Positions 1-64,000 of a stretch of 64,000 nucleotides of DNA are shown here, piece by piece; the first letter of the stretch is position 1, and each line of letters starts with the position of its first letter. The stretch spans positions 477,385 through 541,384 of the forward strand of contig NZ_LN831197.1 of assembly GCF_001375535.1 (NCBI RefSeq). The letters are read 5' to 3'. Under the pieces are notes generated by a model. The model searched no databases. It saw only the letters and a list, made by a program, of their open reading frames with translations, and was not told the DNA's origin. The translations under genes and the position numbers were made by a program. This DNA is from Bacillus niameyensis. GTDB taxonomy: Bacteria; Bacillota; Bacilli; Bacillales; Bacillaceae_C.

Positions 1-74
1 AGGTATTGTAAAAAGTTCTATGAAAACTAAAGCCTAATTTTAGTGATTCATCCCGAAACGGAGTGGAAACCCGT

Positions 75-225
75 CGCAATCGCTCTTGACAAACACGCCA
101 ATGGTTTGAATTCAGAGTAACAAGGGCGAAGGGGACAAAAGAAGGCAGGCCAAATAAGCCCTTGGTTTTTCCAATTTTAAACCATTGGCAAGTTCGGTTT
201 GTCAAGAGTTCGCTACGCCGATTGC
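75..225. repeat. 150-bp imperfect palindrome beside the transposase gene
   Basis: The left arm holds GCAATCG (76-82), CTCTTGACAAAC (83-94) and CCAATGGTTT (98-107). The right arm holds AAACCATTGG (179-188), GTTTGTCAAGAG (197-208) and CGATTGC (219-225), the exact reverse complements in reverse order. A nested pair, CAAGGGC (121-127) with GCCCTTG (158-164), lies inside. The right arm carries an extra 10 nt between its last two blocks. The sequence lies downstream of the transposase stop. It could be an element end, a small inserted palindromic element or a strong RNA hairpin. I found no terminal repeat that settles this. Confidence 0.7.
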
Positions 226-266
226 TGAACAGATCCAAAAACACAAGGGCTCAGCTAAACAAAAAG

Positions 267-1751
267 TTAGGCTAACCGCTGTTGAACAATCCAATGCTGA
301 GCTAAATCGATCAATTTTGTCCACCGTGCTGGCATGGTAGGAAGACCCGATAACGCTGTGTTCACAACAGGTACCTTTCCTTCTAAAGAGGCATGTGGCC
401 GCAGAAAATTAAAATAAGCGACAAACAAAGTGACATAGGAAACAGAACCATGTTCTGAACCAAAGCCATGCGTGGAACGATAGTTCCCCTTGAAAGTACG
501 ATTCAATCTCTCGATGATTTGTTTTAGCGGTCTGTATTCAGTTGAAATAGGATCCTCATTGGTAAGCCCAATCACTTGTTTCACATCAAATTTGATGTCG
601 TTCTGGGCAAAAAAGTGTTGAGCTAAAAGATAGATGGGATTTCCATCCACTACGAAGGTAAGATCTTTAGGGATATCTTGCATTTTAACTAACACTTCAT
701 CAATGGCACGAATAGCCGTTACCGTGTCGCGATTTGGAGACACTGGATAAGAGAGAATGATCTTCTTTACTGCATCAAAAAAGAAAAATAAATAGTGCCA
801 CTTTCCATTGACTCGGATATAGGTTTCATCGCCACAGAATTGATCAGAAAGCTCATAGGGATAATGATCCACATACGGTTTAAGCAATAGAGCCACACTG
901 TTTTCGTAATTCAAAATGGTTTGGTGGGAAATTGCAACACCATGGACATCTTGCATAATGGCTGCTGTCTTACGGGCTGAAAGCCCATAATTCACATGAT
1001 AGGTTAAGATCAGACCCAAAACGTGTGGCGAAGCATAAATCCTAGATAAATCGACTTTTGGTAACTCGAATGATCTCTTAGATAAAGGTCTAAAATCAAT
1101 GTGAAACTGACGAAAGATATACCTCAATTTAAATGCTTGAGGATCTTTCTTAAACCGCTTTTTCTCTTTTTTAGACATGGTCTTCAGTTTCTTTCGATAA
1201 TAAGAACAGTCATTATTTCTACATTTGTAGACAGAGAAATCTTTTCTTTCTTTAATCTTATCAAGGGTCTTTGCACAGTGAGGGCACTTAAGAATGGCCT
1301 CTTTAGAAAAGCGATTCTTATCACTGAAAAGGCAAGAACAAACCTTGCATTGAAACTGCCCTTTATCACCATTATTGGCGTACAGATAATCTGATGGAGC
1401 TCCACACTGTGGACAGTTCATTGTTTTTGGTACAGTGGCCTTTGCGTTAGAACGTCTTTGAACAGGTTTGAGGACCTTTCCATGTTCCTCAAGATACTCG
1501 TTTAAAAGTAATTTGTAATCAAATTTTTTTACGGTTTCGATGATCGGAAGGTCATCTACCTGCAGTTTTCGATAAGGCTTATTAACTGGCTCTTCTAAAG
1601 GTTTCTCAAACATGTTTTTACCAATGAGAAGAGTTTGTAAAGTACGGATCATTTGATCTTGGTACTTGATAAATTGAAGTAAATAGGTTAATAATTGAGG
1701 GTACAACTTGTCACTTCCTAATCTTGGTTGTTGGTGGTCTGGTAACCTCAA
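267..1751 (-). CDS. DDE transposase with N-terminal zinc ribbons
   Basis: This 494-residue protein looks like a complete insertion-sequence transposase. Cysteine pairs at about residues 113/116, 135/138 and 156/159, followed by C177 and C182, suggest two zinc ribbons for DNA binding. The catalytic half has the order D308 (in CGDETYIRV), D369 (in VVDGNP) and E414 (in IIERLNRTF), the spacing of an RNase H-fold DDE enzyme. The helical stretch near residues 255-290 resembles the region before the catalytic domain in IS6/IS240-type transposases, but I am not sure of the family. The start is a TTG at 1751 without a convincing ribosome binding site; the next methionine is near residue 34. No flanking inverted or direct repeats could be fixed, so element ends are unknown. 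No other genes appear to travel with it. The gene itself is intact. Confidence 0.85.
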   Translation of the reverse strand: MRLPDHQQPRLGSDKLYPQLLTYLLQFIKYQDQMIRTLQTLLIGKNMFEKPLEEPVNKPYRKLQVDDLPIIETVKKFDYKLLLNEYLEEHGKVLKPVQRRSNAKATVPKTMNCPQCGAPSDYLYANNGDKGQFQCKVCSCLFSDKNRFSKEAILKCPHCAKTLDKIKERKDFSVYKCRNNDCSYYRKKLKTMSKKEKKRFKKDPQAFKLRYIFRQFHIDFRPLSKRSFELPKVDLSRIYASPHVLGLILTYHVNYGLSARKTAAIMQDVHGVAISHQTILNYENSVALLLKPYVDHYPYELSDQFCGDETYIRVNGKWHYLFFFFDAVKKIILSYPVSPNRDTVTAIRAIDEVLVKMQDIPKDLTFVVDGNPIYLLAQHFFAQNDIKFDVKQVIGLTNEDPISTEYRPLKQIIERLNRTFKGNYRSTHGFGSEHGSVSYVTLFVAYFNFLRPHASLEGKVPVVNTALSGLPTMPARWTKLIDLAQHWIVQQRLA

Positions 1752-1991
1752 TTATCCAAAGATTTTAGGGGGTGGCAAGTTTTTTGTCTATAAACCCTTT
1801 TAAATCAAGGAATTATTAACCTTTTACTATAGATGTTTTGACAATACGCAAACGGAGGAAGGGAGTGTAATATGAGTTAATAATTCACCATATAACCCCA
1901 ATTCACAAATGCCAACGCATCTTGTTCTTAACAGAGTGACAAAGTGATACTTTAATCAGTAGGTGTTACACTTAGTTAATGCAGGAGAAGA

Positions 1992-2579
1992 TTAATTAAT
2001 ATACAATTTAGGAACGGATTCACCAGTCTTCTTCTTTTTTGAAGATCTCACTTGTTTAGATTGCGTACTTTTCTTTTTTTCTACCCTCGGTGACGAATTG
2101 TTATTTTTACTTTCCTCTTCAGAACTCGTTTCCTCTTTCATTGAAGTCTCTTCAACCTTTGGTTCGTTATCTTGTTCCTCATTATCCGGACTTGATTGTA
2201 ATCCTTGATAAATTCGCCACATTGCGGGTAAATTTCTTACTAATGGTCCATACTGTTGAATCAATGGACCAATTTGTTGCGCCGTGTTTAGAAAGTTTTG
2301 TGTCTTTCCTAAAAAACTAGTAATCGTTTGTGGATTCGTTAATCCTTGTAAAAGAGAAGTTTCGGTTCCGGCTCCAGCTGCACGCGAAAACATCGATGCT
2401 GCTCCCTGTGTCGCTCCAGAGCGTTGAAATAATTGAGACAATAAGCCTCTGCTAGCTGGTACTCTTGGTGGACCGGCAAATGGTGATACTCCTCTTGCTC
2501 CTTGACCGAATAAACCTGGATTTCCAACGTTTCGAGGAAAGAACCCCATTCTCGGTGGAGTAGGCGGTCGCATTGCCAT
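1992..2579 (-). CDS. yqfQ: YqfQ/VrrA-like protein
   Basis: The product is 195 residues. Its N-terminal part is rich in Pro, Gly and Arg (MRPPTPPRMGFFPRN). A central helix ends in QQYGPLVRNLPAMWRIYQGL. The last 60 residues are highly charged and low in complexity, with Glu and Ser runs, then Lys and Ser runs. This matches the YqfQ family of Bacillus, also called VrrA-like because variable repeats occur in relatives. Its biochemical role is not known to me. The start ATG at 2579 follows a strong AGGAGG site. It diverges from cshB, the same neighbour as in B. subtilis, which supports the assignment. The charged tail is likely disordered. Confidence 0.85.
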   Translation of the reverse strand: MAMRPPTPPRMGFFPRNVGNPGLFGQGARGVSPFAGPPRVPASRGLLSQLFQRSGATQGAASMFSRAAGAGTETSLLQGLTNPQTITSFLGKTQNFLNTAQQIGPLIQQYGPLVRNLPAMWRIYQGLQSSPDNEEQDNEPKVEETSMKEETSSEEESKNNNSSPRVEKKKSTQSKQVRSSKKKKTGESVPKLYIN

Positions 2580-2715
2580 GGATGAACCTCCTTTCGATAA
2601 GCTAGGAAATTTTTTTAACTTCTTGATTAAACAACATCTTTTTTTTCGTCTATAATCAATTTATGCTGTAGTTGCAAAAAAGTTTGGATATATGCCGTCA
2701 CATAGACGTAAATTA

Positions 2716-2744
2716 TTGTGATTGATGCATTAATAGTTTATAAT
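2716..2744 (+). promoter_or_regulatory. Candidate sigma-A promoter of cshB
   Basis: A TTGTGA box (2716-2721) and a perfect TATAAT (2739-2744) are separated by 17 bp, about 40 bp before the cshB start codon. The spacing is ideal for the vegetative sigma factor. nfo follows cshB by 25 bp and is probably served by the same transcript. Confidence 0.6.
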
Positions 2745-2783
2745 AAACACTTTGAAGTGATCCTTTTTAAAGGAGTGAAATGA

Positions 2784-4097
2784 ATGTCGGACAACTTCAG
2801 ACAATTTCAGTTTAAGTCGTTTATTTATAAAGCAATAGAGGAATCTGGGTTTCATCAACCAACTGAAATTCAAAGTAAAATGATTCCATTAATTTTGAAT
2901 GGGGAAAGTGCGATCGGACAATCCCAAACAGGTACTGGTAAGACCCATGCCTATTTATTACCTATTGTGAATCTAATTAATCCTGAAATAAAACAGGTAC
3001 AAGCAGTGATAACGGTTCCCACTAGGGAATTGGCCGATCAGATCTATCAAGAGATTCAGAAGATAGTGCGGTTTGATGAAAACCGCCAGATTACCGCTAA
3101 ACGTTTAATAGGTGGAACGGATAAGCAAAGAGATATTGATAAATTAAGGGAACAGCCTCATATTGTTGTTGGTACTCCAGGTCGGATCAATAATATGATT
3201 GAGGAACAAGTATTGTCTCTTTATAAAACTAAAACTTTGGTAGTTGATGAAGCCGATCTAATGCTCGATATGGGCTTTCTTCATGATGTTGATCAAATAG
3301 CAGGAAGAATGCCTAAGGAATTAGAAATATTCGTATTTTCTGCTACAATTCCAGAAAAATTAAAACCCTTTTTAAAGAAATATATGGAAAATCCAAAGTA
3401 TGAACACGTTGATCCTGACCAGCTTGCTGCAAAAAATATTGAACATATTTTGATTCCGCTTAAAAGCAGGAATAAACTTGAACTATTAAATGAAATACTT
3501 CTTTCCTATAATCCATACTTAGCAATCGTTTTTGTCAACACAAAACAAATGGCAGATGAGGTTGCGGACAAATTGATCGAACTTGGGTTAAAGGTTGGAA
3601 GGATCCATGGAGATATTAGTCCGCGGGAACGAAAGAGAGTTATGAAACAAATCCGTAATCTTGATTTTCAATATATAGTGGCTACTGACTTAGCTGCTAG
3701 AGGTATTGATATTGAGGGTGTTAGTCACATAATTAATTTTGAGTTGCCGAAAGATCTTGACTTTTATATTCATCGGGCAGGACGTACAGCACGAGCAGGG
3801 AATAAAGGAATTGCTACTACGATTTACCAACCTTCCGATGAAGATTCGCTTGTACAATTAGAAAAGATGGGTATACCATTTCGATATTTCGATCTTAAAC
3901 ATGGTGAATGGGTTGAATCTGCGGAACGAAATCGACGTAAGAATCGAAAGAAAACTATTTCTGAAGAACAAGTAAAAGCAAATAAAATAGTCCAAAAGCC
4001 GAAAAAGGTAAAACCTGGTTATAAAAAGAAAATGCAAAAGCAAAAAGATCAAATCATTAAAAGAGAAAGAAAAGTACTAAGGAATAAAAATTCCTAA
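2784..4097 (+). CDS. cshB: DEAD-box RNA helicase CshB
   Basis: This 437-residue ATP-dependent RNA helicase should act in RNA unwinding, cold adaptation and ribosome or mRNA turnover in the cytoplasm. The Q-motif region lies near residues 14-36, Walker A is SQTGTGKT (47-54), DEAD is at 155-158 and SAT at 186-188. The second RecA domain holds the HRAGRTAR motif near residue 333. The C-terminal 60 residues are very rich in Lys and Arg and probably bind RNA. The start ATG follows AAAGGAG at good spacing. The order yqfQ-cshB-nfo is as in B. subtilis, which separates it from the paralogue CshA. Confidence 0.95.
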
Positions 4098-4122
4098 AAA
4101 CTATGGGGGAGGAGCAAAGGAA

Positions 4123-5067
4123 ATGATAGAAAATCGATCCCAACCATCAGAGAATAGTAAAAGGGTGTTAAAAATTGGATCCCACGTGTCCATGAGTGGT
4201 AAAAAAATGTTGCTTGCTTCAAGTGAAGAGGCAGTTTCCTATGGTGCTAATACTTTTATGATTTATACAGGCGCTCCGCAAAATACAAGAAGGAAAAAAA
4301 TAGAGGAACTTAATATCGAAGCAGGTGCTCTCCACATGAAGGAGAATGGTATTGAGGAAATCGTTGTGCATGCTCCTTATATTATTAATATCGGCAATAG
4401 TGTAAATCCTGCCACATTTGAGTTAGGTGTTGATTTTCTTCGAAAGGAAATAGAAAGAACACAAGCTATTGGTGCAAGACAAATTGTTCTTCATCCTGGA
4501 GCACATGTCGGAGAAGGTGCGGAAAAAGGAATATCCAAAATTATCGAAGGACTTAATGAGGTTTTGACTGCTGATCAAGAAGTACAAATTGCACTTGAGA
4601 CAATGGCAGGTAAAGGTTCTGAATGTGGTCGGAATTTTGAGGAACTTGCAGAGATCATTAATGGAGTAAAGTATAATGAGAAATTATCTGTTTGTTTTGA
4701 TACATGTCATACACATGATGCTGGGTACGATATTGTCCAAAATTTCGATGGAGTCCTTGATGAATTCGATCGATTAATAGGAGTCGATCGTATTAAAGTA
4801 CTTCATATTAATGATAGTAAAAATGAACGTGGTGCAAGAAAAGACCGTCATGAAAACATAGGGTTTGGTCACATAGGATTTGACGCGCTTCATTATATAA
4901 TTCATCATCCACAATTAACTGATATACCAAAGATTCTCGAAACTCCTTTCGTTGGTACTGATAAAAAGAATAAAAAAGCACCATATAAGCACGAAATCGA
5001 AATGATTAAAAGTGGACATTTTAATGAGCATTTAGTGGAAATGATCACGGGAGAATTGGTCTTGTAA
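4123..5067 (+). CDS. nfo: Endonuclease IV (AP endonuclease)
   Basis: The protein (314 residues) cleaves DNA 5' to abasic sites in base excision repair and protects spores and dormant cells. Metal-ligand motifs of the AP endonuclease 2 family are present: [30 protein letters not shown] and the [10 protein letters not shown]-to-RHENIG region, which together bind three zinc ions. The conserved core begins at [11 protein letters not shown], so this protein has about 15 extra N-terminal residues. The ATG at 4123 has the much better ribosome binding site (GGGGGAGGAG); a GTG at 4165 would give the usual length. It follows cshB by 25 bp and ends at a bidirectional terminator. Confidence 0.95.
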
Positions 5068-5085
5068 TTGAAATAAGAAGATCTA

Positions 5086-5129
5086 AAAACGAGGCTTTCC
5101 CACTCCATAGTATGGGAAAGCCTCGTTTT
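5086..5129. terminator. Bidirectional rho-independent terminator (nfo/yqfT)
   Basis: A perfect 16-bp stem starts AAAACGAGGCTTTCCC, has a 12-nt loop and ends in TTTT. A-runs on one side and T-runs on the other let it serve nfo on the plus strand and yqfT on the minus strand. Confidence 0.9.
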
Positions 5130-5153
5130 AGAAAAAAGGTGTTCTTCTGTAGG

Positions 5154-5408
5154 CTATTTAGTAAATTGGATGAATAACTTGTTTAATTCCTTTGCTGTTT
5201 TTGGACCTGAGATTTTGGCAACTTCTCTAATGATACGCGAACGAGTTGCGTCATCAAAAATATCCATATTTTTCCCCCTTAAAAATGCTGCGACTTTTTC
5301 TGCTTCGTCCTTCGTTATTTGGAAGTTAAATTGTTTTGCATACTTCAATAACTCGTCTCCCGTAATCATATTCACTTTAAAATTCACCATATTTTTAATC
5401 ATTTTCAC
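5154..5408 (-). CDS. yqfT: YqfT, DUF2624 protein
   Basis: A small cytoplasmic protein of 84 residues with a helix-rich pattern (ITGDELLKYAKQFNFQITKD, then AEKVAAFLRGKNMDIFDD). This matches DUF2624/YqfT in size and position. Function is unknown. I chose the GTG at 5408 because it lies 8 nt after GGGAG and gives the usual 84-residue length. A longer reading frame to 5474 has no ribosome binding site. It is convergent with nfo across a shared terminator. Confidence 0.8.
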   Translation of the reverse strand: MKMIKNMVNFKVNMITGDELLKYAKQFNFQITKDEAEKVAAFLRGKNMDIFDDATRSRIIREVAKISGPKTAKELNKLFIQFTK

Positions 5409-5496
5409 GATTATCACTCCCAATAAAAATGTATGCCCAAGAAGTTGAAAACGTGATAAATATTTTCTGTTCAAAGAAAATGGACAAACTAGATGT

Positions 5497-5525
5497 TTTA
5501 CAAAAGCTATTGAATGTTATATAAT
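5497..5525 (+). promoter_or_regulatory. Candidate sigma-A promoter of the zinc uptake operon
   Basis: TTTACA (5497-5502) and TATAAT (5520-5525) are separated by exactly 17 bp. Transcription would start near 5532, just before the Zur-like box, leaving about a 145-nt leader before the ATP-binding gene. Confidence 0.6.
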
Positions 5526-5537
5526 TTTGTAGTTGGT

Positions 5538-5558
5538 AAATCGTAATCATTCTTATTA
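5538..5558 (+). promoter_or_regulatory. Candidate Zur operator
   Basis: The core TCGTAAT-C-ATTCTTA (5541-5555) resembles the Bacillus Zur box, which is a 7-1-7 inverted repeat of TCGTAAT. The left half is perfect; the right half differs at three of seven positions. It sits directly downstream of the predicted promoter of an operon that itself encodes Zur. Zinc-loaded Zur would repress here. Confidence 0.5.
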
Positions 5559-5676
5559 ATGTGGAATCTATTGATACAGGTTAGGGATCTAATGAGGTAT
5601 CGTATACAACAAGTAAACATAGTAAGAAGCAACTTAATGTTTTTGAGAGGTAAAGCTAGATAGTGAGGTGTTTTTA

Positions 5677-6453
5677 ATGGGTGAGCCCATTATTGAGATA
5701 AAAGCGGTTAGTTACCGCTATGATCGGGAAAACGTTTTAGAGAATATTAATATGGAGGTTCAAAAAGGAGCTTTTATAGGAGTGGTAGGTCCTAATGGGT
5801 CGGGAAAATCGACATTAATCAAACTTATTTTAGGATTGTTAAAACCACAAAAAGGAACTGTTTCTTTATTTGGTCAAACTAAATTTAAGGAATGGGACCG
5901 AATTGGATTTGTATCGCAAAAAGCTAATTCATTTAATAGTGGTTTCCCAGCAACGGTATTTGAGGTTGTACAGAGTGGTTTGGTCGGGAAATTAGGATTA
6001 TTCCATTTTATGAAAAATCATCATAAACAAGAGGTAATGAAGGCGATAAAATCCGTAGGTATGGAGAACTTTACGAAAAGAAATATCGGTGAATTATCGG
6101 GAGGACAACAACAACGTGTCTTCATCGCTAGAGCAATTGTTTCCAACCCTGATATTTTAATTCTTGATGAACCGACAGTCGGTGTAGATGAAATGAATGT
6201 TCAATCCTTTTACGATATGCTAGAAAAATTGAATAAAGATCGAGGAATTACTTTATTATTGGTTACGCATGATATTGGAACGATTACGAATAAAGTGTCT
6301 CATGTAGCTTGTTTAAACAAAACATTACACTTCCATGGAGAAGTGGAAGAATTTGAAAAATTGGATACCGATGATTTATCAGGGATGTATAATCACGATG
6401 TTCATCTGCTATCTCATGAGCATAGTTCAAGGGGAGAAGGTGAGCAGTTGTGA
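5677..6453 (+). CDS. znuC: Zinc ABC transporter ATP-binding protein
   Basis: The 258-residue product is the ATPase of a high-affinity Zn(II) importer of the ZnuC/AdcC type. Walker A is GPNGSGKST, the signature is LSGGQQQR and Walker B is ILILDEP, followed by the H-loop in LVTHD. The C-terminal tail is rich in His (HDVHLLSHEHS), common in metal-family members. The ATG at 5677 lies 8 nt after GAGG and is preferred over a GTG at 5668 that overlaps the ribosome binding site. The next gene overlaps by 4 bp. A cognate binding-protein gene is not in the window. Confidence 0.9.
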   Translation: MGEPIIEIKAVSYRYDRENVLENINMEVQKGAFIGVVGPNGSGKSTLIKLILGLLKPQKGTVSLFGQTKFKEWDRIGFVSQKANSFNSGFPATVFEVVQSGLVGKLGLFHFMKNHHKQEVMKAIKSVGMENFTKRNIGELSGGQQQRVFIARAIVSNPDILILDEPTVGVDEMNVQSFYDMLEKLNKDRGITLLLVTHDIGTITNKVSHVACLNKTLHFHGEVEEFEKLDTDDLSGMYNHDVHLLSHEHSSRGEGEQL

Positions 6454-7316
6454 TAACGGCAATTTTTCAATATGAGTTTTTACAAAATACATTCTTAACT
6501 GGAATCTTGATTGGGCTAATTGCCCCTTTGTTAGGTACATTTATCGTTGTTCGCAGACTGTCCCTCATTGCAGATGCCTTAAGTCATGTGACTCTTGCTG
6601 GTATTGCAGCAAGTCTATTTATAAGTAAAAAGTTCATTTTATTTTCTGGTTTAAGCCCGCTTTATATGGGCATGGGCTTTTCTGTTCTTGGCTCAGTATT
6701 AATTGAAAGGTTGAGAATGGTCTATAAACATTATCAAGAACTCGCGATTCCAATCATTTTATCCGGTGGGATTGGAGTGAGTGTTATTTTTATTTCACTT
6801 GCTGAAGGATTCAACACGGATTTATTTAGCTATTTGTTTGGAAGCGTTAGTGCTGTTTCAAGAACGGATCTATATGTTATACTAGGGATTACGGTATTTG
6901 TATCTATTATGATAGTAATTCTATATAAAGAACTATTTGTACTATCTTTTGACGAAGAACATGCTAAAGTTTCTGGTATTCCCGCTAAGAGTATCCACTT
7001 TATTTTTATGATAATGATTGCACTTGTCATTGCTGCATCTATGCAAATTGTCGGTATTCTGCTCGTATCAGCATTGATGACACTTCCAGTAGCTAGCAGT
7101 ATGCGAATAGCACACGGCTTCAAACAGACAATAGGCCTATCTATACTTTTTGGAGAAATAGCCGTAGTCGGCGGTTTAATAAGTGCGTATTATTTAGATT
7201 TGGCTCCTGGTGGTACTATTGTACTCATTTCAATTGCTATTTTGCTTATTGTTATATTCTGGAAGCATATGCATGGAAAACGACCAATCAAAATACAGCG
7301 AGGTGAAAACTCGTGA
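6450..7316 (+). CDS. znuB: Zinc ABC transporter permease
   Basis: This 288-residue integral membrane protein of the ABC-3 permease family shows about eight hydrophobic spans and the family pattern RRLSLIADALSHVTLAG near residues 35-51. It would form the membrane channel with the upstream ATPase. The GTG start overlaps the ATPase stop and the stop overlaps the zur start, so the three genes form one translationally coupled operon. The pairing with zur makes zinc the likely substrate, although Mn permeases belong to the same family. Confidence 0.9.
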   Translation: MITAIFQYEFLQNTFLTGILIGLIAPLLGTFIVVRRLSLIADALSHVTLAGIAASLFISKKFILFSGLSPLYMGMGFSVLGSVLIERLRMVYKHYQELAIPIILSGGIGVSVIFISLAEGFNTDLFSYLFGSVSAVSRTDLYVILGITVFVSIMIVILYKELFVLSFDEEHAKVSGIPAKSIHFIFMIMIALVIAASMQIVGILLVSALMTLPVASSMRIAHGFKQTIGLSILFGEIAVVGGLISAYYLDLAPGGTIVLISIAILLIVIFWKHMHGKRPIKIQRGENS

Positions 7317-7729
7317 ATATAAATGAAGCTATCGAAACTGTGAAGAGCAAGGGTTATAAGGTGACGGATAAACGAGAACAGATGTTGGAAATCTTTGCTC
7401 AAAGTAATAAATATCTTACAGCGAGAGAAGTACTTGAGCACATGCAAGTAAATTACCCAAACTTAAGTTTCGATACGATTTATCGGAATCTATCATTATT
7501 TAATGACCTTGAAATTTTGGAATCAACAGAATTGGCTGGTGAAAAACATTTCCGGTATGTTTGTACAGCTGTTGATCATCATCACCACCATTTTATTTGT
7601 TTAACATGTGGTAGTACGAAGGCAATTGAGATGTGTCCTATGGAATTAGTTACTGGAGACTTGAAAGGGTATTTTGTAGCAGACCATAAATTTGAAATTT
7701 ATGGAAAATGTCCTGCATGTAGTAAATAA
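7313..7729 (+). CDS. zur: Fur-family zinc uptake repressor Zur
   Basis: The protein is 138 residues. It has an N-terminal winged helix (REVLEHMQVNYPNLSFDTIYRNL as the recognition region) and a C-terminal dimerisation and metal domain. Metal ligands are visible in VDHHHHHF, CLTCG and the terminal CPACSK, giving the two CxxC pairs that hold structural zinc. B. subtilis Zur (yqfV) lies at the same place, between yqfT and yqfW. Fur and PerR paralogues are possible but the zinc transporter genes it overlaps argue for Zur. Its own operon carries a candidate Zur box, so it is probably autoregulated. Confidence 0.9.
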   Translation: MNINEAIETVKSKGYKVTDKREQMLEIFAQSNKYLTAREVLEHMQVNYPNLSFDTIYRNLSLFNDLEILESTELAGEKHFRYVCTAVDHHHHHFICLTCGSTKAIEMCPMELVTGDLKGYFVADHKFEIYGKCPACSK

Positions 7730-7782
7730 TAAAAGGTTAAACAATATTCCTTAGGGAAACTACTGTTGAAAGAAATAAAAGA

Positions 7783-7810
7783 AAATGGCTGTCCATTAGG
7801 ACAGCCATTT
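7783..7810. terminator. Bidirectional terminator (zur/yqfW)
   Basis: A perfect 12-bp stem AAATGGCTGTCC with an ATTA loop is flanked by A-rich and T-rich runs. It serves both convergent genes. Confidence 0.9.
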
Positions 7811-7813
7811 CTT

Positions 7814-8404
7814 TTACCTTAGTTGTAATTCATTTGCTTCTGTTTTTAACCATTGGTCTACCCAGTCTCTTGCTTCAAGCCAATTATGGACCCGAATAAC
7901 ATTTAAAGGTGCAGGTTTTCGATTGTAGGGAGTGTCAAAAAGGATAACAGGAATCTGCAATTCTTCAGATAAGCTAACAGCATTATCATGTTTATCCTCA
8001 AAAAATATGTCAATACCCATTTTTTTAGCTGTACTTACTTTATCATGACTGCCAACTAACTCGATATGGTGATAGTTAATTTGATGGTTGGTAAACCAAG
8101 TTTTAGTGACATCCATAAGTGTATGTTCTCTTGCGCTGATAAAAAAGAGTTCATGGTTATTAAACCATTGTGCTAGGATAGATTTTGCATCCCTTGCCAG
8201 CGGAGATTCCGCATAAATAGTGGGTTCAGCTTGTTTAAACCATCTATAGAAGGATTCTTCAGAGATATTTAAACAATCCGTTATTTCATATTCGGTTAAA
8301 TCATCCAGTGTTATATTTAAATCGAAAGCTTTATTAATGTGGGGAACTAACGATGTTGGACAAGTTACGGTCCCATCGATATCGATGCCAAATTTTTTAA
8401 TAAT
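7814..8404 (-). CDS. yqfW: YqfW-type 5'-nucleotidase with probable ATT start
   Basis: The frame encodes about 196 residues of an HAD-fold nucleotidase. The N-terminal KKFGIDIDGTVTCP contains the catalytic DxDGT motif, FFISARE is the second HAD motif and IFFEDKHDNA is the acidic metal-binding motif. Only the last 100 residues follow an ATG (8116); starting there would lose the catalytic aspartates. No ATG, GTG or TTG occurs upstream in frame: a TAA at 8422-8420 is followed by AGG GAG GAA and four ATT codons. The ATT at 8404 is 8 nt after GGGAGG, so I infer AUU initiation; 8401 or 8407 are also possible. Family length near 193 residues fits. Phosphatase activity on nucleotides is inferred from the family. 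Confidence 0.8.
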   Translation of the reverse strand: MIKKFGIDIDGTVTCPTSLVPHINKAFDLNITLDDLTEYEITDCLNISEESFYRWFKQAEPTIYAESPLARDAKSILAQWFNNHELFFISAREHTLMDVTKTWFTNHQINYHHIELVGSHDKVSTAKKMGIDIFFEDKHDNAVSLSEELQIPVILFDTPYNRKPAPLNVIRVHNWLEARDWVDQWLKTEANELQLR

Positions 8405-8468
8405 AATAATTTCCTCCCTTTATAAGTTAGCTCATGATGGGCGGGGGTATAACGGAAAAAGGCTGCCG

Positions 8469-9599
8469 TTAGACACCCTCATTTACCTCAGCTGCAATTC
8501 TTTCTTCTTCTTGTTTTTGATAATATTCCTCAGCCATTTTATCAATTTCCTTCTTTAATTCCTCGACCATAGTGGCTTCCGGAACCTTTCTAACAGTTTT
8601 TCCCTTTTTAAAAAGAAGTCCTTCGCCACGAGCACCTGCAATCCCGATATCTGCCTCTTTAGCTTCACCAGGGCCATTTACGGCACAGCCTAACACAGAC
8701 ACTTTAATTGGTGCTTTAATCGTTTGGAGATACTCTTCCACTTCATTGGCAATTTTGATTAGATCGATTTCAATTCTTCCACAGGTAGGGCAGGAGACCA
8801 GAGTTGCGGCATTGGAAAGTAGTCCATATGACTTTAATAACTCTCTTGCAACCTTTATTTCCTCTACGGGATCGGCACTTAAAGAAATTCTCATTGTATT
8901 GCCTATTCCTTTACTAAGGATCGCCCCTAAGCCAGCTGCACTTTTAACTGTTCCTGCAAAGAGAGTTCCGCTCTCGGTAATTCCAAGATGAAGAGGGTAA
9001 TCAAATGCCTTTGCGGCTTTTTCATAAGCTTCAATAGCAAGTGGAACATCGGATGCTTTCATGGAAACGATTATATCGTGAAAATCCAAATCTTCTAAGA
9101 TTTTAATATGATGTAGAGCACTTTCGACCATCCCGTCGGCTGTTGGATAACCATATTTATTTAGAATGTTTCTTTCAAGGCTACCAGCATTAACACCAAT
9201 TCGAATCGGGATCCCTTTTGCCTTAGCCGCTTTAACGACTTCTTCGACTCTTTCTCGCTTTCCAATATTACCAGGATTGATCCTTATTTTATCTGCTCCG
9301 CCTTCGATAGCTTTTAGCGCAAGTCGATAGTCGAAATGAATATCGACAACTAATGGAATGTTAATTCTCTTTTTTATATCAGCAATAGCATTGGCTGCTC
9401 GTTCATCTGGACAGGCAACCCTTACGATTTGACATCCTGCTTCTTCCAAACGCTGAATTTGTTGAACAGTAGCTTCGACATCATGTGTTTTAGTTGTTGT
9501 CATACTCTGTATGATAACTTGGTCAGCTCCACCAATTGTTAAATTTCCGACTTTAACAGGGCGTGTTTTCGTACGATGTGTAATTTCACCCAAGGACAT
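8469..9599 (-). CDS. ispG: (E)-4-hydroxy-3-methylbut-2-enyl-diphosphate synthase
   Basis: IspG (GcpE) is a 376-residue Fe-S enzyme of the MEP isoprenoid pathway that converts MEcPP to HMBPP. The N-terminal TIM-barrel motifs IQSMTTT and [10 protein letters not shown] and the iron-sulfur ligands in SCPTCGR and [10 protein letters not shown] are intact. The start ATG follows AAGGAGAG at good spacing. The same pathway is represented by dxs and ispA about 50 kb away in this window. The C-terminal tail is glutamate-rich and slightly extended. It matches B. subtilis ispG (yqfY) in position. Confidence 0.96.
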
Positions 9600-9650
9600 G
9601 TCTCTCCTTTTTATAACAATAAAATTATTCTCATTTCATCTCAATTGCAT

Positions 9651-9731
9651 GCGACAGACCGTCTTTTCTTTAGCCGTCATCCTTATTTAAAAAAGTTTGT
9701 ACGTCGCAATACGAGACGCTTTCGCTTTTTT
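9651..9731 (-). repeat. Half copy of the 206-bp repeat family
   Basis: Read on the minus strand this intergenic stretch gives AAAAAGCGAAAGCG, then GCGACGTACAAACTTT, then TAAATAAGGATG and ACGGCTAAAG. The array units at 46-48 kb show the same blocks in the same order. The right half of the unit is missing. It lies upstream of ispG, downstream of yqfZ. The rest of the 200-bp gap shows nothing else I can name. Confidence 0.7.
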
Positions 9732-9800
9732 ATTCCACATTCATATTGTATCAATCTTTTAGGTGGTTTTACAACAGATTGGATATATTTAGTGATTGTC

Positions 9801-10118
9801 TTATTGATAGATTGGAAATTTATAGCTTTTTCCTATCTGAATTTGTTCAGGTTTTGTACCGTTATTTAATCTTTCAAAGTCTTTGACTAATTGACTAATT
9901 GGGATCGGTAAGGGACCTGCTAGTCTTTCTTCCATAATTGAAATGACTGTATCGCCACTAGCTATTTCTAACTCAATAAAGGGATCTAGAGCTGTTTTTT
10001 GCTCCTCCAAATTGGTTTGAACAATGGCTGAACTTGCCGGAATTGTCCCTGCTGTTAAATCGTGATATACGCTATATATAACAACTAAACTAACAATTGA
10101 AATGATTAATCTTTTCAT
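9801..10118 (-). CDS. yqfZ: YqfZ-like small LysM protein
   Basis: The 105-residue product begins with a hydrophobic segment (LIISIVSLVVIYSVY) that is a signal anchor or uncleaved signal peptide. The second half resembles a LysM domain: ELEIASGDTVISIMEE at about residues 48-63, FERLNNG and a final IQIGKSYKFPIY. LysM domains bind peptidoglycan, so a cell-surface role is plausible. YqfZ of B. subtilis has the same size and the same place beside ispG. Start ATG follows AGAAAGGG. Nothing else is known to me about its function. Confidence 0.7.
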   Translation of the reverse strand: MKRLIISIVSLVVIYSVYHDLTAGTIPASSAIVQTNLEEQKTALDPFIELEIASGDTVISIMEERLAGPLPIPISQLVKDFERLNNGTKPEQIQIGKSYKFPIYQ

Positions 10119-10172
10119 AATAAAAAACCCTTTCTATCATGTTAATTCATCAATATGATAGAAAGGGAGTAA

Positions 10173-10688
10173 TTATGATAATTGTTTTCTTTTTTGAACA
10201 GGCATTTTTTTGATTCCGAAGAAAATATATATTAGCGCAATGAACACATCTAACAAAGCTGCGTATGGGATAGTCACGTTCAATAACGGTATTAACCCGA
10301 ATAGAATTGTGGGTAAGGTTATACTAAAAGCAACTAATCGCCAACTATTTCGATATGGTAGAGACTGATTAGTACTTTTTGCAATTAGTTGGGCAAGCCA
10401 TGCTAAAAATGAAATTTTTATAAAAATAATACCCGCATACAAAATATACATGCCTATTATATAGAAAGGTAAAATAATAACAAGGCTTCCTCCATCAAAT
10501 GTTGATGTTAAGTCGGAATACTTTTTATCCATTACTAACATCTTTATGACAGTTGGCAGAAAATAAATAAGTATTAGAAAAAATACATACTTGAAAGTTT
10601 TTCCAATATCCATAAACCTAAATTTGGCAATATCTTTAAAAGAATAGCAACTTTTATATAATAGAGTAAATATTGATAGACTTCTCAT
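10173..10688 (-). CDS. yqgB: DUF1189 membrane protein (YqgB-like)
   Basis: This is a 171-residue integral membrane protein with four or five hydrophobic spans, at about 30-50, 68-92, 108-130 and 136-160. The N-terminal signature YKSCYSFKDIAKFRFMDIGKT is typical of DUF1189 proteins. Most family members I recall are longer, with an extracytoplasmic loop after the first span that here is short. The start ATG has only a weak site (GGAAAG). Function unknown. The position between yqfZ and sodA fits B. subtilis yqgB. Confidence 0.65.
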   Translation of the reverse strand: MRSLSIFTLLYKSCYSFKDIAKFRFMDIGKTFKYVFFLILIYFLPTVIKMLVMDKKYSDLTSTFDGGSLVIILPFYIIGMYILYAGIIFIKISFLAWLAQLIAKSTNQSLPYRNSWRLVAFSITLPTILFGLIPLLNVTIPYAALLDVFIALIYIFFGIKKMPVQKRKQLS

Positions 10689-10853
10689 CTTTCCACTTCC
10701 ATTTCAAAATACTTATCCACTTTAGTTTAGGTGGGGCAGGTAACTATTATCAAGTAAAATGATAGGTAAAAATGAAAGTTTTCTTTTAATCGCCGAGTAA
10801 AGCAAATAAATTGAATCCAATAGCTAATTTTGGTAATCTTAAATTGTAAACGG

Positions 10854-10874
10854 TTGAATCGTTGAACGATTCAA
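10854..10874. promoter_or_regulatory. Perfect palindrome in the sodA leader
   Basis: Two 10-bp arms, TTGAATCGTT and AACGATTCAA, flank a single G. It ends about 12 bp before the sodA ribosome binding site. It could be a repressor operator or an mRNA hairpin; no T-run follows, so it is not a terminator. I do not recognise the regulator. Confidence 0.55.
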
Positions 10875-10900
10875 AATAATTACATAGGGAGGAAATACCA

Positions 10901-11509
10901 ATGGCTTACGAATTACCAAAATTACCTTATGCATATGAGGCATTAGAACCTCATATTGACAAGGAAACAATGAACATCCATCACACAAAGCATCATAACA
11001 CTTATGTGACTAATTTAAATAATGCTCTTAATGGACATGAGGAATTGGCTAGCAAATCAGTAGAAGATTTGATTGCGAATCTAGATGCTGTTCCTGAGTC
11101 TATTCGTACCGCTGTAAGAAACAATGGTGGGGGACATGCAAACCATTCATTGTTCTGGACATTATTGTCTCCTAACGGGGGCGGCGAACCAACAGGATCT
11201 GTTAAAGAAGCGATCGATAATAAATTTGGCAGCTTCGATAAATTCAAAGAGGAATTTCAAGCTGCTGGAGCAGGGCGCTTCGGTTCTGGTTGGGCTTGGC
11301 TAGTAGTTGATAATGGAGAGCTAGAAATTACAAGCACTCCTAACCAAGATAGTCCTTTAATGGAAGGTAAGACTCCTATTCTTGGCCTTGATGTATGGGA
11401 GCACGCTTACTATTTGAACTACCAAAACCGTCGTCCAGACTATATGGCAGCATTCTGGAACGTAGTTAATTGGGATGAAGTTCAAAAGCAATATGATGCT
11501 GCAAAATAA
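10901..11509 (+). CDS. sodA: Superoxide dismutase, Mn/Fe type
   Basis: The 202-residue cytoplasmic enzyme converts superoxide to hydrogen peroxide and oxygen. Metal ligands of the family are visible: H27 in [12 protein letters not shown], the His in [12 protein letters not shown], and the Asp and His in [12 protein letters not shown]. The signature DVWEHAYY is complete. The start ATG follows GGGAGG. Mn dependence is inferred from similarity to Bacillus SodA. It is a single-gene unit between a leader palindrome and a terminator. Confidence 0.97.
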
Positions 11510-11520
11510 GATACATTAAA

Positions 11521-11562
11521 AAATAAAACGAATTGCGTTGATCGCAGTTCGTTTTATTTTTT
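11521..11562 (+). terminator. Terminator of sodA
   Basis: AAAACGAATTGCG pairs with CGCAGTTCGTTTT, with one G-T pair, a 5-nt loop and a following T-rich run. Confidence 0.85.
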
Positions 11563-11621
11563 ATTCGTATAATTCTCCCTTCTTCACTAAAGATAAAGAG
11601 AAGGAAAAGGGGAGTTTGTAT

Positions 11622-12833
11622 ATGCTTAAATTTAAAAAACTTTACGATGGAATTGATGTTACAAAGGATCTTGTCCTTTTATTGTCTATAGGTGGGCTTT
11701 ACTCACTTAGCATTTCATTATCCAATACGTTTGTAAATGTATATCTTTGGAAACAATCACAAAGTTTTACTGACCTTGCCATTTTTAACCTCGCAATTGT
11801 GATCTTACAGCCACTTACATTTATTTTAGCGGGAAGATGGGCGAAAAAAATTGATCGTGTTATTGTTTTAAGAATCGGTGTTATAACTTTAGCTTTATTT
11901 TTCATAGCAGTACTCTATTTTGGAGAGAAGTCTTCACATTATTTGGTAGTTTTAGGAGCTTTACTTGGAATTGGCTATGGATTTTATTGGCTGGCGTTTA
12001 ATGTTCTAACATTTGAAATTACCGAACCGGAAACGAGAGATTTTTTTAATGGCTTTATGGGAGCATTGTCTTCATCTGGTGGCTTAATTGGTCCCATCAC
12101 AGCCGGTTTCATTATTACAAGATTTGAATCTAATATTGGCTATTCTGTCATTTTTGGTATTTCACTTGCCTTGTTTGCCACTGCGGTTATTACAAGTTTT
12201 TTTCTCCGCAGACGCCCCTCTAATGGTCGATATTTATTTCCGCGTATCTATCAAGAAAGAAAGTCTAATGCAAATTGGCGTTACGTGACAAATGCTCATT
12301 TTCTACAAGGAACCCGTGAAGGAATATTCGTTTTTGTCATTTCCGTGTACATCTTTATTACAACAGAAAATGAACTATCTTTAGGTACATACGGGCTTGT
12401 GCATGCGGGAACAGCTTTTATCATTTACACGCTTGCGACTAAATTAATCAAGAAAGAAAAAAGGAAAAAAGCAATGATTATTGGAGGAACGATCCTCTTT
12501 GCTGCTATTTTCCTGATCATATTTAAACCAACATTTCCTCTTTTGCTTACATACGGTGTCATTATTGGAATCGCTTATCCACTCATGCTCGTCCCATATT
12601 CTTCTATGACTTTGGATGTGATCGGGAAAAGTTGGAAAGCTGGAGAAATGCGGATTGAGTATATTGTTGTTAAGGAGTTATTTTTAAATGCGGGTAGGAT
12701 TTTTTCGATTATAGTTTTTATTGCAGCAATTAAAATTTATAATCCGTCCATTGTGATCCCCATTTTATTAGTAATTTTTGGGCTAGGTCATTTTCTTGCC
12801 TCCTTATTACTATTAAAACTTAAAGTTGAATAA
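11622..12833 (+). CDS. yqgE: MFS transporter, YqgE-like
   Basis: This 403-residue membrane protein of the major facilitator superfamily has about 12 hydrophobic spans. A conserved loop after the second span reads AGRWAKKIDRVIVLRIG, the MFS loop 2-3 motif. The substrate is unknown. I place the start at the ATG at 11622 because AAGGGGAG precedes it; the frame is open to 11538 but that stretch overlaps the sodA terminator. The position between sodA and pbpA matches B. subtilis yqgE. Confidence 0.85.
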   Translation: MLKFKKLYDGIDVTKDLVLLLSIGGLYSLSISLSNTFVNVYLWKQSQSFTDLAIFNLAIVILQPLTFILAGRWAKKIDRVIVLRIGVITLALFFIAVLYFGEKSSHYLVVLGALLGIGYGFYWLAFNVLTFEITEPETRDFFNGFMGALSSSGGLIGPITAGFIITRFESNIGYSVIFGISLALFATAVITSFFLRRRPSNGRYLFPRIYQERKSNANWRYVTNAHFLQGTREGIFVFVISVYIFITTENELSLGTYGLVHAGTAFIIYTLATKLIKKEKRKKAMIIGGTILFAAIFLIIFKPTFPLLLTYGVIIGIAYPLMLVPYSSMTLDVIGKSWKAGEMRIEYIVVKELFLNAGRIFSIIVFIAAIKIYNPSIVIPILLVIFGLGHFLASLLLLKLKVE

Positions 12834-12925
12834 GGCAATTTCTAACTAAGAAATTTTTCACTGGTCTTGAGCTATGTTTTCTTCTACAATAGAAGATAGG
12901 AGTAGAGAAGAAAGGGCTGGATCAG

Positions 12926-15001
12926 TTGAGAAAGAATAATAAAAAGAAGAAAAAAACGCATGTTCCATTGCGAATGAATATATTGTTTTTCGTTGTTTTT
13001 GCTCTCTTTTCCGTGTTAATTTTGCGCTTAGGCTATGTTCAAATTGTTCACGGGGAAGACGCGAAGAGGGAATTAGACAGAACGGAAGATGTCACCGTCA
13101 GAACAACCGTGCCAAGAGGTTTAATTTATGACCGCAACTTCAATCCTGTCGTTGAAAATGAAGCGGAACGGGCGATTATTTATACAGCACCTAAGTCGCC
13201 GAACCAAAAAGAGACGCTTGAAACTGCGGAGAAATTAGCGGAAATTATCGATCAAAATACCGATAAAATTACTCAACGAGATAAAGTTGATTTTTGGATT
13301 TTGAAGAATCCGGAAAAAGCAAAGGCTAAATTGACTGAAAAAGAGTGGGAAAAATATCAAGGGAAAGATTCTGAAGCCTATAAACTGCAAAGAGAGCGAA
13401 TAACAGATGAAGACTTAGCTTCACTAACAGAAGAAGATTTAGAAGTTTTGGCTGTGTATCGTGAGTTTATTAGTGGCTACGCTCTCGACCCGCAATATGT
13501 AAAAAACAAAAATGTAACACTTGATGAAATGGCGATAGTAAGTGAAAACCTATCAGATCTTCCGGGTGTAGACACTACAACAGACTGGGAGAGAACATAT
13601 CCTTATGGAGATACTTTACGCTCGATATTAGGGAATGTGAATCAGGGACTTCCTGCTGAGAAATTAGACTATTATTTGTCCAAAGGATATAGCCGAAACG
13701 ACCGTGTGGGAAAAAGCTATCTTGAGCTTCAATACGAAGATGTGCTTAGAGGTCAAAAGGAAAAAATCAAAAATGTTACAAAATCCGGTAATATACTTGA
13801 AACAGAAATTGTTCATGAAGGTGAACGTGGGAAAGACTTAATTTTGACAGTCGACATGGAATTGCAACAAATCGTAGATAAAATTATTGAAGAGGAAATT
13901 ATAAAAACAAAAAGAAAAGCGGGAACCGGTTTATTAGATCGGGCCTTTGTTACGTTAATGGATCCACATACAGGTGAAATATTAGCAATGTCAGGTAAGC
14001 AATATACCTATGATGAGGAAGAAGGAAAGTACACCTTTAAAGACTTCGCCGCCGGTAATTTTACAACTGCGTATGTACCTGGGTCTGCTGTAAAAGGTGC
14101 GACGGTTTTGACTGGCTTTATGACTGGGGTTAACAAACCGGGGGATCACCTTTTAGATGAACCGTTGTACTTTAAAGGAACTACTCGGCCAAAAAGTTCC
14201 TGGTTTGGCAGAGGAGGATTTATGGATGAACAACAAGCTTTAGCACGCTCCTCTAACGTGTATATGTTTCGAACAGCTATGAAAATTGGTGGCCTAAATA
14301 ATTTTACCCAGGGTGGCTATTTGAGTATTGATAAGGATAAGGCATTTACAGATATGCGCTATTATTTTAGTCAATTTGGACTTGGGACAATGACGGGAAT
14401 CGATTTGCCTGGAGAGATGAGCGGATATAAGGGAGATTATAAAAATGACCAAGCAGGTAAAGCACTTGACTTTGCGATTGGTCAGTATGATACGTTTACC
14501 CCGCTGCAACTCGCTCAGTACGTTTCAACGATTGCCAATGGCGGCTATCGAATGCAGCCCCATATTGTCAAGGAAATTCGCAATCCAGGCGATGGAAAAG
14601 GCAATTTAGGACCTATAGCTCAAGAAATTCAACCTAAGGCATTAAATCGGATTGATGCATCAGATTATGAAATTGGAAAAATCCAGAGCGGTTTTTGGAA
14701 AGTGTTTCACCAATCTAATGCTACAGGGACAGCATTTGAAAAGTTTGATGCAGCTGGAAAAACTGGTACTGCTGAAACTTTTGATCAAGGACAAAGTGTC
14801 TGGAATTTGTCACTCGTAGCTTATGCCCCATATGAAAATCCAGAAATAGCAATGGCTGTGCTTGTTCCGTCAGCTTATTTGAACAAGAATAACTATTCTA
14901 ATAGTATTAACTCGGATATTGGTACACGCGTATTGAAAGCCTATTTCGATCTCAAAGCGGAACGTGCAAATATCGGGAATAAGAATAATGAGGAAAAATA
15001 A
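12926..15001 (+). CDS. pbpA: Class B penicillin-binding protein (PBP2A type)
   Basis: The 691-residue peptidoglycan transpeptidase has one N-terminal membrane anchor (about residues 18-40), a dimerisation domain (PRGLIYDRNFNPV) and a C-terminal penicillin-binding domain. Active-site motifs are S387-x-x-K390 (GSAVK), S442-S443-N444 and K612-T613-G614. PBP2A and PbpH of B. subtilis maintain rod shape and spore outgrowth elongation, which is the likely role. The start is a TTG, with AAAGGG about 9 nt before it. The position after yqgE matches pbpA. A terminator follows at once. Confidence 0.92.
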   Translation: MRKNNKKKKKTHVPLRMNILFFVVFALFSVLILRLGYVQIVHGEDAKRELDRTEDVTVRTTVPRGLIYDRNFNPVVENEAERAIIYTAPKSPNQKETLETAEKLAEIIDQNTDKITQRDKVDFWILKNPEKAKAKLTEKEWEKYQGKDSEAYKLQRERITDEDLASLTEEDLEVLAVYREFISGYALDPQYVKNKNVTLDEMAIVSENLSDLPGVDTTTDWERTYPYGDTLRSILGNVNQGLPAEKLDYYLSKGYSRNDRVGKSYLELQYEDVLRGQKEKIKNVTKSGNILETEIVHEGERGKDLILTVDMELQQIVDKIIEEEIIKTKRKAGTGLLDRAFVTLMDPHTGEILAMSGKQYTYDEEEGKYTFKDFAAGNFTTAYVPGSAVKGATVLTGFMTGVNKPGDHLLDEPLYFKGTTRPKSSWFGRGGFMDEQQALARSSNVYMFRTAMKIGGLNNFTQGGYLSIDKDKAFTDMRYYFSQFGLGTMTGIDLPGEMSGYKGDYKNDQAGKALDFAIGQYDTFTPLQLAQYVSTIANGGYRMQPHIVKEIRNPGDGKGNLGPIAQEIQPKALNRIDASDYEIGKIQSGFWKVFHQSNATGTAFEKFDAAGKTGTAETFDQGQSVWNLSLVAYAPYENPEIAMAVLVPSAYLNKNNYSNSINSDIGTRVLKAYFDLKAERANIGNKNNEEK

Positions 15002-15028
15002 AAAAGCAGGTGCGCCTGCTTTTTTATT
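15000..15028. terminator. Bidirectional terminator (pbpA/yqzC)
   Basis: AAAAAAGCAGG, a TGCG loop and CCTGCTTTTTT form a compact stem flanked by A and T runs. It overlaps both stop codon regions of the convergent genes. Confidence 0.9.
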
Positions 15029-15494
15029 TTTCCTTTGCGATAATTTCTGCAATTTCCTTATATGTCATGCCTGTCTTTAATTCAAAACTGCCTATTTGTA
15101 AATATCTCTGCAAATCTTGATCTGCTAAATAGTCATTAAAATTTTCAGCATCTTCAATCAAACCAGCTTCTTCCAATTCATTACTTATTTCCTTTGACGT
15201 CATCCCTTCGGAAATAGTTAATTGAAATGATTCCTGTATTGTTTTTTCATCTGATGCACTATCTGCTTTTTTCGCTGTCTTTTTTTCACTAGCCAACTTT
15301 TCGTACTTAGTCTGCCATTCTTTAGTTTCGCTTTTTATTTGCTCATATTCTTTTTTTGTTATTTCTACATATCCGACTCTTGATGGCTCAGATTTTTCAG
15401 TACTGGAGGGCTTAGACAGAGAATTATGGCCAATTAAAAATAAAGAAGCGAGTAGTAGACCTGAAGCGAATGCTCTCGTTGTTCTTTTGTCCAT
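15024..15494 (-). CDS. yqzC: YqzC-like membrane-anchored MltG-related protein
   Basis: The product has 156 residues. It starts with a short charged cytoplasmic part and one hydrophobic span (FASGLLLASLFLIGHNSL), followed by a Lys/Glu-rich coiled stretch (residues 48-85). The C-terminal 70 residues, FQLTISEGMTSKEISNELEE to LKTGMTYKEIAEI, resemble the LysM-like module that precedes the catalytic domain in MltG transglycosylases, and no catalytic domain follows. The pair with yqzD fits the B. subtilis yqzC-yqzD pair, which follows pst genes there. The pst genes are absent here. Symbol assigned mainly by position and size. Confidence 0.6.
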   Translation of the reverse strand: MDKRTTRAFASGLLLASLFLIGHNSLSKPSSTEKSEPSRVGYVEITKKEYEQIKSETKEWQTKYEKLASEKKTAKKADSASDEKTIQESFQLTISEGMTSKEISNELEEAGLIEDAENFNDYLADQDLQRYLQIGSFELKTGMTYKEIAEIIAKEK

Positions 15495-15501
15495 AATGTT
15501 A

Positions 15502-15867
15502 TTACCCCCTCACTCGTTTTTGGTTATTCACAATCGATCGGATCGTTTGGATCGGTAAGGAAGATTGTTTAGAAATTTGCTTTAAATCGAGACCTTGATT
15601 ATACAGGGCAATGACATGATTTTTTAAAATTTCATTTGGTTCAGAAGTTGCTTGAGGTTTTGAAATATTATTTAAAGCACTTTCTTCCAAAAGTAATTCC
15701 TCTTCAAGAACTTTTACTCTCTTTTTCAAAAGATAATTTTCTTGAAGAATTTTCATTGATAATTGTTCCATATCCTTTTCAATTGTTTTTGTTTTGTCAG
15801 GTTGAAAAAAAGAGAGAATAAATAAGAGAATTGATAAAGATAATAAAATGATAATTAACGTACTCAT
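15502..15867 (-). CDS. yqzD: YqzD-like membrane-anchored protein with C-terminal helix-turn-helix
   Basis: This 121-residue protein has an N-terminal membrane span (LIIILLSLSILLFILSFF), a coiled-coil stretch (residues 29-62, leucine and glutamate rich) and a C-terminal helix-turn-helix-like segment. That segment (AIALYNQGLDLKQISKQ, then LPIQTIRSIV) looks like the DNA-binding part of resolvases. A membrane-tethered DNA-binding domain is an inference. Start ATG follows AAGAGGTGA. It ends 7 bp before yqzC, so the two are cotranscribed. I assigned the symbol by size and pairing. Confidence 0.55.
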   Translation of the reverse strand: MSTLIIILLSLSILLFILSFFQPDKTKTIEKDMEQLSMKILQENYLLKKRVKVLEEELLLEESALNNISKPQATSEPNEILKNHVIALYNQGLDLKQISKQSSLPIQTIRSIVNNQKRVRG

Positions 15868-16040
15868 AGTTCACCTCTTAAGGAATATTCCTTCTATTTA
15901 TATCATAATTCGACACATTCCTCTATGTTCACGTTTATACGATATTCGAAAAAAATGAACTGGAATTTCCTTTGGAATAGTGCTATTATAGAAAAGTCGC
16001 ATAGATTGTTAAGAATGTATTGAAGTTTGGAGGGAAAGAC

Positions 16041-16190
16041 ATGCGCGTTAATATTACATTAGCTTGTACAGAATGCAATGAACGTAACTATATTTCAACA
16101 AAAAACAAACGTACAAATCCAGATCGTCTTGAGTTGAAAAAATATTGCCCCCGAGAGAAACGTGTTACTTTACACAAAGAAACGAAGTAA
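16041..16190 (+). CDS. rpmG: 50S ribosomal protein L33
   Basis: The 49-residue protein begins [19 protein letters not shown] and ends RVTLHKETK, the L33 signature. It has three cysteines (C9, C12 and one in KKYCPRE). The fourth position of the usual zinc-binding quartet is absent, as in RpmGA-type Bacillus L33 as I remember it. It binds the large ribosomal subunit near the E site. Start ATG follows GGAGGG. Its position before the 5-formyl-THF cyclo-ligase gene matches B. subtilis rpmGA. A terminator follows. Confidence 0.95.
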
Positions 16191-16197
16191 TCGATCG

Positions 16198-16243
16198 CAA
16201 AAACGTCAGAACCATTGGTTATCCAGTGTTCCTGGCGTTTTTT
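16198..16243 (+). terminator. Terminator of rpmG
   Basis: AAACGTCAG pairs with CTGGCGTTT, including one G-T pair, and a run of six T follows. Confidence 0.8.
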
Positions 16244-16266
16244 AGTATATCGATAAGGAGACAATA

Positions 16267-16839
16267 ATGGATAAAACCTCTATTAGAAACGAAATGAAGA
16301 TTAAATTAAATGCGATAGATAAAATTACATATGAACATCAATCTTATCATATAGCTAAGCAGCTCTTTCATACTAATGAATGGAAAAATGCTTCTGTCAT
16401 CGGAATTACTGTATCACGGTTTCCAGAAGTGGACACGTGGCAAGTGATTCGTGAGGGATGGGCTGAAGGAAAAGCGATAGTTATTCCTAAATGTTATCCT
16501 TCAACGAAAAATATGAAGTTTTTTCAAATTCATGAATTTAATCAAATGGAAAGTGTCTATTATGAATTATTTGAGCCAAAGGAAGATCATGCAACAGAGG
16601 TAAAAAGTGGCGATATCGATTTACTCATTGTTCCAGGTCTCGCTTTTACAAAAGAAGGTTATAGAATTGGCTTTGGCGGTGGCTATTATGATCGCTATTT
16701 AATGCGTTTTCAAGGTACCAAGCTTTCGCTAGCATTTTCAGAACAAATTAAAGAGGAACTACCTATCGAACAATATGATCTTCCAATTACCCAAATCATT
16801 ACCGAACAGGGAATTATTAATTGCAAGAAGAATACATAA
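16267..16839 (+). CDS. yqgN: 5-formyltetrahydrofolate cyclo-ligase
   Basis: The 190-residue ATP-dependent enzyme converts 5-formyl-THF to 5,10-methenyl-THF and so salvages a folate inhibitor. The glycine-rich signature VPGLAFTKEGYRIGFGGGYYDRYL is complete near residues 126-150, with the family N-terminal IRNEMKIKLNAI. Start ATG follows AAGGAGA. The gene complements folD and the glycine cleavage genes in this window. The position after rpmG matches B. subtilis yqgN. Confidence 0.93.
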   Translation: MDKTSIRNEMKIKLNAIDKITYEHQSYHIAKQLFHTNEWKNASVIGITVSRFPEVDTWQVIREGWAEGKAIVIPKCYPSTKNMKFFQIHEFNQMESVYYELFEPKEDHATEVKSGDIDLLIVPGLAFTKEGYRIGFGGGYYDRYLMRFQGTKLSLAFSEQIKEELPIEQYDLPITQIITEQGIINCKKNT

Positions 16840-16882
16840 TTTTTAGCTTTAATTGTCATTCTAAGACTAGGAGGGATTAGTT

Positions 16883-17068
16883 ATGAAAACAATAATAAAA
16901 TGGGTCATGGCATTGACCGCTTTATCCCTAGTCTTTCGTTTTAGGTACAGATTGTTAAATCTTCTTCTCGGCAACAAACAGATCAGAAGTTTCGGGATCA
17001 ATACAATTATGCGAATTCCAGGTATGGAAGATCGATTTTTAAAAAGTGCTTTCGGTTCAAATAATTAA
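16883..17068 (+). CDS. yqgO: Small conserved protein YqgO
   Basis: The 61-residue product has a weakly hydrophobic N-terminal segment (IIKWVMALTALSLVF) and a basic remainder with FRYRLLNLLLGN and IPGMEDRFL. Its size and place after the cyclo-ligase gene fit B. subtilis YqgO. Function unknown. The ATG follows AGGAGGG, a strong site that supports real translation. Confidence 0.7.
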   Translation: MKTIIKWVMALTALSLVFRFRYRLLNLLLGNKQIRSFGINTIMRIPGMEDRFLKSAFGSNN

Positions 17069-17072
17069 AGTG

Positions 17073-17100
17073 ATAGCTGGCATTTTTTTGCCAGCTATAT
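17073..17100. terminator. Hairpin after yqgO
   Basis: ATAGCTGGCA and TGCCAGCTAT form a 10-bp stem around a T-rich loop. No T-run follows, so it may be a weak terminator or an mRNA end-stabilising hairpin. Confidence 0.5.
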
Positions 17101-17194
17101 TAGTGAAAAAAATTGAATCTCTTGCTAATTATTTGATATAGTATGATTAGCTTAATGAAATTAAATTTAGACAATTAAAACTGTGGTGAAAAAC

Positions 17195-17413
17195 GTGAAG
17201 TTTGTTTATGATGTTCAGCAAATGCTAAAGAGATTCGGAATTTTCACCTATATGGGTGAAAGATTGCTAGATATCGAATTAATGGAAATGGAAGTAAAGG
17301 AATTATTTTTCTCTAATCTAATTAGTAAAGAAGAAATGCAGCGAGCTTTAACTATTTTAAAAAAAGAAATGGAAAATGAAAATAAAAAGAGAAAAGGGGA
17401 TAAAAATGAGTAA
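17195..17413 (+). CDS. yqgQ: YqgQ, DUF910 protein
   Basis: The 72-residue protein has the DUF910 pattern: FVYDVQQMLKRFGIFTYMG followed by an acidic helix ELMEMEVKELF and a helical tail ending in charged residues. The fold is a three-helix bundle in known relatives, which may bind nucleic acid; its role is unknown. I prefer the GTG at 17195, which lies after GGTGA; the GTG codons at 17183 and 17186 fall in that ribosome binding site. The end overlaps the glcK start by 8 bp, so the two genes are coupled as in B. subtilis. Confidence 0.8.
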   Translation: MKFVYDVQQMLKRFGIFTYMGERLLDIELMEMEVKELFFSNLISKEEMQRALTILKKEMENENKKRKGDKNE

Positions 17414-18377
17414 TCAAAAGGTGTTAGCTGGTATTGATATAGGAGGGACTACTGTAAAACTGGCTCTTTTTACAGTAAAAGGAGAAATTCTCGCAAAATG
17501 GGAAATTCCAACTGATAAAACAGACTACGGAAAAAAAATTATGGAAGATGTTAAAGTTGCGGTAACAAATAAGCTTGCAGAATTAAACATCCCATATGAA
17601 TCTTTGAAAGCTGCAGGGGTCGGTGCTCCTGGTCCAGTTGATACTGAGAACGGTATTCTTCAAGGAGCTGTTAATATTGGTTGGAAAGATAATTTCCCGC
17701 TTCGCGATTTAATGCAATCAGCTTTAAATGTTCCTGTTGCCATTGAAAATGATGCAAACGCTGCAGCTCTCGGTGAAATGTGGAAGGGTGCTGGTTCAGG
17801 TGCAAAAGATTTAATCTGTATTACTCTCGGTACTGGAGTTGGCGGTGGCGTTATCGTAAATGGTGACATTGTCCACGGAAGCAATGGTGCTGCAGGTGAG
17901 ATTGGACACCTTACGTCTGTACCGCGTGACGGGTATTTGTGTAATTGTGGAAAGAGAGGCTGTTTAGAAACCGTTGCGTCTGCTACAGGAATCGTTCGCA
18001 CTGCTACTGACAAATTAGCTACTTTTGAAGGAAACTCCGTTTTAAAGGATCTCTTGCAGCAAAATGGTAAAATCTCTGCAAAAGATATCTTTGACGCTGC
18101 AAAATCTGGCGATCAACTTGCTTTGGAAACAGTATTGTCGCTTGCTGATCATTTAGGACTTGCGCTGGCCAACATTGGAAGTGTCTTTAATCCTGAAAGA
18201 ATCGTAGTAGGTGGCGGCGTGTCGAAGGCTGGCGACTTCTTACTCGACAAGATCAGACAAGCGTTTGACCAGTATTCCTTTAAAGCAGTAGCGGAATCGA
18301 CAGAAATCGTTTTGGCTAAACTAGGTAATGATGCTGGAATCGTTGGTGCTGGGTGGCTTGCAGCAAATAAAATATAA
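17406..18377 (+). CDS. glcK: Glucokinase (ROK family)
   Basis: This 323-residue cytoplasmic enzyme phosphorylates glucose with ATP. The N-terminal phosphate loop is LAGIDIGGTTVKLALF, the catalytic region has ENDANAAALGEMWKGAG, and the ROK zinc-binding motif CNCGKRGCLE is complete. Start ATG at 17406 follows AAAAGGGGA; it lies inside the end of yqgQ. The gene matches B. subtilis glcK (yqgR). A clear terminator follows about 80 bp downstream. Confidence 0.95.
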   Translation: MSNQKVLAGIDIGGTTVKLALFTVKGEILAKWEIPTDKTDYGKKIMEDVKVAVTNKLAELNIPYESLKAAGVGAPGPVDTENGILQGAVNIGWKDNFPLRDLMQSALNVPVAIENDANAAALGEMWKGAGSGAKDLICITLGTGVGGGVIVNGDIVHGSNGAAGEIGHLTSVPRDGYLCNCGKRGCLETVASATGIVRTATDKLATFEGNSVLKDLLQQNGKISAKDIFDAAKSGDQLALETVLSLADHLGLALANIGSVFNPERIVVGGGVSKAGDFLLDKIRQAFDQYSFKAVAESTEIVLAKLGNDAGIVGAGWLAANKI

Positions 18378-18455
18378 GAGTAAAATTCTTTTATGTAAAT
18401 AATTCTAAAAAAGTATTAATCTATTATGACAATTTCATGACTATTATTAAAAGTA

Positions 18456-18498
18456 AATGAAAGGGCGAGAAAAATCCATTCTTGCCCTTTCATTTTTC
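18456..18498 (+). terminator. Terminator of glcK
   Basis: AATGAAAGGGC pairs perfectly with GCCCTTTCATT, followed by TTT. The remaining 250 bp before the next gene hold no gene and no element I recognise. Confidence 0.85.
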
Positions 18499-18755
18499 CC
18501 TTCTATGTATATATATAATTGTGTCTAAAGTATGAAAAACAAAAAAGGTGGACAAATAGTGAAACTTTTTTGATGTTTATGCGTCTATAGATAGGGAATA
18601 GAGAATACAATTGTTTGGGATGAAAAAGGAAGTTGGTGAATATTCTTTCAATTGATTTTAAACAAGAAAGATATTATCATATTCGATAATGTAAAAAACA
18701 CTTCATAAATATTGGTATTTATTTAAGTTTTAATAGCTCAGGGAGGTAAACTGTA

Positions 18756-20618
18756 GTGGGTAAACTAAAAAGAGCCAATATCGTTCTTCCGGTAATCGCT
18801 GTTTTTCTGCTCTGGATCAAAACGTATATTGTCTACAAAACAAGTTTTACCATCACCATTGAAAATTTCATGCAGGAGCTTATTTTATTTATAAACCCGA
18901 TAAGCTTTTTGTTATTTATTTTTGGTATTTCGCTTTTCTTAAAAACAGAGAAATCTAAAATGAGGTATATATTCGGAACTAGCTTGTTATTAAGTTTAAT
19001 TCTTTACGGAAACATTGTCTTCTATCGCTTTTTTACTGATTTCTTAACATTGCCAGTTTTATTTCAAACTACGAATTTCGGCGATTTAGGCGACAGTGCC
19101 CTAACAGAGATTCATTGGTATGATTTCCTTTACTTTGTTGATGTAGCGATCCTTTATTTCGTTATTCGCTTTTTTCGTAAGAATGTTGAGTTTGTACCAA
19201 TTAAGAAGGTTCAGCGCAGAGCGTACTTTCTGTTGGCGGCTGCCATGTTGTTTTTCAATACTGGTTTAGCAGAAGCTGAACGCCCTCAACTATTAACTAG
19301 AACTTTTGACAGAGAAATACTAGTTAAGAATCTTGGAACCTATAACTATCACTTGTATGATATTTTCCTACAATCAAAGTCTTCTGCACAGCGTGCTATG
19401 GCTGATGGCAGTGAGCTTGTTGATATTGATAACTATGTAAGAGCTAAATTTGTTAAGCCGGATCCAAATATGTTTGGCGTAGCAGAAGGAAAAAACTTGA
19501 TTGTTGTTAGCTTGGAATCTTTACAAAGCTTTGTCATTAATAATGATGTTTATGGTGAAGAAGTAACTCCTTTTTTAAATGAGTTAATCAATGACAGTTA
19601 CTATTTTGAGAACTTTTATCACCAGACAGGGCAAGGGAAAACATCTGATTCGGAATTCTTGCTCGAAAATTCATTATACCCATTAAGTCGGGGTGCGGTT
19701 TTCTTTACTCATGCAGGTAATGAACTTGATGCAATGGCAGAGAAACTTGGTGAAAAGGGTTATTTTACATCAACGATGCATGCAAACAATAAAAGTTTCT
19801 GGAACCGGGATATTATGTATCAAGCGATCGGTTATGATTACTTTTACTCTGCAACTGATTACAACATAACTCCAGAAATATCGGTAGGTTGGGGAATGAA
19901 AGACAGTCCTTTCTTTGACCAATCTGTTGAACTTATGAAATCGATGGAGAAACCATTTTATACAAAAATGATTACGTTGACGAATCACCATCCTTTCCGA
20001 CTAGACGAAGAAGATAAATATATTGATGAATATGATTCGAAAAGCGGGACTTTAAATCGATATTTTCAAACAGTACGGTACATGGACGAAGCTTTGAAAG
20101 AGTTCTTCCAAAAATTAAAAGATGAAGGTTTATATGAGAACTCTATAATTGTCATGTATGGAGATCATTACGGAATATCCGAAAACCATAATGAGGCAAT
20201 GGAGCAATATTTAGGCAAAGAAGTAACTCCATTTGTTAGTGCGCAATTACAGCGAGTCCCATTATTTGTTCATATTCCAGGTGTAACTAATAATGGTAGA
20301 GGAGAGGTCATATCTAAAGTCGGTGGACAAATCGATTTGAAACCTACACTCTTGCATTTAATGGGTGTCAATACGAAAAACGATATTCAATTTGGCGAGG
20401 ATTTGTTCTCGCCGGATCATCGCGAATTCATTGTATTTCGTGATGGAAGCTTTATTACTCGTGAATATGTTTATACTAGAGATACTTGTTACTCTAAGGA
20501 AACTGAAGAACCGATTGAGGACTCCTATTGTGAGCCGTATAAAGAAAAAGTACAAAAAGAACTGGGTTACTCAGACAAAATTATTAATGGTGACTTATTA
20601 AGGTTTTATGAAGACTGA
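18756..20618 (+). CDS. yqgS: LtaS-family lipoteichoic acid synthase or primase (YqgS-like)
   Basis: The 620-residue protein has five N-terminal membrane spans (about residues 5-165) and an extracellular sulfatase-fold domain. Motifs of LtaS enzymes are visible: NLIVVSLESLQSFV, HQTGQGKTSDSEFL with the nucleophilic Thr, MHANNKSFWNRD and VMYGDHYG. LtaS enzymes polymerise glycerol phosphate from phosphatidylglycerol; paralogues act as primases or in sporulation. B. subtilis has YfnI, YqgS, YflE and YvgJ, and the position here fits YqgS. Start GTG follows GGGAGG. A terminator follows directly. Confidence 0.88.
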   Translation: MGKLKRANIVLPVIAVFLLWIKTYIVYKTSFTITIENFMQELILFINPISFLLFIFGISLFLKTEKSKMRYIFGTSLLLSLILYGNIVFYRFFTDFLTLPVLFQTTNFGDLGDSALTEIHWYDFLYFVDVAILYFVIRFFRKNVEFVPIKKVQRRAYFLLAAAMLFFNTGLAEAERPQLLTRTFDREILVKNLGTYNYHLYDIFLQSKSSAQRAMADGSELVDIDNYVRAKFVKPDPNMFGVAEGKNLIVVSLESLQSFVINNDVYGEEVTPFLNELINDSYYFENFYHQTGQGKTSDSEFLLENSLYPLSRGAVFFTHAGNELDAMAEKLGEKGYFTSTMHANNKSFWNRDIMYQAIGYDYFYSATDYNITPEISVGWGMKDSPFFDQSVELMKSMEKPFYTKMITLTNHHPFRLDEEDKYIDEYDSKSGTLNRYFQTVRYMDEALKEFFQKLKDEGLYENSIIVMYGDHYGISENHNEAMEQYLGKEVTPFVSAQLQRVPLFVHIPGVTNNGRGEVISKVGGQIDLKPTLLHLMGVNTKNDIQFGEDLFSPDHREFIVFRDGSFITREYVYTRDTCYSKETEEPIEDSYCEPYKEKVQKELGYSDKIINGDLLRFYED

Positions 20619-20634
20619 AGAAATTTAAATAATT

Positions 20635-20667
20635 GACTCCCCAACATATGTTGCGGGAGTTTTTTTA
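20635..20667 (+). terminator. Terminator of the LtaS-like gene
   Basis: ACTCCC-c-AACAT pairs with ATGTTgcGGGAGT and is followed by a run of seven T. Confidence 0.8.
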
Positions 20668-20701
20668 CAGGAGCGTTATTTTTAATATGGGGATGATTAT
20701 A

Positions 20702-21829
20702 ATGGGGGGGAAAATAAATTCATGGATAATAGTAATTGTGAGCAGCTTATTTCTGCTTGCTAGTTGTGTAAGTATAGACAAAGAAAAGCCAAACTTAGAT
20801 GAGCCGGTTGGAGAAGGTAAACAAGAAACTGCAAAACCTGAACAAAAGCCAGATTTGGTCCCTGTTGAGATTAAACAAGCAAATGTGGATAAGATATACG
20901 GTTGGCTTGATGATCAAACAATTTTATACTCCTATGTTCAAGAAGGCAGTTATATAATAGCTTCTTATGAACTTTTTAATGGTAGTTCACGCATTATTTT
21001 CACTTCAGAACATCCGATTAATAACGTTAAGATTCACCAAAGTGGCCAAATGCTTTTTGTTCACACTTCCAAAAGCTCTTATGCTGCTACAGTTTATTTT
21101 ATAGATCCCCGAGGAAACACTTTTTACTCAACTGAAATTGAGTCGCACGAATTAACTTATAAATGGAATGAGCAAGATCCAAATTTAATGTTAGTAACGG
21201 CTTTTTATGAAGATTGGTCCTATGAGACAATGTATATCCATGTAGAAGACCGAACTATCAATAAAGTTGAAGGATTACAACCTTTTATGAAGTGGATTGG
21301 AGAGAATGGGATTCTTGAGCAAGAGTGGAATAGGGAAGAACAGGAATTTTTTGCACCTATTATTAAGAAATCGCTCGATAATATGGAGGCAGGGCAACGC
21401 CTCATAGAGCAGGTATATCGATTTGATGTACTTGGAAACAAGCTCATGACTATAAACGTTCCTACAAACCGTCCAGACATAATGGAGTACCATTTTTATG
21501 ATCAAAATTTAGAACAATACTCAACGATTGTTACGCCTAATTTAACTCAATATACAGATTGGCTAATTCCATTTTATGATTATATGGACAGTAATCATGT
21601 TTTTTTATCTTTTGTGCCTAAAAAACATGAAAGCGCAGATAGTTATAAAGAAGGATTCCAATTGATAAGTTTTAACTTACAGGAAAACACAAAAAAGGTC
21701 ATAATTGATCAATTAGACAATAAACCAATTTCGTGTGCACCGAATGGAAAATACTGTTTGTATGGTCACCTATTTGAACAGTTGTTAGATCTAGATTCAG
21801 CTAAAATCTTTAATCTTATAATAAAATAA
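20702..21829 (+). CDS. yqgU: Lipoprotein YqgU
   Basis: The 375-residue product has a lipoprotein signal peptide with the lipobox LLASC near residue 20, so it should be anchored outside the membrane. Short repeated strands such as KIYGWLDDQTILYSY and NLMLVTAFYEDWSYETMYI suggest a beta-propeller-like WD-type fold; this is inference. I chose ATG 20702, which has GGGGATGAT just upstream; ATG 20687 is an alternative. The position after the LtaS-like gene fits B. subtilis yqgU. Function unknown. Confidence 0.75.
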   Translation: MGGKINSWIIVIVSSLFLLASCVSIDKEKPNLDEPVGEGKQETAKPEQKPDLVPVEIKQANVDKIYGWLDDQTILYSYVQEGSYIIASYELFNGSSRIIFTSEHPINNVKIHQSGQMLFVHTSKSSYAATVYFIDPRGNTFYSTEIESHELTYKWNEQDPNLMLVTAFYEDWSYETMYIHVEDRTINKVEGLQPFMKWIGENGILEQEWNREEQEFFAPIIKKSLDNMEAGQRLIEQVYRFDVLGNKLMTINVPTNRPDIMEYHFYDQNLEQYSTIVTPNLTQYTDWLIPFYDYMDSNHVFLSFVPKKHESADSYKEGFQLISFNLQENTKKVIIDQLDNKPISCAPNGKYCLYGHLFEQLLDLDSAKIFNLIIK

Positions 21830-21860
21830 AAAAGAGGCAGCTCTGTTAACTGCCTCTTCC
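21830..21860. terminator. Bidirectional terminator (yqgU/yqgW)
   Basis: AAGAGGCAG pairs with CTGCCTCTT around a 9-nt loop; A-run upstream and T-rich downstream. Confidence 0.85.
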
Positions 21861-21899
21861 TTAGCTTTGTCTAGCTTCATGCGCAATGCTTGCTCATTT

Positions 21900-22073
21900 T
21901 TATTTAGGTAGAGAATCGGGAAGATGGATTAGTGTTGCAATCGCAAAAAAGCCGAATACAAGCATAGTTCCTCCGCCAAATAAAATCCCAAGGATATTTT
22001 TGTTTTTTAAAGCACTAAAAGTACCAAAAACAGCAAGTAATGCAACTAAAAGAAAAATAATAGAGATACCCAT
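21900..22073 (-). CDS. yqgW: DUF2759 small membrane protein (YqgW)
   Basis: A 57-residue frame on the minus strand encodes two hydrophobic spans: IIFLLVALLAVFGTFSAL and GGGTMLVFGFFAIATLI, joined by KNKNILGILF. The ATG at 22073 follows GGAGC at good spacing. This fits DUF2759 in size and in its place beside yqgX. A longer frame on the opposite strand here is a shadow. Function unknown. Confidence 0.75.
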   Translation of the reverse strand: MGISIIFLLVALLAVFGTFSALKNKNILGILFGGGTMLVFGFFAIATLIHLPDSLPK

Positions 22074-22330
22074 TATGAAAATGCTCCTTTCACAATATAA
22101 TCAATCGTACAACTATGTATATAATTTACCTTTATACTCCTTCATATTTTAATGCTTTTTCTTCAGTTTGTCGAGTTGTAAAAGTGACACTTCTTTGAAA
22201 GCTAGTGAAAAATAGACGTTTACATATAAACAGGCGGATCTTTTACTTAGTATATGGCTATATAAAATTGTCATTCGTTCAATTTTCTAATAGGGAATGA
22301 TAATATTAAATCATAAAGGGAGGGAAAAAT

Positions 22331-22954
22331 ATGAAATGGCTACAAATCCCGCTTGGTCCGATGCAAACTAATTGTTATTTATTATTTAATTCTAAAAAAG
22401 AATGTATCGTATTTGATCCAGGTGAGCAAGGTCAGGAATTAAACACTTACTTAAAAAAAGAAGGGTATCAACCGTTAGCTATTTTACTTACGCATGCACA
22501 TTTTGACCATATTGGTGCAATAGATGTAGTTAGAGAGCAGTGGAATATTCCTGTGTACGTACATGAAATGGAAGCAGAATGGTTAACAAATCCTTTATTG
22601 AATGGATCAAAGCGATTCGGCACGGAAATAACTATTAAACCTGCTGATCAGCTAATTCATGAAGAAGGTGAATTAAAAATCGGTAATTTTTCATTTGAAC
22701 TTTTCCATACACCTGGACATTCTCCAGGAAGTATTTCTTATTATGTAAAAGAATCAGCGATTGTATTTGCGGGTGATACTTTATTTGCATCAAGTATTGG
22801 GCGAACGGATTTAACTGGGGGAAGTTATAGCGAATTAATGGAAAGTATTCATACAAAATTGTTAGTATTGCCTGATCATACACACGTATTGTCAGGGCAT
22901 GGTCCTATGACGACCGTTATAAAAGAGAAAAATGAAAATCCGTTTCTCAAATAA
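22331..22954 (+). CDS. yqgX: MBL-fold metallo-hydrolase YqgX
   Basis: The 207-residue protein has the metallo-beta-lactamase metal motif THAHFDHIG (residues 54-62), further ligands in HTPGHSPGS and FAGDTLF, and SGHGP near the end. It belongs to the glyoxalase II-like group. In B. subtilis YqgX has been linked to methylglyoxal detoxification; the exact substrate here is inferred. Start ATG follows AGGGAGGG. Converges with yqgY over a terminator. Confidence 0.88.
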   Translation: MKWLQIPLGPMQTNCYLLFNSKKECIVFDPGEQGQELNTYLKKEGYQPLAILLTHAHFDHIGAIDVVREQWNIPVYVHEMEAEWLTNPLLNGSKRFGTEITIKPADQLIHEEGELKIGNFSFELFHTPGHSPGSISYYVKESAIVFAGDTLFASSIGRTDLTGGSYSELMESIHTKLLVLPDHTHVLSGHGPMTTVIKEKNENPFLK

Positions 22955-22964
22955 TAAAAAATGT

Positions 22965-22992
22965 AAAAAAGACTGCATGCGCAGTCTTTTTT
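22965..22992. terminator. Bidirectional terminator (yqgX/yqgY)
   Basis: A perfect 12-bp stem AAAAAAGACTGC with loop ATGC closes with GCAGTCTTTTTT. Confidence 0.9.
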
Positions 22993-23236
22993 AACCTAAT
23001 CCGCCACCTGGAGGCATTAAGAACAATGTATAGTATGTAAATCCAGCCATAAATACAGTACAATAGGCAGCGAACACATACATATACATCCGCTCGGATA
23101 ATCTTAAATAACTAAGAAGAACAAAGAATCCAGTTTGCCCTAAAAATAATAAGGCTGTTTTATCCATGCCGCCAAGATACAACATAATAGCAAAAATACC
23201 TGTCCAAAAACCCAATACTCTATACATACGATCCAT
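22991..23236 (-). CDS. yqgY: DUF2626 membrane protein (YqgY)
   Basis: The 81-residue protein has two or three hydrophobic spans (LGFWTGIFAIMLYLGG, ALLFLGQTGFFVLLSYL and YVFAAYCTVFMAGFTYYTLFLM) and ends PPGGGLG. This agrees with DUF2626/YqgY, a small conserved Bacillus membrane protein of unknown function. Start ATG follows GGAGGGG. The order yqgX-yqgY-comGA is as in B. subtilis apart from yqgZ. Confidence 0.85.
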   Translation of the reverse strand: MDRMYRVLGFWTGIFAIMLYLGGMDKTALLFLGQTGFFVLLSYLRLSERMYMYVFAAYCTVFMAGFTYYTLFLMPPGGGLG

Positions 23237-23485
23237 ATGTATCCCCTCCTTTGCAGCGAGTAATCCATCAATACCTTATTATAAAGGAATAGTATTGAAA
23301 AAGTAAATACAAGAGCGAGTAACTTTGTGACATTTGCGTGATACTATTCTCATGTATATTTTATTATATAAGTATACCTCATAATCCGGAAAATTATTTT
23401 TTAAAATTTTTTATTTATTAGCAGGAATATTGAAAAGCTTGTCGAATAATGAATTTAACAAGAAAATAAAAAAAGGTGGTGTTTC

Positions 23486-23503
23486 ATGAGCAATGAGCAT
23501 TGA
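23486..23503 (+). other. Five-codon reading frame overlapping the comGA start
   Basis: ATG AGC AAT GAG CAT TGA begins 4-5 nt after the ribosome binding site AAAGGTGGTG and spans the comGA ATG (23493). The comGA ATG is 11 nt from the same site. Ribosomes may choose between the two, which could damp comGA translation. It may also be chance. Confidence 0.35.
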
Positions 23504-24590
23504 AAAAATTGCAAATGCCCTCATTTCTCAAGCTTTATACTATGATGCTACAGACGTGCACATAGCTCCTCGATCTAAAACCTATCTCATCGAATTTCGA
23601 ATTAACGGCAGCTTATCATCGCACAAAAAAATTTCACATCAATTGGGGGAGAGACTTATTTCTCATTTTAAGTTTATGGCCTCCATGGACATTGGTGAAA
23701 AACGAAAACCGCAAAGCGGCTCACTGCAGTCCCATTTCTTCGGAACCTTTACTTCACTAAGAATTTCCACTTTACCAACCGCCAAGTCACAAGAAAGTAT
23801 TGTTATTCGCATACTCCACCAGCATCAATCCCTATCCCTTGAAAAATTATCTTTATTCCCATCGAGTATAAAAATCTTGCAATCATTTATGTTTCAAGCA
23901 CATGGACTTATTTTGTTCACGGGGCCAACCGGTAGTGGAAAATCTACAACTATGTTTTCGCTAGCTGAATATTGTTCCATTCATCTACATCGTCGTGTCA
24001 TTACCCTTGAAGACCCTGTAGAAAAACAAAATGATTATTTTTTGCAAGTACAAGTAAATGAAAAGGCTGGTATTGGTTTTCAAAGTGGGCTAAAGGCGAT
24101 ATTGCGCCACGATCCTGATGTAATTATGATTGGTGAAATTCGTGATGCTGAAACCGCGATGATCGCTGTGCGAGCAGCAATGACGGGTCATCTTGTTTTA
24201 TCAAGTATACATACAAGGAATGCCGTAGGTGCGCTCTATCGATTACTTGAATTTGGGATTAAAGAATATGAAATTGAACAAACATTGCTAGCTGTTACTG
24301 GTCAGAGATTAGTTTCAATAAAATGCCCTTTCTGCGGTTTCAACTGCTCAAAGTATTGTATAAGACCCAATCATTTAAAAAGAACAGGTATTTATGAAAT
24401 GTTACACGGTTATGTTCTTACTCAAGCAATGAACGACCTTCGGAAAGGGGGTGATCCGTTCGCATATAACAAGTTACAAAAATTAATTGCAAAGGGGGTT
24501 GCACTTGGATACATCTCTCAAGAAGAGTATCGAAGATGGATCGTTCATGAAGAAAATGAAATTGAAAGAACAAAGTCAATTTTTTATTAG
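23493..24590 (+). CDS. comGA: Competence ATPase ComGA
   Basis: The 365-residue PilB-type ATPase powers assembly of the transformation pilus on the cytoplasmic side of the membrane. Walker A is GPTGSGKST near residue 147, the Asp box and Walker B lie in ITLEDPVEKQ and VIMIGEIRDAETA, and the tetracysteine-like region CPFCGFNCSKYC sits near residue 278. The length is slightly over the usual 356. Its end overlaps comGB by 44 bp, starting a tightly packed seven-gene operon. ComK control is expected but I could not show a convincing ComK site. Confidence 0.95.
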   Translation: MSIEKIANALISQALYYDATDVHIAPRSKTYLIEFRINGSLSSHKKISHQLGERLISHFKFMASMDIGEKRKPQSGSLQSHFFGTFTSLRISTLPTAKSQESIVIRILHQHQSLSLEKLSLFPSSIKILQSFMFQAHGLILFTGPTGSGKSTTMFSLAEYCSIHLHRRVITLEDPVEKQNDYFLQVQVNEKAGIGFQSGLKAILRHDPDVIMIGEIRDAETAMIAVRAAMTGHLVLSSIHTRNAVGALYRLLEFGIKEYEIEQTLLAVTGQRLVSIKCPFCGFNCSKYCIRPNHLKRTGIYEMLHGYVLTQAMNDLRKGGDPFAYNKLQKLIAKGVALGYISQEEYRRWIVHEENEIERTKSIFY

Positions 24591-25569
24591 AGGAAGTGAC
24601 CTACTGGAAAATGGTTTTACGCTGTTGGAAGTATTACAATTTCTTGCCAATTTACAAGTAGACCAGCATCAACGATTTCAATCCATCATCCAAGAGCTTC
24701 AAGCCGGAGCTCCAATCCATGAAGTGTTACTTAAACATGATTTTGATCGTCACGCATGTGCGACTATTTATTTCGCTGAAAGGCATGGTTTTTTAGCAAC
24801 TTCGTTCAAAGAATGTGGAAAGTATTTACTGCAAAAGGATCAGGACCAAAAGAAATGGTTCAAATTATTACAGTATCCAACTGTTTTGTTTTGTGTCCTC
24901 GTATTCGTTTCCATTCTCCTTCACACCTTATTACTGCCACGTTTTCAAGTATTGTATGGAACAATGGGCTACCAGCCTAGTGGAATAACCCAATTCATAC
25001 TTTATGTTCTCGAAAATTTCCCTTATCTATTATTTTTTTCCTTCATCCTTCTCACCATAGTCATTCTATTCTTCAGAAGGACTCTGAATAAAAAAACAGT
25101 ACTTCAAAGAGCCGATTTTTTGGCCTCCATTCCCTTTTTCAAAACCTTTTACAAGTTATATCAAACAATATTTCTGTCAAGAGAGTGGAGTTTTCTGTTG
25201 AAGAGCGGCTTTTCATTAAACGATATTATTCACATTATGGAAACCCAAGCGTTTCTTCCGCTAATGAGAGAGACAGGTAAGGTCATAAAAAGAGAACTTT
25301 TAATAGGCTATTCGTTTTCGGAGGCCATCACCAATATAAGTTTTATAGAAAGCGAAATGGTCTTAATGGTAGCTCATGGGGAAAAAAATGGGCGTTTGGA
25401 TAAGGAACTTCTTTATTATAGTCGTATTTGTGCACAGAAGTTAGAAGAAATGATGATGAGATTTATGATGATTATTCAACCAATTATTTTTTCAGTGATT
25501 GGACTAATAGTTGCAATCATTTATATCTCTATCTTCTTCCCGATGTTTCAAATGATTGATTCTTTTTAA
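24547..25569 (+). CDS. comGB: Competence pilus platform protein ComGB
   Basis: The product (340 residues from ATG 24547) belongs to the PilC/GspF family of polytopic platform proteins. Three membrane spans are visible: FCVLVFVSILLHTLLL, LLFFSFILLTIVILFF, and the C-terminal IIFSVIGLIVAIIYISIFFP. The soluble domains have LLENGFTLLEVLQFL and LLKSGFSLNDIIHIM, the duplicated T2SSF motif. The upstream frame extends to 24487, but the family N-terminus (KLKEQ) begins just after the chosen ATG. It overlaps comGA. Confidence 0.93.
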   Translation: MKKMKLKEQSQFFIRGSDLLENGFTLLEVLQFLANLQVDQHQRFQSIIQELQAGAPIHEVLLKHDFDRHACATIYFAERHGFLATSFKECGKYLLQKDQDQKKWFKLLQYPTVLFCVLVFVSILLHTLLLPRFQVLYGTMGYQPSGITQFILYVLENFPYLLFFSFILLTIVILFFRRTLNKKTVLQRADFLASIPFFKTFYKLYQTIFLSREWSFLLKSGFSLNDIIHIMETQAFLPLMRETGKVIKRELLIGYSFSEAITNISFIESEMVLMVAHGEKNGRLDKELLYYSRICAQKLEEMMMRFMMIIQPIIFSVIGLIVAIIYISIFFPMFQMIDSF

Positions 25570-25581
25570 GGAGAGGAAATA

Positions 25582-25911
25582 ATGAAAAAATATATTCAAA
25601 ATCAAAAAGCCTTTACATTAATCGAAATGTTAATCGTATTGTTAATCATTTCCGTAATTTTGTTAGTTGCTCTACCAAATGTTACAAAGCATAGTGAAAC
25701 AATAAATAAAAAAGGTTGTGAAGCATTGATCCAAATGGTTCAGGGACAAGTTCAAGCTTATCATATGGAAAAGCAAGAATATCCAACGAATTTTCGCGAT
25801 CTAGAGGATGCTGGTTATATAAAATCTGCTGATTTACAGTGTCCAGATGGGTCTAACCTAGTTATAGCTAATGGGGTTGTGAAAGAGGCGTCTAAACAAG
25901 AAACGCCATGA
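25582..25911 (+). CDS. comGC: Major pseudopilin ComGC
   Basis: This 109-residue prepilin has the class III signal AFTLIEMLIVLLIISVILLV, cut before Phe by ComC with N-methylation. A short globular C-terminus contains two cysteines (KGCEAL and LQCPDG), which form the disulfide needed for pilus stability in B. subtilis. Start ATG follows AAGGAGAGG. The stop overlaps comGD by 4 bp. It is the main subunit of the DNA-uptake pilus. Confidence 0.95.
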   Translation: MKKYIQNQKAFTLIEMLIVLLIISVILLVALPNVTKHSETINKKGCEALIQMVQGQVQAYHMEKQEYPTNFRDLEDAGYIKSADLQCPDGSNLVIANGVVKEASKQETP

Positions 25912-26345
25912 GAGCTAATCAGTCAGAAAAAGGGTTTACACTCATTGAGATGATGATTGTGCTCGCTGTTATTTCTATTATTTTGTCCTTTAGTATACTG
26001 ACACTAAAATCTTTTTCAGAAATGATCCAAAAAAAAATGTTCGTTACACAACTAGAATCTGATTTATATTACGCTCACTCATATGCCTTAAATAGAAGAG
26101 AGACAGTCGTATTCAGTTTTTCAATTTTATCAAATGAATATAATGCGGTCACTGCGACTGGGGAGGTAATTTTTGTAAGAAAGCTCCCTCACTCAATTTA
26201 TATTGAAAAAACGAATCTCCATTCTTTTTCAATTACTCCGCGAGGGACTGTATCTAATTTTGGCACTGTTAACTTTCGACACAATCAGAAAACTTTTAAA
26301 ATGACGGTCTATATTGGAAGGGGGCGCTTTTCAATTGAAAAATGA
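25908..26345 (+). CDS. comGD: Minor pseudopilin ComGD
   Basis: The product has 145 residues with a type IV prepilin N-terminus, EKGFTLIEMMIVLAVISIIL, followed by a beta-rich domain. It is a minor pilin of the competence pilus. Its ATG overlaps the comGC stop. The last 11 bp overlap the comGE start region. Confidence 0.9.
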   Translation: MRANQSEKGFTLIEMMIVLAVISIILSFSILTLKSFSEMIQKKMFVTQLESDLYYAHSYALNRRETVVFSFSILSNEYNAVTATGEVIFVRKLPHSIYIEKTNLHSFSITPRGTVSNFGTVNFRHNQKTFKMTVYIGRGRFSIEK

Positions 26346-26625
26346 GCATGGGTTTACTTTTTTGGAAAGTTTGCTTTCTCTTTCTTTCATTCTTCTGTTG
26401 TGTGGAACGCTATTTCCGATCATGTTTGGGATGATGAATAAATTAAAAGACGAAAAAAAAGAAATGACTAGTTATCGAATTTTGTTTGAATATGTCGAGG
26501 GATATCCCGATATGGAATTACCCTTTAAGACTAAAAGAATAAATCGAGGAATTGAATATGAAATATTAATTGAAAACGGGAGAGCCTGTATTGAATATGA
26601 AAGAAATCAAAAATGTGTTGAATAA
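26335..26625 (+). CDS. comGE: Minor pseudopilin ComGE
   Basis: About 96 residues from the TTG at 26335, which lies behind GGAAGGGGG and gives KNEHGFTFLESLLSLSFILL, the prepilin signal. An earlier TTG at 26314 lies within the ribosome binding region. Size and order fit ComGE. It overlaps comGD upstream and comGF downstream. Confidence 0.85.
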   Translation: MKNEHGFTFLESLLSLSFILLLCGTLFPIMFGMMNKLKDEKKEMTSYRILFEYVEGYPDMELPFKTKRINRGIEYEILIENGRACIEYERNQKCVE

Positions 26626-27046
26626 GCAATCTGGTTTTACATTACTTGAAGCGATCATGAACATATTCATCCTGTCGCTTATCATGCTGTTTCTGCCTTT
26701 AATTTTTCAGTCTGTAAATGCGATCGATAAAGTAATGGAAGTAGAAGATGACTTTGAATGGAATTTATTTCTTATTGGTCTTCGAAATGAATTAAAAGAG
26801 GCTGATCATGTTGCGGTTGTAAAACCATATCTTTTTATTGAGAAAGGGGCATTGAAAATTCAGTATGTACAGTATGGCTTAGTAGTAAGAAGGCAAGTTG
26901 ATGGGTCAGGTCATGAAATTGTTTTACAAAACATTAAAAGTCTACAATTTTTAAAAGAAGATAATCATTTGCATGTTCAAACTGAATTTTTAAGTGGCGT
27001 TGAGGATGAGGCTTCATTTTTATTACCTTTGAGCAGGGAGGAGTAG
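26591..27046 (+). CDS. comGF: Competence protein ComGF
   Basis: About 151 residues, beginning near LNMKEIKNVLNKQ with the prepilin-like helix SGFTLLEAIMNIFILSLIMLFL. The C-terminal part has the repeated strand pattern of ComGF. The start is uncertain: the TTG at 26591 is 8 nt after GGGAG; an ATG at 26597 is the alternative. It overlaps comGE by about 30 bp. The TAG stop lies between the ribosome binding site and the start of comGG. Confidence 0.85.
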   Translation: MNMKEIKNVLNKQSGFTLLEAIMNIFILSLIMLFLPLIFQSVNAIDKVMEVEDDFEWNLFLIGLRNELKEADHVAVVKPYLFIEKGALKIQYVQYGLVVRRQVDGSGHEIVLQNIKSLQFLKEDNHLHVQTEFLSGVEDEASFLLPLSREE

Positions 27047-27050
27047 AGCC

Positions 27051-27215
27051 ATTAATAAAGAAAGTGGGGCAGTTTATCCAATTGTATTATTAATTTGTTC
27101 TATTGCGTTAATCATTCTCTTTGAAGCTACACTTATTTATCTTTCAGAATTAGGGTTTGTTAGGGAGATGAAGGAATTTTATTTAAATGAAATTAGAGAA
27201 CGGTTGATCCAATAA
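27051..27215 (+). CDS. comGG: Short ComGG with probable ATT start
   Basis: The 54-residue frame encodes NKESGAVYPIVLLICSIALI and continues with ILFEATLIYLSELGF to the end ERLIQ. The GxxYPxxL pattern and hydrophobic helix match the N-terminus of ComGG, the last gene of the comG operon. No ATG, GTG or TTG precedes this in frame. An ATT at 27051 lies 9 nt after GGAGG (27037-27041), so AUU initiation is inferred. B. subtilis ComGG has about 124 residues; the C-terminal half is missing and stop codons follow in all frames before aroK. It may be a decayed gene or a natural short form. Confidence 0.65.
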   Translation: MNKESGAVYPIVLLICSIALIILFEATLIYLSELGFVREMKEFYLNEIRERLIQ

Positions 27216-27268
27216 GGATAAAAAATGATAAGATAATAGAGTGTGTCATTGGGGAGGAGATGAGGCAA

Positions 27269-27778
27269 ATGCCAATAAATGAGTCATTATACTTGATTGG
27301 CTTTATGGGGGCTGGAAAAACTTCTGTTGGACGAGCATTAGCGTTAAAAACCGGTAATCCAGTTATGGATCTTGATGATCGAGTAGAAGAAGAAGCGAAT
27401 ATGAGTATTCGAGATATCTTCGAACAATATGGTGAAAGCTATTTCAGAGAGTTGGAATCAAAAATATTACGAGATTCAATTCATAAGAAAGCGATCATTA
27501 CAACTGGAGGCGGAGTTGTTCTGAACAGAGAGAATCGTGAATTTCTTCAAAAGACGAAGCGTGTCATATTTCTGAAGTGCGATCCAGAGGTGACTTTTTC
27601 GAGAATTGGAGATGACCCTCTAAGACCACTTATAAAAAATAAAACAGCAAAAGAAATCGGTGAGATGTATAAAGAGAGGCTTCCTTATTATATGGAATGT
27701 GCGGCATTATCAATTGACACGACTCATCTCTCCATTGATGAAATAGCCAAGGAAATTCAAAAAGAAATGAATCTTTAA
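27269..27778 (+). CDS. aroK: Shikimate kinase
   Basis: The 169-residue P-loop kinase phosphorylates shikimate in aromatic amino acid synthesis. Walker A is GFMGAGKTS, substrate-binding motifs are DLDDRVEEE, FRELE and TTGGGVVL, and the lid includes DDPLRPL. The ATG at 27269 is 9 nt after GGAGGAG; the ATG at 27260 directly abuts that site. It lies just after the comG operon; its partner aroQ is at 41.7 kb. Confidence 0.93.
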   Translation: MPINESLYLIGFMGAGKTSVGRALALKTGNPVMDLDDRVEEEANMSIRDIFEQYGESYFRELESKILRDSIHKKAIITTGGGVVLNRENREFLQKTKRVIFLKCDPEVTFSRIGDDPLRPLIKNKTAKEIGEMYKERLPYYMECAALSIDTTHLSIDEIAKEIQKEMNL

Positions 27779-27828
27779 TTTATAGATTGGCTATACTTTT
27801 TAATATGTTAGATACATGTTAAAAAGGG

Positions 27829-28017
27829 GTGAGTCAACTGTCCTTTAATGATTATGTGAAATTTATGACAGAATCATTTGTTAAGCACTTTGAATTGCCA
27901 AAGTCTGAACGAATTCAATTAAAACAAGAACGAAAGGAAGCAAAGCCACCGATGATTTATCAATGGTTTGGACTTTTGCCCTTTTCCATCCGAATGCTAT
28001 TTAAGAAAAATGGCTGA
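27829..28017 (+). CDS. yqzE: YqzE family protein
   Basis: A 62-residue or slightly shorter protein with FNDYVKFMTESFVKHFELP and the conserved end WFGLLPFSIRMLFKKNG, the YqzE signature. The start is unclear. A GTG at 27829 lies within the ribosome binding site AAGGGGTGA. A CTG at 27838, 5 nt after that site, would give the family length before NDYVKF. YqzE follows the comG operon in B. subtilis too. It may be anchored by the C-terminal hydrophobic stretch. Function unknown. Confidence 0.8.
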   Translation: MSQLSFNDYVKFMTESFVKHFELPKSERIQLKQERKEAKPPMIYQWFGLLPFSIRMLFKKNG

Positions 28018-28060
28018 CTCCAAACTCTGCATGAGTATAAGGAGATCAGCCTCTTTTCTT
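28012..28060 (+). terminator. Terminator after yqzE
   Basis: GGCTGA-CTCC pairs with GGAG-A-TCAGCC around a 19-nt loop and a T-rich run follows. It overlaps the last codons of yqzE. Confidence 0.65.
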
Positions 28061-28143
28061 TGTAAGCTTCAGTATTTTGCGCTAGGATATGGCAACATAG
28101 TTTGCTTTTTCTGCTCGGTAACTAGACAGGAGTTCCGCTTTTC

Positions 28144-28935
28144 TTATAAAGCTTTTAAATAAAAAATACCACCATTAATAATCTCGATGTTTACAATCGG
28201 TTCATATTGATCTTGCAAAGCTTGTTTCTCAATTCCATATGTTTCGGGCTTCTCATCATGTTCCTCATAAAAGTGATCTAAAAGTTGTAAATCTCTTTGC
28301 CACCTTGCTCGTGCCTCTTCAGCCCAACTATGGTTCTCCGCGGTAATTGTATTTGTTAAGTAGGATTCAATTCTACTTAAACCGCTTTGAGGTTTAATTA
28401 TGGGTGAAACGGTAAAACAATAGTCAGGAATTTTCGGTTGCAATCGTCTGTTTTGGATTTCATGAAAAAATTGATCTACTAACGTTCCGTTAATTAAATT
28501 TAATCCTAAAGACCGTATAACATCTTTCTTTCGATCACATTGATAAGAGGTTTTAACGTTTAGCATTAACCACGGATGTAAGGCAGTTTGCTGGTGATTT
28601 TCAACTACATTTGGCACTTCAAACAGGCGAATATATTTAGCAAGCTCTTTTGTCGTCGCAAATAATTGGTGAAGACGTGGCGCACCAAAATGAATCGCTT
28701 CTCCTTTAAGATCTTCTGGCACTTGTTTTTGATCTGTAATAAAGGTTATTTTCATTGGATTTGGAGTACCGCCAGTTTTTTCGAGATACGTCCAATAAAA
28801 GGGTCGATTCATCAAAGCTTTATCCATATCAACCGTAAGTTGAATGGTCATGTATCCATTTTTATCTTCTTCGATGTCACAGTTATTTTCAGTAAAAAAA
28901 GTTTTAAGAAATTGATGTATTTCTGTTTGCAGCAA
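28144..28935 (-). CDS. yqhG: YqhG family protein
   Basis: About 263 residues, cytoplasmic, with no membrane span. N-terminal QTEIHQFLKTFFTENNCDI, HFGAPRLHQLF and many charged helices fit YqhG. The TTG at 28935 is preferred, since it lies 9 nt after AGGAGG; the ATG at 28944 directly abuts that site. It overlaps yqhH by about 32 bp and both run together, so it probably works with the helicase. Biochemical role unknown. Confidence 0.8.
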   Translation of the reverse strand: MLQTEIHQFLKTFFTENNCDIEEDKNGYMTIQLTVDMDKALMNRPFYWTYLEKTGGTPNPMKITFITDQKQVPEDLKGEAIHFGAPRLHQLFATTKELAKYIRLFEVPNVVENHQQTALHPWLMLNVKTSYQCDRKKDVIRSLGLNLINGTLVDQFFHEIQNRRLQPKIPDYCFTVSPIIKPQSGLSRIESYLTNTITAENHSWAEEARARWQRDLQLLDHFYEEHDEKPETYGIEKQALQDQYEPIVNIEIINGGIFYLKAL

Positions 28936-30607
28936 TAGATACATCCTCCTTTCTCATAGAGTCAGCAAATTGGATTAATGATGATAAATTTTCCATTTTT
29001 ATTTTCATTTCTCCTTCGGATTTGGATTGATGGAAAATATCATTCAAATATTCCTCCATATTCGTACCGTCAAATCTTGTTAAAATTTCGTCTAATTCTC
29101 CAACTACTCTTTCAAATAAATCAATTTTTTCGTATAGAAGCTTCAAGATATGTTCTTCAATCGTATTTTTTACAGTAAAATTATATATTTTCACATTGTT
29201 CTCTTGTCCAAGTCGATGAATTCTTCCGATTCTTTGTTCCAAGCGCATCGGATTCCAAGGTAGATCAAAATTAATGATATGGGAACAAAATTGGAGGTTT
29301 ATTCCCTCACCACCAGCTTCTGTTGCAATTAAAACTTGAGCGTGATTTTTGAAAAGTTCACGCATCCAGTCTTTTTTACTTCTCTTAAATCCGCCCCTGA
29401 AAGGTACAGAACGAATCCCATTTTGTTGGAGGAACCATTGTAAATACATTTGTGTTGCTCGATATTCGGTAAAGATAATAACCTTATCATTAATAGTTTG
29501 AATTAGCTCTAATGCTTTCTCAGCTTTGGAATTATGGCTAACGGCATCAATCTTAGTTTTAATCCATTGACATTTTTCCATAAAAGCTTTTGTTGGATTT
29601 TCCATTTTACTTAACATATTTTTTAAAGTTAGAAATACGGCTTCTCGGCTACTACAGGCTTCCCTTTTTAAAGTCATTAACGAAAACCCATGAGCAGAAT
29701 ATCCAGAATCCTTCTCCTTTAATACATCAATGGCTTGATATAACTCCTTCTCATCTTCAGAAAAAGAGATATAGACACTTTCAATTTCACGTTCAGGCCA
29801 CTCTACACCTGTATCGTTTCTTCTGTTTCGAATCATCACTTTATTAACTAGCTCTTTTAAAAATGCATCCTCTTTCATTGATGCTTTATTGCTATTTTTA
29901 TATTTGTCCAAAAACCCACTTTCACTGCCTAAATGTCCAGGCTTAAGCAGGGAGACAAGATGGAAAATTTCCTCAATTTTATTTTGGATAGGTGTTGCTG
30001 TTAATAGTAAACAAAATTTCTTTTTGAGCGATTGAACAAATTGATAGTTTTGTGTTTTTGGGTTTTTTAGTTTGTGTGCCTCATCAATAATAATTAGATC
30101 ATAGTCCTGTTCTGCAATAATTTCTTTATGTGGGCTCCGTTTAGCCGTGTCAATTGAAGAAACAACACAAGAATATTGTTCCCAGACATAGCTTTTTCGC
30201 TGGGCTACCGCAGGAATGTGAAATTTTGAGTTTAATTCTTGTACCCATTGTGATACAAGGGATGCGGGCACAAGAATTAGCACTTTATTGACTAGTCCGC
30301 GAATCATATATTCTTTTAATATGAGTCCAGCTTCAATCGTTTTTCCAAGTCCCACTTCGTCAGCTAAAATCGCTTTACCGTTCATATTTTCTACGACTTG
30401 TTGAGCCGTTTCTAGCTGATGCGGCAGAGGAGTTAAATTAGGTAAATATTTTGGGGCAACTAATCCTTCAAATGAAGGAACCGTTAGATGTTTTTCTGAC
30501 TCAAATGCTAATTTAAATAGTTCATAGTTAGCCCACGGACCATCTTTTTCAAGCCGATCCATAAAGTCACTTTTCCATGTTTGGTCGAATTGAATCCTTA
30601 TAGACAT
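28904..30607 (-). CDS. yqhH: SNF2-family helicase YqhH
   Basis: The 567-residue ATPase of the RapA/SNF2 type shows helicase motif I in LADEVGLGKTIEAGLI, motif II in IIDEAHKLKN, motif III in LLTATPIQN, and motifs V-VI in EAGGEGINLQ and EQRIGRIHRLGQ. It should move along duplex DNA or remodel RNA polymerase complexes; substrate unknown. I use ATG 30607 behind TAGGAGGCG. The end overlaps yqhG. In B. subtilis the yqhH-yqhG pair lies divergent from gcvT exactly as here. Confidence 0.9.
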   Translation of the reverse strand: MSIRIQFDQTWKSDFMDRLEKDGPWANYELFKLAFESEKHLTVPSFEGLVAPKYLPNLTPLPHQLETAQQVVENMNGKAILADEVGLGKTIEAGLILKEYMIRGLVNKVLILVPASLVSQWVQELNSKFHIPAVAQRKSYVWEQYSCVVSSIDTAKRSPHKEIIAEQDYDLIIIDEAHKLKNPKTQNYQFVQSLKKKFCLLLTATPIQNKIEEIFHLVSLLKPGHLGSESGFLDKYKNSNKASMKEDAFLKELVNKVMIRNRRNDTGVEWPEREIESVYISFSEDEKELYQAIDVLKEKDSGYSAHGFSLMTLKREACSSREAVFLTLKNMLSKMENPTKAFMEKCQWIKTKIDAVSHNSKAEKALELIQTINDKVIIFTEYRATQMYLQWFLQQNGIRSVPFRGGFKRSKKDWMRELFKNHAQVLIATEAGGEGINLQFCSHIINFDLPWNPMRLEQRIGRIHRLGQENNVKIYNFTVKNTIEEHILKLLYEKIDLFERVVGELDEILTRFDGTNMEEYLNDIFHQSKSEGEMKIKMENLSSLIQFADSMRKEDVSIAANRNTSIS

Positions 30608-30745
30608 AACACGCCTCCTAATAATAAGGAAAAAGATTGATGAAACCATCAATTGATGGTACGATGATGTTGATTTGGAAACCGTAACAATTATTTAAAG
30701 TAATTATAGTATGTCCAAAAAATTTAATAAATATTGGCGAATGAG

Positions 30746-31176
30746 AGCAAGGGGAGAGACCGCAAATCGCGGCGCCGAAGGAGCAAGCAATGAGATTGTG
30801 AATCTCTCAGGCAAAAAGACCCTTGTTTGACGCAACTCTGGAGAGTGTTCTAATTAGAAAAGCGAAAGCGCCCCGTTTAGCGACGTAGAAACTTCCTAGC
30901 TTCTGACGAGATAAAGGAAACACGATAAGTCCGACAGGACGAATCGATGTTGACTTATCGTAGGAAGAAGCGTAGAAGATTCCTAGTCGCTGGGCGCTGG
31001 AGCTAGACAAAGAAAAGCGAAAGCGCCCCGTTTAGCGACGTAGAAGTTTCCTAGTCGCTGGGCACTGTAGCTGGACCTAAACTAATTAAGGACCACCAAA
31101 GGGGTAAGCCGTGAAGGTCAAACTCTCAGGTGAAAGGACAGGGAAATCCGTATGAAGGGATTTTTCTGTCCTTTTT
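30746..31176 (+). promoter_or_regulatory. Tandem glycine riboswitch with terminator
   Basis: Aptamer 1 runs from CAAGGGGAGAG (30748) through GGCGCCGAAGGAGCAA and AATCTCTCAGGC to CCCTTG (30820-30825), which pairs with CAAGGG as P1. Aptamer 2 begins with CTCTGGAGAGTG (30836), continues after an insertion with CCACCAAAGGGG (31093 on), AACTCTCAGGTG and CAGGG. The expression platform is an AGGACAG/CTGTCCT stem ending in T6 at about 31135-31176. Glycine binding should prevent termination and switch on gcvT-gcvPA-gcvPB. The odd feature is about 225 nt of repeat DNA in the P2 loop of aptamer 2. Confidence 0.92.
30857..31081 (+). repeat. Repeat-family insertion inside aptamer 2 of the glycine riboswitch
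   Basis: Two related units lie head to tail. The first (to about 31013) begins AGAAAAGCGAAAGCGCCCC and ends GCTGGAGCTAGACAA, with an inner stem GATAAGTC/GACTTATC. The second (31014-31076) has the same two ends without the middle. Each folds as GCGCCC/GGGCGC plus AGCGAC/GTCGCT. The direct repeat CTAATTA lies on both sides (30850-30856 and 31082-31088). It is the same family as the array at 46-48 kb. Confidence 0.85.
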
Positions 31177-31231
31177 TCGTTCCACGGAATAGTTTTGATT
31201 TAGAATTAATGAGTTGAAAGGAGTGCGCGTG

Positions 31232-32338
31232 ATGACAACTTTAAAAAGAACGCCGTTGGATCCGCTTTATGAAGAGATGGGAGCAAAAACGATTGATTTT
31301 GGGGGGTGGGCGCTTCCCGTCCAATTTTCCAGTATTAAAGACGAACATCATGCGGTTAGAACTAAAGCTGGATTGTTTGATGTATCTCATATGGGAGAAG
31401 TGATTGTCAAGGGCAAAGACAGCTTAAAATTTTTACAAAAGATGCTAACCAATGATCTAGCAAAACTAAAAGCAGGTGAAGTTCTTTATACGGCTATGTG
31501 TTATGACGACGGTGGTACAGTAGATGACCTACTAGTTTATCAATTGGCAGAAATGGAATACTTGTTAGTTGTGAATGCAGCCAATACAGAAAAGGATTTT
31601 GAGTGGCTAACGGAACATATCGAGGGAGAAGTCACGATCGAGAACGTTTCGAATGAATATGCCTTACTAGCCATCCAAGGACCAGCCTCCTGCGATATTC
31701 TTCAAAGTGTTGTAAATGTAGATATGCAAGGGCTTAAATTTTTTAATTTTTGGCAAAATGTACAAATCAATGGTGCGAATACATTGTTATCACGGACAGG
31801 ATATACGGGTGAAGATGGTTTTGAAATTTATTGTAATCCAAAAGACGCTACAATGCTTTGGAAGCTCCTCCTAGAAACTGGCGAAAAGCAAGGTCTTCTT
31901 CCATGTGGTTTAGGTGCAAGAGATACTCTTCGTTTTGAGGCATGTTTACCATTATATGGCCAAGAACTAAGTAAAAATATTACTCCTCTAGAAGCTGGGA
32001 TTGGTTTTGCTGTTAAATTAAATAAAAGCGTCAGTTTTATTGGTCAAAAATCCCTCCAAAAGCAAAAAGAAGATGGGATCTCCCGAAAAAATGTTGGGAT
32101 TGAGATGATTGATCGGGGAATTCCAAGACAAGGATACAAAGTTTACGACGATCATAATGAAATTGGTGAAGTAACGTCTGGAACTCAATCACCAACATTG
32201 AAAAAGAATGTTGGATTAGCATTAATTGATATAGAGCAGTGTGAAATTGGTCGTGAAGTCTTTGTGGATATCCGTGGGAAACGATTGAAAGCGAAAATTA
32301 TATCCAAACCTTTTTATGCAAGACAAAAAAATAAATAG
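31232..32338 (+). CDS. gcvT: Aminomethyltransferase (glycine cleavage T protein)
   Basis: The 368-residue folate enzyme takes the aminomethyl group from H protein and yields methylene-THF and ammonia. Visible family motifs are [20 protein letters not shown], the folate-binding [16 protein letters not shown] and [11 protein letters not shown]. The ATG at 31232 follows AAGGAG. It opens a three-gene operon under the glycine riboswitch. The H protein gene is not in this window, as in B. subtilis. Confidence 0.96.
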
Positions 32339-32350
32339 GGGGCTAAGAGT

Positions 32351-33700
32351 ATGGGAGAACATCGTTATCTGCCGATGACTGAGCAAGATAAAAAAGAAAT
32401 GCTCGAAGCAATTGGTGTCAACACGATTGATGAGCTTTTTTCCGATATACCTGAAAAAGTTAGATTTAAAGGCGAATATAAAATTAAAAAAGCAAAGTCT
32501 GAACCGGAATTGCTCAGAGAATTGACTAGATTAGCAGCCAAAAATGCGGATATGAAACAATATGTATCGTTTTTAGGTGCGGGTGTTTATGACCATTACA
32601 TCCCAACAATTGTTGATCATGTAATTTCGAGGTCAGAATTTTATACAGCGTATACACCTTATCAACCAGAAATTTCCCAAGGAGAGCTTCAGGCAATCTT
32701 TCAATTTCAAACAATGATTTGTGAGCTTACGGGTATGGCTGTGGCAAATTCATCGATGTATGACGGAGGCACAGCGCTTGCAGAAGCAGCTATGCTAAGC
32801 GCTGCTCAAACTAGACGGAAAAAAATCTTAGTTTCTAAAACAGTCCATCCCGAATCCAGAGAAGTGTTAAAAACATATGCAATGGGCCAAAATATTGAAA
32901 TTGTAGAAATTCCTTATAAAAATGGTGTAACGGATGTAGATTCACTTGTAGATGAACTTAGTCAGGATGTAGCTGGATTAATTGTTCAATATCCGAATTT
33001 TTTTGGTCAAATTGAGCCATTAAAGGAAATAGAACGATTAATCCATGAACAAAAAGGATTGATGATCGTTTCTAGTAATCCGCTTTCATTAGGGATTTTA
33101 ACTCCTCCTGGGGACTTAGGGGCTGATATAGTTGTCGGTGATGCACAAGTATTTGGCATTCCTGCTTCTTTTGGAGGACCACATTGCGGTTATTTTGCTG
33201 TTACAGAAAAATTAATGAGAAAGGTTCCTGGGCGCCTTGTCGGTCAAACCGTTGATGAGAATGGAAAAAGAGGGTTTGTTTTAACTTTACAAGCACGTGA
33301 ACAGCATATCCGTCGCGATAAAGCAACATCTAACATTTGCTCCAATCAGGCACTAAATGCTCTGGCTGCTTCAGTAGCAATGACAGCTCTTGGAAAAAAA
33401 GGGGTTCGTCAAATGGCTATTCAAAATATGCAGAAGACTCATTATGCAATGAAACTTTTTAAAGAAAAAGGCTTTGACATCCCGTTTACTGGGCACCATT
33501 TTAATGAATTTGTTATACGATTAAATACATCAATACAGGGTTTAAATAAAAAACTTTTAAATAAGGGAATTATTGGTGGTTACGATCTTGGGCGTGATTA
33601 CCCTGAACTTGAAGGGCACATACTTATTTGTGTTACTGAATTAAGAACGAAAGACGAAATAAATGCATTAGTGCAGGAAATGGGGGAAAACGATGAGTAA
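32351..33700 (+). CDS. gcvPA: Glycine dehydrogenase, subunit 1
   Basis: The 449-residue alpha subunit of the split P protein decarboxylates glycine together with subunit 2. Characteristic stretches are [42 protein letters not shown] and [12 protein letters not shown]. It binds no PLP lysine itself; that residue is in subunit 2. Start ATG lies behind AGGGGGC. It follows gcvT by 12 bp and overlaps gcvPB by 8 bp. Confidence 0.96.
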
Positions 33701-35150
33701 CTTAAAGCTTATTTTTGAACTATCTAAGCCGGGACGAATTGGATATAGTTTACCTGAACTGGATGTTCCAGAAACTGATTTAAGTGAGTGTATACCTGAA
33801 GAATACATTCGAAAAGAAGAACCAGATCTTCCAGAAGTATCTGAACTAGACATAATGCGTCATTTTACCGAACTATCTACCCATAACCATGGTGTAGATT
33901 CAGGTTTTTATCCACTTGGATCTTGTACGATGAAATATAATCCAAAGATCAACGAACAAGTGGCTCGATTCCCGGGCTTTGCTCATATTCACCCTTATCA
34001 ACCAGAATCCTCTGTACAAGGTGCACTTGAATTAATGTATGATCTTCAAGAACATTTGAAAGAGATAACGGGTATGGATGAAGTTACCCTACAACCAGCA
34101 GCGGGAGCCCATGGTGAATGGGCCGGATTGATGCTAATTCGAGCATATCATGAGGCAAATGGGGACACAGCAAGGACAAAGGTAATTATTCCCGATTCTG
34201 CCCATGGTACGAACCCAGCTTCTGCTTCTGTTGCTGGGTTTGAAACAGTCACAGTTAAATCAGGCCCAGATGGACTTGTCGATATTGAGCATTTGAAGGA
34301 AATCGTTGGTCCCGATACAGCAGCCCTTATGTTAACAAACCCTAATACCCTTGGCTTATTTGAAGAGGGAATTTTGGAATTGGCTGAGATTGTCCATGGG
34401 GTTGGTGGAAAGCTTTATTATGATGGGGCGAATCTAAATGCCGTTATGTCCAAGGCGCGTCCTGGTGATATGGGATTTGACGTCGTCCACTTAAATCTTC
34501 ATAAAACGTTCACTGGTCCACATGGTGGTGGCGGACCTGGATCGGGACCAGTCGGGGTAAAAGCAGATTTAGTTCCATTTTTACCGAAACCCGTGATCAC
34601 GAAGAATGGTGACAACTATCTGATCGATTATGACCGTCCACAAGCTATCGGTCGCGTGAAACCATTTTACGGAAACTTTGGCATTAATGTGAGGGCCTAC
34701 ACGTATATTCGCTCAATGGGCCCAGATGGTTTGAAGGCTGTAACTGAATATGCTGTGTTAAATGCCAATTATATGATGAGAAGGCTTGCTCCATATTTCG
34801 ATCTTCCCTATGATCGCCACTGTAAACATGAATTTGTTTTGAGCGGCAAGCGACAAAAGACACTAGGTGTCCGTACTTTAGACATTGCAAAGCGACTATT
34901 AGATTTTGGCTTTCATCCACCGACTGTTTATTTTCCACTCATTGTTGAAGAGTGTATGATGTTAGAACCGACTGAAACAGAGTCGAAAGAAACGCTGGAT
35001 GCCTTTATCGACACGATGATTCAAATTGCGCAAGAAGTAGAGGAGAACCCAGAGATTGTTCAAGAAGCCCCACATACTACGCTTGTAAAACGTTTGGATG
35101 AAACATTGGCTGCTCGAAAACCAATATTGCGTTATCAGGAAGCAGATTAA
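33693..35150 (+). CDS. gcvPB: Glycine dehydrogenase, subunit 2
   Basis: The 485-residue beta subunit of the split P protein carries the PLP lysine in [18 protein letters not shown]. Other motifs are [11 protein letters not shown] and [11 protein letters not shown]. It completes the glycine cleavage P protein. It overlaps gcvPA by 8 bp, a sign of coupled translation of the two subunits. A strong terminator follows. Confidence 0.96.
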
Positions 35151-35196
35151 GAATAATAGCAAGCGTATTACCTATCAACGCTTCTGGCTACAGGAT

Positions 35197-35243
35197 AAAA
35201 GTTGCTCCAAAGGGGAATATTTCATCCTTTTGGAGCAACTTTT
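35197..35243. terminator. Bidirectional terminator (gcvPB/ATPase gene)
   Basis: AAAAGTTGCTCCAAAAGG pairs with CCTTTTGGAGCAACTTTT, an almost perfect long stem (about 17 bp) flanked by A and T runs. Confidence 0.88.
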
Positions 35244-36045
35244 ATGTAAAGTGTCTTAAAAAAGATTGGGGAGATGCTAAAAAGCTTTCCATTACTTGGA
35301 CATGTTCAATATCTTCATAATCAATTAATACAGGCGGATGATGATCGAAACTAAAAATTTCAGCTTCTGGGATGGCCATAATCATCGGTGAATGAGTAAT
35401 AATAATAAATTGACATCCTTCTTTAATTGCATCCATGATGATACTTATTAAACTTAATTGTCGCATCGGAGATAAGGGAGTTTCAGGCTCGTCTATAAGA
35501 TAAAGTCCATTCGGCTGTATTCTCATTTTAAAGAAATCTAAGAAACTTTCCCCGTGCGATCTAGTTTCAAGGCCCTCGTTATAAAAATGTTTTAAATCTT
35601 CCAGTGTTCTTAAATGAGGCATAGAAGCTAGACCTTTGGCATAGGATGATTTGTTTTTATACTCTATTTCAATTAAATTGAGCTCTTTTTCTGCATCTTG
35701 TTTCATCTGTTTAATTCTTTTCACAAAAGAAATGAAATCTTCCGCTCTTAAAAAAAATCCACGTGATTGGCGTTTTCTCCAATTGAGTCTCATCATTCCT
35801 GATAATGTTTGTGCATGCATCAAGTCTTGATCATTAGCAATTTCCATCGCCCCAGCAGTCGGTAGATTTGCAGAAGCTGCAATTCCTTCGAGAATCGTTG
35901 ATTTTCCAGTTCCATTTTCGCCAACGAAAATTGTGACAGGTTTGTTAAATTCAATTGATTCCATTGTTTGTAAAACCGGAAGAATAAATGGAAAAGCCTC
36001 TCTTTTTAGATTCCGCTGATCGAAAGTTAAAGAAGTTAAAATAAT
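35242..36045 (-). CDS. AAA-family ABC-like ATPase with probable ATT start
   Basis: The frame encodes about 267 residues. Walker A is GENGTGKST, Walker B is LYLIDEPETPLS and the H-loop is IIITHSP, as in small RecF/SMC-like ATPases of unknown role. The first ATG (35964) gives 240 residues and starts only nine residues before Walker A. Upstream in-frame codons encode LTSLTFDQRNLKREAFPF and ILPVLQT, which look like the family N-terminus. No ATG, GTG or TTG occurs there; a TGA at 36054-36052 closes the frame. An ATT at 36045 lies 9 nt after GGGAG. I infer AUU initiation. Downstream of yqhL, same strand. Confidence 0.7.
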   Translation of the reverse strand: MILTSLTFDQRNLKREAFPFILPVLQTMESIEFNKPVTIFVGENGTGKSTILEGIAASANLPTAGAMEIANDQDLMHAQTLSGMMRLNWRKRQSRGFFLRAEDFISFVKRIKQMKQDAEKELNLIEIEYKNKSSYAKGLASMPHLRTLEDLKHFYNEGLETRSHGESFLDFFKMRIQPNGLYLIDEPETPLSPMRQLSLISIIMDAIKEGCQFIIITHSPMIMAIPEAEIFSFDHHPPVLIDYEDIEHVQVMESFLASPQSFLRHFT

Positions 36046-36071
36046 GTCGACTCACTCCCAAGTTTGAAAAT

Positions 36072-36096
36072 AACCCACAGATCAGTTCTGTGGGTT
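36072..36096 (-). terminator. Terminator of yqhL
   Basis: AACCCACAG and CTGTGGGTT form a 9-bp stem; on the minus strand a T-rich run follows. It separates yqhL from the ATPase gene. Confidence 0.7.
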
Positions 36097-36195
36097 AATT
36101 AAAAGTAATGACTGTAATAAAATTCATGTGGAAATTTAAAGAAGGATTTGCGCCTTTCTTTGTCATTGATAAGCATGCGTCTTCCACTTCTCTTA

Positions 36196-36579
36196 TTACT
36201 TTTTAGATTTTATTTTCCCAGTCCATTTTTTAAATCCACCTTGTAACTGATAAAGTTCACGACAGCCCTTTTTATAAAGCATTTGTGCTGCTCTTCCGCT
36301 ACGCATTCCACTTTGGCAGTAAAGGTATACAGGTTTATCTGTACGGATTTCCTTCATTCGATTTTTTAACTGAGACATCGGGATGTTTCGTGCTCCTAAA
36401 ATATGTCCGCCGTCAAACTCATTAGGCTCTCGAACATCGATAAGTTGTGCTTTTCGGTAACCAACTCTGAATTCGTCTTCTGTCAGAGTTTTTAAGATTT
36501 TCTTTTGGTGAAAGTAATTATATAGGGAAAATACAATAATGATTCCCAAGATAATAAGTATGATGTACAAAGCTAGCAA
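36196..36579 (-). CDS. yqhL: Rhodanese-like protein YqhL
   Basis: This 127-residue protein has an N-terminal membrane anchor (LYIILIILGIIIVFSLYNYF) and a rhodanese domain. The active-site loop is CQSGMRSGRAA and the family motif LIDVREPNEFDGGHI is present. A sulfur-transfer role in the membrane is inferred. The start is a TTG after GGGGGAAG. In B. subtilis, lipM and mntR follow between yqhL and yqhO; here nrdJ takes that place. Confidence 0.88.
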   Translation of the reverse strand: MLALYIILIILGIIIVFSLYNYFHQKKILKTLTEDEFRVGYRKAQLIDVREPNEFDGGHILGARNIPMSQLKNRMKEIRTDKPVYLYCQSGMRSGRAAQMLYKKGCRELYQLQGGFKKWTGKIKSKK

Positions 36580-36841
36580 TTTTTTTCTTCCCCCTTCTGG
36601 TAATTGAACCTATTTTTTATTATATTATTCAAAGTGGCCCGAATCAAAATTTTTATTTGCAAAACGGTTAAAAAAGAAAAGATAGCTAGTTTTTGGCATA
36701 TTATCTTAAAAATTAAAAAGGCAAGCGCAAACTTTGTCCAAAATCAGGGGATTCTGCTGTTTTTTCATATGAAAATTATATTTTTCTCGTGTATTCTCCC
36801 ATTTTCAAATTTGACAAATCTATCTTTTGTTAATTCGTTAA

Positions 36842-36886
36842 ACAAGATGTTGTATGATGTTGTTCAATTCAAGTACAATATATTGT
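36842..36886 (+). promoter_or_regulatory. Candidate pair of NrdR boxes
   Basis: ACAAGATGTTGT (36842-36853) and ACAATATATTGT (36875-36886) are palindromic or near-palindromic, 33 bp apart start to start, about three helical turns. NrdR binds paired boxes of this kind upstream of ribonucleotide reductase genes. They lie about 70-110 bp before nrdJ. The rest of the 376-bp gap shows a TTGACA (36811) but no matching -10, and no cobalamin riboswitch signature. Confidence 0.5.
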
Positions 36887-36955
36887 GTTTAAAGATTGAT
36901 TTCAGCTACGGACATGTGTTACCTTTATTTGTGAGAGTAGAGAGGAGTTGTGGCA

Positions 36956-39508
36956 ATGGCTACAGTTTTTACTGAGAATTCGAAGCTAAATGTCGAAAGG
37001 TTAAATAAAGATATTCGACAATTTTCGCAAGTACATCCAATTACATCTGAGATGAAAATTACCCATAAAGGGGTTTCCCGATTAGTAATGATTGATCGCT
37101 ATGCTTTCAAGGATACAGAAAAGATTACTTTGACTGCTGGTGATTTTGTCGTTCTTACGATCAAAGAGGATCCGAAATTTCCGGCAAGAGGGCTAGGCTT
37201 TATTCAATCGATCGATTGGGAAGCTAACACTGCGGAAGTATTAGTAGAAGAAGAATATCGAAATGCTTTAGATGATGCGGAAGAAAGAAAAACAGGCTTG
37301 ATTGTTCGTCCGCTTGATATTATCGAAAAACCATTGGAAGTATTTTATGAGCAAATCGCCAAGCGAAACGCGACAGGGCTTGCTGCTGTTGAGACAACAG
37401 AAGAAAAGCGTCAAGAATGGTTTGAAAAGTTTTATCAGGAACTATCAAGCCTTAACTTTATTCCAGCTGGTCGTGTTCTATATGGAGCTGGATCTGGTAC
37501 AGATGTAACGTATTTTAATTGTTACGTCATGCCATTTGTACCTGATTCACGGGAAGGGATTTCTGAACACCGTAAACAAGTTATGGAAATCATGAGCCGC
37601 GGTGGTGGAGTAGGGACAAACGGATCGACGTTAAGACCACGAAATACGCTAGCACGTGGAGTGAATGGAAAATCGTCTGGGTCTGTATCTTGGTTAGATG
37701 ATATTGCGAAACTAACTCATCTCGTGGAGCAAGGTGGCTCAAGACGTGGTGCGCAAATGATTATGTTATCGGATTGGCATCCTGATATTGCAGAATTCAT
37801 CATTTCAAAAATGCAAAATCCAAGGATTTTAAGATTTTTAATTGAAAATACATCCGATCCTGTCATTAAGAAACACGCGAAGGATAAATTGAAATTTACC
37901 CCGCTCAATCCAACAGAAGAAGCAATGTACCAAGGAGTACTTAATTATAGAAATATGCCTGGTCATGGCGGGTTTGATGAAACGATCTTCCGTGAGGCTG
38001 AAGAAAAATTATCTGAGGGTGGAACTTATTCCGTCCATAATTCGGAATTTTTGACTGGAGCTAACATCTCGGTCTGCTTGACGAAAGAATTTATGGATGC
38101 AGTTGATCGTGACGATGATTATGAACTTCGTTTTCCTGATGTTGAGAATTATGATCAGGAAGCGATGAAAATATATAATGAAGAATGGCATACAGTTGGT
38201 GATGTTCGCGAATGGGAAAAGCTTGGACACAAGGTTCGCACATACAGGAAGATCAAGGCGAAGGAACTCTGGAATTTGATCAATATTTGTGCGACATATT
38301 CAGCTGAACCAGGTATTTTCTTTATTGATAATGCGAATGACATGACAAATGCAAAAGCCTATGGACAAAAGGTAGTTGCGACTAATCCATGTGGGGAGCA
38401 GCCGCTCGCTCCATATTCAGTATGTAATTTAGCAGCTGTCAATTTGGGCAATATGGCTGACAAAACAAAGAAAACAGTCGATTTTGATAAGCTAAAACAA
38501 ACAGTGAAAATTGGCGTGAGAATGCAAGATAATGTCATAAATGCGACTCCATATTTCTTAGAAGATAATAAAAAACAGGCTCTTGGTGAAAGACGTGTGG
38601 GGCTTGGAGTTATGGGACTAGCCGATTTACTCATTTATTGTGAGAAAGAATATGGATCACCTGAAGGAAATGAACTTGTTGATCAAGTTTTCGAAACAAT
38701 TGCTATTACGGCTTATAAAGAATCAGTAGAAATTTCTAAAGAAAAGGGAAGCTTCCCATTCCTCGTAGGTAATACAGAAGAGGAAACAAATCGGTTAAGG
38801 GAAGCATTTATTAACACAGGTTATATGAAGAAAATGCCAGAAGATGTTCGAAAATCCATTTTGGAATTCGGAATTCGGAATTCACATCTTTTAACTGTGG
38901 CTCCAACGGGGAGCACTGGAACCATGGTTGGCGTTTCAACAGGTTTAGAACCTTATTTCTCATTCACATACTATCGCAGCGGTCGCCTTGGTAAATTTAT
39001 TGAGGTGAAAGCTGATATTGTCCAAGAATATCTCGATCAAAATCCAAATGCGAACCCAGATGACCTTCCAGATTGGTTCGTTACAGCAATGACGCTTTCT
39101 CCAGAAGCACATGCTGATGTTCAATGTGTGATTCAACGTTGGATTGACAGTTCGATTTCAAAAACTGTGAATGCACCAAAAGGGTATGCAGTGGAACAAG
39201 TCGAGAAAGTATATGAACGTCTATACAGAGGTGGAGCAAAAGGAGGAACGGTTTATGTGGATGGAAGCCGTGATTCTCAAGTTCTAACATTAAAAGCAGA
39301 AGATAACAAAATGGAGACGAGTGAACAATTGGAATTTAGTGAACCTGTCGTTCTAATTGAGACTATTCAAGATCTCCGTTCTACTAGTGTCACCGTCGGT
39401 TCTGAGATCGGCAATACTTGTCCAGTTTGTAGAAAAGGGACGGTTAAAGAAATTGGTGGATGTAATACATGCGACAACTGTAACGCTCAGTTAAAATGCG
39501 GTCTATAA
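36956..39508 (+). CDS. nrdJ: Adenosylcobalamin-dependent ribonucleotide reductase (class II)
   Basis: The 850-residue enzyme reduces ribonucleotides using a cobalamin-derived thiyl radical. Active-site patterns are FNCYVMPF (first redox Cys), ATNPCGEQPLAP with the N-C-E triad, VCNLAAVNLGN (second redox Cys) and APTGSTGTM. The C-terminus has a zinc-ribbon CPVCRKG, CNTCDNC and final KCGL, which reduces the active site. Start ATG 36956 lies 8 nt after GAGAGGAG. The gene stands alone between yqhL and yqhO. B. subtilis 168 has no class II enzyme, so this marks a B12-using or B12-making lineage. Confidence 0.92.
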   Translation: MATVFTENSKLNVERLNKDIRQFSQVHPITSEMKITHKGVSRLVMIDRYAFKDTEKITLTAGDFVVLTIKEDPKFPARGLGFIQSIDWEANTAEVLVEEEYRNALDDAEERKTGLIVRPLDIIEKPLEVFYEQIAKRNATGLAAVETTEEKRQEWFEKFYQELSSLNFIPAGRVLYGAGSGTDVTYFNCYVMPFVPDSREGISEHRKQVMEIMSRGGGVGTNGSTLRPRNTLARGVNGKSSGSVSWLDDIAKLTHLVEQGGSRRGAQMIMLSDWHPDIAEFIISKMQNPRILRFLIENTSDPVIKKHAKDKLKFTPLNPTEEAMYQGVLNYRNMPGHGGFDETIFREAEEKLSEGGTYSVHNSEFLTGANISVCLTKEFMDAVDRDDDYELRFPDVENYDQEAMKIYNEEWHTVGDVREWEKLGHKVRTYRKIKAKELWNLINICATYSAEPGIFFIDNANDMTNAKAYGQKVVATNPCGEQPLAPYSVCNLAAVNLGNMADKTKKTVDFDKLKQTVKIGVRMQDNVINATPYFLEDNKKQALGERRVGLGVMGLADLLIYCEKEYGSPEGNELVDQVFETIAITAYKESVEISKEKGSFPFLVGNTEEETNRLREAFINTGYMKKMPEDVRKSILEFGIRNSHLLTVAPTGSTGTMVGVSTGLEPYFSFTYYRSGRLGKFIEVKADIVQEYLDQNPNANPDDLPDWFVTAMTLSPEAHADVQCVIQRWIDSSISKTVNAPKGYAVEQVEKVYERLYRGGAKGGTVYVDGSRDSQVLTLKAEDNKMETSEQLEFSEPVVLIETIQDLRSTSVTVGSEIGNTCPVCRKGTVKEIGGCNTCDNCNAQLKCGL

Positions 39509-39530
39509 TTTAATCAGAACATCTTAATTC

Positions 39531-39560
39531 AACCCGAATGGTCATCCATTCGGGTTTTTT
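39531..39560 (+). terminator. Terminator of nrdJ
   Basis: AACCCGAATGG with loop TCAT and CCATTCGGGTT, followed by TTTT. Confidence 0.9.
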
Positions 39561-39648
39561 AATATGCCCATGATAAAAAGGTGGCATTATGTTCTAATTA
39601 TGATTACTTCCTCTACAATAATAACAGGACTTCTTGGGAGGGTCGCAT

Positions 39649-40533
39649 ATGGAAATTGATGGTGTGTTTTCTGGAGGAGGCATGAAGGGATTTGCCTTTA
39701 TTGGTGTCTATGAAACCCTAGAGGAGAAGGGGTATAGTTTTAAACGATTAGCCGGAACTAGTGCTGGTGCTCTAATGGCTGCTTTTATTGCTGCTGGCTA
39801 TTCAAGTCGAGACATTTTAAGGTTGTTTGAAGAAACAGAGCTGACCGAATTCTTAGATAGGAGGAAGACTTTTTTGCCATTTCCTTTATCGAAATGGTTA
39901 CTTTTATATTGGAGAATGGGTTTATATCAAGGTCATGTGTTTGAAGAATGGGTCGCAAAAAAGTTAGCTCAAAGAGGGATATATACGTTTTCGGATCTTC
40001 CTAAAGATAAATTACGCTTAATAGCATCTGATCTTACAACTGGAAGATTATTAGTTTTACCAGATGATTTAGATAAATATGGAATTCCCAAAGAAACCTT
40101 CCCAGTGTCAAAGGCGATTAGGATGAGCGCTGGTCTGCCTTTTTTCTTTGAACCAGTAAAATTAAAGTCATTATCTGGAAAAAATATTATTATTGACGGT
40201 GGAGTTTTAAGTAATTTTCCTATTTGGTTATTTGACCCGGAGCATCATAAAAAGTTGCGGCCAATTATCGGCGTGAAACTAAGTCATAGCCTAGAGGAAC
40301 AACCAAAAAGAGAAATAAAAAATGCACTATCTTTATTCGAGGCCCTATTCGCAACGATGAAAGATGTGCATGATGCAAGATATGTCTCAAGAAAACATGA
40401 AAAAAATATAATTTTTATTCCTATGGAAGAAGGGTTAACTTCCGAGTTTTCATTACCTAAAGAAAAAAAGGACGCCCTAATAGAAAAAGGACGTGTAAGG
40501 GCAAAGCAATTTTTAAAACAGTGGACGTACTAG
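39649..40533 (+). CDS. yqhO: Patatin-like phospholipase YqhO
   Basis: The 294-residue protein of the patatin/RssA family has the oxyanion loop SGGGMKG (about residues 8-14), the nucleophile elbow GTSAG and the catalytic Asp in IDGG. It should hydrolyse acyl esters of lipids; the substrate is unknown. The ATG at 39649 follows GGGAGG. B. subtilis yqhO has the same neighbour yqhP. No signal peptide. Confidence 0.9.
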   Translation: MEIDGVFSGGGMKGFAFIGVYETLEEKGYSFKRLAGTSAGALMAAFIAAGYSSRDILRLFEETELTEFLDRRKTFLPFPLSKWLLLYWRMGLYQGHVFEEWVAKKLAQRGIYTFSDLPKDKLRLIASDLTTGRLLVLPDDLDKYGIPKETFPVSKAIRMSAGLPFFFEPVKLKSLSGKNIIIDGGVLSNFPIWLFDPEHHKKLRPIIGVKLSHSLEEQPKREIKNALSLFEALFATMKDVHDARYVSRKHEKNIIFIPMEEGLTSEFSLPKEKKDALIEKGRVRAKQFLKQWTY

Positions 40534-40543
40534 TGAAACACCT

Positions 40544-40897
40544 TTAAAAAATAGCACGATCCTTTTTCTTGTTTTTTTTGCCTTCAATAACAGTTAAATG
40601 GGCAGTAGATCTTTTCCTTAGCGGTTTTTTAAGAGCAGCTTTATTGGTGCTGACACTCTTTGGGGATTGTCGGTAGCGTTTTTGGGAAAACTTTGCTGCT
40701 TTAATGTACGAACGATTTTCACTATGATTCTGCCTCTTTCCGATAGTAAATCGAAAGACAAGATAAATAAAAACTGCAATCAATCCCATGAACAGAAGTT
40801 GCATGAGGAGTCTTGATGGATTACGAAATAGCAAAGATCCAAGTCCGATTATAGATGTAACGATAATTCCACCAACTAGCCAATTCCGAAAATTCAA
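40544..40897 (-). CDS. yqhP: YqhP/SA1362-family membrane protein
   Basis: About 117 residues from a TTG at 40897, which lies 8 nt after GGAGG. Two spans (WLVGGIIVTSIIGLGSLLF and LLMQLLFMGLIAVFIYLVF) are followed by a very basic tail with many Lys and Arg. This agrees with YqhP. The longer frame to 40936 has no site. It converges with yqhO. Function unknown. Confidence 0.8.
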   Translation of the reverse strand: MNFRNWLVGGIIVTSIIGLGSLLFRNPSRLLMQLLFMGLIAVFIYLVFRFTIGKRQNHSENRSYIKAAKFSQKRYRQSPKSVSTNKAALKKPLRKRSTAHLTVIEGKKNKKKDRAIF

Positions 40898-41133
40898 GAA
40901 TGCCACCTCCTTGGGAATAATCAACATTATTACCATAAAATGATTCTTTATACAAAATAAGAGTTTTTATTAATTCATAGTCACTCGAACGCTTGGACAT
41001 TATTTTGTTGTATGGGTTTCTAATTTCTTATTATATCAATCATACTAAAAAATGGCTTTTTTCACCAGACTTTAATTTTCATGCAAAATAGTACGGTCGT
41101 CTGGGCATGATAAATTTAAAGAGGTGAAAAGTA

Positions 41134-41625
41134 GTGGATAAAGAAAAACATGGTGGCCAATATTATATGTCCTTGCCCAAGTTAGCGATGGTTACAGGAT
41201 TTGTTGCTGGTCTGTTCGGGGCTTTATTAGGATATGCGGCCCATTACTTAAATTTTACGGAAGTTAATCCATCTCTCATTTTAGATATTTTTAGGGGCAA
41301 CTGGAAAGATGGATGGCTAGGGGGCTTTATTGCTTGCTTATTATACGGTCTCATATCAATGGGAGCGGCCGTCATTTATTTAGGATTACTCAAGAAAAAA
41401 AAATCAATCGTATGGGGAGCCGTATATGGTTTACTTATTTTCGCATTAGTTTTCTTAGTTTTATATCCGATTTTCCCGCGCCTTGATCGTATAGATGCTT
41501 ATAATTTCACAACTATAATTACTGAAATTTGCTGTTTTATTTTGTACGGTATTTTTATTGGTTTTTCCATATCATATGAATATAATGAACAGCAATATTG
41601 GAAGAAAATTAATTCATCTAGATAA
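41134..41625 (+). CDS. yqhR: Membrane protein YqhR
   Basis: The 163-residue protein has four hydrophobic spans (about residues 18-40, 62-86, 95-112, 125-146) and a conserved segment WKDGWLGGFIACLLYGLISM. This fits YqhR, a conserved Bacillus membrane protein of unknown function next to aroQ. Start GTG follows AAGAGGTGA. yqhQ, which precedes yqhR in B. subtilis, is not here. Confidence 0.8.
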   Translation: MDKEKHGGQYYMSLPKLAMVTGFVAGLFGALLGYAAHYLNFTEVNPSLILDIFRGNWKDGWLGGFIACLLYGLISMGAAVIYLGLLKKKKSIVWGAVYGLLIFALVFLVLYPIFPRLDRIDAYNFTTIITEICCFILYGIFIGFSISYEYNEQQYWKKINSSR

Positions 41626-41704
41626 AATAGTTTCAGTAGGCCTGTTTTGGCTTTTTATGGTAGAATGTTCTTGGCAAACATTCATGTGTAGGGTGTGAAA
41701 TAGT

Positions 41705-42172
41705 ATGAAAGTACTTGTGTTAAATGGGCCAAATTTAAACAGGTTAGGAATTCGCGAGCCAGATATTTACGGAAGTGAAACGCTTGAACAATTAGAAAAA
41801 AAATTACTAATTGTTGGTAAAAGTCTAGAAATGGAAGTTGTTTGCTATCAATCTAATCACGAAGGAGCTTTATTGGACCAAATCCACGATGCAGAGTTTA
41901 ATGGTTTTTCGGGAATAATTATGAACCCAGGTGCGTTTACCCATTATAGCATCGCTCTAAGAGATGGAATTTCTTCCATAAACTTGCCTGTTATTGAAGT
42001 ACATATTTCAAATGTTCATAGCAGGGAAGAGTTCAGAAAAATATCGGTTACTGCACCGGTTTCTATCGGTCAAATAACTGGATTTGGAATGTATGGCTAT
42101 GAAATGGCTTTGAATGCAATGAAGAAATACATAGAGGGGAGAGAAGGGAATGGACAAGTTACAAAAAATTAG
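41705..42172 (+). CDS. aroQ: 3-dehydroquinate dehydratase, type II
   Basis: The 155-residue dodecameric enzyme forms 3-dehydroshikimate. Typical patterns are LVLNGPNLNRLGIREPDIYG with the catalytic Tyr, YQSNHEGALLDQIH, NPGAFTHYSIALRD and EVHISNVHSREEFR with the catalytic His. The start ATG lies behind GGTGTGA. Its end overlaps yqhT by 23 bp. B. subtilis has it as yqhS at this place. Confidence 0.95.
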   Translation: MKVLVLNGPNLNRLGIREPDIYGSETLEQLEKKLLIVGKSLEMEVVCYQSNHEGALLDQIHDAEFNGFSGIIMNPGAFTHYSIALRDGISSINLPVIEVHISNVHSREEFRKISVTAPVSIGQITGFGMYGYEMALNAMKKYIEGREGNGQVTKN

Positions 42173-43211
42173 AGAAGAATTTGGAGCATTTGGGATCGAC
42201 GGATTGCTCATTACAAGCCCTTATAATCGGCGATATTTAACAAATTTCACGGGAACAGCTGGTATCGCCTTGATTACTCAGAATAAGGCTTTTTTCATTA
42301 CTGACTTTCGCTATACTGAGCAAGCAGCGAAACAGGTTGAAGGATATGAAATTATTCAATACAGCCAGGGAATGATTGCTGAAGTAGCCGATCAAGTAAA
42401 AGCGCTTGGAGTCAAAAAAATAGGTTTTGAACAGGATCACCTTTCTTACTCCACGTGGAAAGCGTATGAAGGAGCAATCGCTGCAGAATTAGTTCCTGTT
42501 TCAAATCTTGTTGAAAAAATGCGTCTCATAAAAACTTCTCAGGAAGTTGCCATTATTAAAGAAGCAGCTGATATTGCAGATTTAGCTTTCAAACATATTC
42601 TTGACTATATAAAGCCAGGGTTAACAGAATTAGAAGTTGCTAATGAACTTGAATTTTTTATGAGAAAATGCGGAGCAACTTCTTCTTCATTTGACACTAT
42701 TGTAGCTTCAGGATGGAGATCTGCACTTCCACACGGGGTAGCCAGTGAAAAAGTCATTGAAAAAGGGGATTTTGTGACCTTAGATTATGGTGCCCTTTAT
42801 AAAGGGTATGTGTCTGATATTACGCGGACAATCGCTGTCGGAGAGCCATCTGAGCAATTGAAGGAAATTTATGATATCACTCTGGAAGCTCAACTTCGAG
42901 CAATGGAACAGATTAAGTCAGGAATGACAGGCATTGAGGCAGATGCTATTGCTAGAGACTATATAACAGCCAAAGGATACGGGGATAATTTTGGCCATTC
43001 ATTAGGGCATGGAATTGGCTTGGAAGTTCATGAAGGTCCCGGACTTTCGATCCGATCAGAACAAAAGCTTGAGCCAGGGATGGTTGTCACCGTTGAACCT
43101 GGTATATATGTACCCAAACTTGGGGGAGTTCGGATCGAAGATGACATACTTATTACCGAAACTGGTAATGAAGCACTTACGCATTCGACTAAAGATTTAA
43201 TCATACTATAA
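42150..43211 (+). CDS. yqhT: Xaa-Pro aminopeptidase YqhT
   Basis: The 353-residue M24-family peptidase removes N-terminal residues before proline. The creatinase-like N-domain is followed by the pita-bread fold. Metal ligands are visible in [18 protein letters not shown] (two Asp), [24 protein letters not shown] and RIEDDI. Start ATG lies behind AGAGAAGGG. Overlap with aroQ and the 14-bp gap to efp suggest one operon; the same order occurs in B. subtilis. Confidence 0.93.
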
Positions 43212-43225
43212 TTGGAGGAACACAA

Positions 43226-43783
43226 ATGATTTCAGTAAACGAATTTCGAACAGGTTTAACGATTGAAACAGATGGAGGGATTTGGCGTGTAATGGATTTC
43301 CAACACGTTAAGCCAGGAAAGGGCGCAGCTTTTGTTCGCTCTAAACTGCGTAATCTTCGTACCGGAGCCGTTCAAGAAAAAACATTTAGAGCCGGTGAAA
43401 AGGTTGAAAGAGCACAAATCGATAATAAAACAATGCAATATCTTTATGCAAATGGAGATATGCATGTATTTATGGATAACGCGACTTACGAACAAATTGA
43501 GTTACCTAGTGCTCAAATTGAATATGAATTACAATTCTTAAAAGAAAATATGGAAGTTCATATAATTATGTATCAAGGGGAAACTCTTGGTGTAGATTTG
43601 CCAAATACAGTTGAATTGGAAGTTGTTGAAACTGAACCTGGTATTAAAGGAGATACAGCTTCAGGTGGATCAAAACCAGCTAAACTGGAAACAGGCCTAA
43701 CCGTTCAAGTTCCGTTTTTTGTTAATACTGGTGATCGCTTAATCATTAATACAGGCGATAGTACTTATGTGTCAAGAGCATAA
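43226..43783 (+). CDS. efp: Elongation factor P
   Basis: The 185-residue protein rescues ribosomes stalled at polyproline. Three OB-like domains are present. The N-terminal loop reads [19 protein letters not shown] with the modified Lys in KPGKGAA. Domain III ends [16 protein letters not shown]. Start ATG follows TTGGAGG. A terminator follows and spoIIIAA begins 150 bp later; yqhU/yqhV of B. subtilis are absent. Confidence 0.97.
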
Positions 43784-43822
43784 CATGTATGCATTCTAAT
43801 TAAAAAGAAGCACACCTTTTAA

Positions 43823-43849
43823 AGCGAGGAATTTATCCTCGTTTTTTTT
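43823..43849 (+). terminator. Terminator of efp
   Basis: GCGAGGA and TCCTCG form a short stem around ATTTA, followed by eight T. Confidence 0.85.
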
Positions 43850-43872
43850 ATTTCTTTTTTCTATTAGAAATT

Positions 43873-43900
43873 TCATATTTAAAGACAAGCTGAATACATA
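43873..43900 (+). promoter_or_regulatory. Candidate sigma-E promoter of the spoIIIA operon
   Basis: TCATATT (43873-43879), 13 bp, then AATACATA (43893-43900). This agrees fairly well with the mother-cell sigma-E consensus, and spoIIIA is a sigma-E operon in B. subtilis. Confidence 0.45.
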
Positions 43901-43933
43901 TTAGATAGAGAATGATAGAAGGGGAGGATAATT

Positions 43934-44863
43934 TTGGAAGTTATATTACGAATGTTGCCCAGTCGTATCAGTGATTTAATTAAACGTCTTCCTTCCACCC
44001 TGCTGACAGAGATTGAGGAAATTAGATTACGGGTTGGCCGTCAAATTGAAATAGCTTCTAACGGTATTCCCCGCTTTCTACCTTATATTTTTACGAATCA
44101 AGATGTGGAACAATTTATTGGGAAACTCGCCAATCATTCTTTCTATACACTGGATGAAGAATTAAAGAAAGGATACGTCACGATTGAAGGAGGACATCGT
44201 ATTGGATTGGCAGGGAAAGTTATTCTTGATAATGGCTCTGTCAAGGCAATTCGCCATTTAGCTTCCTTCAATATCAGGGTTGCAAGGGAAAAAATAGGTG
44301 TGGCTGAAACGTTTATTCCACAACTATTTAAAGATTATTGGAAAAACACAATGATTATCGGACCTCCACAAACAGGGAAGACAACATTATTAAGGGATAT
44401 AGCTAGAATAGTATCGAGCGGATCTAAAGAACATAGCATTCCTGCTCTTAAAGTTGGAATCGTTGATGAACGTTCAGAAATCGCAGGATGTGTTCATGGC
44501 ACTCCGCAATTACAGTTTGGTCAAAGAGTAGATGTACTGGATGCCTGTCCAAAGGCGGAAGGCATGATGATGCTCATTCGATCAATGAGTCCTGATGTGC
44601 TGATTGTGGATGAGATTGGCAGGGAAGAAGACCGGATCGCTATTATGGAAGCAGTGAATGCAGGAATTACATTAATGATGACAACACATGGTTATTCATA
44701 TGATGAGGTAAGAAAACGGCCGATGCTGAATCAAATTATGAATGAACAGGTTTTTGATCGATATATAGAATTATCAAGAAGTAATGGCCCCGGCACGGTC
44801 GCAGCTATAAAAGACTCTGAGGGGAAATCAATCTATTATAAAGGATTACATGCTCATGTTTAA
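43934..44863 (+). CDS. spoIIIAA: Stage III sporulation protein AA
   Basis: The 309-residue ATPase, related to secretion ATPases, should energise the SpoIIIA-SpoIIQ channel in the mother cell. Walker A is GPPQTGKTT near residue 144, Walker B DVLIVDEIG near residue 228, and MMTTHGYSY follows. The start is TTG behind AAGGGGAGG. First of eight genes; it overlaps spoIIIAB by about 8-14 bp. Confidence 0.95.
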   Translation: MEVILRMLPSRISDLIKRLPSTLLTEIEEIRLRVGRQIEIASNGIPRFLPYIFTNQDVEQFIGKLANHSFYTLDEELKKGYVTIEGGHRIGLAGKVILDNGSVKAIRHLASFNIRVAREKIGVAETFIPQLFKDYWKNTMIIGPPQTGKTTLLRDIARIVSSGSKEHSIPALKVGIVDERSEIAGCVHGTPQLQFGQRVDVLDACPKAEGMMMLIRSMSPDVLIVDEIGREEDRIAIMEAVNAGITLMMTTHGYSYDEVRKRPMLNQIMNEQVFDRYIELSRSNGPGTVAAIKDSEGKSIYYKGLHAHV

Positions 44864-45371
44864 ACTTTTTGGTGCTCTATTCATATTGATAGCGACTACA
44901 ATGATTGGCTTTGAAGCAGCTAAACGTTTGAGTAGAAGACCGAAGCATCTCAAATTATTTCAAAATTCTTTAGAAACGTTAGAAGCTGAGATTATGTATG
45001 GTCATACACCTCTTGGGGAAGCGGCGATTAAAATTTCTGAACAGCTCCCTGAACCAGTTTCAAGTCATTATCGAATCTTTGCTAACTATCTTAAAAAAGA
45101 TGAAACGACAGTTATTATTGCTTGGGAAGAAGCCTTAAAAGAAACTTGGAGACATACAGCTCTAAAACAAAATGAGTATGAAATACTTTTACAATTTGGT
45201 GCTAATTTAGGGAAACATGACCGAGATTCACAACAAAAGCAGATCATTTTGACTTTAACTCATTTGGAAAGAGAAGAAGAAGAAGCGAGAGAAGTACAAA
45301 AAAGGTATGAAAAAATGATGCAAAGTTTCGGTGTTTTATCAGGGCTACTAATCATTATCTTGTTGCTCTAA
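44856..45371 (+). CDS. spoIIIAB: Stage III sporulation protein AB
   Basis: The 171-residue protein resembles GspF/PilC fragments. It has an N-terminal span (FGALFILIATTMIGFEAAK), the conserved LETLEAEIMYGHTPLGEA, and a C-terminal span (VLSGLLIIILLL). I chose ATG 44856, which gives the B. subtilis length; ATG 44850 is two codons upstream. Normally spoIIIAC follows within a few bases; here 211 bp with a repeat intervene. Confidence 0.93.
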   Translation: MFKLFGALFILIATTMIGFEAAKRLSRRPKHLKLFQNSLETLEAEIMYGHTPLGEAAIKISEQLPEPVSSHYRIFANYLKKDETTVIIAWEEALKETWRHTALKQNEYEILLQFGANLGKHDRDSQQKQIILTLTHLEREEEEAREVQKRYEKMMQSFGVLSGLLIIILLL

Positions 45372-45391
45372 ATATTTATAAAAATTACGAA

Positions 45392-45570
45392 GTGTGGGTA
45401 AGCGATGCGCTAGTCTGAGTATAGCTTCAGGCACCAGTCGGTTGGCAGCTAATCAGCATTCAATCTGCAGAAAGTCAGCAACTGCTCATTCCACACAGTG
45501 TTTCTTTTATCTCGTCAGAAGCTAGGAAGTTTGTACAGCGCTAAACAGGCACTTACGCTTTTCTAATTAG
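45392..45570 (-). repeat. Inverted copy of the repeat family between spoIIIAB and spoIIIAC
   Basis: On the minus strand 45564-45497 reads AGAAAAGCGTAAGTGCC, GTTTAGCGCTGTACAAACTT, CCTAGCTTCTGACGAGAT and AAAAGAAACAC, nearly the same as the left half of the first unit after spoIIIAD. The other half (45392-45496) is not similar but pairs at its ends (GTGTGG with CCACAC). The orientation is opposite to that of the big array. Confidence 0.75.
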
Positions 45571-45582
45571 GAGGTTGTTGGT

Positions 45583-45786
45583 ATGGGCATAGAAGTCGAC
45601 GTTATTTTTAAAATAGCTGGTGTTGGGATCGTTGTGGCTTTTTTACACACAATCCTTGATCAGGTAGGAAAGAAAGAATATGCCCAATGGGTTACGCTTT
45701 TCGGCTTCATTTATATTTTATTTATGGTAGTGTCCATCGTAGATGGCCTATTTCAAAAAATTAAATCTGTCTTCTTATTTCAATGA
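45583..45786 (+). CDS. spoIIIAC: Stage III sporulation protein AC
   Basis: The 67-residue membrane protein has two spans (IAGVGIVVAFLHTILDQVG and VTLFGFIYILFMVVSIV), with the conserved GKKEYAQWVTL between. It is part of the channel complex at the outer forespore membrane. Start ATG lies behind AGGAGG. Its ribosome binding site directly follows the inverted repeat copy. spoIIIAD begins 16 bp after it ends. Confidence 0.95.
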   Translation: MGIEVDVIFKIAGVGIVVAFLHTILDQVGKKEYAQWVTLFGFIYILFMVVSIVDGLFQKIKSVFLFQ

Positions 45787-45801
45787 TAGGGGGAATCCAT
45801 C

Positions 45802-46191
45802 ATTGTTATTTTACAAATTGCAGGGATTGCCCTAATAACAACTTTTTTAGCTGTAGTGATTAAAGAGCAGAAACCTGGATTTGCATTCTTATTGATTTTA
45901 TTTACTGGGACAGGCATTTTTCTTTTTCTAGTTGATCAAATTCAAAAAATAATTCAGATGATAGAAAACCTTGCAGCAAGCGCAAATGTAAATTCTCTCT
46001 ATGTCAGAACGATCTTGAAGATCATTGGAATTGCATATATCGCAGAATTTACTTCACATATTAGCAAGGATGCGGGACAGAGTTCGCTTGCAGCAAAAGT
46101 AGAACTAGCCGGCAAAATATTAATACTGGCAATGGCTGTCCCAATTTTAACCGTATTAATTGAAACAATTCTAGCAATGATGCCTGTGTAG
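45802..46191 (+). CDS. spoIIIAD: Stage III sporulation protein AD with probable ATT start
   Basis: The 129-residue membrane protein has VILQIAGIALITTFLAVV, IKEQKPGFAF, then SLYVRTILKIIGIAYIAEFT and LAGKILILAMAVPILTVLIE, all strongly like SpoIIIAD. The first canonical start (GTG 45856) would remove the first membrane span and the residues before IKEQKP. Upstream in frame are TAG (45787-45789), GGG GAA TCC ATC ATT. The ATT at 45802 is 8 nt after GGGGG and yields the family N-terminus. I infer AUU initiation. It is followed directly by the repeat array. Confidence 0.85.
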   Translation: MVILQIAGIALITTFLAVVIKEQKPGFAFLLILFTGTGIFLFLVDQIQKIIQMIENLAASANVNSLYVRTILKIIGIAYIAEFTSHISKDAGQSSLAAKVELAGKILILAMAVPILTVLIETILAMMPV

Positions 46192-46194
46192 AAA

Positions 46195-46340
46195 GAAAAG
46201 CGTAAACGCCCGTTTAGCGACGTACAAACTTTTTAAGCTTCTGACGAGATAAAGGAAACACAGCGAGGGACGAGCTGATGTTGACTTATCGTAGGAAGAA
46301 GCTGAAAGTTTGCTAGTCGCTGGGCGTTGAAGCTGGACAA
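46195..46340 (+). repeat. First, shorter repeat unit before the tandem array
   Basis: About 146 bp beginning AGAAAAGCGTAAACGCCCG just after the spoIIIAD stop and ending GTTGAAGCTGGACAA. It equals an array unit without the 60-70-bp inner module; in its place stands TTAAGCTTCTGA, as in the riboswitch copy. It is therefore the probable parental form. Confidence 0.85.
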
Positions 46341-48417
46341 AGAAAAGCGTAAACGCCCGTTTAGCGACGTACAAACTTTAATAATAAGGATGAACGGCTA
46401 AAGTCGCGCCGTCCTGGCGCAACGCCGTTCTGACCAACGTCGTGTTGGCCCGAGATAAAGGAAACACAGCGAGGGACGAGCTGATGTTGACTTATCGTAG
46501 GAAGAAGCTGAAAGTTTGCTAGTCGTTGGGCGTTGAAGCTGGACAAAGAAAAGCGTAAACGCCCGTTTAGCGACGTACAAACTTTAATAATAAGGATGAA
46601 CGGCTAAAGTCGCGCCGTCCTGGCGCAACGCCGTTCTGACCAACGTCGTGTTGGCCCGAGATAAAGGAAACACAGCGAGGGACGAGCTGATGTTGACTTA
46701 TCGTAGGAAGAAGCTGAAAGTTTGCTAGTCGTTGGGCGTTGAAGCTGGACAAAGAAAAGCGTAAACGCCCGTTTAGCGACGTACAAACTTTAATAATAAG
46801 GATGAACGGCTAAAGTCGCGCCGTCCTGGCGCAACGCCGTTCTGACCAACGTCGTGTTGGCCCGAGATAAAGGAAACACAGCGAGGGACGAGCTGATGTT
46901 GACTTATCGTAGGAAGAAGCTGAAAGTTTGCTAGTCGTTGGGCGTTGAAGCTGGACAAAGAAAAGCGTAAACGCCCGTTTAGCGACGTACAAACTTTAAT
47001 AATAAGGATGAACGGCTAAAGTCGCGCCGTCCTGGCGCAACGCCGTTCTGACCAACGTCGTGTTGGCCCGAGATAAAGGAAACACAGCGAGGGACGAGCT
47101 GATGTTGACTTATCGTAGGAAGAAGCTGAAAGTTTGCTAGTCGTTGGGCGTTGAAGCTGGACAAAGAAAAGCGTAAACGCCCGTTTAGCGACGTACAAAC
47201 TTTAATAATAAGGATGAACGGCTAAAGTCGCGCCGTCCTGGCGCAACGCCGTTCTGACCAACGTCGTGTTGGCCCGAGATAAAGGAAACACAGCGAGGGA
47301 CGAGCTGATGTTGACTTATCGTAGGAAGAAGCTGAAAGTTTGCTAGTCGTTGGGCGTTGAAGCTGGACAAAGAAAAGCGTAAACGCCCGTTTAGCGACGT
47401 ACAAACTTTAATAATAAGGATGAACGGCTAAAGTCGCGCCGTCCTGGCGCAACGCCGTTCTGACCAACGTCGTGTTGGCCCGAGATAAAGGAAACACAGC
47501 GAGGGACGAGCTGATGTTGACTTATCGTAGGAAGAAGCTGAAAGTTTGCTAGTCGTTGGGCGTTGAAGCTGGACAAAGAAAAGCGTAAACGCCCGTTTAG
47601 CGACGTACAAACTTTAATAATAAGGATGAACGGCTAAAGTCGCGCCGTCCTGGCGCAACGCCGTTCTGACCAACGTCGTGTTGGCCCGAGATAAAGGAAA
47701 CACAGCGAGGGACGAGCTGATGTTGACTTATCGTAGGAAGAAGCTGAAAGTTTGCTAGTCGTTGGGCGTTGAAGCTGGACAAAGAAAAGCGTAAACGCCC
47801 GTTTAGCGACGTACAAACTTTAATAATAAGGATGAACGGCTAAAGTCGCGCCGTCCTGGCGCAACGCCGTTCTGACCAACGTCGTGTTGGCCCGAGATAA
47901 AGGAAACACAGCGAGGGACGAGCTGATGTTGACTTATCGTAGGAAGAAGCTGAAAGTTTGCTAGTCGTTGGGCGTTGAAGCTGGACAAAGAAAAGCGTAA
48001 ACGCCCGTTTAGCGACGTACAAACTTTAATAATAAGGATGAACGGCTAAAGTCGCGCCGTCCTGGCGCAACGCCGTTCTGACCAACGTCGTGTTGGCCCG
48101 AGATAAAGGAAACACAGCGAGGGACGAGCTGATGTTGACTTATCGTAGGAAGAAGCTGAAAGTTTGCTAGTCGTTGGGCGTTGAAGCTGGACAAAGAAAA
48201 GCGTAAACGCCCGTTTAGCGACGTACAAACTTTAATAATAAGGATGAACGGCTAAAGTCGCGCCGTCCTGGCGCAACGCCGTTCTGACCAACGTCGTGTT
48301 GGCCCGAGATAAAGGAAACACAGCGAGGGACGAGCTGATGTTGACTTATCGTAGGAAGAAGCTGAAAGTTTGCTAGTCGTTGGGCGTTGAAACTGGACAA
48401 AGAAAAGCGTAAACGCC
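46341..48417 (+). repeat. Tandem array of ten 206-bp units in the spoIIIA operon
   Basis: Units start at 46341, 46547, 46753, 46959, 47165, 47371, 47577, 47783, 47989 and 48195; an eleventh breaks off after 17 bp (48401-48417). The units look identical by eye; the last has AACTGGAC for AGCTGGAC. Each folds by pairing AACGCCC/GGGCGTT, AGCGAC/GTCGTT and CAAACTTT/AAAGTTTG. The inner module has two hairpins, GCGCC/GGCGC and CCAAC/GTTGG. No spacers exist, so this is not CRISPR. It lengthens the spoIIIAD-spoIIIAE gap to nearly 2.3 kb. Confidence 0.95.
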
Positions 48418-48484
48418 ATACAGGCTGGAATCGCGAAGTCTGTACGTCGAAATTAGATCAATAAAAGGAAACGGAGTGGCGTAC

Positions 48485-49669
48485 ATGCAAATTTTGCATC
48501 GGATCCTAATATTATGTTTCCTGTTTTTGTTTGCAACGGTACAGGCTGAAGCAATGGAACAATCGCCCGAGGGTGATGAGTTAGAGGGAACATTAGGTCG
48601 CTACATGAATGATTTAGGGTTGGACGAACTATCGGATCATTGGGAAATGATTATGGACAAGTATGGGAATTATTTACCGGAAAGTAAACGGGGCAGTCTC
48701 ATTGATTTTATGAATGGGGACAAGTCGTTTTCGATTACAGGTTGGTTGAATGGAATCATTGCCTTTATCGTGCAAGAAATTTCCTTGAATGTGAAGTTAT
48801 TAGGCTCCTTAATGTTGCTGACGATCTTTAGTATGTTTCTTCAAACCCTTCACAATGCATTTGAAAAGGGGGCAGTAAGCAAGGTCGCCTATTCTATCAT
48901 TTTCATGGTTATAATAATCATTGCGCTTAATAGCTTTAGAGTAGCAAGTGAATACGCGATTGAAGCAATTAATTCTATGAGTCAATTTATACTTGCTTTG
49001 CTCCCGCTTTTACTTGCATTAATCGCTTCATCGGGAGGGATTACATCTGCGGGCTTTTTTCATCCTGTCCTTGTATTCCTAGTTAATATTAGTAGCCTAA
49101 TTATTAAAAATGCGGTACTCCCTTTTTTATTTCTATCCACATTGTTAAGTGTCGCTAATACTCTAAATACAGAATTAAAAGTTTCTCAGCTAGCAGGATT
49201 ATTGAAAAAAACAAGTATCGGCATTTTGGGCGTGTTTATAACAATTTTGCTTGGGGTTATCTCCGTTCAAGGGACAGCCACAGCTGTTGCAGATGGTGTG
49301 GCTATTAAAACGGCAAAATTTGTAACAGGTAACTTTGTACCAGTTGTCGGGAAAATGTTTACAGATGCAGCAGATACTGTTTTATCAGCATCTGTCCTAT
49401 TGAAAAACACGTTAGGGATTGCAGGAGTAGTTATTGTCCTATTACTTGCGGCTTTTCCAGCTATCAAAATTTTAGTTATTTCATTTATTTACAAGTTATC
49501 AGCGGCACTTTTGCAACCGCTTGGCGATGGACCTGTAATTTCATGTTTAAATATTATAAGTAACAGCATGATCTATATATTCGCCTCTCTCGCCATCGTC
49601 TCTTTTATGTTTTTTATTAGTTTGACGATTATCATCACGTCAGGAAACATTACGATGATGATTAGATGA
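48485..49669 (+). CDS. spoIIIAE: Stage III sporulation protein AE
   Basis: The 394-residue polytopic membrane protein has a signal peptide (ILILCFLFLFATVQAEAMEQ) and about seven later spans. Motifs include LGSLMLLTIFSMFLQTLHNAF and QGTATAVADGVAIKTAKF. It forms a membrane part of the SpoIIIA channel. I chose ATG 48485, 8 nt after GGAG; a GTG at 48476 lies in the site itself. It lies after 2.3 kb of repeats but keeps a good ribosome binding site. Confidence 0.95.
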   Translation: MQILHRILILCFLFLFATVQAEAMEQSPEGDELEGTLGRYMNDLGLDELSDHWEMIMDKYGNYLPESKRGSLIDFMNGDKSFSITGWLNGIIAFIVQEISLNVKLLGSLMLLTIFSMFLQTLHNAFEKGAVSKVAYSIIFMVIIIIALNSFRVASEYAIEAINSMSQFILALLPLLLALIASSGGITSAGFFHPVLVFLVNISSLIIKNAVLPFLFLSTLLSVANTLNTELKVSQLAGLLKKTSIGILGVFITILLGVISVQGTATAVADGVAIKTAKFVTGNFVPVVGKMFTDAADTVLSASVLLKNTLGIAGVVIVLLLAAFPAIKILVISFIYKLSAALLQPLGDGPVISCLNIISNSMIYIFASLAIVSFMFFISLTIIITSGNITMMIR

Positions 49670-49681
49670 GGAGGGGCAAAC

Positions 49682-50287
49682 TTGGATTATATTACAAACT
49701 GGATTTTCAACATTATTATTTTTTTACTTCTAGCAATGATTATTGACATGATTTTACCAGAAAGCGATATGCGGAAATATGCCAAGCTTGTTACAGGACT
49801 GCTTCTGATCTCAATTATCGTTACACCTTTATTTAAAATTTTTACATTTGATTTTGAAAAACTACTTACATCAATTACGACAAATGCTGAAAAAAGCGAA
49901 CAATCCACAGGAATTTTAATTGAAAGAAAAAAAAGAGAGATACAAGCCTCTCAGCATGCATATACATTAGAGCAGATGGCTGTCCAAATGAAAAAGCAAG
50001 TAGAAAAGGAGTTGATCGACCATCATCAGGCTGTGATTAAAACTATACAAATATCCGCTGATTCAAATCTTGAACCACCATACGACCAATTGAAAAAGGT
50101 AATCGTTCATATTTCTTCATCAGATGAAAAGACAGAAAAAATTCAGCCAGTCACGATTAACATTAAGGACGATCTCCCTTTGGAAGAGCAAAAAAATGAA
50201 TATGGTGAAATTAAAAAATGGTTGTCTGCACAGTGGGAAATTCCTGAAAAAATAATTGAAATAGTTTCCGGGGAGGAACCGAAGTAA
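49682..50287 (+). CDS. spoIIIAF: Stage III sporulation protein AF
   Basis: The 201-residue protein has two N-terminal spans (NWIFNIIIFLLLAMIIDMILP and LVTGLLLISIIVTPLF) and a soluble domain that forms a ring-building fold in the intermembrane space. Start TTG follows GAGGAGG. It follows spoIIIAE by 12 bp and precedes spoIIIAG by 1 bp. Confidence 0.93.
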   Translation: MDYITNWIFNIIIFLLLAMIIDMILPESDMRKYAKLVTGLLLISIIVTPLFKIFTFDFEKLLTSITTNAEKSEQSTGILIERKKREIQASQHAYTLEQMAVQMKKQVEKELIDHHQAVIKTIQISADSNLEPPYDQLKKVIVHISSSDEKTEKIQPVTINIKDDLPLEEQKNEYGEIKKWLSAQWEIPEKIIEIVSGEEPK

Positions 50288-50288
50288 A

Positions 50289-50948
50289 ATGTCGAACCAA
50301 AATAATCCTTTTGATTGGATAAAGGAGAAAATCGCAGCTTTTAAAACAAGTCCTTCACCCGATAAAAAAGGAGGAAAGTCTAGTTACCTCCTAATCCTTC
50401 TCGTATTAGGAGCATTCTTAATGATATTAGGGAGTATTTGGAAGGAACCACCTAAAGATGCAACTGTAGTTTCAAGCACTTCTGATGAGAGTTCCGAAAC
50501 ATTTGGAACAAAAAATACAGACACGAATAGTGAAATGAAGATTTTTGAAGAGCAATATGAAAACCAACTAAAGGATGCGCTGGAACAAATAGTCGGCGTT
50601 CATAGCGTGTCTGTGATCGTCAACGTAGAAGCGACAGAGCGAAAGGTATTAGAAAAAAATGCAGTTTTAAGAAGTCAGACTACCCGTGAAGAAGATCAAG
50701 AAGGTGGAGTAAGACAAATTGAGGATCAATCGAAAGAAGACGAAGTCGTTATTATTCAAAATGGCGATAAAGAAGAACCTATTATTTTAGAAACTAAAAA
50801 GCCGGAAATTAAAGGTGTACTTGTCGTTGCGGGAGGTGCAGAAAATATCCAAGTTGAGAAATGGATTATCCAAGCAGTCACAAGGGTGTTAGATGTGCCA
50901 AGCCATAGGGTTGCCGTTATTCCAAAAAAATCTAAGGGGGATTCATAA
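50289..50948 (+). CDS. spoIIIAG: Stage III sporulation protein AG
   Basis: The 219-residue protein has one span (SYLLILLVLGAFLMILGSI, residues 32-50) and a soluble ring-building domain (DALEQIVGVHSVSVIVNVEA to RVLDVPSHRVAVIPK). SpoIIIAG forms the large ring of the channel in B. subtilis. Start ATG lies behind GGGGAGG. It abuts spoIIIAH. Confidence 0.95.
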   Translation: MSNQNNPFDWIKEKIAAFKTSPSPDKKGGKSSYLLILLVLGAFLMILGSIWKEPPKDATVVSSTSDESSETFGTKNTDTNSEMKIFEEQYENQLKDALEQIVGVHSVSVIVNVEATERKVLEKNAVLRSQTTREEDQEGGVRQIEDQSKEDEVVIIQNGDKEEPIILETKKPEIKGVLVVAGGAENIQVEKWIIQAVTRVLDVPSHRVAVIPKKSKGDS

Positions 50949-51488
50949 ATGCTCTTAAAAAAGCAAACAGTTTGGTTATTAACGATGCTCAGTCTAGTTG
51001 TTGTACTTTCTGTTTATTATGTTACATTTGATCCAGCTAGTAATGATTTAGCAACAGGGGGAAAGGAAGAAACAGAGAGCGCTGGTAAGCAAATGAGTGA
51101 TGATGATATGAAAATCATAACAGAAGCTTCCGGAGATGAAGTGTATGAAGCAATTCGCTTAGATATTGAAGAAAAACGCGGTAAAATGGTAGAAGAACTT
51201 ACTTCTAAAGTGGCAGCTACTGAATCTACAGATGAACAAAATAAACTTTATGATGAGATGCAAACAATCAATGAACTTAGTATGAAAGAAAGAACGATTG
51301 AAAATACAATTAAAGGTTTGGGGTATAGTGATGCATTAGTTAAAATTGAAGATAATGTAGTTAATATAACGGTTAAACAAAAAGAAGAAGAGCATACTGC
51401 GGCAGAAGCAACTACAATTATTCAAGCTGTAAGAGATGATATAAGCACTCAATACATCCCTGAAATTACGTTTGATGACAAAAAATAA
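50949..51488 (+). CDS. spoIIIAH: Stage III sporulation protein AH
   Basis: The 179-residue protein has one N-terminal span (VWLLTMLSLVVVLSVYYV) and a C-terminal YscJ/FliF-like domain (VAATESTDEQNKLYDEMQTI to VRDDISTQYIPEITF) that interacts with SpoIIQ. B. subtilis SpoIIIAH is longer in the linker. Last gene of the operon; a terminator follows. Confidence 0.94.
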   Translation: MLLKKQTVWLLTMLSLVVVLSVYYVTFDPASNDLATGGKEETESAGKQMSDDDMKIITEASGDEVYEAIRLDIEEKRGKMVEELTSKVAATESTDEQNKLYDEMQTINELSMKERTIENTIKGLGYSDALVKIEDNVVNITVKQKEEEHTAAEATTIIQAVRDDISTQYIPEITFDDKK

Positions 51489-51489
51489 T

Positions 51490-51523
51490 TTGACGGTGGG
51501 TTCACCCATCCGTCATTTTTTTT
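51490..51523 (+). terminator. Terminator of the spoIIIA operon
   Basis: TGACGGTGGGT and ACCCATCCGTCA form a stem with one bulged base and a TTC loop, followed by eight T. Confidence 0.88.
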
Positions 51524-51653
51524 GTAAAGATTTTCAGTTATTTAGTAGAATGAAATAAAAAGATAAAAAATCTAAATGAGTCAGCCATTGAATTTTTATA
51601 AGGTATTATATTATGATATTAGCAGCTACTCATAAATTTTAAGGAGTGTCATT

Positions 51654-52160
51654 ATGTTAAAGATCCAAGATATACATGAAATTATTAAAATGATTGATAA
51701 ATCCTCTATCGATGAGTTTGTTTATGAGCATGAGGGTTTCAAAATTAAATTAAAAAAAAGCTCTACTGTTCAATTTAGTAACGATGTACAACAAGGAGTT
51801 TCTGTCCAACCTGTAGTAGTGCAACAGCCTACACAACCGGAAGTTCATGTGCAAAATGTGACAGCTAATCATGAAACGATGTCGCAGCCTCAAGCAAATG
51901 ATTCTTCCTCAGAGGAATATTTGAAGATTACCTCACCAATGGTCGGGACATTTTATCATGCATCGTCTCCAGATGTGCCAGCATATGTTGAAGTTGGTTC
52001 CAAAGTGAAACCAGATACAATTGTGTGTATTGTAGAGGCAATGAAATTATTTAATGAAATTGAAGCCGAGGTTGAAGGAGAAATTGTGGAAGTTCTCGTT
52101 AACAATGGCCAATTGGTTGAATATGGACAGCCACTATTTTTAGTTAAGCCGAAGAAGTAA
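51654..52160 (+). CDS. accB: Biotin carboxyl carrier protein of acetyl-CoA carboxylase
   Basis: The 168-residue protein carries biotin for the first step of fatty acid synthesis. The C-terminal biotinyl domain has [11 protein letters not shown] with the modified Lys. A Gln/Val-rich linker (residues 45-85) separates it from the N-terminal helix. Start ATG lies behind AAGGAG. accC follows 12 bp later. Confidence 0.96.
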
Positions 52161-52172
52161 GGAGCGTCGTTG

Positions 52173-53528
52173 ATGATTAAAAAACTATTAATTGCAAATC
52201 GAGGAGAAATTGCTGTTCGAATCATTCGAGCTTGCAAAGAATTAGATATAGAGACTGTTGCAGTTTATTCGGAGGCTGATCAGGAAGCACTGCATGTTCA
52301 GTTAGCAGATGAAGCCTATTGTATTGGCCCGAATGCTTCGAAGGACAGTTACTTAAATACTGCAAACGTAATCGGCATTGCTAAATTAACTGGTTGTGAT
52401 GCTATACATCCAGGTTACGGATTTTTAGCAGAAAACGCTGATTTTGCTGAGCTTTGCCGTGTCTGTAATATAATATTTGTTGGCCCAAGCCCTGATGCCA
52501 TATCAAAAATGGGAACAAAGGATGTAGCACGTGAGACAATGAAAGCAGCTGGGGTCCCTATTGTTCCAGGTTCGCGCGGAATTATTAACGAGATTGAGGA
52601 AGCGATTGAGCTTGCAAAGGAAATTGGTTATCCAGTTATTATTAAAGCGACTGCAGGTGGTGGTGGCCGAGGAATCCGGGTAGCTAGAAATGAAGAAGAA
52701 TTAATCAAAGGGATTAACATTACGAGACAAGAAGCTATGACAGCTTTTGGCAATTCAGGTGTCTACATAGAAAAATTTATTGAGGACTTCCGCCATGTTG
52801 AAATTCAAGTGATGGCGGATCAATTTGGAAATGTCATTCATCTTGGAGAAAGAGATTGTTCTATTCAAAGAAGACTACAAAAATTACTTGAGGAAACTCC
52901 ATCGCCTGCGATAGATTCAGAAACCCGTGAAAGAATGGGACATGCCGCTATTCAAGCTGCAAAAGCTGTTGAATACACAGGTGCGGGTACAATAGAATTT
53001 ATCTATGATCGTAAAAGTCGAGAGTTTTACTTTATGGAAATGAATACAAGAATCCAAGTTGAGCATCCTGTCACCGAAATGGTTACAGGTGTGGATCTCA
53101 TAAAAGAGCAAATTTACGTTGCATCTGGAAAGCAGTTAAGCCTCACTCAAGATCAGGTTGAGTTCAATGGTTGGGCGATAGAATGTCGGATTAATGCCGA
53201 AAATCCAGAGAAAAATTTTATGCCATCTGCTGGACGCATCGACATGTATTTACCACCAGGTGGTCTAGGCGTAAGGATAGATTCTGGAGTTTATCCTGGC
53301 TATACAATCCCGCCATACTATGATTCAATGGTAGCAAAGGTAATTTCATATGGGGCGACACGTGAGGAAGCAATCGCAAAAATGAAACGGGCTCTTGAAG
53401 AATTTGTTATTGAAGGGGTCAAAACTACCATACCGTTCCATTTGAATTTGCTTAAGCATGAAACATTCGTAAATGGAGACTTTAATACAAAGTTTCTTGA
53501 AATCTACGATGTAATGGGTCAAAAATAA
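52173..53528 (+). CDS. accC: Biotin carboxylase subunit of acetyl-CoA carboxylase
   Basis: The 451-residue ATP-grasp enzyme carboxylates biotin on AccB. Motifs are [19 protein letters not shown], the glycine-rich ATP lid [14 protein letters not shown], the substrate region [12 protein letters not shown] and [14 protein letters not shown]. Start ATG at 52173 follows AAGGAG; a TTG lies one codon before. The accB-accC operon precedes yqhY as in B. subtilis. Confidence 0.97.
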
Positions 53529-53543
53529 GCGGAGGTGTTTCAA

Positions 53544-53954
53544 TTGGAAGAAAGTTTAAATATGCTAGAAATGATCCAAGATGAAGGTCAAAGTCACGGA
53601 AAAATTGAAATTGCACCAGAAGTCATTGAAGTTATTGCTGGTATCGCTGCATCAGAAGTAGAAGGTGTCGCTCAGATGCGTGGAAACTTTGCGACTGGAG
53701 TAGCAGAGAGGCTTGGCAAGAAAACTCATGGAAAAGGGATTAGAGTTGAATTAACAGAAGAAGGCATCAAAGTAGATGTTTATTGCTTAATGAAATTTGG
53801 TATATCCATTCCAACCATTGCCCAAGAGGTGCAAGATAATATTCGCCAAACCCTTTATAACATGACAGCACTTGAAGCAAAAGAAGTAAATATTCATATT
53901 GTTGGGGTTACATTTGACACCCAGAAGGAAGGCGACGAAGATTTTGTAGAGTGA
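53544..53954 (+). CDS. yqhY: Asp23/YqhY family envelope stress protein
   Basis: The 136-residue protein has GKIEIAPEVIEVIAGIAASE, VEGVAQMRGNFATGVAERLG, GIRVELTEEGIKVDVYCLMK and the closing VNIHIVGVTF, the Asp23 pattern. YqhY in B. subtilis modulates acetyl-CoA carboxylase activity, which fits its place after accBC. Start TTG 53544 lies behind GCGGAGG; a GTG three codons earlier falls in the site. Confidence 0.93.
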   Translation: MEESLNMLEMIQDEGQSHGKIEIAPEVIEVIAGIAASEVEGVAQMRGNFATGVAERLGKKTHGKGIRVELTEEGIKVDVYCLMKFGISIPTIAQEVQDNIRQTLYNMTALEAKEVNIHIVGVTFDTQKEGDEDFVE

Positions 53955-53964
53955 GATCAGAAGT

Positions 53965-53993
53965 AAAGCCAGAGGGGGACCTTTGGCTTTTTC
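53965..53993 (+). terminator. Terminator after yqhY
   Basis: AAAGCCA-GAG and C-TTTGGCTTT with inner G-C pairs, followed by TT. Some transcripts may read on into nusB. Confidence 0.7.
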
Positions 53994-54056
53994 ACTCGTA
54001 TCTTTCTTGGAGGATTCAATCATCGTATAGATCTACTTAAAGGAGAATTTCATAAT

Positions 54057-54452
54057 ATGAAAAGAAGAGTTGCGCGTGAAAAAGCATTACAAACGTTATT
54101 TCAATACGGTGTGAACGATATTGAACCTAGAGAAGCGCTTGAAAACGTATTAGATGGAGCGGAAATGGACGAGTTTTTACTAAAGCTGGTTGATGGAACA
54201 TTAGAACATATGTCGGAAATTGACCAGATCATTAATAACAACCTAGAAAACTGGTCCATTAATAGATTAGCCAAAGTAGATTTGACTATTTTACGATTAG
54301 GAATAAACGAACTGCTGTACAACGACGAGATACCAGATAATGTTGCGATAAATGAAGCGATTGAAATTGCCAAAAAGTTTGGTGATGAGCATTCAAGTAA
54401 GTTTGTAAATGGAATTCTATCGAAAGTGAAAGAACAAAAAAAGAATAGCTAG
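54057..54452 (+). CDS. nusB: Transcription antitermination protein NusB
   Basis: The 131-residue all-helical protein joins NusE to promote rRNA antitermination. The N-terminus RRVAREKALQTLFQY and the C-terminus AIEIAKKFGDEHSSKFVNGI are diagnostic. Start ATG lies behind AAAGGAGA. It is followed by folD 18 bp later. Confidence 0.96.
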   Translation: MKRRVAREKALQTLFQYGVNDIEPREALENVLDGAEMDEFLLKLVDGTLEHMSEIDQIINNNLENWSINRLAKVDLTILRLGINELLYNDEIPDNVAINEAIEIAKKFGDEHSSKFVNGILSKVKEQKKNS

Positions 54453-54470
54453 CATATGGGAGGATATGAA

Positions 54471-55331
54471 ATGCCAGCCAAGTTGATTGATGGAAAGAAA
54501 ATATCTGCAGATATACGAAAAAATCTTCAAAAAGAAGTACAGGAATTAACAGAAGCAGGAATGAAACCCGGACTTACTGTTATTTTAGTTGGGAATAATC
54601 CTGCTTCGAGGACATACGTGGCAAACAAGCAAAAAAGTTGCCAGGCCATAGGCGTAGAATCTACCTTAATTGAACTCCCAGAAAATGTTGAAGAAAAGCA
54701 ATTGTTAAAACAAATAAAGGATTTAAACAAAGATGAGACTGTCCACGGAATATTAGTTCAATTACCACTTCCCTCTCATATTTCAGAAACAAAAGTCATT
54801 GAGACTATTTCTCCTGAAAAAGATGTAGATGGATTCCATCCCATTAATATTGGAAAAATGATGACTGGGCAAGATACATTCTTACCTTGTACACCATATG
54901 GCATTTTACAGATGTTACATCATGAAGAAATCCCAATTGAAGGAAAACATGTAGTTATCGTTGGAAGAAGTAATATTGTAGGGAAACCAGCTGGTCAAAT
55001 ATTATTGAATGAAAATGCTACTGTTACATATTGTCATTCTAAAACAACAGATCTGGCTTCCTATACAAAGCAGGCTGATATTTTAATTGCTGCAGTAGGT
55101 AAGGCTAAAATGATTACTGCTAATTATGTAAAGGAAGACGCAGTTGTTATTGATGTCGGTATGAACCGTGATGAGGACGGAAAATTATGCGGTGATGTTG
55201 ATTTTGAAGATGTAAAGAATAAAGCTGGATGGATTACACCTGTTCCGGGCGGAGTTGGACCAACAACGATTACTATGCTTCTTCATAATACGGTTAAATC
55301 AGCGAGAGATAAATTAGTACTTCGTAATTAA
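54471..55331 (+). CDS. folD: Methylenetetrahydrofolate dehydrogenase/cyclohydrolase
   Basis: The 286-residue bifunctional enzyme interconverts 5,10-methylene-THF and 10-formyl-THF. Patterns are [16 protein letters not shown] with the catalytic Lys, [12 protein letters not shown] for NADP and [16 protein letters not shown] 54471 follows GGGAGGA. It connects the glycine cleavage genes and cyclo-ligase here to the formyl-THF pool. Confidence 0.97.
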
Positions 55332-55355
55332 GAGTAAATAGAGTAAAATAAGGGA

Positions 55356-55393
55356 AGAAGCTGTCATTCAAAGTGGAATACAGCTTTTCTTTT
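55356..55393 (+). terminator. Terminator of folD
   Basis: AGAAGCTGT and ACAGCTT around a 15-nt loop with weak inner pairs, followed by TTCTTTT. Confidence 0.7.
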
Positions 55394-55534
55394 ATCCTAC
55401 ATAACAGAGAGTACAATCTCGATCTCAAGAATTGTCAATAGGGATCAAAAGTAATGGGAGTTCGCTTGGTGCGACGATCCATCAACTGGGAATTTCCCAA
55501 TTGTGTAAGTTTTACTTTTAAAGGACGTGAGGCG

Positions 55535-56905
55535 ATGACAAATCCGTCATATTTAACTGTTCATGCGTTAACAAAATATATTAAACGAAAGTTCGATGTT
55601 GACTCACATTTAATGAACGTTTTTGTTAAAGGCGAAATATCAAATTTTAAGAGACATACAAGCGGACATCTATATTTTACGTTAAAAGATGAGAAAGCGC
55701 GGATTATGTCAGTTATGTTTTCAAAAGCAGCTGCTTCCATGAAATTTATCCCGGAAAATGGAATGAAGGTTTTAATTAAAGGGTATATATCTGTTTATGA
55801 ACAAAGTGGTCAGTATCAAATTTATGTCCAAGAAATGTTGCCAGATGGGATTGGTGAGTTATTTCTTGCGTTTGAACAACTTAAGGTGCGACTTGAAAGT
55901 GAAGGTCTATTTCGACCAGATATTAAAAAGACTATCCCGAAATATCCAAAAAGAATTGGAATTATTACTTCTCCTACAGGTGCCGCTATTCGTGATATTA
56001 TAACTACAGTAAAGAGAAGGTACCCAATTGGAGAAATGATCATTATTCCTGTGCTTGTTCAAGGAAAGCAGGCAGCCCATTCAATTGCGGAAGCAATAGT
56101 GAAAGCAAATGATCAATCTGTAGCGGATGTGTTAATTGTTGGAAGAGGTGGAGGTTCTATTGAAGAACTTTGGGCTTTTAATGAAGAACCAGTTGCACGA
56201 GCCATTTTTCATTCGCAAATACCGATTATCTCTGCAGTTGGTCATGAAACGGACTTTACTATTGCCGATTTTGTGGCTGATCTTCGTGCTCCTACTCCGA
56301 CTGGAGCCGCAGAACTTGCAGTACCGCATTTGGAAGAACTAATGGAACGTCTGCTAAATTTAAAAAATAGATTATTTCGAGGGATGGCAGAAAAAACAAG
56401 GGAGAAGCGATCCAAATTAAACTATTTGGAACAGGCTTATATCTTTCGTAATCCACATAAGATTTATGAACAAAAATGGGAATCTGTAGATAAGAACGTT
56501 GATAAATTGCGAAGAGCTTTCGAAAGAAATTTGCAACAAAAAATGGATAAACTTCAAATGGTACAAAAATCGCTTGATTCCCACCATCCATTAATGAAAA
56601 TTAAGTTGAGTAAGGAAAAACATCGTCTTCTTAAACAGAAATTGATTCATCACATGCAATTTGTATTAAAAAATAAAACAAATTATTTCACAAATAAAGT
56701 TGCACAGCTAGAAGCTTATAGTCCGTTAAATACATTGCAACGAGGCTTTAGTGTAGCTTATATGGAAGACGGAACTCTTATGAAAAATACGGAGACAACA
56801 AATATTGGTGATAAAGTGATCGTTCAAGTTACAGATGGGCGATTACACTGCATAGTCAATCAAATTGAAAAAGGGGAAGAAGATGGAGGAAAAACTAACA
56901 TTTGA
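55535..56905 (+). CDS. xseA: Exodeoxyribonuclease VII large subunit
   Basis: The 456-residue nuclease subunit degrades single-stranded DNA. It has an OB-fold N-terminus (VFVKGEISNFKRHTSGHLYF), the catalytic part with RIGIITSPTGAAIRDI, VGRGGGSIEELWAFN and SAVGHETDFTIADFVAD, and a long C-terminal coiled coil. ATG 55535 follows GACGTGAGG; an upstream frame to 55454 has no site. It overlaps xseB by 23 bp. Confidence 0.95.
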   Translation: MTNPSYLTVHALTKYIKRKFDVDSHLMNVFVKGEISNFKRHTSGHLYFTLKDEKARIMSVMFSKAAASMKFIPENGMKVLIKGYISVYEQSGQYQIYVQEMLPDGIGELFLAFEQLKVRLESEGLFRPDIKKTIPKYPKRIGIITSPTGAAIRDIITTVKRRYPIGEMIIIPVLVQGKQAAHSIAEAIVKANDQSVADVLIVGRGGGSIEELWAFNEEPVARAIFHSQIPIISAVGHETDFTIADFVADLRAPTPTGAAELAVPHLEELMERLLNLKNRLFRGMAEKTREKRSKLNYLEQAYIFRNPHKIYEQKWESVDKNVDKLRRAFERNLQQKMDKLQMVQKSLDSHHPLMKIKLSKEKHRLLKQKLIHHMQFVLKNKTNYFTNKVAQLEAYSPLNTLQRGFSVAYMEDGTLMKNTETTNIGDKVIVQVTDGRLHCIVNQIEKGEEDGGKTNI

Positions 56906-57107
56906 ACAGGCGATGGAAAAATTAGAAAAGATTGTTGGGCGGCTTGAAGAAGGGGATATCCCCCTCGAAGAAGCTTTAGAAATTTATAAAAAAGGAATGG
57001 AGTATTCCAAATTTTGCCATGATCAGTTGAAAACAGCTGAAAATCAACTAACAAAAGTATTAACGGATCATGGGGAGGAGGATTTTCATCTCCAAGAGGA
57101 GGAGTAA
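56883..57107 (+). CDS. xseB: Exodeoxyribonuclease VII small subunit
   Basis: The 74-residue protein has LTFEQAMEKLEKIVGRLEEG, IPLEEALEIYKKGM and CHDQLKTAENQL, the XseB pattern. It binds the coiled coil of XseA. ATG 56883 follows AAAGGGGAAG and overlaps the xseA end; ispA follows after 2 bp. The acidic tail is typical. Confidence 0.96.
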   Translation: MEEKLTFEQAMEKLEKIVGRLEEGDIPLEEALEIYKKGMEYSKFCHDQLKTAENQLTKVLTDHGEEDFHLQEEE

Positions 57108-57109
57108 GT

Positions 57110-57994
57110 TTGAAGGATCATTATGAAGAATTTCTGAGTAAATATAAAAAAGTATTAGAACATGAGTTGGCGCAATCAATAGATAGATTGAATGCTCCGC
57201 TAGTCTTAAAGGAGGCTATGGATTATTCCCTATCAGCTGGAGGAAAAAGGATTCGCCCCTTGCTTTTATTTGCAACTATTAACGCGTTTGGGAGGAATCC
57301 AGATTTAGGATTAGCTACGGCCTGCGCTCTAGAAATGGTTCATACATATTCACTTATCCACGATGATTTACCAAGCATGGATGATGATGATTTAAGAAGA
57401 GGAAAACCTACGAATCATAAGGTATATGGTGAAGCTATCGCTATTTTAGCTGGTGATGGTTTACTAACCTACAGTTTCGAGATGATCACAAAAGATAAAA
57501 ATTTAAGTGATTCAGACAAAATATGGTTAATTCAACAATTTGCACAGAATGCTGGACCAGAGGGGATGGTTGCTGGTCAAGTAGCTGATATCCAAGCTGA
57601 GAAAAAAGATCTTAGCTTAAAAGAATTAGAATATGTACATCAGCATAAAACGGGAAAACTTTTAGCCTTTAGTGTGATGGCTGGAGCAAAAATTGGCGGA
57701 GGCAGTGAGGAAGAAATTCTTTATTTTCAGGAATTTTCCTATCATTTAGGCCTAGCATTCCAAATTAGTGATGATATCCTTGATGTTATTGGTGATGAAA
57801 GTATTATCGGCAAACCGGTTGGAAGTGATGACGGGAAATTCAAAAGTACATACCCTGCAATACTTACACTTCAAGGTGCTAAGGATCAATTAGCTTATCA
57901 TACTGAACAAGCAAAAAACACGTTGCATAAAATAAATAAAGACACAGGGTTGCTTTTATATTTAACTGATCAAATTGCCGGAAGGAATTACTGA
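57110..57994 (+). CDS. ispA: Farnesyl diphosphate synthase
   Basis: The 294-residue prenyltransferase makes farnesyl diphosphate. The first Asp-rich motif is DDLPSMDDDDLRRG, the second is FQISDDILDVIGD, and GGKRIRPLL and HQHKTGKLL are also typical. The start is TTG behind AGAGGAGGAG. The next gene in sense is OLE RNA, then oapA and dxs. Confidence 0.96.
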   Translation: MKDHYEEFLSKYKKVLEHELAQSIDRLNAPLVLKEAMDYSLSAGGKRIRPLLLFATINAFGRNPDLGLATACALEMVHTYSLIHDDLPSMDDDDLRRGKPTNHKVYGEAIAILAGDGLLTYSFEMITKDKNLSDSDKIWLIQQFAQNAGPEGMVAGQVADIQAEKKDLSLKELEYVHQHKTGKLLAFSVMAGAKIGGGSEEEILYFQEFSYHLGLAFQISDDILDVIGDESIIGKPVGSDDGKFKSTYPAILTLQGAKDQLAYHTEQAKNTLHKINKDTGLLLYLTDQIAGRNY

Positions 57995-58015
57995 TCATTG
58001 CCTATAAACAGCCAA

Positions 58016-58044
58016 TTGAAGGAAAAGTACAGATATGATATAAT
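58016..58044 (+). promoter_or_regulatory. Promoter of OLE RNA
   Basis: TTGAAG (58016-58021), exactly 17 bp, then TATAAT (58039-58044). Transcription would start near 58051, just before the closing stem of the RNA. Confidence 0.75.
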
Positions 58045-58055
58045 TTTATCCATAT

Positions 58056-58650
58056 TGTTGGATGGTGCAGTATTCTAGTCAATCTACCGGTTCTGAAGGT
58101 GGGCCTAAAAATTCACTAAAGGGCATATCGATGAAGTTCCTTGTTCCGGCTTGAGGAGCCCAGCCTTGGGTCGGAGCTGGGAGTAAAGGTGTAAGGGCGA
58201 TCCACAATGGCATGTGGGCGTAGACCCTTTACCGCGGAGGCTTCGTTCATTCAGCTAGGCAAGTGCTAGTTGAGTTGCGGAGTATAGACCTGCAATGTGA
58301 TAAGGGTATCACTAGCAGCGTAGCCTGCCTTGAGTGAAGTTCGAGGGGATTATGGTTATAAGATACAAGAACGGTTGGCCATCGTCTTGTTTTCTTCAGC
58401 CCATATGAAATCGGCTTTGCAAAAGAGGCTAGGAACATGGTTAAAGATTGTTGAGGAAATCTCCTAGACTGTTCTCATGACATAAAAAGAGGATTATAGT
58501 GCGGACTAAGTGGTAATCCAGTCCGGCAGATGGTGACACTGTCGAGGTAGATTTAAAGGGAAACCGCCGGTATGGCGACATCTGGTATTTACTTGGGAAA
58601 ACCTACTGGACCTAAGCCGTAATTTTTACTCTTTTTATGACCATCCAACA
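58056..58650 (+). ncRNA. ole: OLE RNA (ornate, large, extremophilic)
   Basis: A 595-nt G-rich noncoding region is closed by a perfect 11-bp stem: TGTTGGATGGT (58056-58066) with ACCATCCAACA (58640-58650). The start (CAATCTACCGGTTCTGAAGG), middle (GCGATCCACAATGGCATGTG) and end (CCTACTGGACCTAAGCCGTA) look like OLE as I remember it, and the gene order ispA-OLE-oapA-dxs is the classic one. OLE RNA binds OapA at the membrane and, in Bacillus halodurans, aids survival under cold, ethanol and magnesium stress. No reading frame here has a ribosome binding site. The call rests on context and recalled motifs. Confidence 0.93.
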
Positions 58651-58680
58651 CTTCCAAACGAAAGATGGAATAATGAAATT

Positions 58681-59295
58681 ATGAAAGACATTATTTATAA
58701 ATCGATGAAATGGAGCATCAGTATAGCCGTTATCACATTTGTGCTGGCGGCTATTTTTTCAATCGTGTCCACCGGAATTTTACACGGGGTGTCATGGACC
58801 CTAGGTCTAGTCGTTGTATTGTTTATAGCTCTCATTGGTATAGTATTTGATATGATAGGAATTGCGGCAACTGCTGCTGACGAAGTTCCTTTTCATTCCA
58901 TGGCGGCTAGAAAAGTATACGGAGCAAAATACTCTATCCGAATTGTACGGAATGCCGATCGATTTGCTAGCTTCTGCAATGATGTTATCGGTGATATATC
59001 TGGAATTATTAGTGGCACGGCAACTGCATTAGTTGTTATCCAGCTTGTTCAAAGCTTTGAAATGGCTAATAATTCACCTCTTGAATATGGTGTCAATGTT
59101 GTCTTTACAAGTCTTATTGCAGCGATTACTGTTGGAGGTAAAGCAATTGGTAAATCATTTGCTATTACCTATTCAAAAGATATTATCTTTCACGTTGGAA
59201 AAGTGTTGCAATTTCTTGAAGAGAAAATACATATATCTATACTAAAAGACACTAAAAGGAAAAAAATGAAGCAAAAACCCAAGAAACGAAAGTGA
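58681..59295 (+). CDS. oapA: OLE-associated protein OapA
   Basis: The 204-residue membrane protein has four hydrophobic spans (about residues 14-36, 40-62, 106-124, 133-152) and a basic C-terminus. The motif D101-VIG-D105 (FCNDVIGDISG) matches the conserved DxxxD of OapA. OapA binds OLE RNA and brings it to the membrane. The start ATG at 58681, 30 nt after the RNA stem, has only a weak ribosome binding site, so expression may be low or linked to the RNA. dxs follows within 10 bp. Confidence 0.92.
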   Translation: MKDIIYKSMKWSISIAVITFVLAAIFSIVSTGILHGVSWTLGLVVVLFIALIGIVFDMIGIAATAADEVPFHSMAARKVYGAKYSIRIVRNADRFASFCNDVIGDISGIISGTATALVVIQLVQSFEMANNSPLEYGVNVVFTSLIAAITVGGKAIGKSFAITYSKDIIFHVGKVLQFLEEKIHISILKDTKRKKMKQKPKKRK

Positions 59296-59304
59296 GTGGT
59301 CCTG

Positions 59305-61197
59305 TTGGATCTTTTAACGATTAAAGACCCATCTTTTTTAAAAACTATGAATATAGAGGATCTCCAAAATTTAAGCGCGGACATCCGAAATTTTCTAATT
59401 GAAAAGCTTTCAATTACAGGTGGGCATATCGGACCTAATTTAGGAGTAGTCGAGCTGACGATAGCTCTTCATAAATGTTTTAATAGTCCTGATGACAAAA
59501 TTATTTGGGATGTAGGTCACCAATCTTATGTCCATAAAATCCTAACAGGAAGAGCAAATCAATTTGATAGTTTAAGGCAGTATAAAGGACTTTGCGGTTT
59601 TCCGAAAATGTCGGAAAGTGTTCATGATGTATGGGAAACTGGTCATAGTTCAACATCTTTATCTGCAGCGATGGGAATGGCCATTGCTCGAGATATAAAA
59701 GGTGATTCGACCTTTGTTGTTCCAGTCATAGGAGATGGTGCTCTTACGGGTGGGATGGCATTAGAGGCCTTAAATCATATTGGTGACAGTCAAAAGAACA
59801 TTATTGTTATTTTAAACGACAACGAAATGTCGATCGCACCGAACGTTGGTGCACTTAATAATGTACTTGCAAAACTGAGGACAGCTGGTAAGTATCAATG
59901 GGTAAAAGATGAACTGGAATATTTATTAAAAAAAATACCAGCTGTTGGTGGGAAACTTGCATCTACTGCTGAGCGAGTTAAAGATAGTCTTAAATATCTG
60001 CTTGTATCAGGGATGTTTTTTGAAGAGATGGGGTTTACTTATTTAGGTCCTGTAGATGGTCATGATTTTGAAGATTTGCTAGAAAATCTTCAATACGCAA
60101 AAAAGATAGATGGACCAGTTCTTTTGCATACTATTACTAAAAAGGGAAAAGGCTATAGTCCTGCTGAAGATGATAAGGTTGGAACATGGCATGGTACAGG
60201 GCAATATAAAATTGAAACCGGTGATTTAATTAAGCCGGTGAATACGGCTCCTGCATGGAGTGCCTTAGTAAGTGAAACAGTCCTGAAGTTAGCGCGTACA
60301 GATAAACGCATTGTCGCCATTACTCCAGCAATGCCAGTTGGCTCCAAGCTTGAAGATTTTGCAAAAGAATTTCCAGATCGAATGTTTGATGTTGGAATAG
60401 CGGAGCAGCATGCAGCTACTATGGCTGCTGGTCTTGCTACTCAAAAAATGAAACCATTTTTGGCGATTTATTCTACTTTTTTGCAAAGGGCATATGATCA
60501 GGTGTTGCATGATATAAGCAGGCAAAATCTTAATGTCTTCATTGGAATTGATCGTGCGGGGTTAGTGGGTGCCGATGGAGAAACACACCAGGGTGTTTTC
60601 GATATTGCCTTTTTAAGATCACTACCTAATATCGTATTAATGATGCCTAAAGACGAAAATGAAGGCCAACATATGGTGAATACTGCAATCAACTATAACA
60701 ATGGTCCAATTGCAATGCGCTTCCCTCGTGGAAATGGTTATGGAGTTCCAATGGATCAACAATTAAAAGAAATCCCTATTGGCACGTGGGAAATTCTTAA
60801 AAAAGGTAGTGCAGCTACCATTTTAACTTTTGGGACTACAATTCCAATGGCATTAGAAGCAGCTAATAGATTAGAAAAACAAGGCGTATCAGTTGAAGTT
60901 ATTAATGCACGATTTATTAAACCGTTAGATGAGAACATGCTTCAGAAAATCTTTAATTCGAATAGACCAATACTTACTATTGAAGAAGCAGTATTACAAG
61001 GCGGTTTTGGAAGTGCAGTTATTGAATATGCACATGATCATGATTTTCAACACGTTACAATTGATCGAATGGGAATACCTGATCATTTTATTGAACATGG
61101 AAGTGTTAAGGAATTATTGAATGAAATTGGTTTGACAGCAGACAATGTTGTTACTAGGCTTAAAGCAATAATTCCAGCCAAGATAAAAAGGGCGTAA
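59305..61197 (+). CDS. dxs: 1-deoxy-D-xylulose-5-phosphate synthase
   Basis: The 630-residue thiamine-diphosphate enzyme joins pyruvate and glyceraldehyde 3-phosphate as the first MEP step. Patterns are [14 protein letters not shown], the TPP motif [20 protein letters not shown] with [14 protein letters not shown], and [20 protein letters not shown] 59305 begins the family N-terminus [13 protein letters not shown]; a GTG three codons before lies in the site. ispG, dxs and ispA are all in this window. Confidence 0.96.
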
Positions 61198-61201
61198 TAG
61201 T

Positions 61202-62032
61202 ATGAAAGTAAATAAACAGAGGTTAGATATTTTACTTGTTGAAAGAGGATTATGTGAGACACGTGAAAAGGCGAAACGTGCCATCATGGCAGGAATTGTT
61301 TTTTCTAATGAAACTAGGCTTGATAAGCCAGGTGAAAAAGTCAGTGAAGATCTCCCGTTACAAGTAAAAGGGAATCCATTACCTTACGTAAGTCGTGGTG
61401 GATTAAAATTAGAAAAAGCTTTGCAGGAGTTTGATCTTTCTGTAAAGGATAAAATCATGCTAGATATTGGTGCTTCTACCGGTGGCTTCAGCGATTGTGC
61501 ACTGCAAAATGGTGCAAAAATGATCTATGCTCTAGACGTTGGATATAATCAATTAGCTTGGAAGTTAAGAAATGACGAACGTGTCGTTGTTATGGAAAGA
61601 ACGAATTTTCGTTATGTTCAATCCACCGATTTTCAAAAAGGGATTCCTAGCTTTGCATCGATCGACGTATCGTTCATTTCTTTGACCTTAATTTTACCAG
61701 TTTTGAGGGAAGTACTAGCAGTTGGAAGTGACATTGTTGCTTTGATTAAACCCCAATTTGAGGCTGGGAAAGACGAAGTAGGAAAAAAAGGTATTGTGAG
61801 AGAACCAAACATCCATAAAAAAGTAATAGAGAAAATTATTGCTTTTTCGGTAGAGCAAGGATACGATATTCTTGACCTCTCCTTTTCCCCAATCACAGGT
61901 GGAGAAGGTAATATTGAGTTTTTAATTCATTTAAATTGGCCAGGTCTAAAAGGGCAGACCGGTGAAAATAAGATGAGAGATTCAGTCACAGCTGTTATTG
62001 AGAGTGCACATGAAAATCTGAAAAAAAGGTAA
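61202..62032 (+). CDS. yqxC: TlyA-family rRNA methyltransferase/hemolysin-like protein
   Basis: The 276-residue protein has an S4-like RNA-binding domain (RLDILLVERGLCETREKAKR) and an FtsJ-type methyltransferase domain (LDIGASTGGFSDCALQNGA, then SIDVSFISLTLILP and ALIKPQFEAG). TlyA homologues 2'-O-methylate rRNA; the target here is unproved. It follows dxs by 4 bp. B. subtilis yqxC lies at the same place. Confidence 0.93.
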   Translation: MKVNKQRLDILLVERGLCETREKAKRAIMAGIVFSNETRLDKPGEKVSEDLPLQVKGNPLPYVSRGGLKLEKALQEFDLSVKDKIMLDIGASTGGFSDCALQNGAKMIYALDVGYNQLAWKLRNDERVVVMERTNFRYVQSTDFQKGIPSFASIDVSFISLTLILPVLREVLAVGSDIVALIKPQFEAGKDEVGKKGIVREPNIHKKVIEKIIAFSVEQGYDILDLSFSPITGGEGNIEFLIHLNWPGLKGQTGENKMRDSVTAVIESAHENLKKR

Positions 62033-62054
62033 ATCCATTAGGATTACCTTTTTT
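62022..62054 (+). terminator. Terminator of the dxs-yqxC unit
   Basis: AAAAAAGGTAA-a-TCC and GGA-TTACCTTTTTT with loop ATTA; a T-run follows. Confidence 0.88.
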
Positions 62055-62158
62055 GTTTTTCATTACAATATGAATTGTCCCTGCGCTTTTGTTCTGGGGT
62101 GAATTTAATGTATAATATAGTATAAAAATACACGTATAAGTTTAAAGGTGGTCAAAGT

Positions 62159-62608
62159 ATGACAAAAGGTCAAAGGCATATTAAAATTCGCGAATTAATT
62201 GGCACTAAGGATATTGAGACACAGGACGATTTAGTAGATCAATTAAAAAATGCAGGCTTTGATGTGACGCAGGCAACGGTTTCCCGTGATATAAAAGAAC
62301 TTCATCTTGTTAAAGTTCCTTTACCAGATGGTCGTTACAAATATAGTTTGCCAGCTGATCAGCGTTTTAACCCACTTCAAAAGCTAAGAAGGTCACTATC
62401 TGATTCTTTTGTTGGAATTGACTATTCACAGAATCTAATTGTAATGAAGACACTCCCTGGAAATGCTCAGGCTGTAGGGGCGCTGATTGATAAATTGGAC
62501 TGGAATGAAATCATGGGGAGTATTTGTGGTGATGACACATGCTTAATTATATGTAGAACAAATGAAGATGCGATCTCTGTTAACCAAAAATTTATTGACA
62601 TGCTATAG
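62159..62608 (+). CDS. argR: Arginine repressor ArgR/AhrC
   Basis: The 149-residue regulator has a winged-helix N-terminus ([20 protein letters not shown] and [17 protein letters not shown]) and a C-terminal arginine-binding hexamer domain ([31 protein letters not shown]). It controls arginine synthesis and breakdown. Start ATG lies behind AAAGGTGG. A TATAAT at 62111-62116 suggests a promoter after the upstream terminator. recN follows after 15 bp. Confidence 0.96.
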
Positions 62609-62623
62609 GAAGAGGAGAATACA

Positions 62624-64000
62624 ATGCTTCATGAACTATCGATCAAAAATTTTGCCATTATTGACTCCATATTTATTTCTTTCGAAAAAGGCTTAACAGT
62701 ACTTACAGGGGAAACGGGTGCGGGGAAATCAATCATTATTGATGCACTTCATCTGCTTGTTGGTGGCCGCGGTTCAGCGGAGTTTGTTCGCCATGGAGAG
62801 AAAAAGGCAGAAATTGAAGGGCTTTTTTACTTAAATGTTGATCACCCTGTTCATAAAAGATTAGCAGAATTTGGTATCGAAATTGAAGAAGAGATGCTTA
62901 TCCTTCGAAGAGAAATTTCGCAGAACGGAAAAAGTGTTTGTCGAGTTAATGGAAAACTTGTTACGATTTCAACTTTAAGAGAAATTGGCAGTACACTAAT
63001 AGACATCCATGGACAGCATGAGCATCAAGAACTTATGGATGACTCTAATCATTTATCTTTATTAGATCAATACGGTTATGAGCAAATTGGTAGCTCCTTC
63101 GAGAATTATCAAGAAATATATATGGAATATAATCAAACAGTAAAAAAAGTGAAAGATTTGAAATTAAATGAGCAACAAATTGCGCATCGGTTAGACTTAC
63201 TCCAATATCAATTACATGAAATTCAAAAAGCGGATTTGAAGATGGATGAAGATGAGTTATTATTAGCTGAAAAAAGACAATTAGGTAATTTTGAAAAAAT
63301 TTTCGGATCACTACAAGCAGGTTATGAAGGGCTGCAAGGAGAGAACCGAGGATTAGACTTTTTAACAAATGTAATGGGGCATTTGGAAACAGCTGCTGAA
63401 TTAGATGACGAATATGTTCAAGCATATGAAACTGTGTCCAACAGTTTTTACTTACTAGAGGATGTTGCAACAACTTTAAGAGATCGCTTAGAAAACCTTG
63501 AATTTGATCCTAAACGGTTAAACGAAATAGAAAGCCGCCTCCATGAAATAAATCAATTAAAAAGAAAATATGGTTCATCTGTTCTGGAAATTCTTGAATA
63601 TGGCGCACGAATTGAAGAAGAGATTGAAAACTTAATAAATAGGGAAGAAAGAATCGAACAGCTAAAGACAAAGTTATCCTCGTTGGAGGAGGATTTGACT
63701 CTTGAGGGTAGACAACTAAGTCAATTGAGGAAACAGTGGGCAGAAAAGTTGTCTATTGCAATTCATCAAGAGTTACAAGAACTATACATGGATAAAACTA
63801 TTTTTAAACCTGTATTCATTTCGGATTCAGAAAACTTTAAGGAATTTCGTAAAGATGGGCTCGATGACGTCTGTTTTTATTTATCCACTAATCCTGGAGA
63901 ACCTTTAAAGCCACTATCCAAAATAGCTTCAGGGGGGGAACTTTCACGAATTATGCTTGCGTTGAAAACCATATTTTCTAGACATCAAGGAATTACTTCC
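62624..64000 (+). CDS. recN: DNA repair protein RecN, 5' part
   Basis: The first 459 codons of recN run off the window end. RecN is an SMC-like ATPase in double-strand break repair. Walker A is TGETGAGKSII near residue 32, a QHEHQ motif follows in GQHEHQELMD, then a coiled-coil region (about 155-390) and the ABC signature SGGELSRIMLAL near residue 435. Walker B and the C-terminus are outside. Start ATG lies behind GAAGAGGAG. argR-recN order as in B. subtilis. Confidence 0.96.
   Translation, partial: MLHELSIKNFAIIDSIFISFEKGLTVLTGETGAGKSIIIDALHLLVGGRGSAEFVRHGEKKAEIEGLFYLNVDHPVHKRLAEFGIEIEEEMLILRREISQNGKSVCRVNGKLVTISTLREIGSTLIDIHGQHEHQELMDDSNHLSLLDQYGYEQIGSSFENYQEIYMEYNQTVKKVKDLKLNEQQIAHRLDLLQYQLHEIQKADLKMDEDELLLAEKRQLGNFEKIFGSLQAGYEGLQGENRGLDFLTNVMGHLETAAELDDEYVQAYETVSNSFYLLEDVATTLRDRLENLEFDPKRLNEIESRLHEINQLKRKYGSSVLEILEYGARIEEEIENLINREERIEQLKTKLSSLEEDLTLEGRQLSQLRKQWAEKLSIAIHQELQELYMDKTIFKPVFISDSENFKEFRKDGLDDVCFYLSTNPGEPLKPLSKIASGGELSRIMLALKTIFSRHQGITS

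Follow-up and report, generated by a model that had tools for sequence, protein, structure and literature searches.

A dispersed hairpin-forming repeat in the P2 loop of the second aptamer of a probably still responsive glycine riboswitch

We analyzed a 64,000-nt stretch of the Bacillus niameyensis genome (contig NZ_LN831197.1, positions 477,385–541,384; hereafter the window), in which a tandem glycine riboswitch leader (30737–31176) lies on the plus strand 5′ of an intact gcvT-gcvPA-gcvPB operon. The three glycine metabolism genes, gcvT (open reading frame 31214–32338, start codon provisional), gcvPA (32351–33700), and gcvPB (33693–35150), are on the same strand, and their products match TIGR00528 (NCBIfam), NF001696, and NF003346 with 467.9, 687.1, and 805.2 bits, respectively, each above the curated cut-off. 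Aptamer 1 (30741–30832, plus strand) matches the RF00504 model with 73.5 bits, and both its P1 and its P0 (GCG at 30737–30739 with CGC at 30831–30833) are present in the predicted fold. At aptamer 2, the match to the same model is restricted to 31061–31151 (30.1 bits, below the cut-off of 32; E 7e-4) and takes letters of a repeat as a stand-in for the true 5′ strand, presumably because of the insert that this aptamer carries. Its 5′ part, CTCTGGAGAG, was recognized by its letters 5′ of the insert.

The elements of aptamer 2 follow one another on the plus strand, interrupted by the insert. The 5′ strand of P1 (CUCUG, 30836–30840) would pair with CAGGG at 31139–31143. P2 sets GTTCTAATTAG (30847–30857) against CTAATTAAGGAC (31082–31093), with strands that appear as GUUCUAAUUAG and CUAAUUAAGGAC in the predicted folds, and the P3 region (CACCAAAGGGG…AGGUG, 31094–31132) was placed by the minimum-energy fold and the RF00504 match. 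P1 overlaps an intrinsic terminator (31133–31174), an inverted repeat with arms at 31133–31149 and 31158–31174, a following U run, and a mean pair probability of 0.999; the 3′ strand of P1 lies inside, and is common to, the terminator arm. A consensus scan of 30600–31260 omitted this terminator from its list and returned no promoter-like site on the plus strand. Two aptamers, P0, the overlap of P1 with the terminator, and a glycine cleavage operon are likewise found in RF00504 gcvT leaders of the B. subtilis type; the difference here is that the P2 strands of aptamer 2 stand 224 nt apart.

The material between these strands is a dispersed repeat (30857–31081, plus strand), as an initial annotation of the region had proposed, with coordinates that hold. 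Counting itself, the insert has 107 blast matches in its own 4.68-Mb genome, and the repeat family is matched in all 16 genomes of its Lederbergia-type genus, at 13–123 matches per genome. The insert is a composite of a long unit, A (30857–31008, about 152 nt), with an outer stem and a conserved apical domain, and a short unit, B, plus the end of the repeat (31012–31081), which lacks the apical domain; unit A is supported by alignment with 29 other units, a covarying stem, and the profile of conservation along its length, and unit B by direct repeats and by alignment with locus L035. This order of long and short units recurs in L027 and L035, and the L035 alignment extends to the end of the insert, CCTAAA. 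In the alignment of the insert to L027, the nearest of the copies we fetched, 185 positions are identical and 12 mismatched, with 24 gap columns. Searching the insert against plasmids gave zero matches, and a search of paper texts for the end of the repeat, as letters, found no occurrence. Two candidate identities were set aside: up to E 1 the insert yielded glycine-clan matches alone in Rfam, and for a hammerhead-like ribozyme, considered by eye, the letters of the would-be core stem covary.

The same site is short in relatives. RF00504 riboswitches occur in 10 of the 16 genus genomes, namely this one and nine congeners, and matches are absent from the remaining six (G004, G005, G006, G008, G009, and G010). 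In every one of the nine riboswitch-bearing congeners, P2 is short and closed by GTTC against GAAC. The comparison with relatives proposed in the initial annotation thus gives, at the level of the genus, a filled form here and a short form in nine of nine. Removal of the insert together with one CTAATTA leaves a normal P2, GUUC-UAAUUAA-GGAC, with a 7-nt loop in this flank-joined version; the Lederbergia citri site (L066, a contig of G002) reads GTTCTAATTATTGAGAACC and has GTTCTAATTA in common with this leader.

The two ends of the repeat abut two direct copies of CTAATTA (30850–30856 and 31082–31088, plus strand). These had been described as either a target duplication or part of the stem. The letters are compatible with both, and it is the "either/or" that falls, since CTAATTAG is its own reverse complement, so that a duplication at this target also adds stem. 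CTAATTA may therefore be a target duplication and an extended stem at once, and on these letters a duplication at this site is probable. Across the repeat family, 36 copies were inspected and 22 had readable ends. In these 22, the longest shared flank averaged 4.05 nt, against 3.81 nt for mismatched flanks. Shared flanks of at least 6 nt occurred in 4 of the 22, against 3.0% of mismatched pairs, but in three cases the shared letters extend into a trailing repeat unit; the 7-nt flank in the window is matched by 1.3% of mismatched pairs. A general duplication signature gave no clear signal in the 22 readable copies.

We consider it probable that the repeat is a tolerated insertion in the P2 loop of aptamer 2 and that the leader still responds to glycine. 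A two-unit copy of the hairpin-forming repeat would have entered a loop that measures 7 nt when joined, probably duplicating CTAATTA, and the duplication would have lengthened the P2 stem because the target is nearly palindromic. Self-folding of the repeat could keep its ends close together, and because P2 is peripheral, the sequences of the glycine-sensing core, of the switch between P1 and the terminator, and of the contacts between the aptamers are untouched. In the Vibrio cholerae switch, as described in a cryo-EM preprint (PMC12060979), P1 and P3 make the inter-aptamer contacts and P2 is variable. We infer an insertion with duplication and a retained glycine response, in which glycine would most likely still activate gcvT through the leader, in the manner described for B. 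subtilis.

The letters of the leader bear on whether aptamer 2 has been left to degenerate. The leader departs from the nine congeners at 4 of the 151 columns that are invariant among them, which lies within the range obtained when each congener is compared with the other eight (0–15 departures at 151–166 invariant columns, 7 of the 15 being gaps). By this measure the core, P1 strands, and terminator show no sign of decay, and the earlier statement that these parts are kept stands. The core letters of aptamer 2, GGAGAG, CCACCAAAGGGG, and CUCUCAGGUG, are the same as in most congeners, and one position in the P1/terminator arm is G here and A in all nine, giving a G-U pair.

Predicted pairing of P2 and P3 comes out clearly weaker when the insert is present. 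The P2 region folded by itself (30842–31095) has an energy of −95.6 kcal/mol, shuffles averaging −65.0 (z −7.0), and an 11-bp P2 interrupted by one bulged A appears in its minimum-energy structure. For the leader as a whole, the minimum-energy structure includes P2, P3, and the terminator and lacks P1 of aptamer 2, as expected once the terminator has formed. Before the terminator is complete, predicted pairing is 0.59 for P2 and 0.68 for outer P3 with the insert, whereas the joined empty site gives 0.84 and 0.87. The full leader shows 0.33 and 0.27 with the insert, versus 0.67 and 0.56 without it. P1 of aptamer 2 is predicted to pair little in either version (0.11 and 0.14) because the folding models ignore glycine. 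Shuffled inserts, evaluated before the terminator, averaged 0.28 for P2 and 0.60 for outer P3, and the native values were reached by 24 of 100 shuffles for P2 and by 53 of 100 for outer P3. A clear advantage of this insert over random ones in preserving the aptamer is thus unsupported.

The lowered pairing of P2 and P3, most pronounced in the full leader, counts against a working switch, whereas core conservation and the intact operon count for one. A less likely alternative is that the insertion crippled aptamer 2, with gcvT now constitutively low or governed by aptamer 1 alone and decay of the core still to come. Loss of this aptamer could go unnoticed: reporter assays in B. subtilis (PMC5666159) are described as showing intact regulation after mutation of the glycine pocket of the second aptamer. 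As reported there, regulation also persisted with a control mutation in a variable part of the second aptamer, at a somewhat raised basal level of expression, a second-aptamer dimerization mutation lowered maximal expression to about one-third, and in vitro work on the V. cholerae switch had found second-aptamer mutations more harmful. Against a crippled aptamer stand the core without decay and a P2 stem that is retained or extended. The 12 mismatches and the gaps that separate the insert from L027 further suggest that the insertion may not be very young, an argument weakened by the fact that the real source copy may be another one.

Long P2 helices also occur outside this genome. From named genomes we fetched 80 gcvT loci, of which 75 fitted a P2 pattern and 5 were judged by eye. 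P2 measured 10–28 nt in 74 of the 75, the exception being Bacillus timonensis (L117); among the other five, four had a P2 no longer than about 35 nt and one showed no riboswitch, so that P2 is about 35 nt or less in 78 of the 79 fetched loci with a visible riboswitch. RF00504 exceeds its cut-off in at least 274 of 299 genomes of the order to which the window belongs. A scan of the 299 with exact anchors returned 2, 6, and 2 genomes for gaps of 225–285, 45–105, and 105–165 nt, with gaps of 165–225 nt and above 285 nt outside its range. The long P2s that we list, 49–247 nt as the gap between anchors with stem and loop combined, occur in at least 9 of the 299 genomes, a lower bound given the exact anchors and the gap ranges scanned, and are spread over five families by database labels. 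The gaps are 247 nt in this genome (G000), 75 in G103, 63 in G297, 49 in G052, 100 in G095, 66 in G041, 61 in G086, 145 in G071, and 138 in G317. The last is the B. timonensis locus, with identical letters and agreeing contig positions. Folded alone from strand to strand, all nine close with a P2 stem (z −1.6 to −6.0). A further candidate, G272, was rejected, as aptamer 1 is absent from the 110 nt upstream. Separately, the second glycine aptamer in G018 (C1:1908462–1908591) measures 130 nt, exceeding the others listed in its family.

The origins of these long P2s appear to differ. We checked for repeats in this genome, L117/G317, G095, and G071, leaving out G103, G297, G052, G041, and G086. 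The B. timonensis insert (P2 137 nt, L117:1176–1330) has eight matches in its genome including itself, the others 75%–81% identical, and scores no higher than shuffles against the window repeat on either strand, which marks it as unrelated. The G071 insert (145 nt) has zero other matches in its own genome. Read in antisense, the G095 insert shows similarity to the window repeat, scoring 32 where none of 500 single-base shuffles exceeded 25 (12 on the sense strand), and it has one other match in its own genome, of 23 nt. On this comparison, P2 has been expanded repeatedly, with dispersed repeats as one source among others. The expectation in the initial annotation that P2 is short is thus correct for all nine riboswitch-bearing congeners and not universal in the order; long P2s without this repeat, which it had held to weigh against its reading, do exist in other families and in no congener.

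These long P2s, together with the single-copy insert of G071, would also fit an account in which the loop here was expanded long ago, as elsewhere in the order, and acquired repeat sequence later. We give this account very little weight, since the site is short in all nine congeners and the repeat ends abut both copies of CTAATTA. The tolerated insertion that we favor is better described as one instance of a broader tolerance: given that some other genomes of the order have longer loops in this position, the P2 loop looks like a tolerated landing site for the repeat rather than the mark of a new kind of switch.

The repeat itself appears to be structured. We read 40 units from 37 fetched loci and the window and aligned 30 of them (L046 being re-admitted by hand after a mistaken Bacillaceae-1 flag), all chosen with patterns in the apical domain, which biases the set toward conservation there. 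Over 41 consensus pairs, 1178 of 1217 cells are paired and two-sided changes occur at 20 pairs, whereas 500 shuffles of the 3′ letters averaged 10 such pairs and never exceeded 14; the consensus structure was derived from the same alignment, which favors pairing. A pattern-free alignment of the long unit (35 loci, 30 distinct), with copies all from this genome and picked by similarity to the insert, gave 99.1% identity in the apical strands, 85.4% in the outer part, and 73.6% in the stretch between the apical strands. In L027–L061 the apical strands of the long unit are GACGAGATAAAGGAAACACG and CGATGTTGACTTATCGTAGG, which match none of the Rfam families, and the outer stems vary and covary. 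With covarying pairs and conserved apical strands, the letters indicate an element that folds, either as RNA or as single-stranded DNA, and whose apical domain is conserved.

Such conservation could be taken to mean that the apical domain binds a cellular factor, adding a second input to glycine, and that the P2 loop is a recurrent docking site for modules derived from mobile repeats, a conjecture to which we lend very little credence. Least credible of all is that the insert adds a function, with factor binding by the apical domain turning this leader into a composite switch, for although the apical strands far exceed the outer part in identity among 30 distinct copies chosen by similarity, the same element sits at about 100 other sites, the arrangement is seen in no congener, and the repeat's own propagation could account for the conservation.

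A tolerated insertion has precedents. According to Barrick and Breaker (2007, PMC2258182), many riboswitches accommodate long insertions folded into stable stem-loops. The "variable insertions" treated there likewise are long, nonconserved stem-loops that spare the core; here, by contrast with that description, the inserted sequence can be recognized as a dispersed repeat of the genome and the short form is present in congeners. In the pneumococcal trp leader, a BOX element between two T boxes is apparently compatible with regulation (PMC3049150), likewise a dispersed repeat within a compound RNA leader, placed between two elements where ours lies inside a helix loop of an aptamer. By their description, bcr1–bcr18 of the B. 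cereus group are comparable as intergenic repeats often found in UTRs, of which bcr1–3 are called MITE-like (PMC3446304); repeat families are treated further in PMC2864571, PMC2267715, and PMC3733652. A literature search with little coverage of subscription journals found no repeat or transposable element inside a glycine riboswitch or any other riboswitch. Variable insertions in riboswitches are already known in general.

The locus offers a natural experiment on the origin of variable insertions in riboswitches, having filled and short forms and an identified, structured repeat, and the leader is an ON switch with an output that is easy to measure. From our survey, expansion of the same P2 seems to have taken place in five families of the order, through dispersed repeats in two genomes and perhaps in a third through sequence similar to the repeat described here. 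A glycine response of the leader would make mobile repeats a source of riboswitch expansion.

Several observations concern the wider repeat family. The RF01690 motif (Bacillaceae-1 RNA) is a module nested inside longer units of this family, which raises the possibility that the Bacillaceae-1 "sRNA" belongs to a mobile repeat. The riboswitch insert is without the module: the RF01690 covariance model gave no match up to E 1 on 30500–31400. Elsewhere in the window, an array at about 46190–48430 contains ten RF01690 matches (46382–48302) of 71.9 bits apiece at a 206-nt period, and a second tandem array of the repeat lies at C6:2805082–2813045 of the same genome (G000), with a period of 363 nt from start spacing. 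At L050, L058, and L059, repeat copies stand right behind what we take, from recognized letters, to be the 3′ end of 16S rRNA; L053 and L054 contain the same repeat unit as L050. Apart from the repeat family, the window holds an OLE RNA at 58046–58660, matched over its full length with 505.5 bits.
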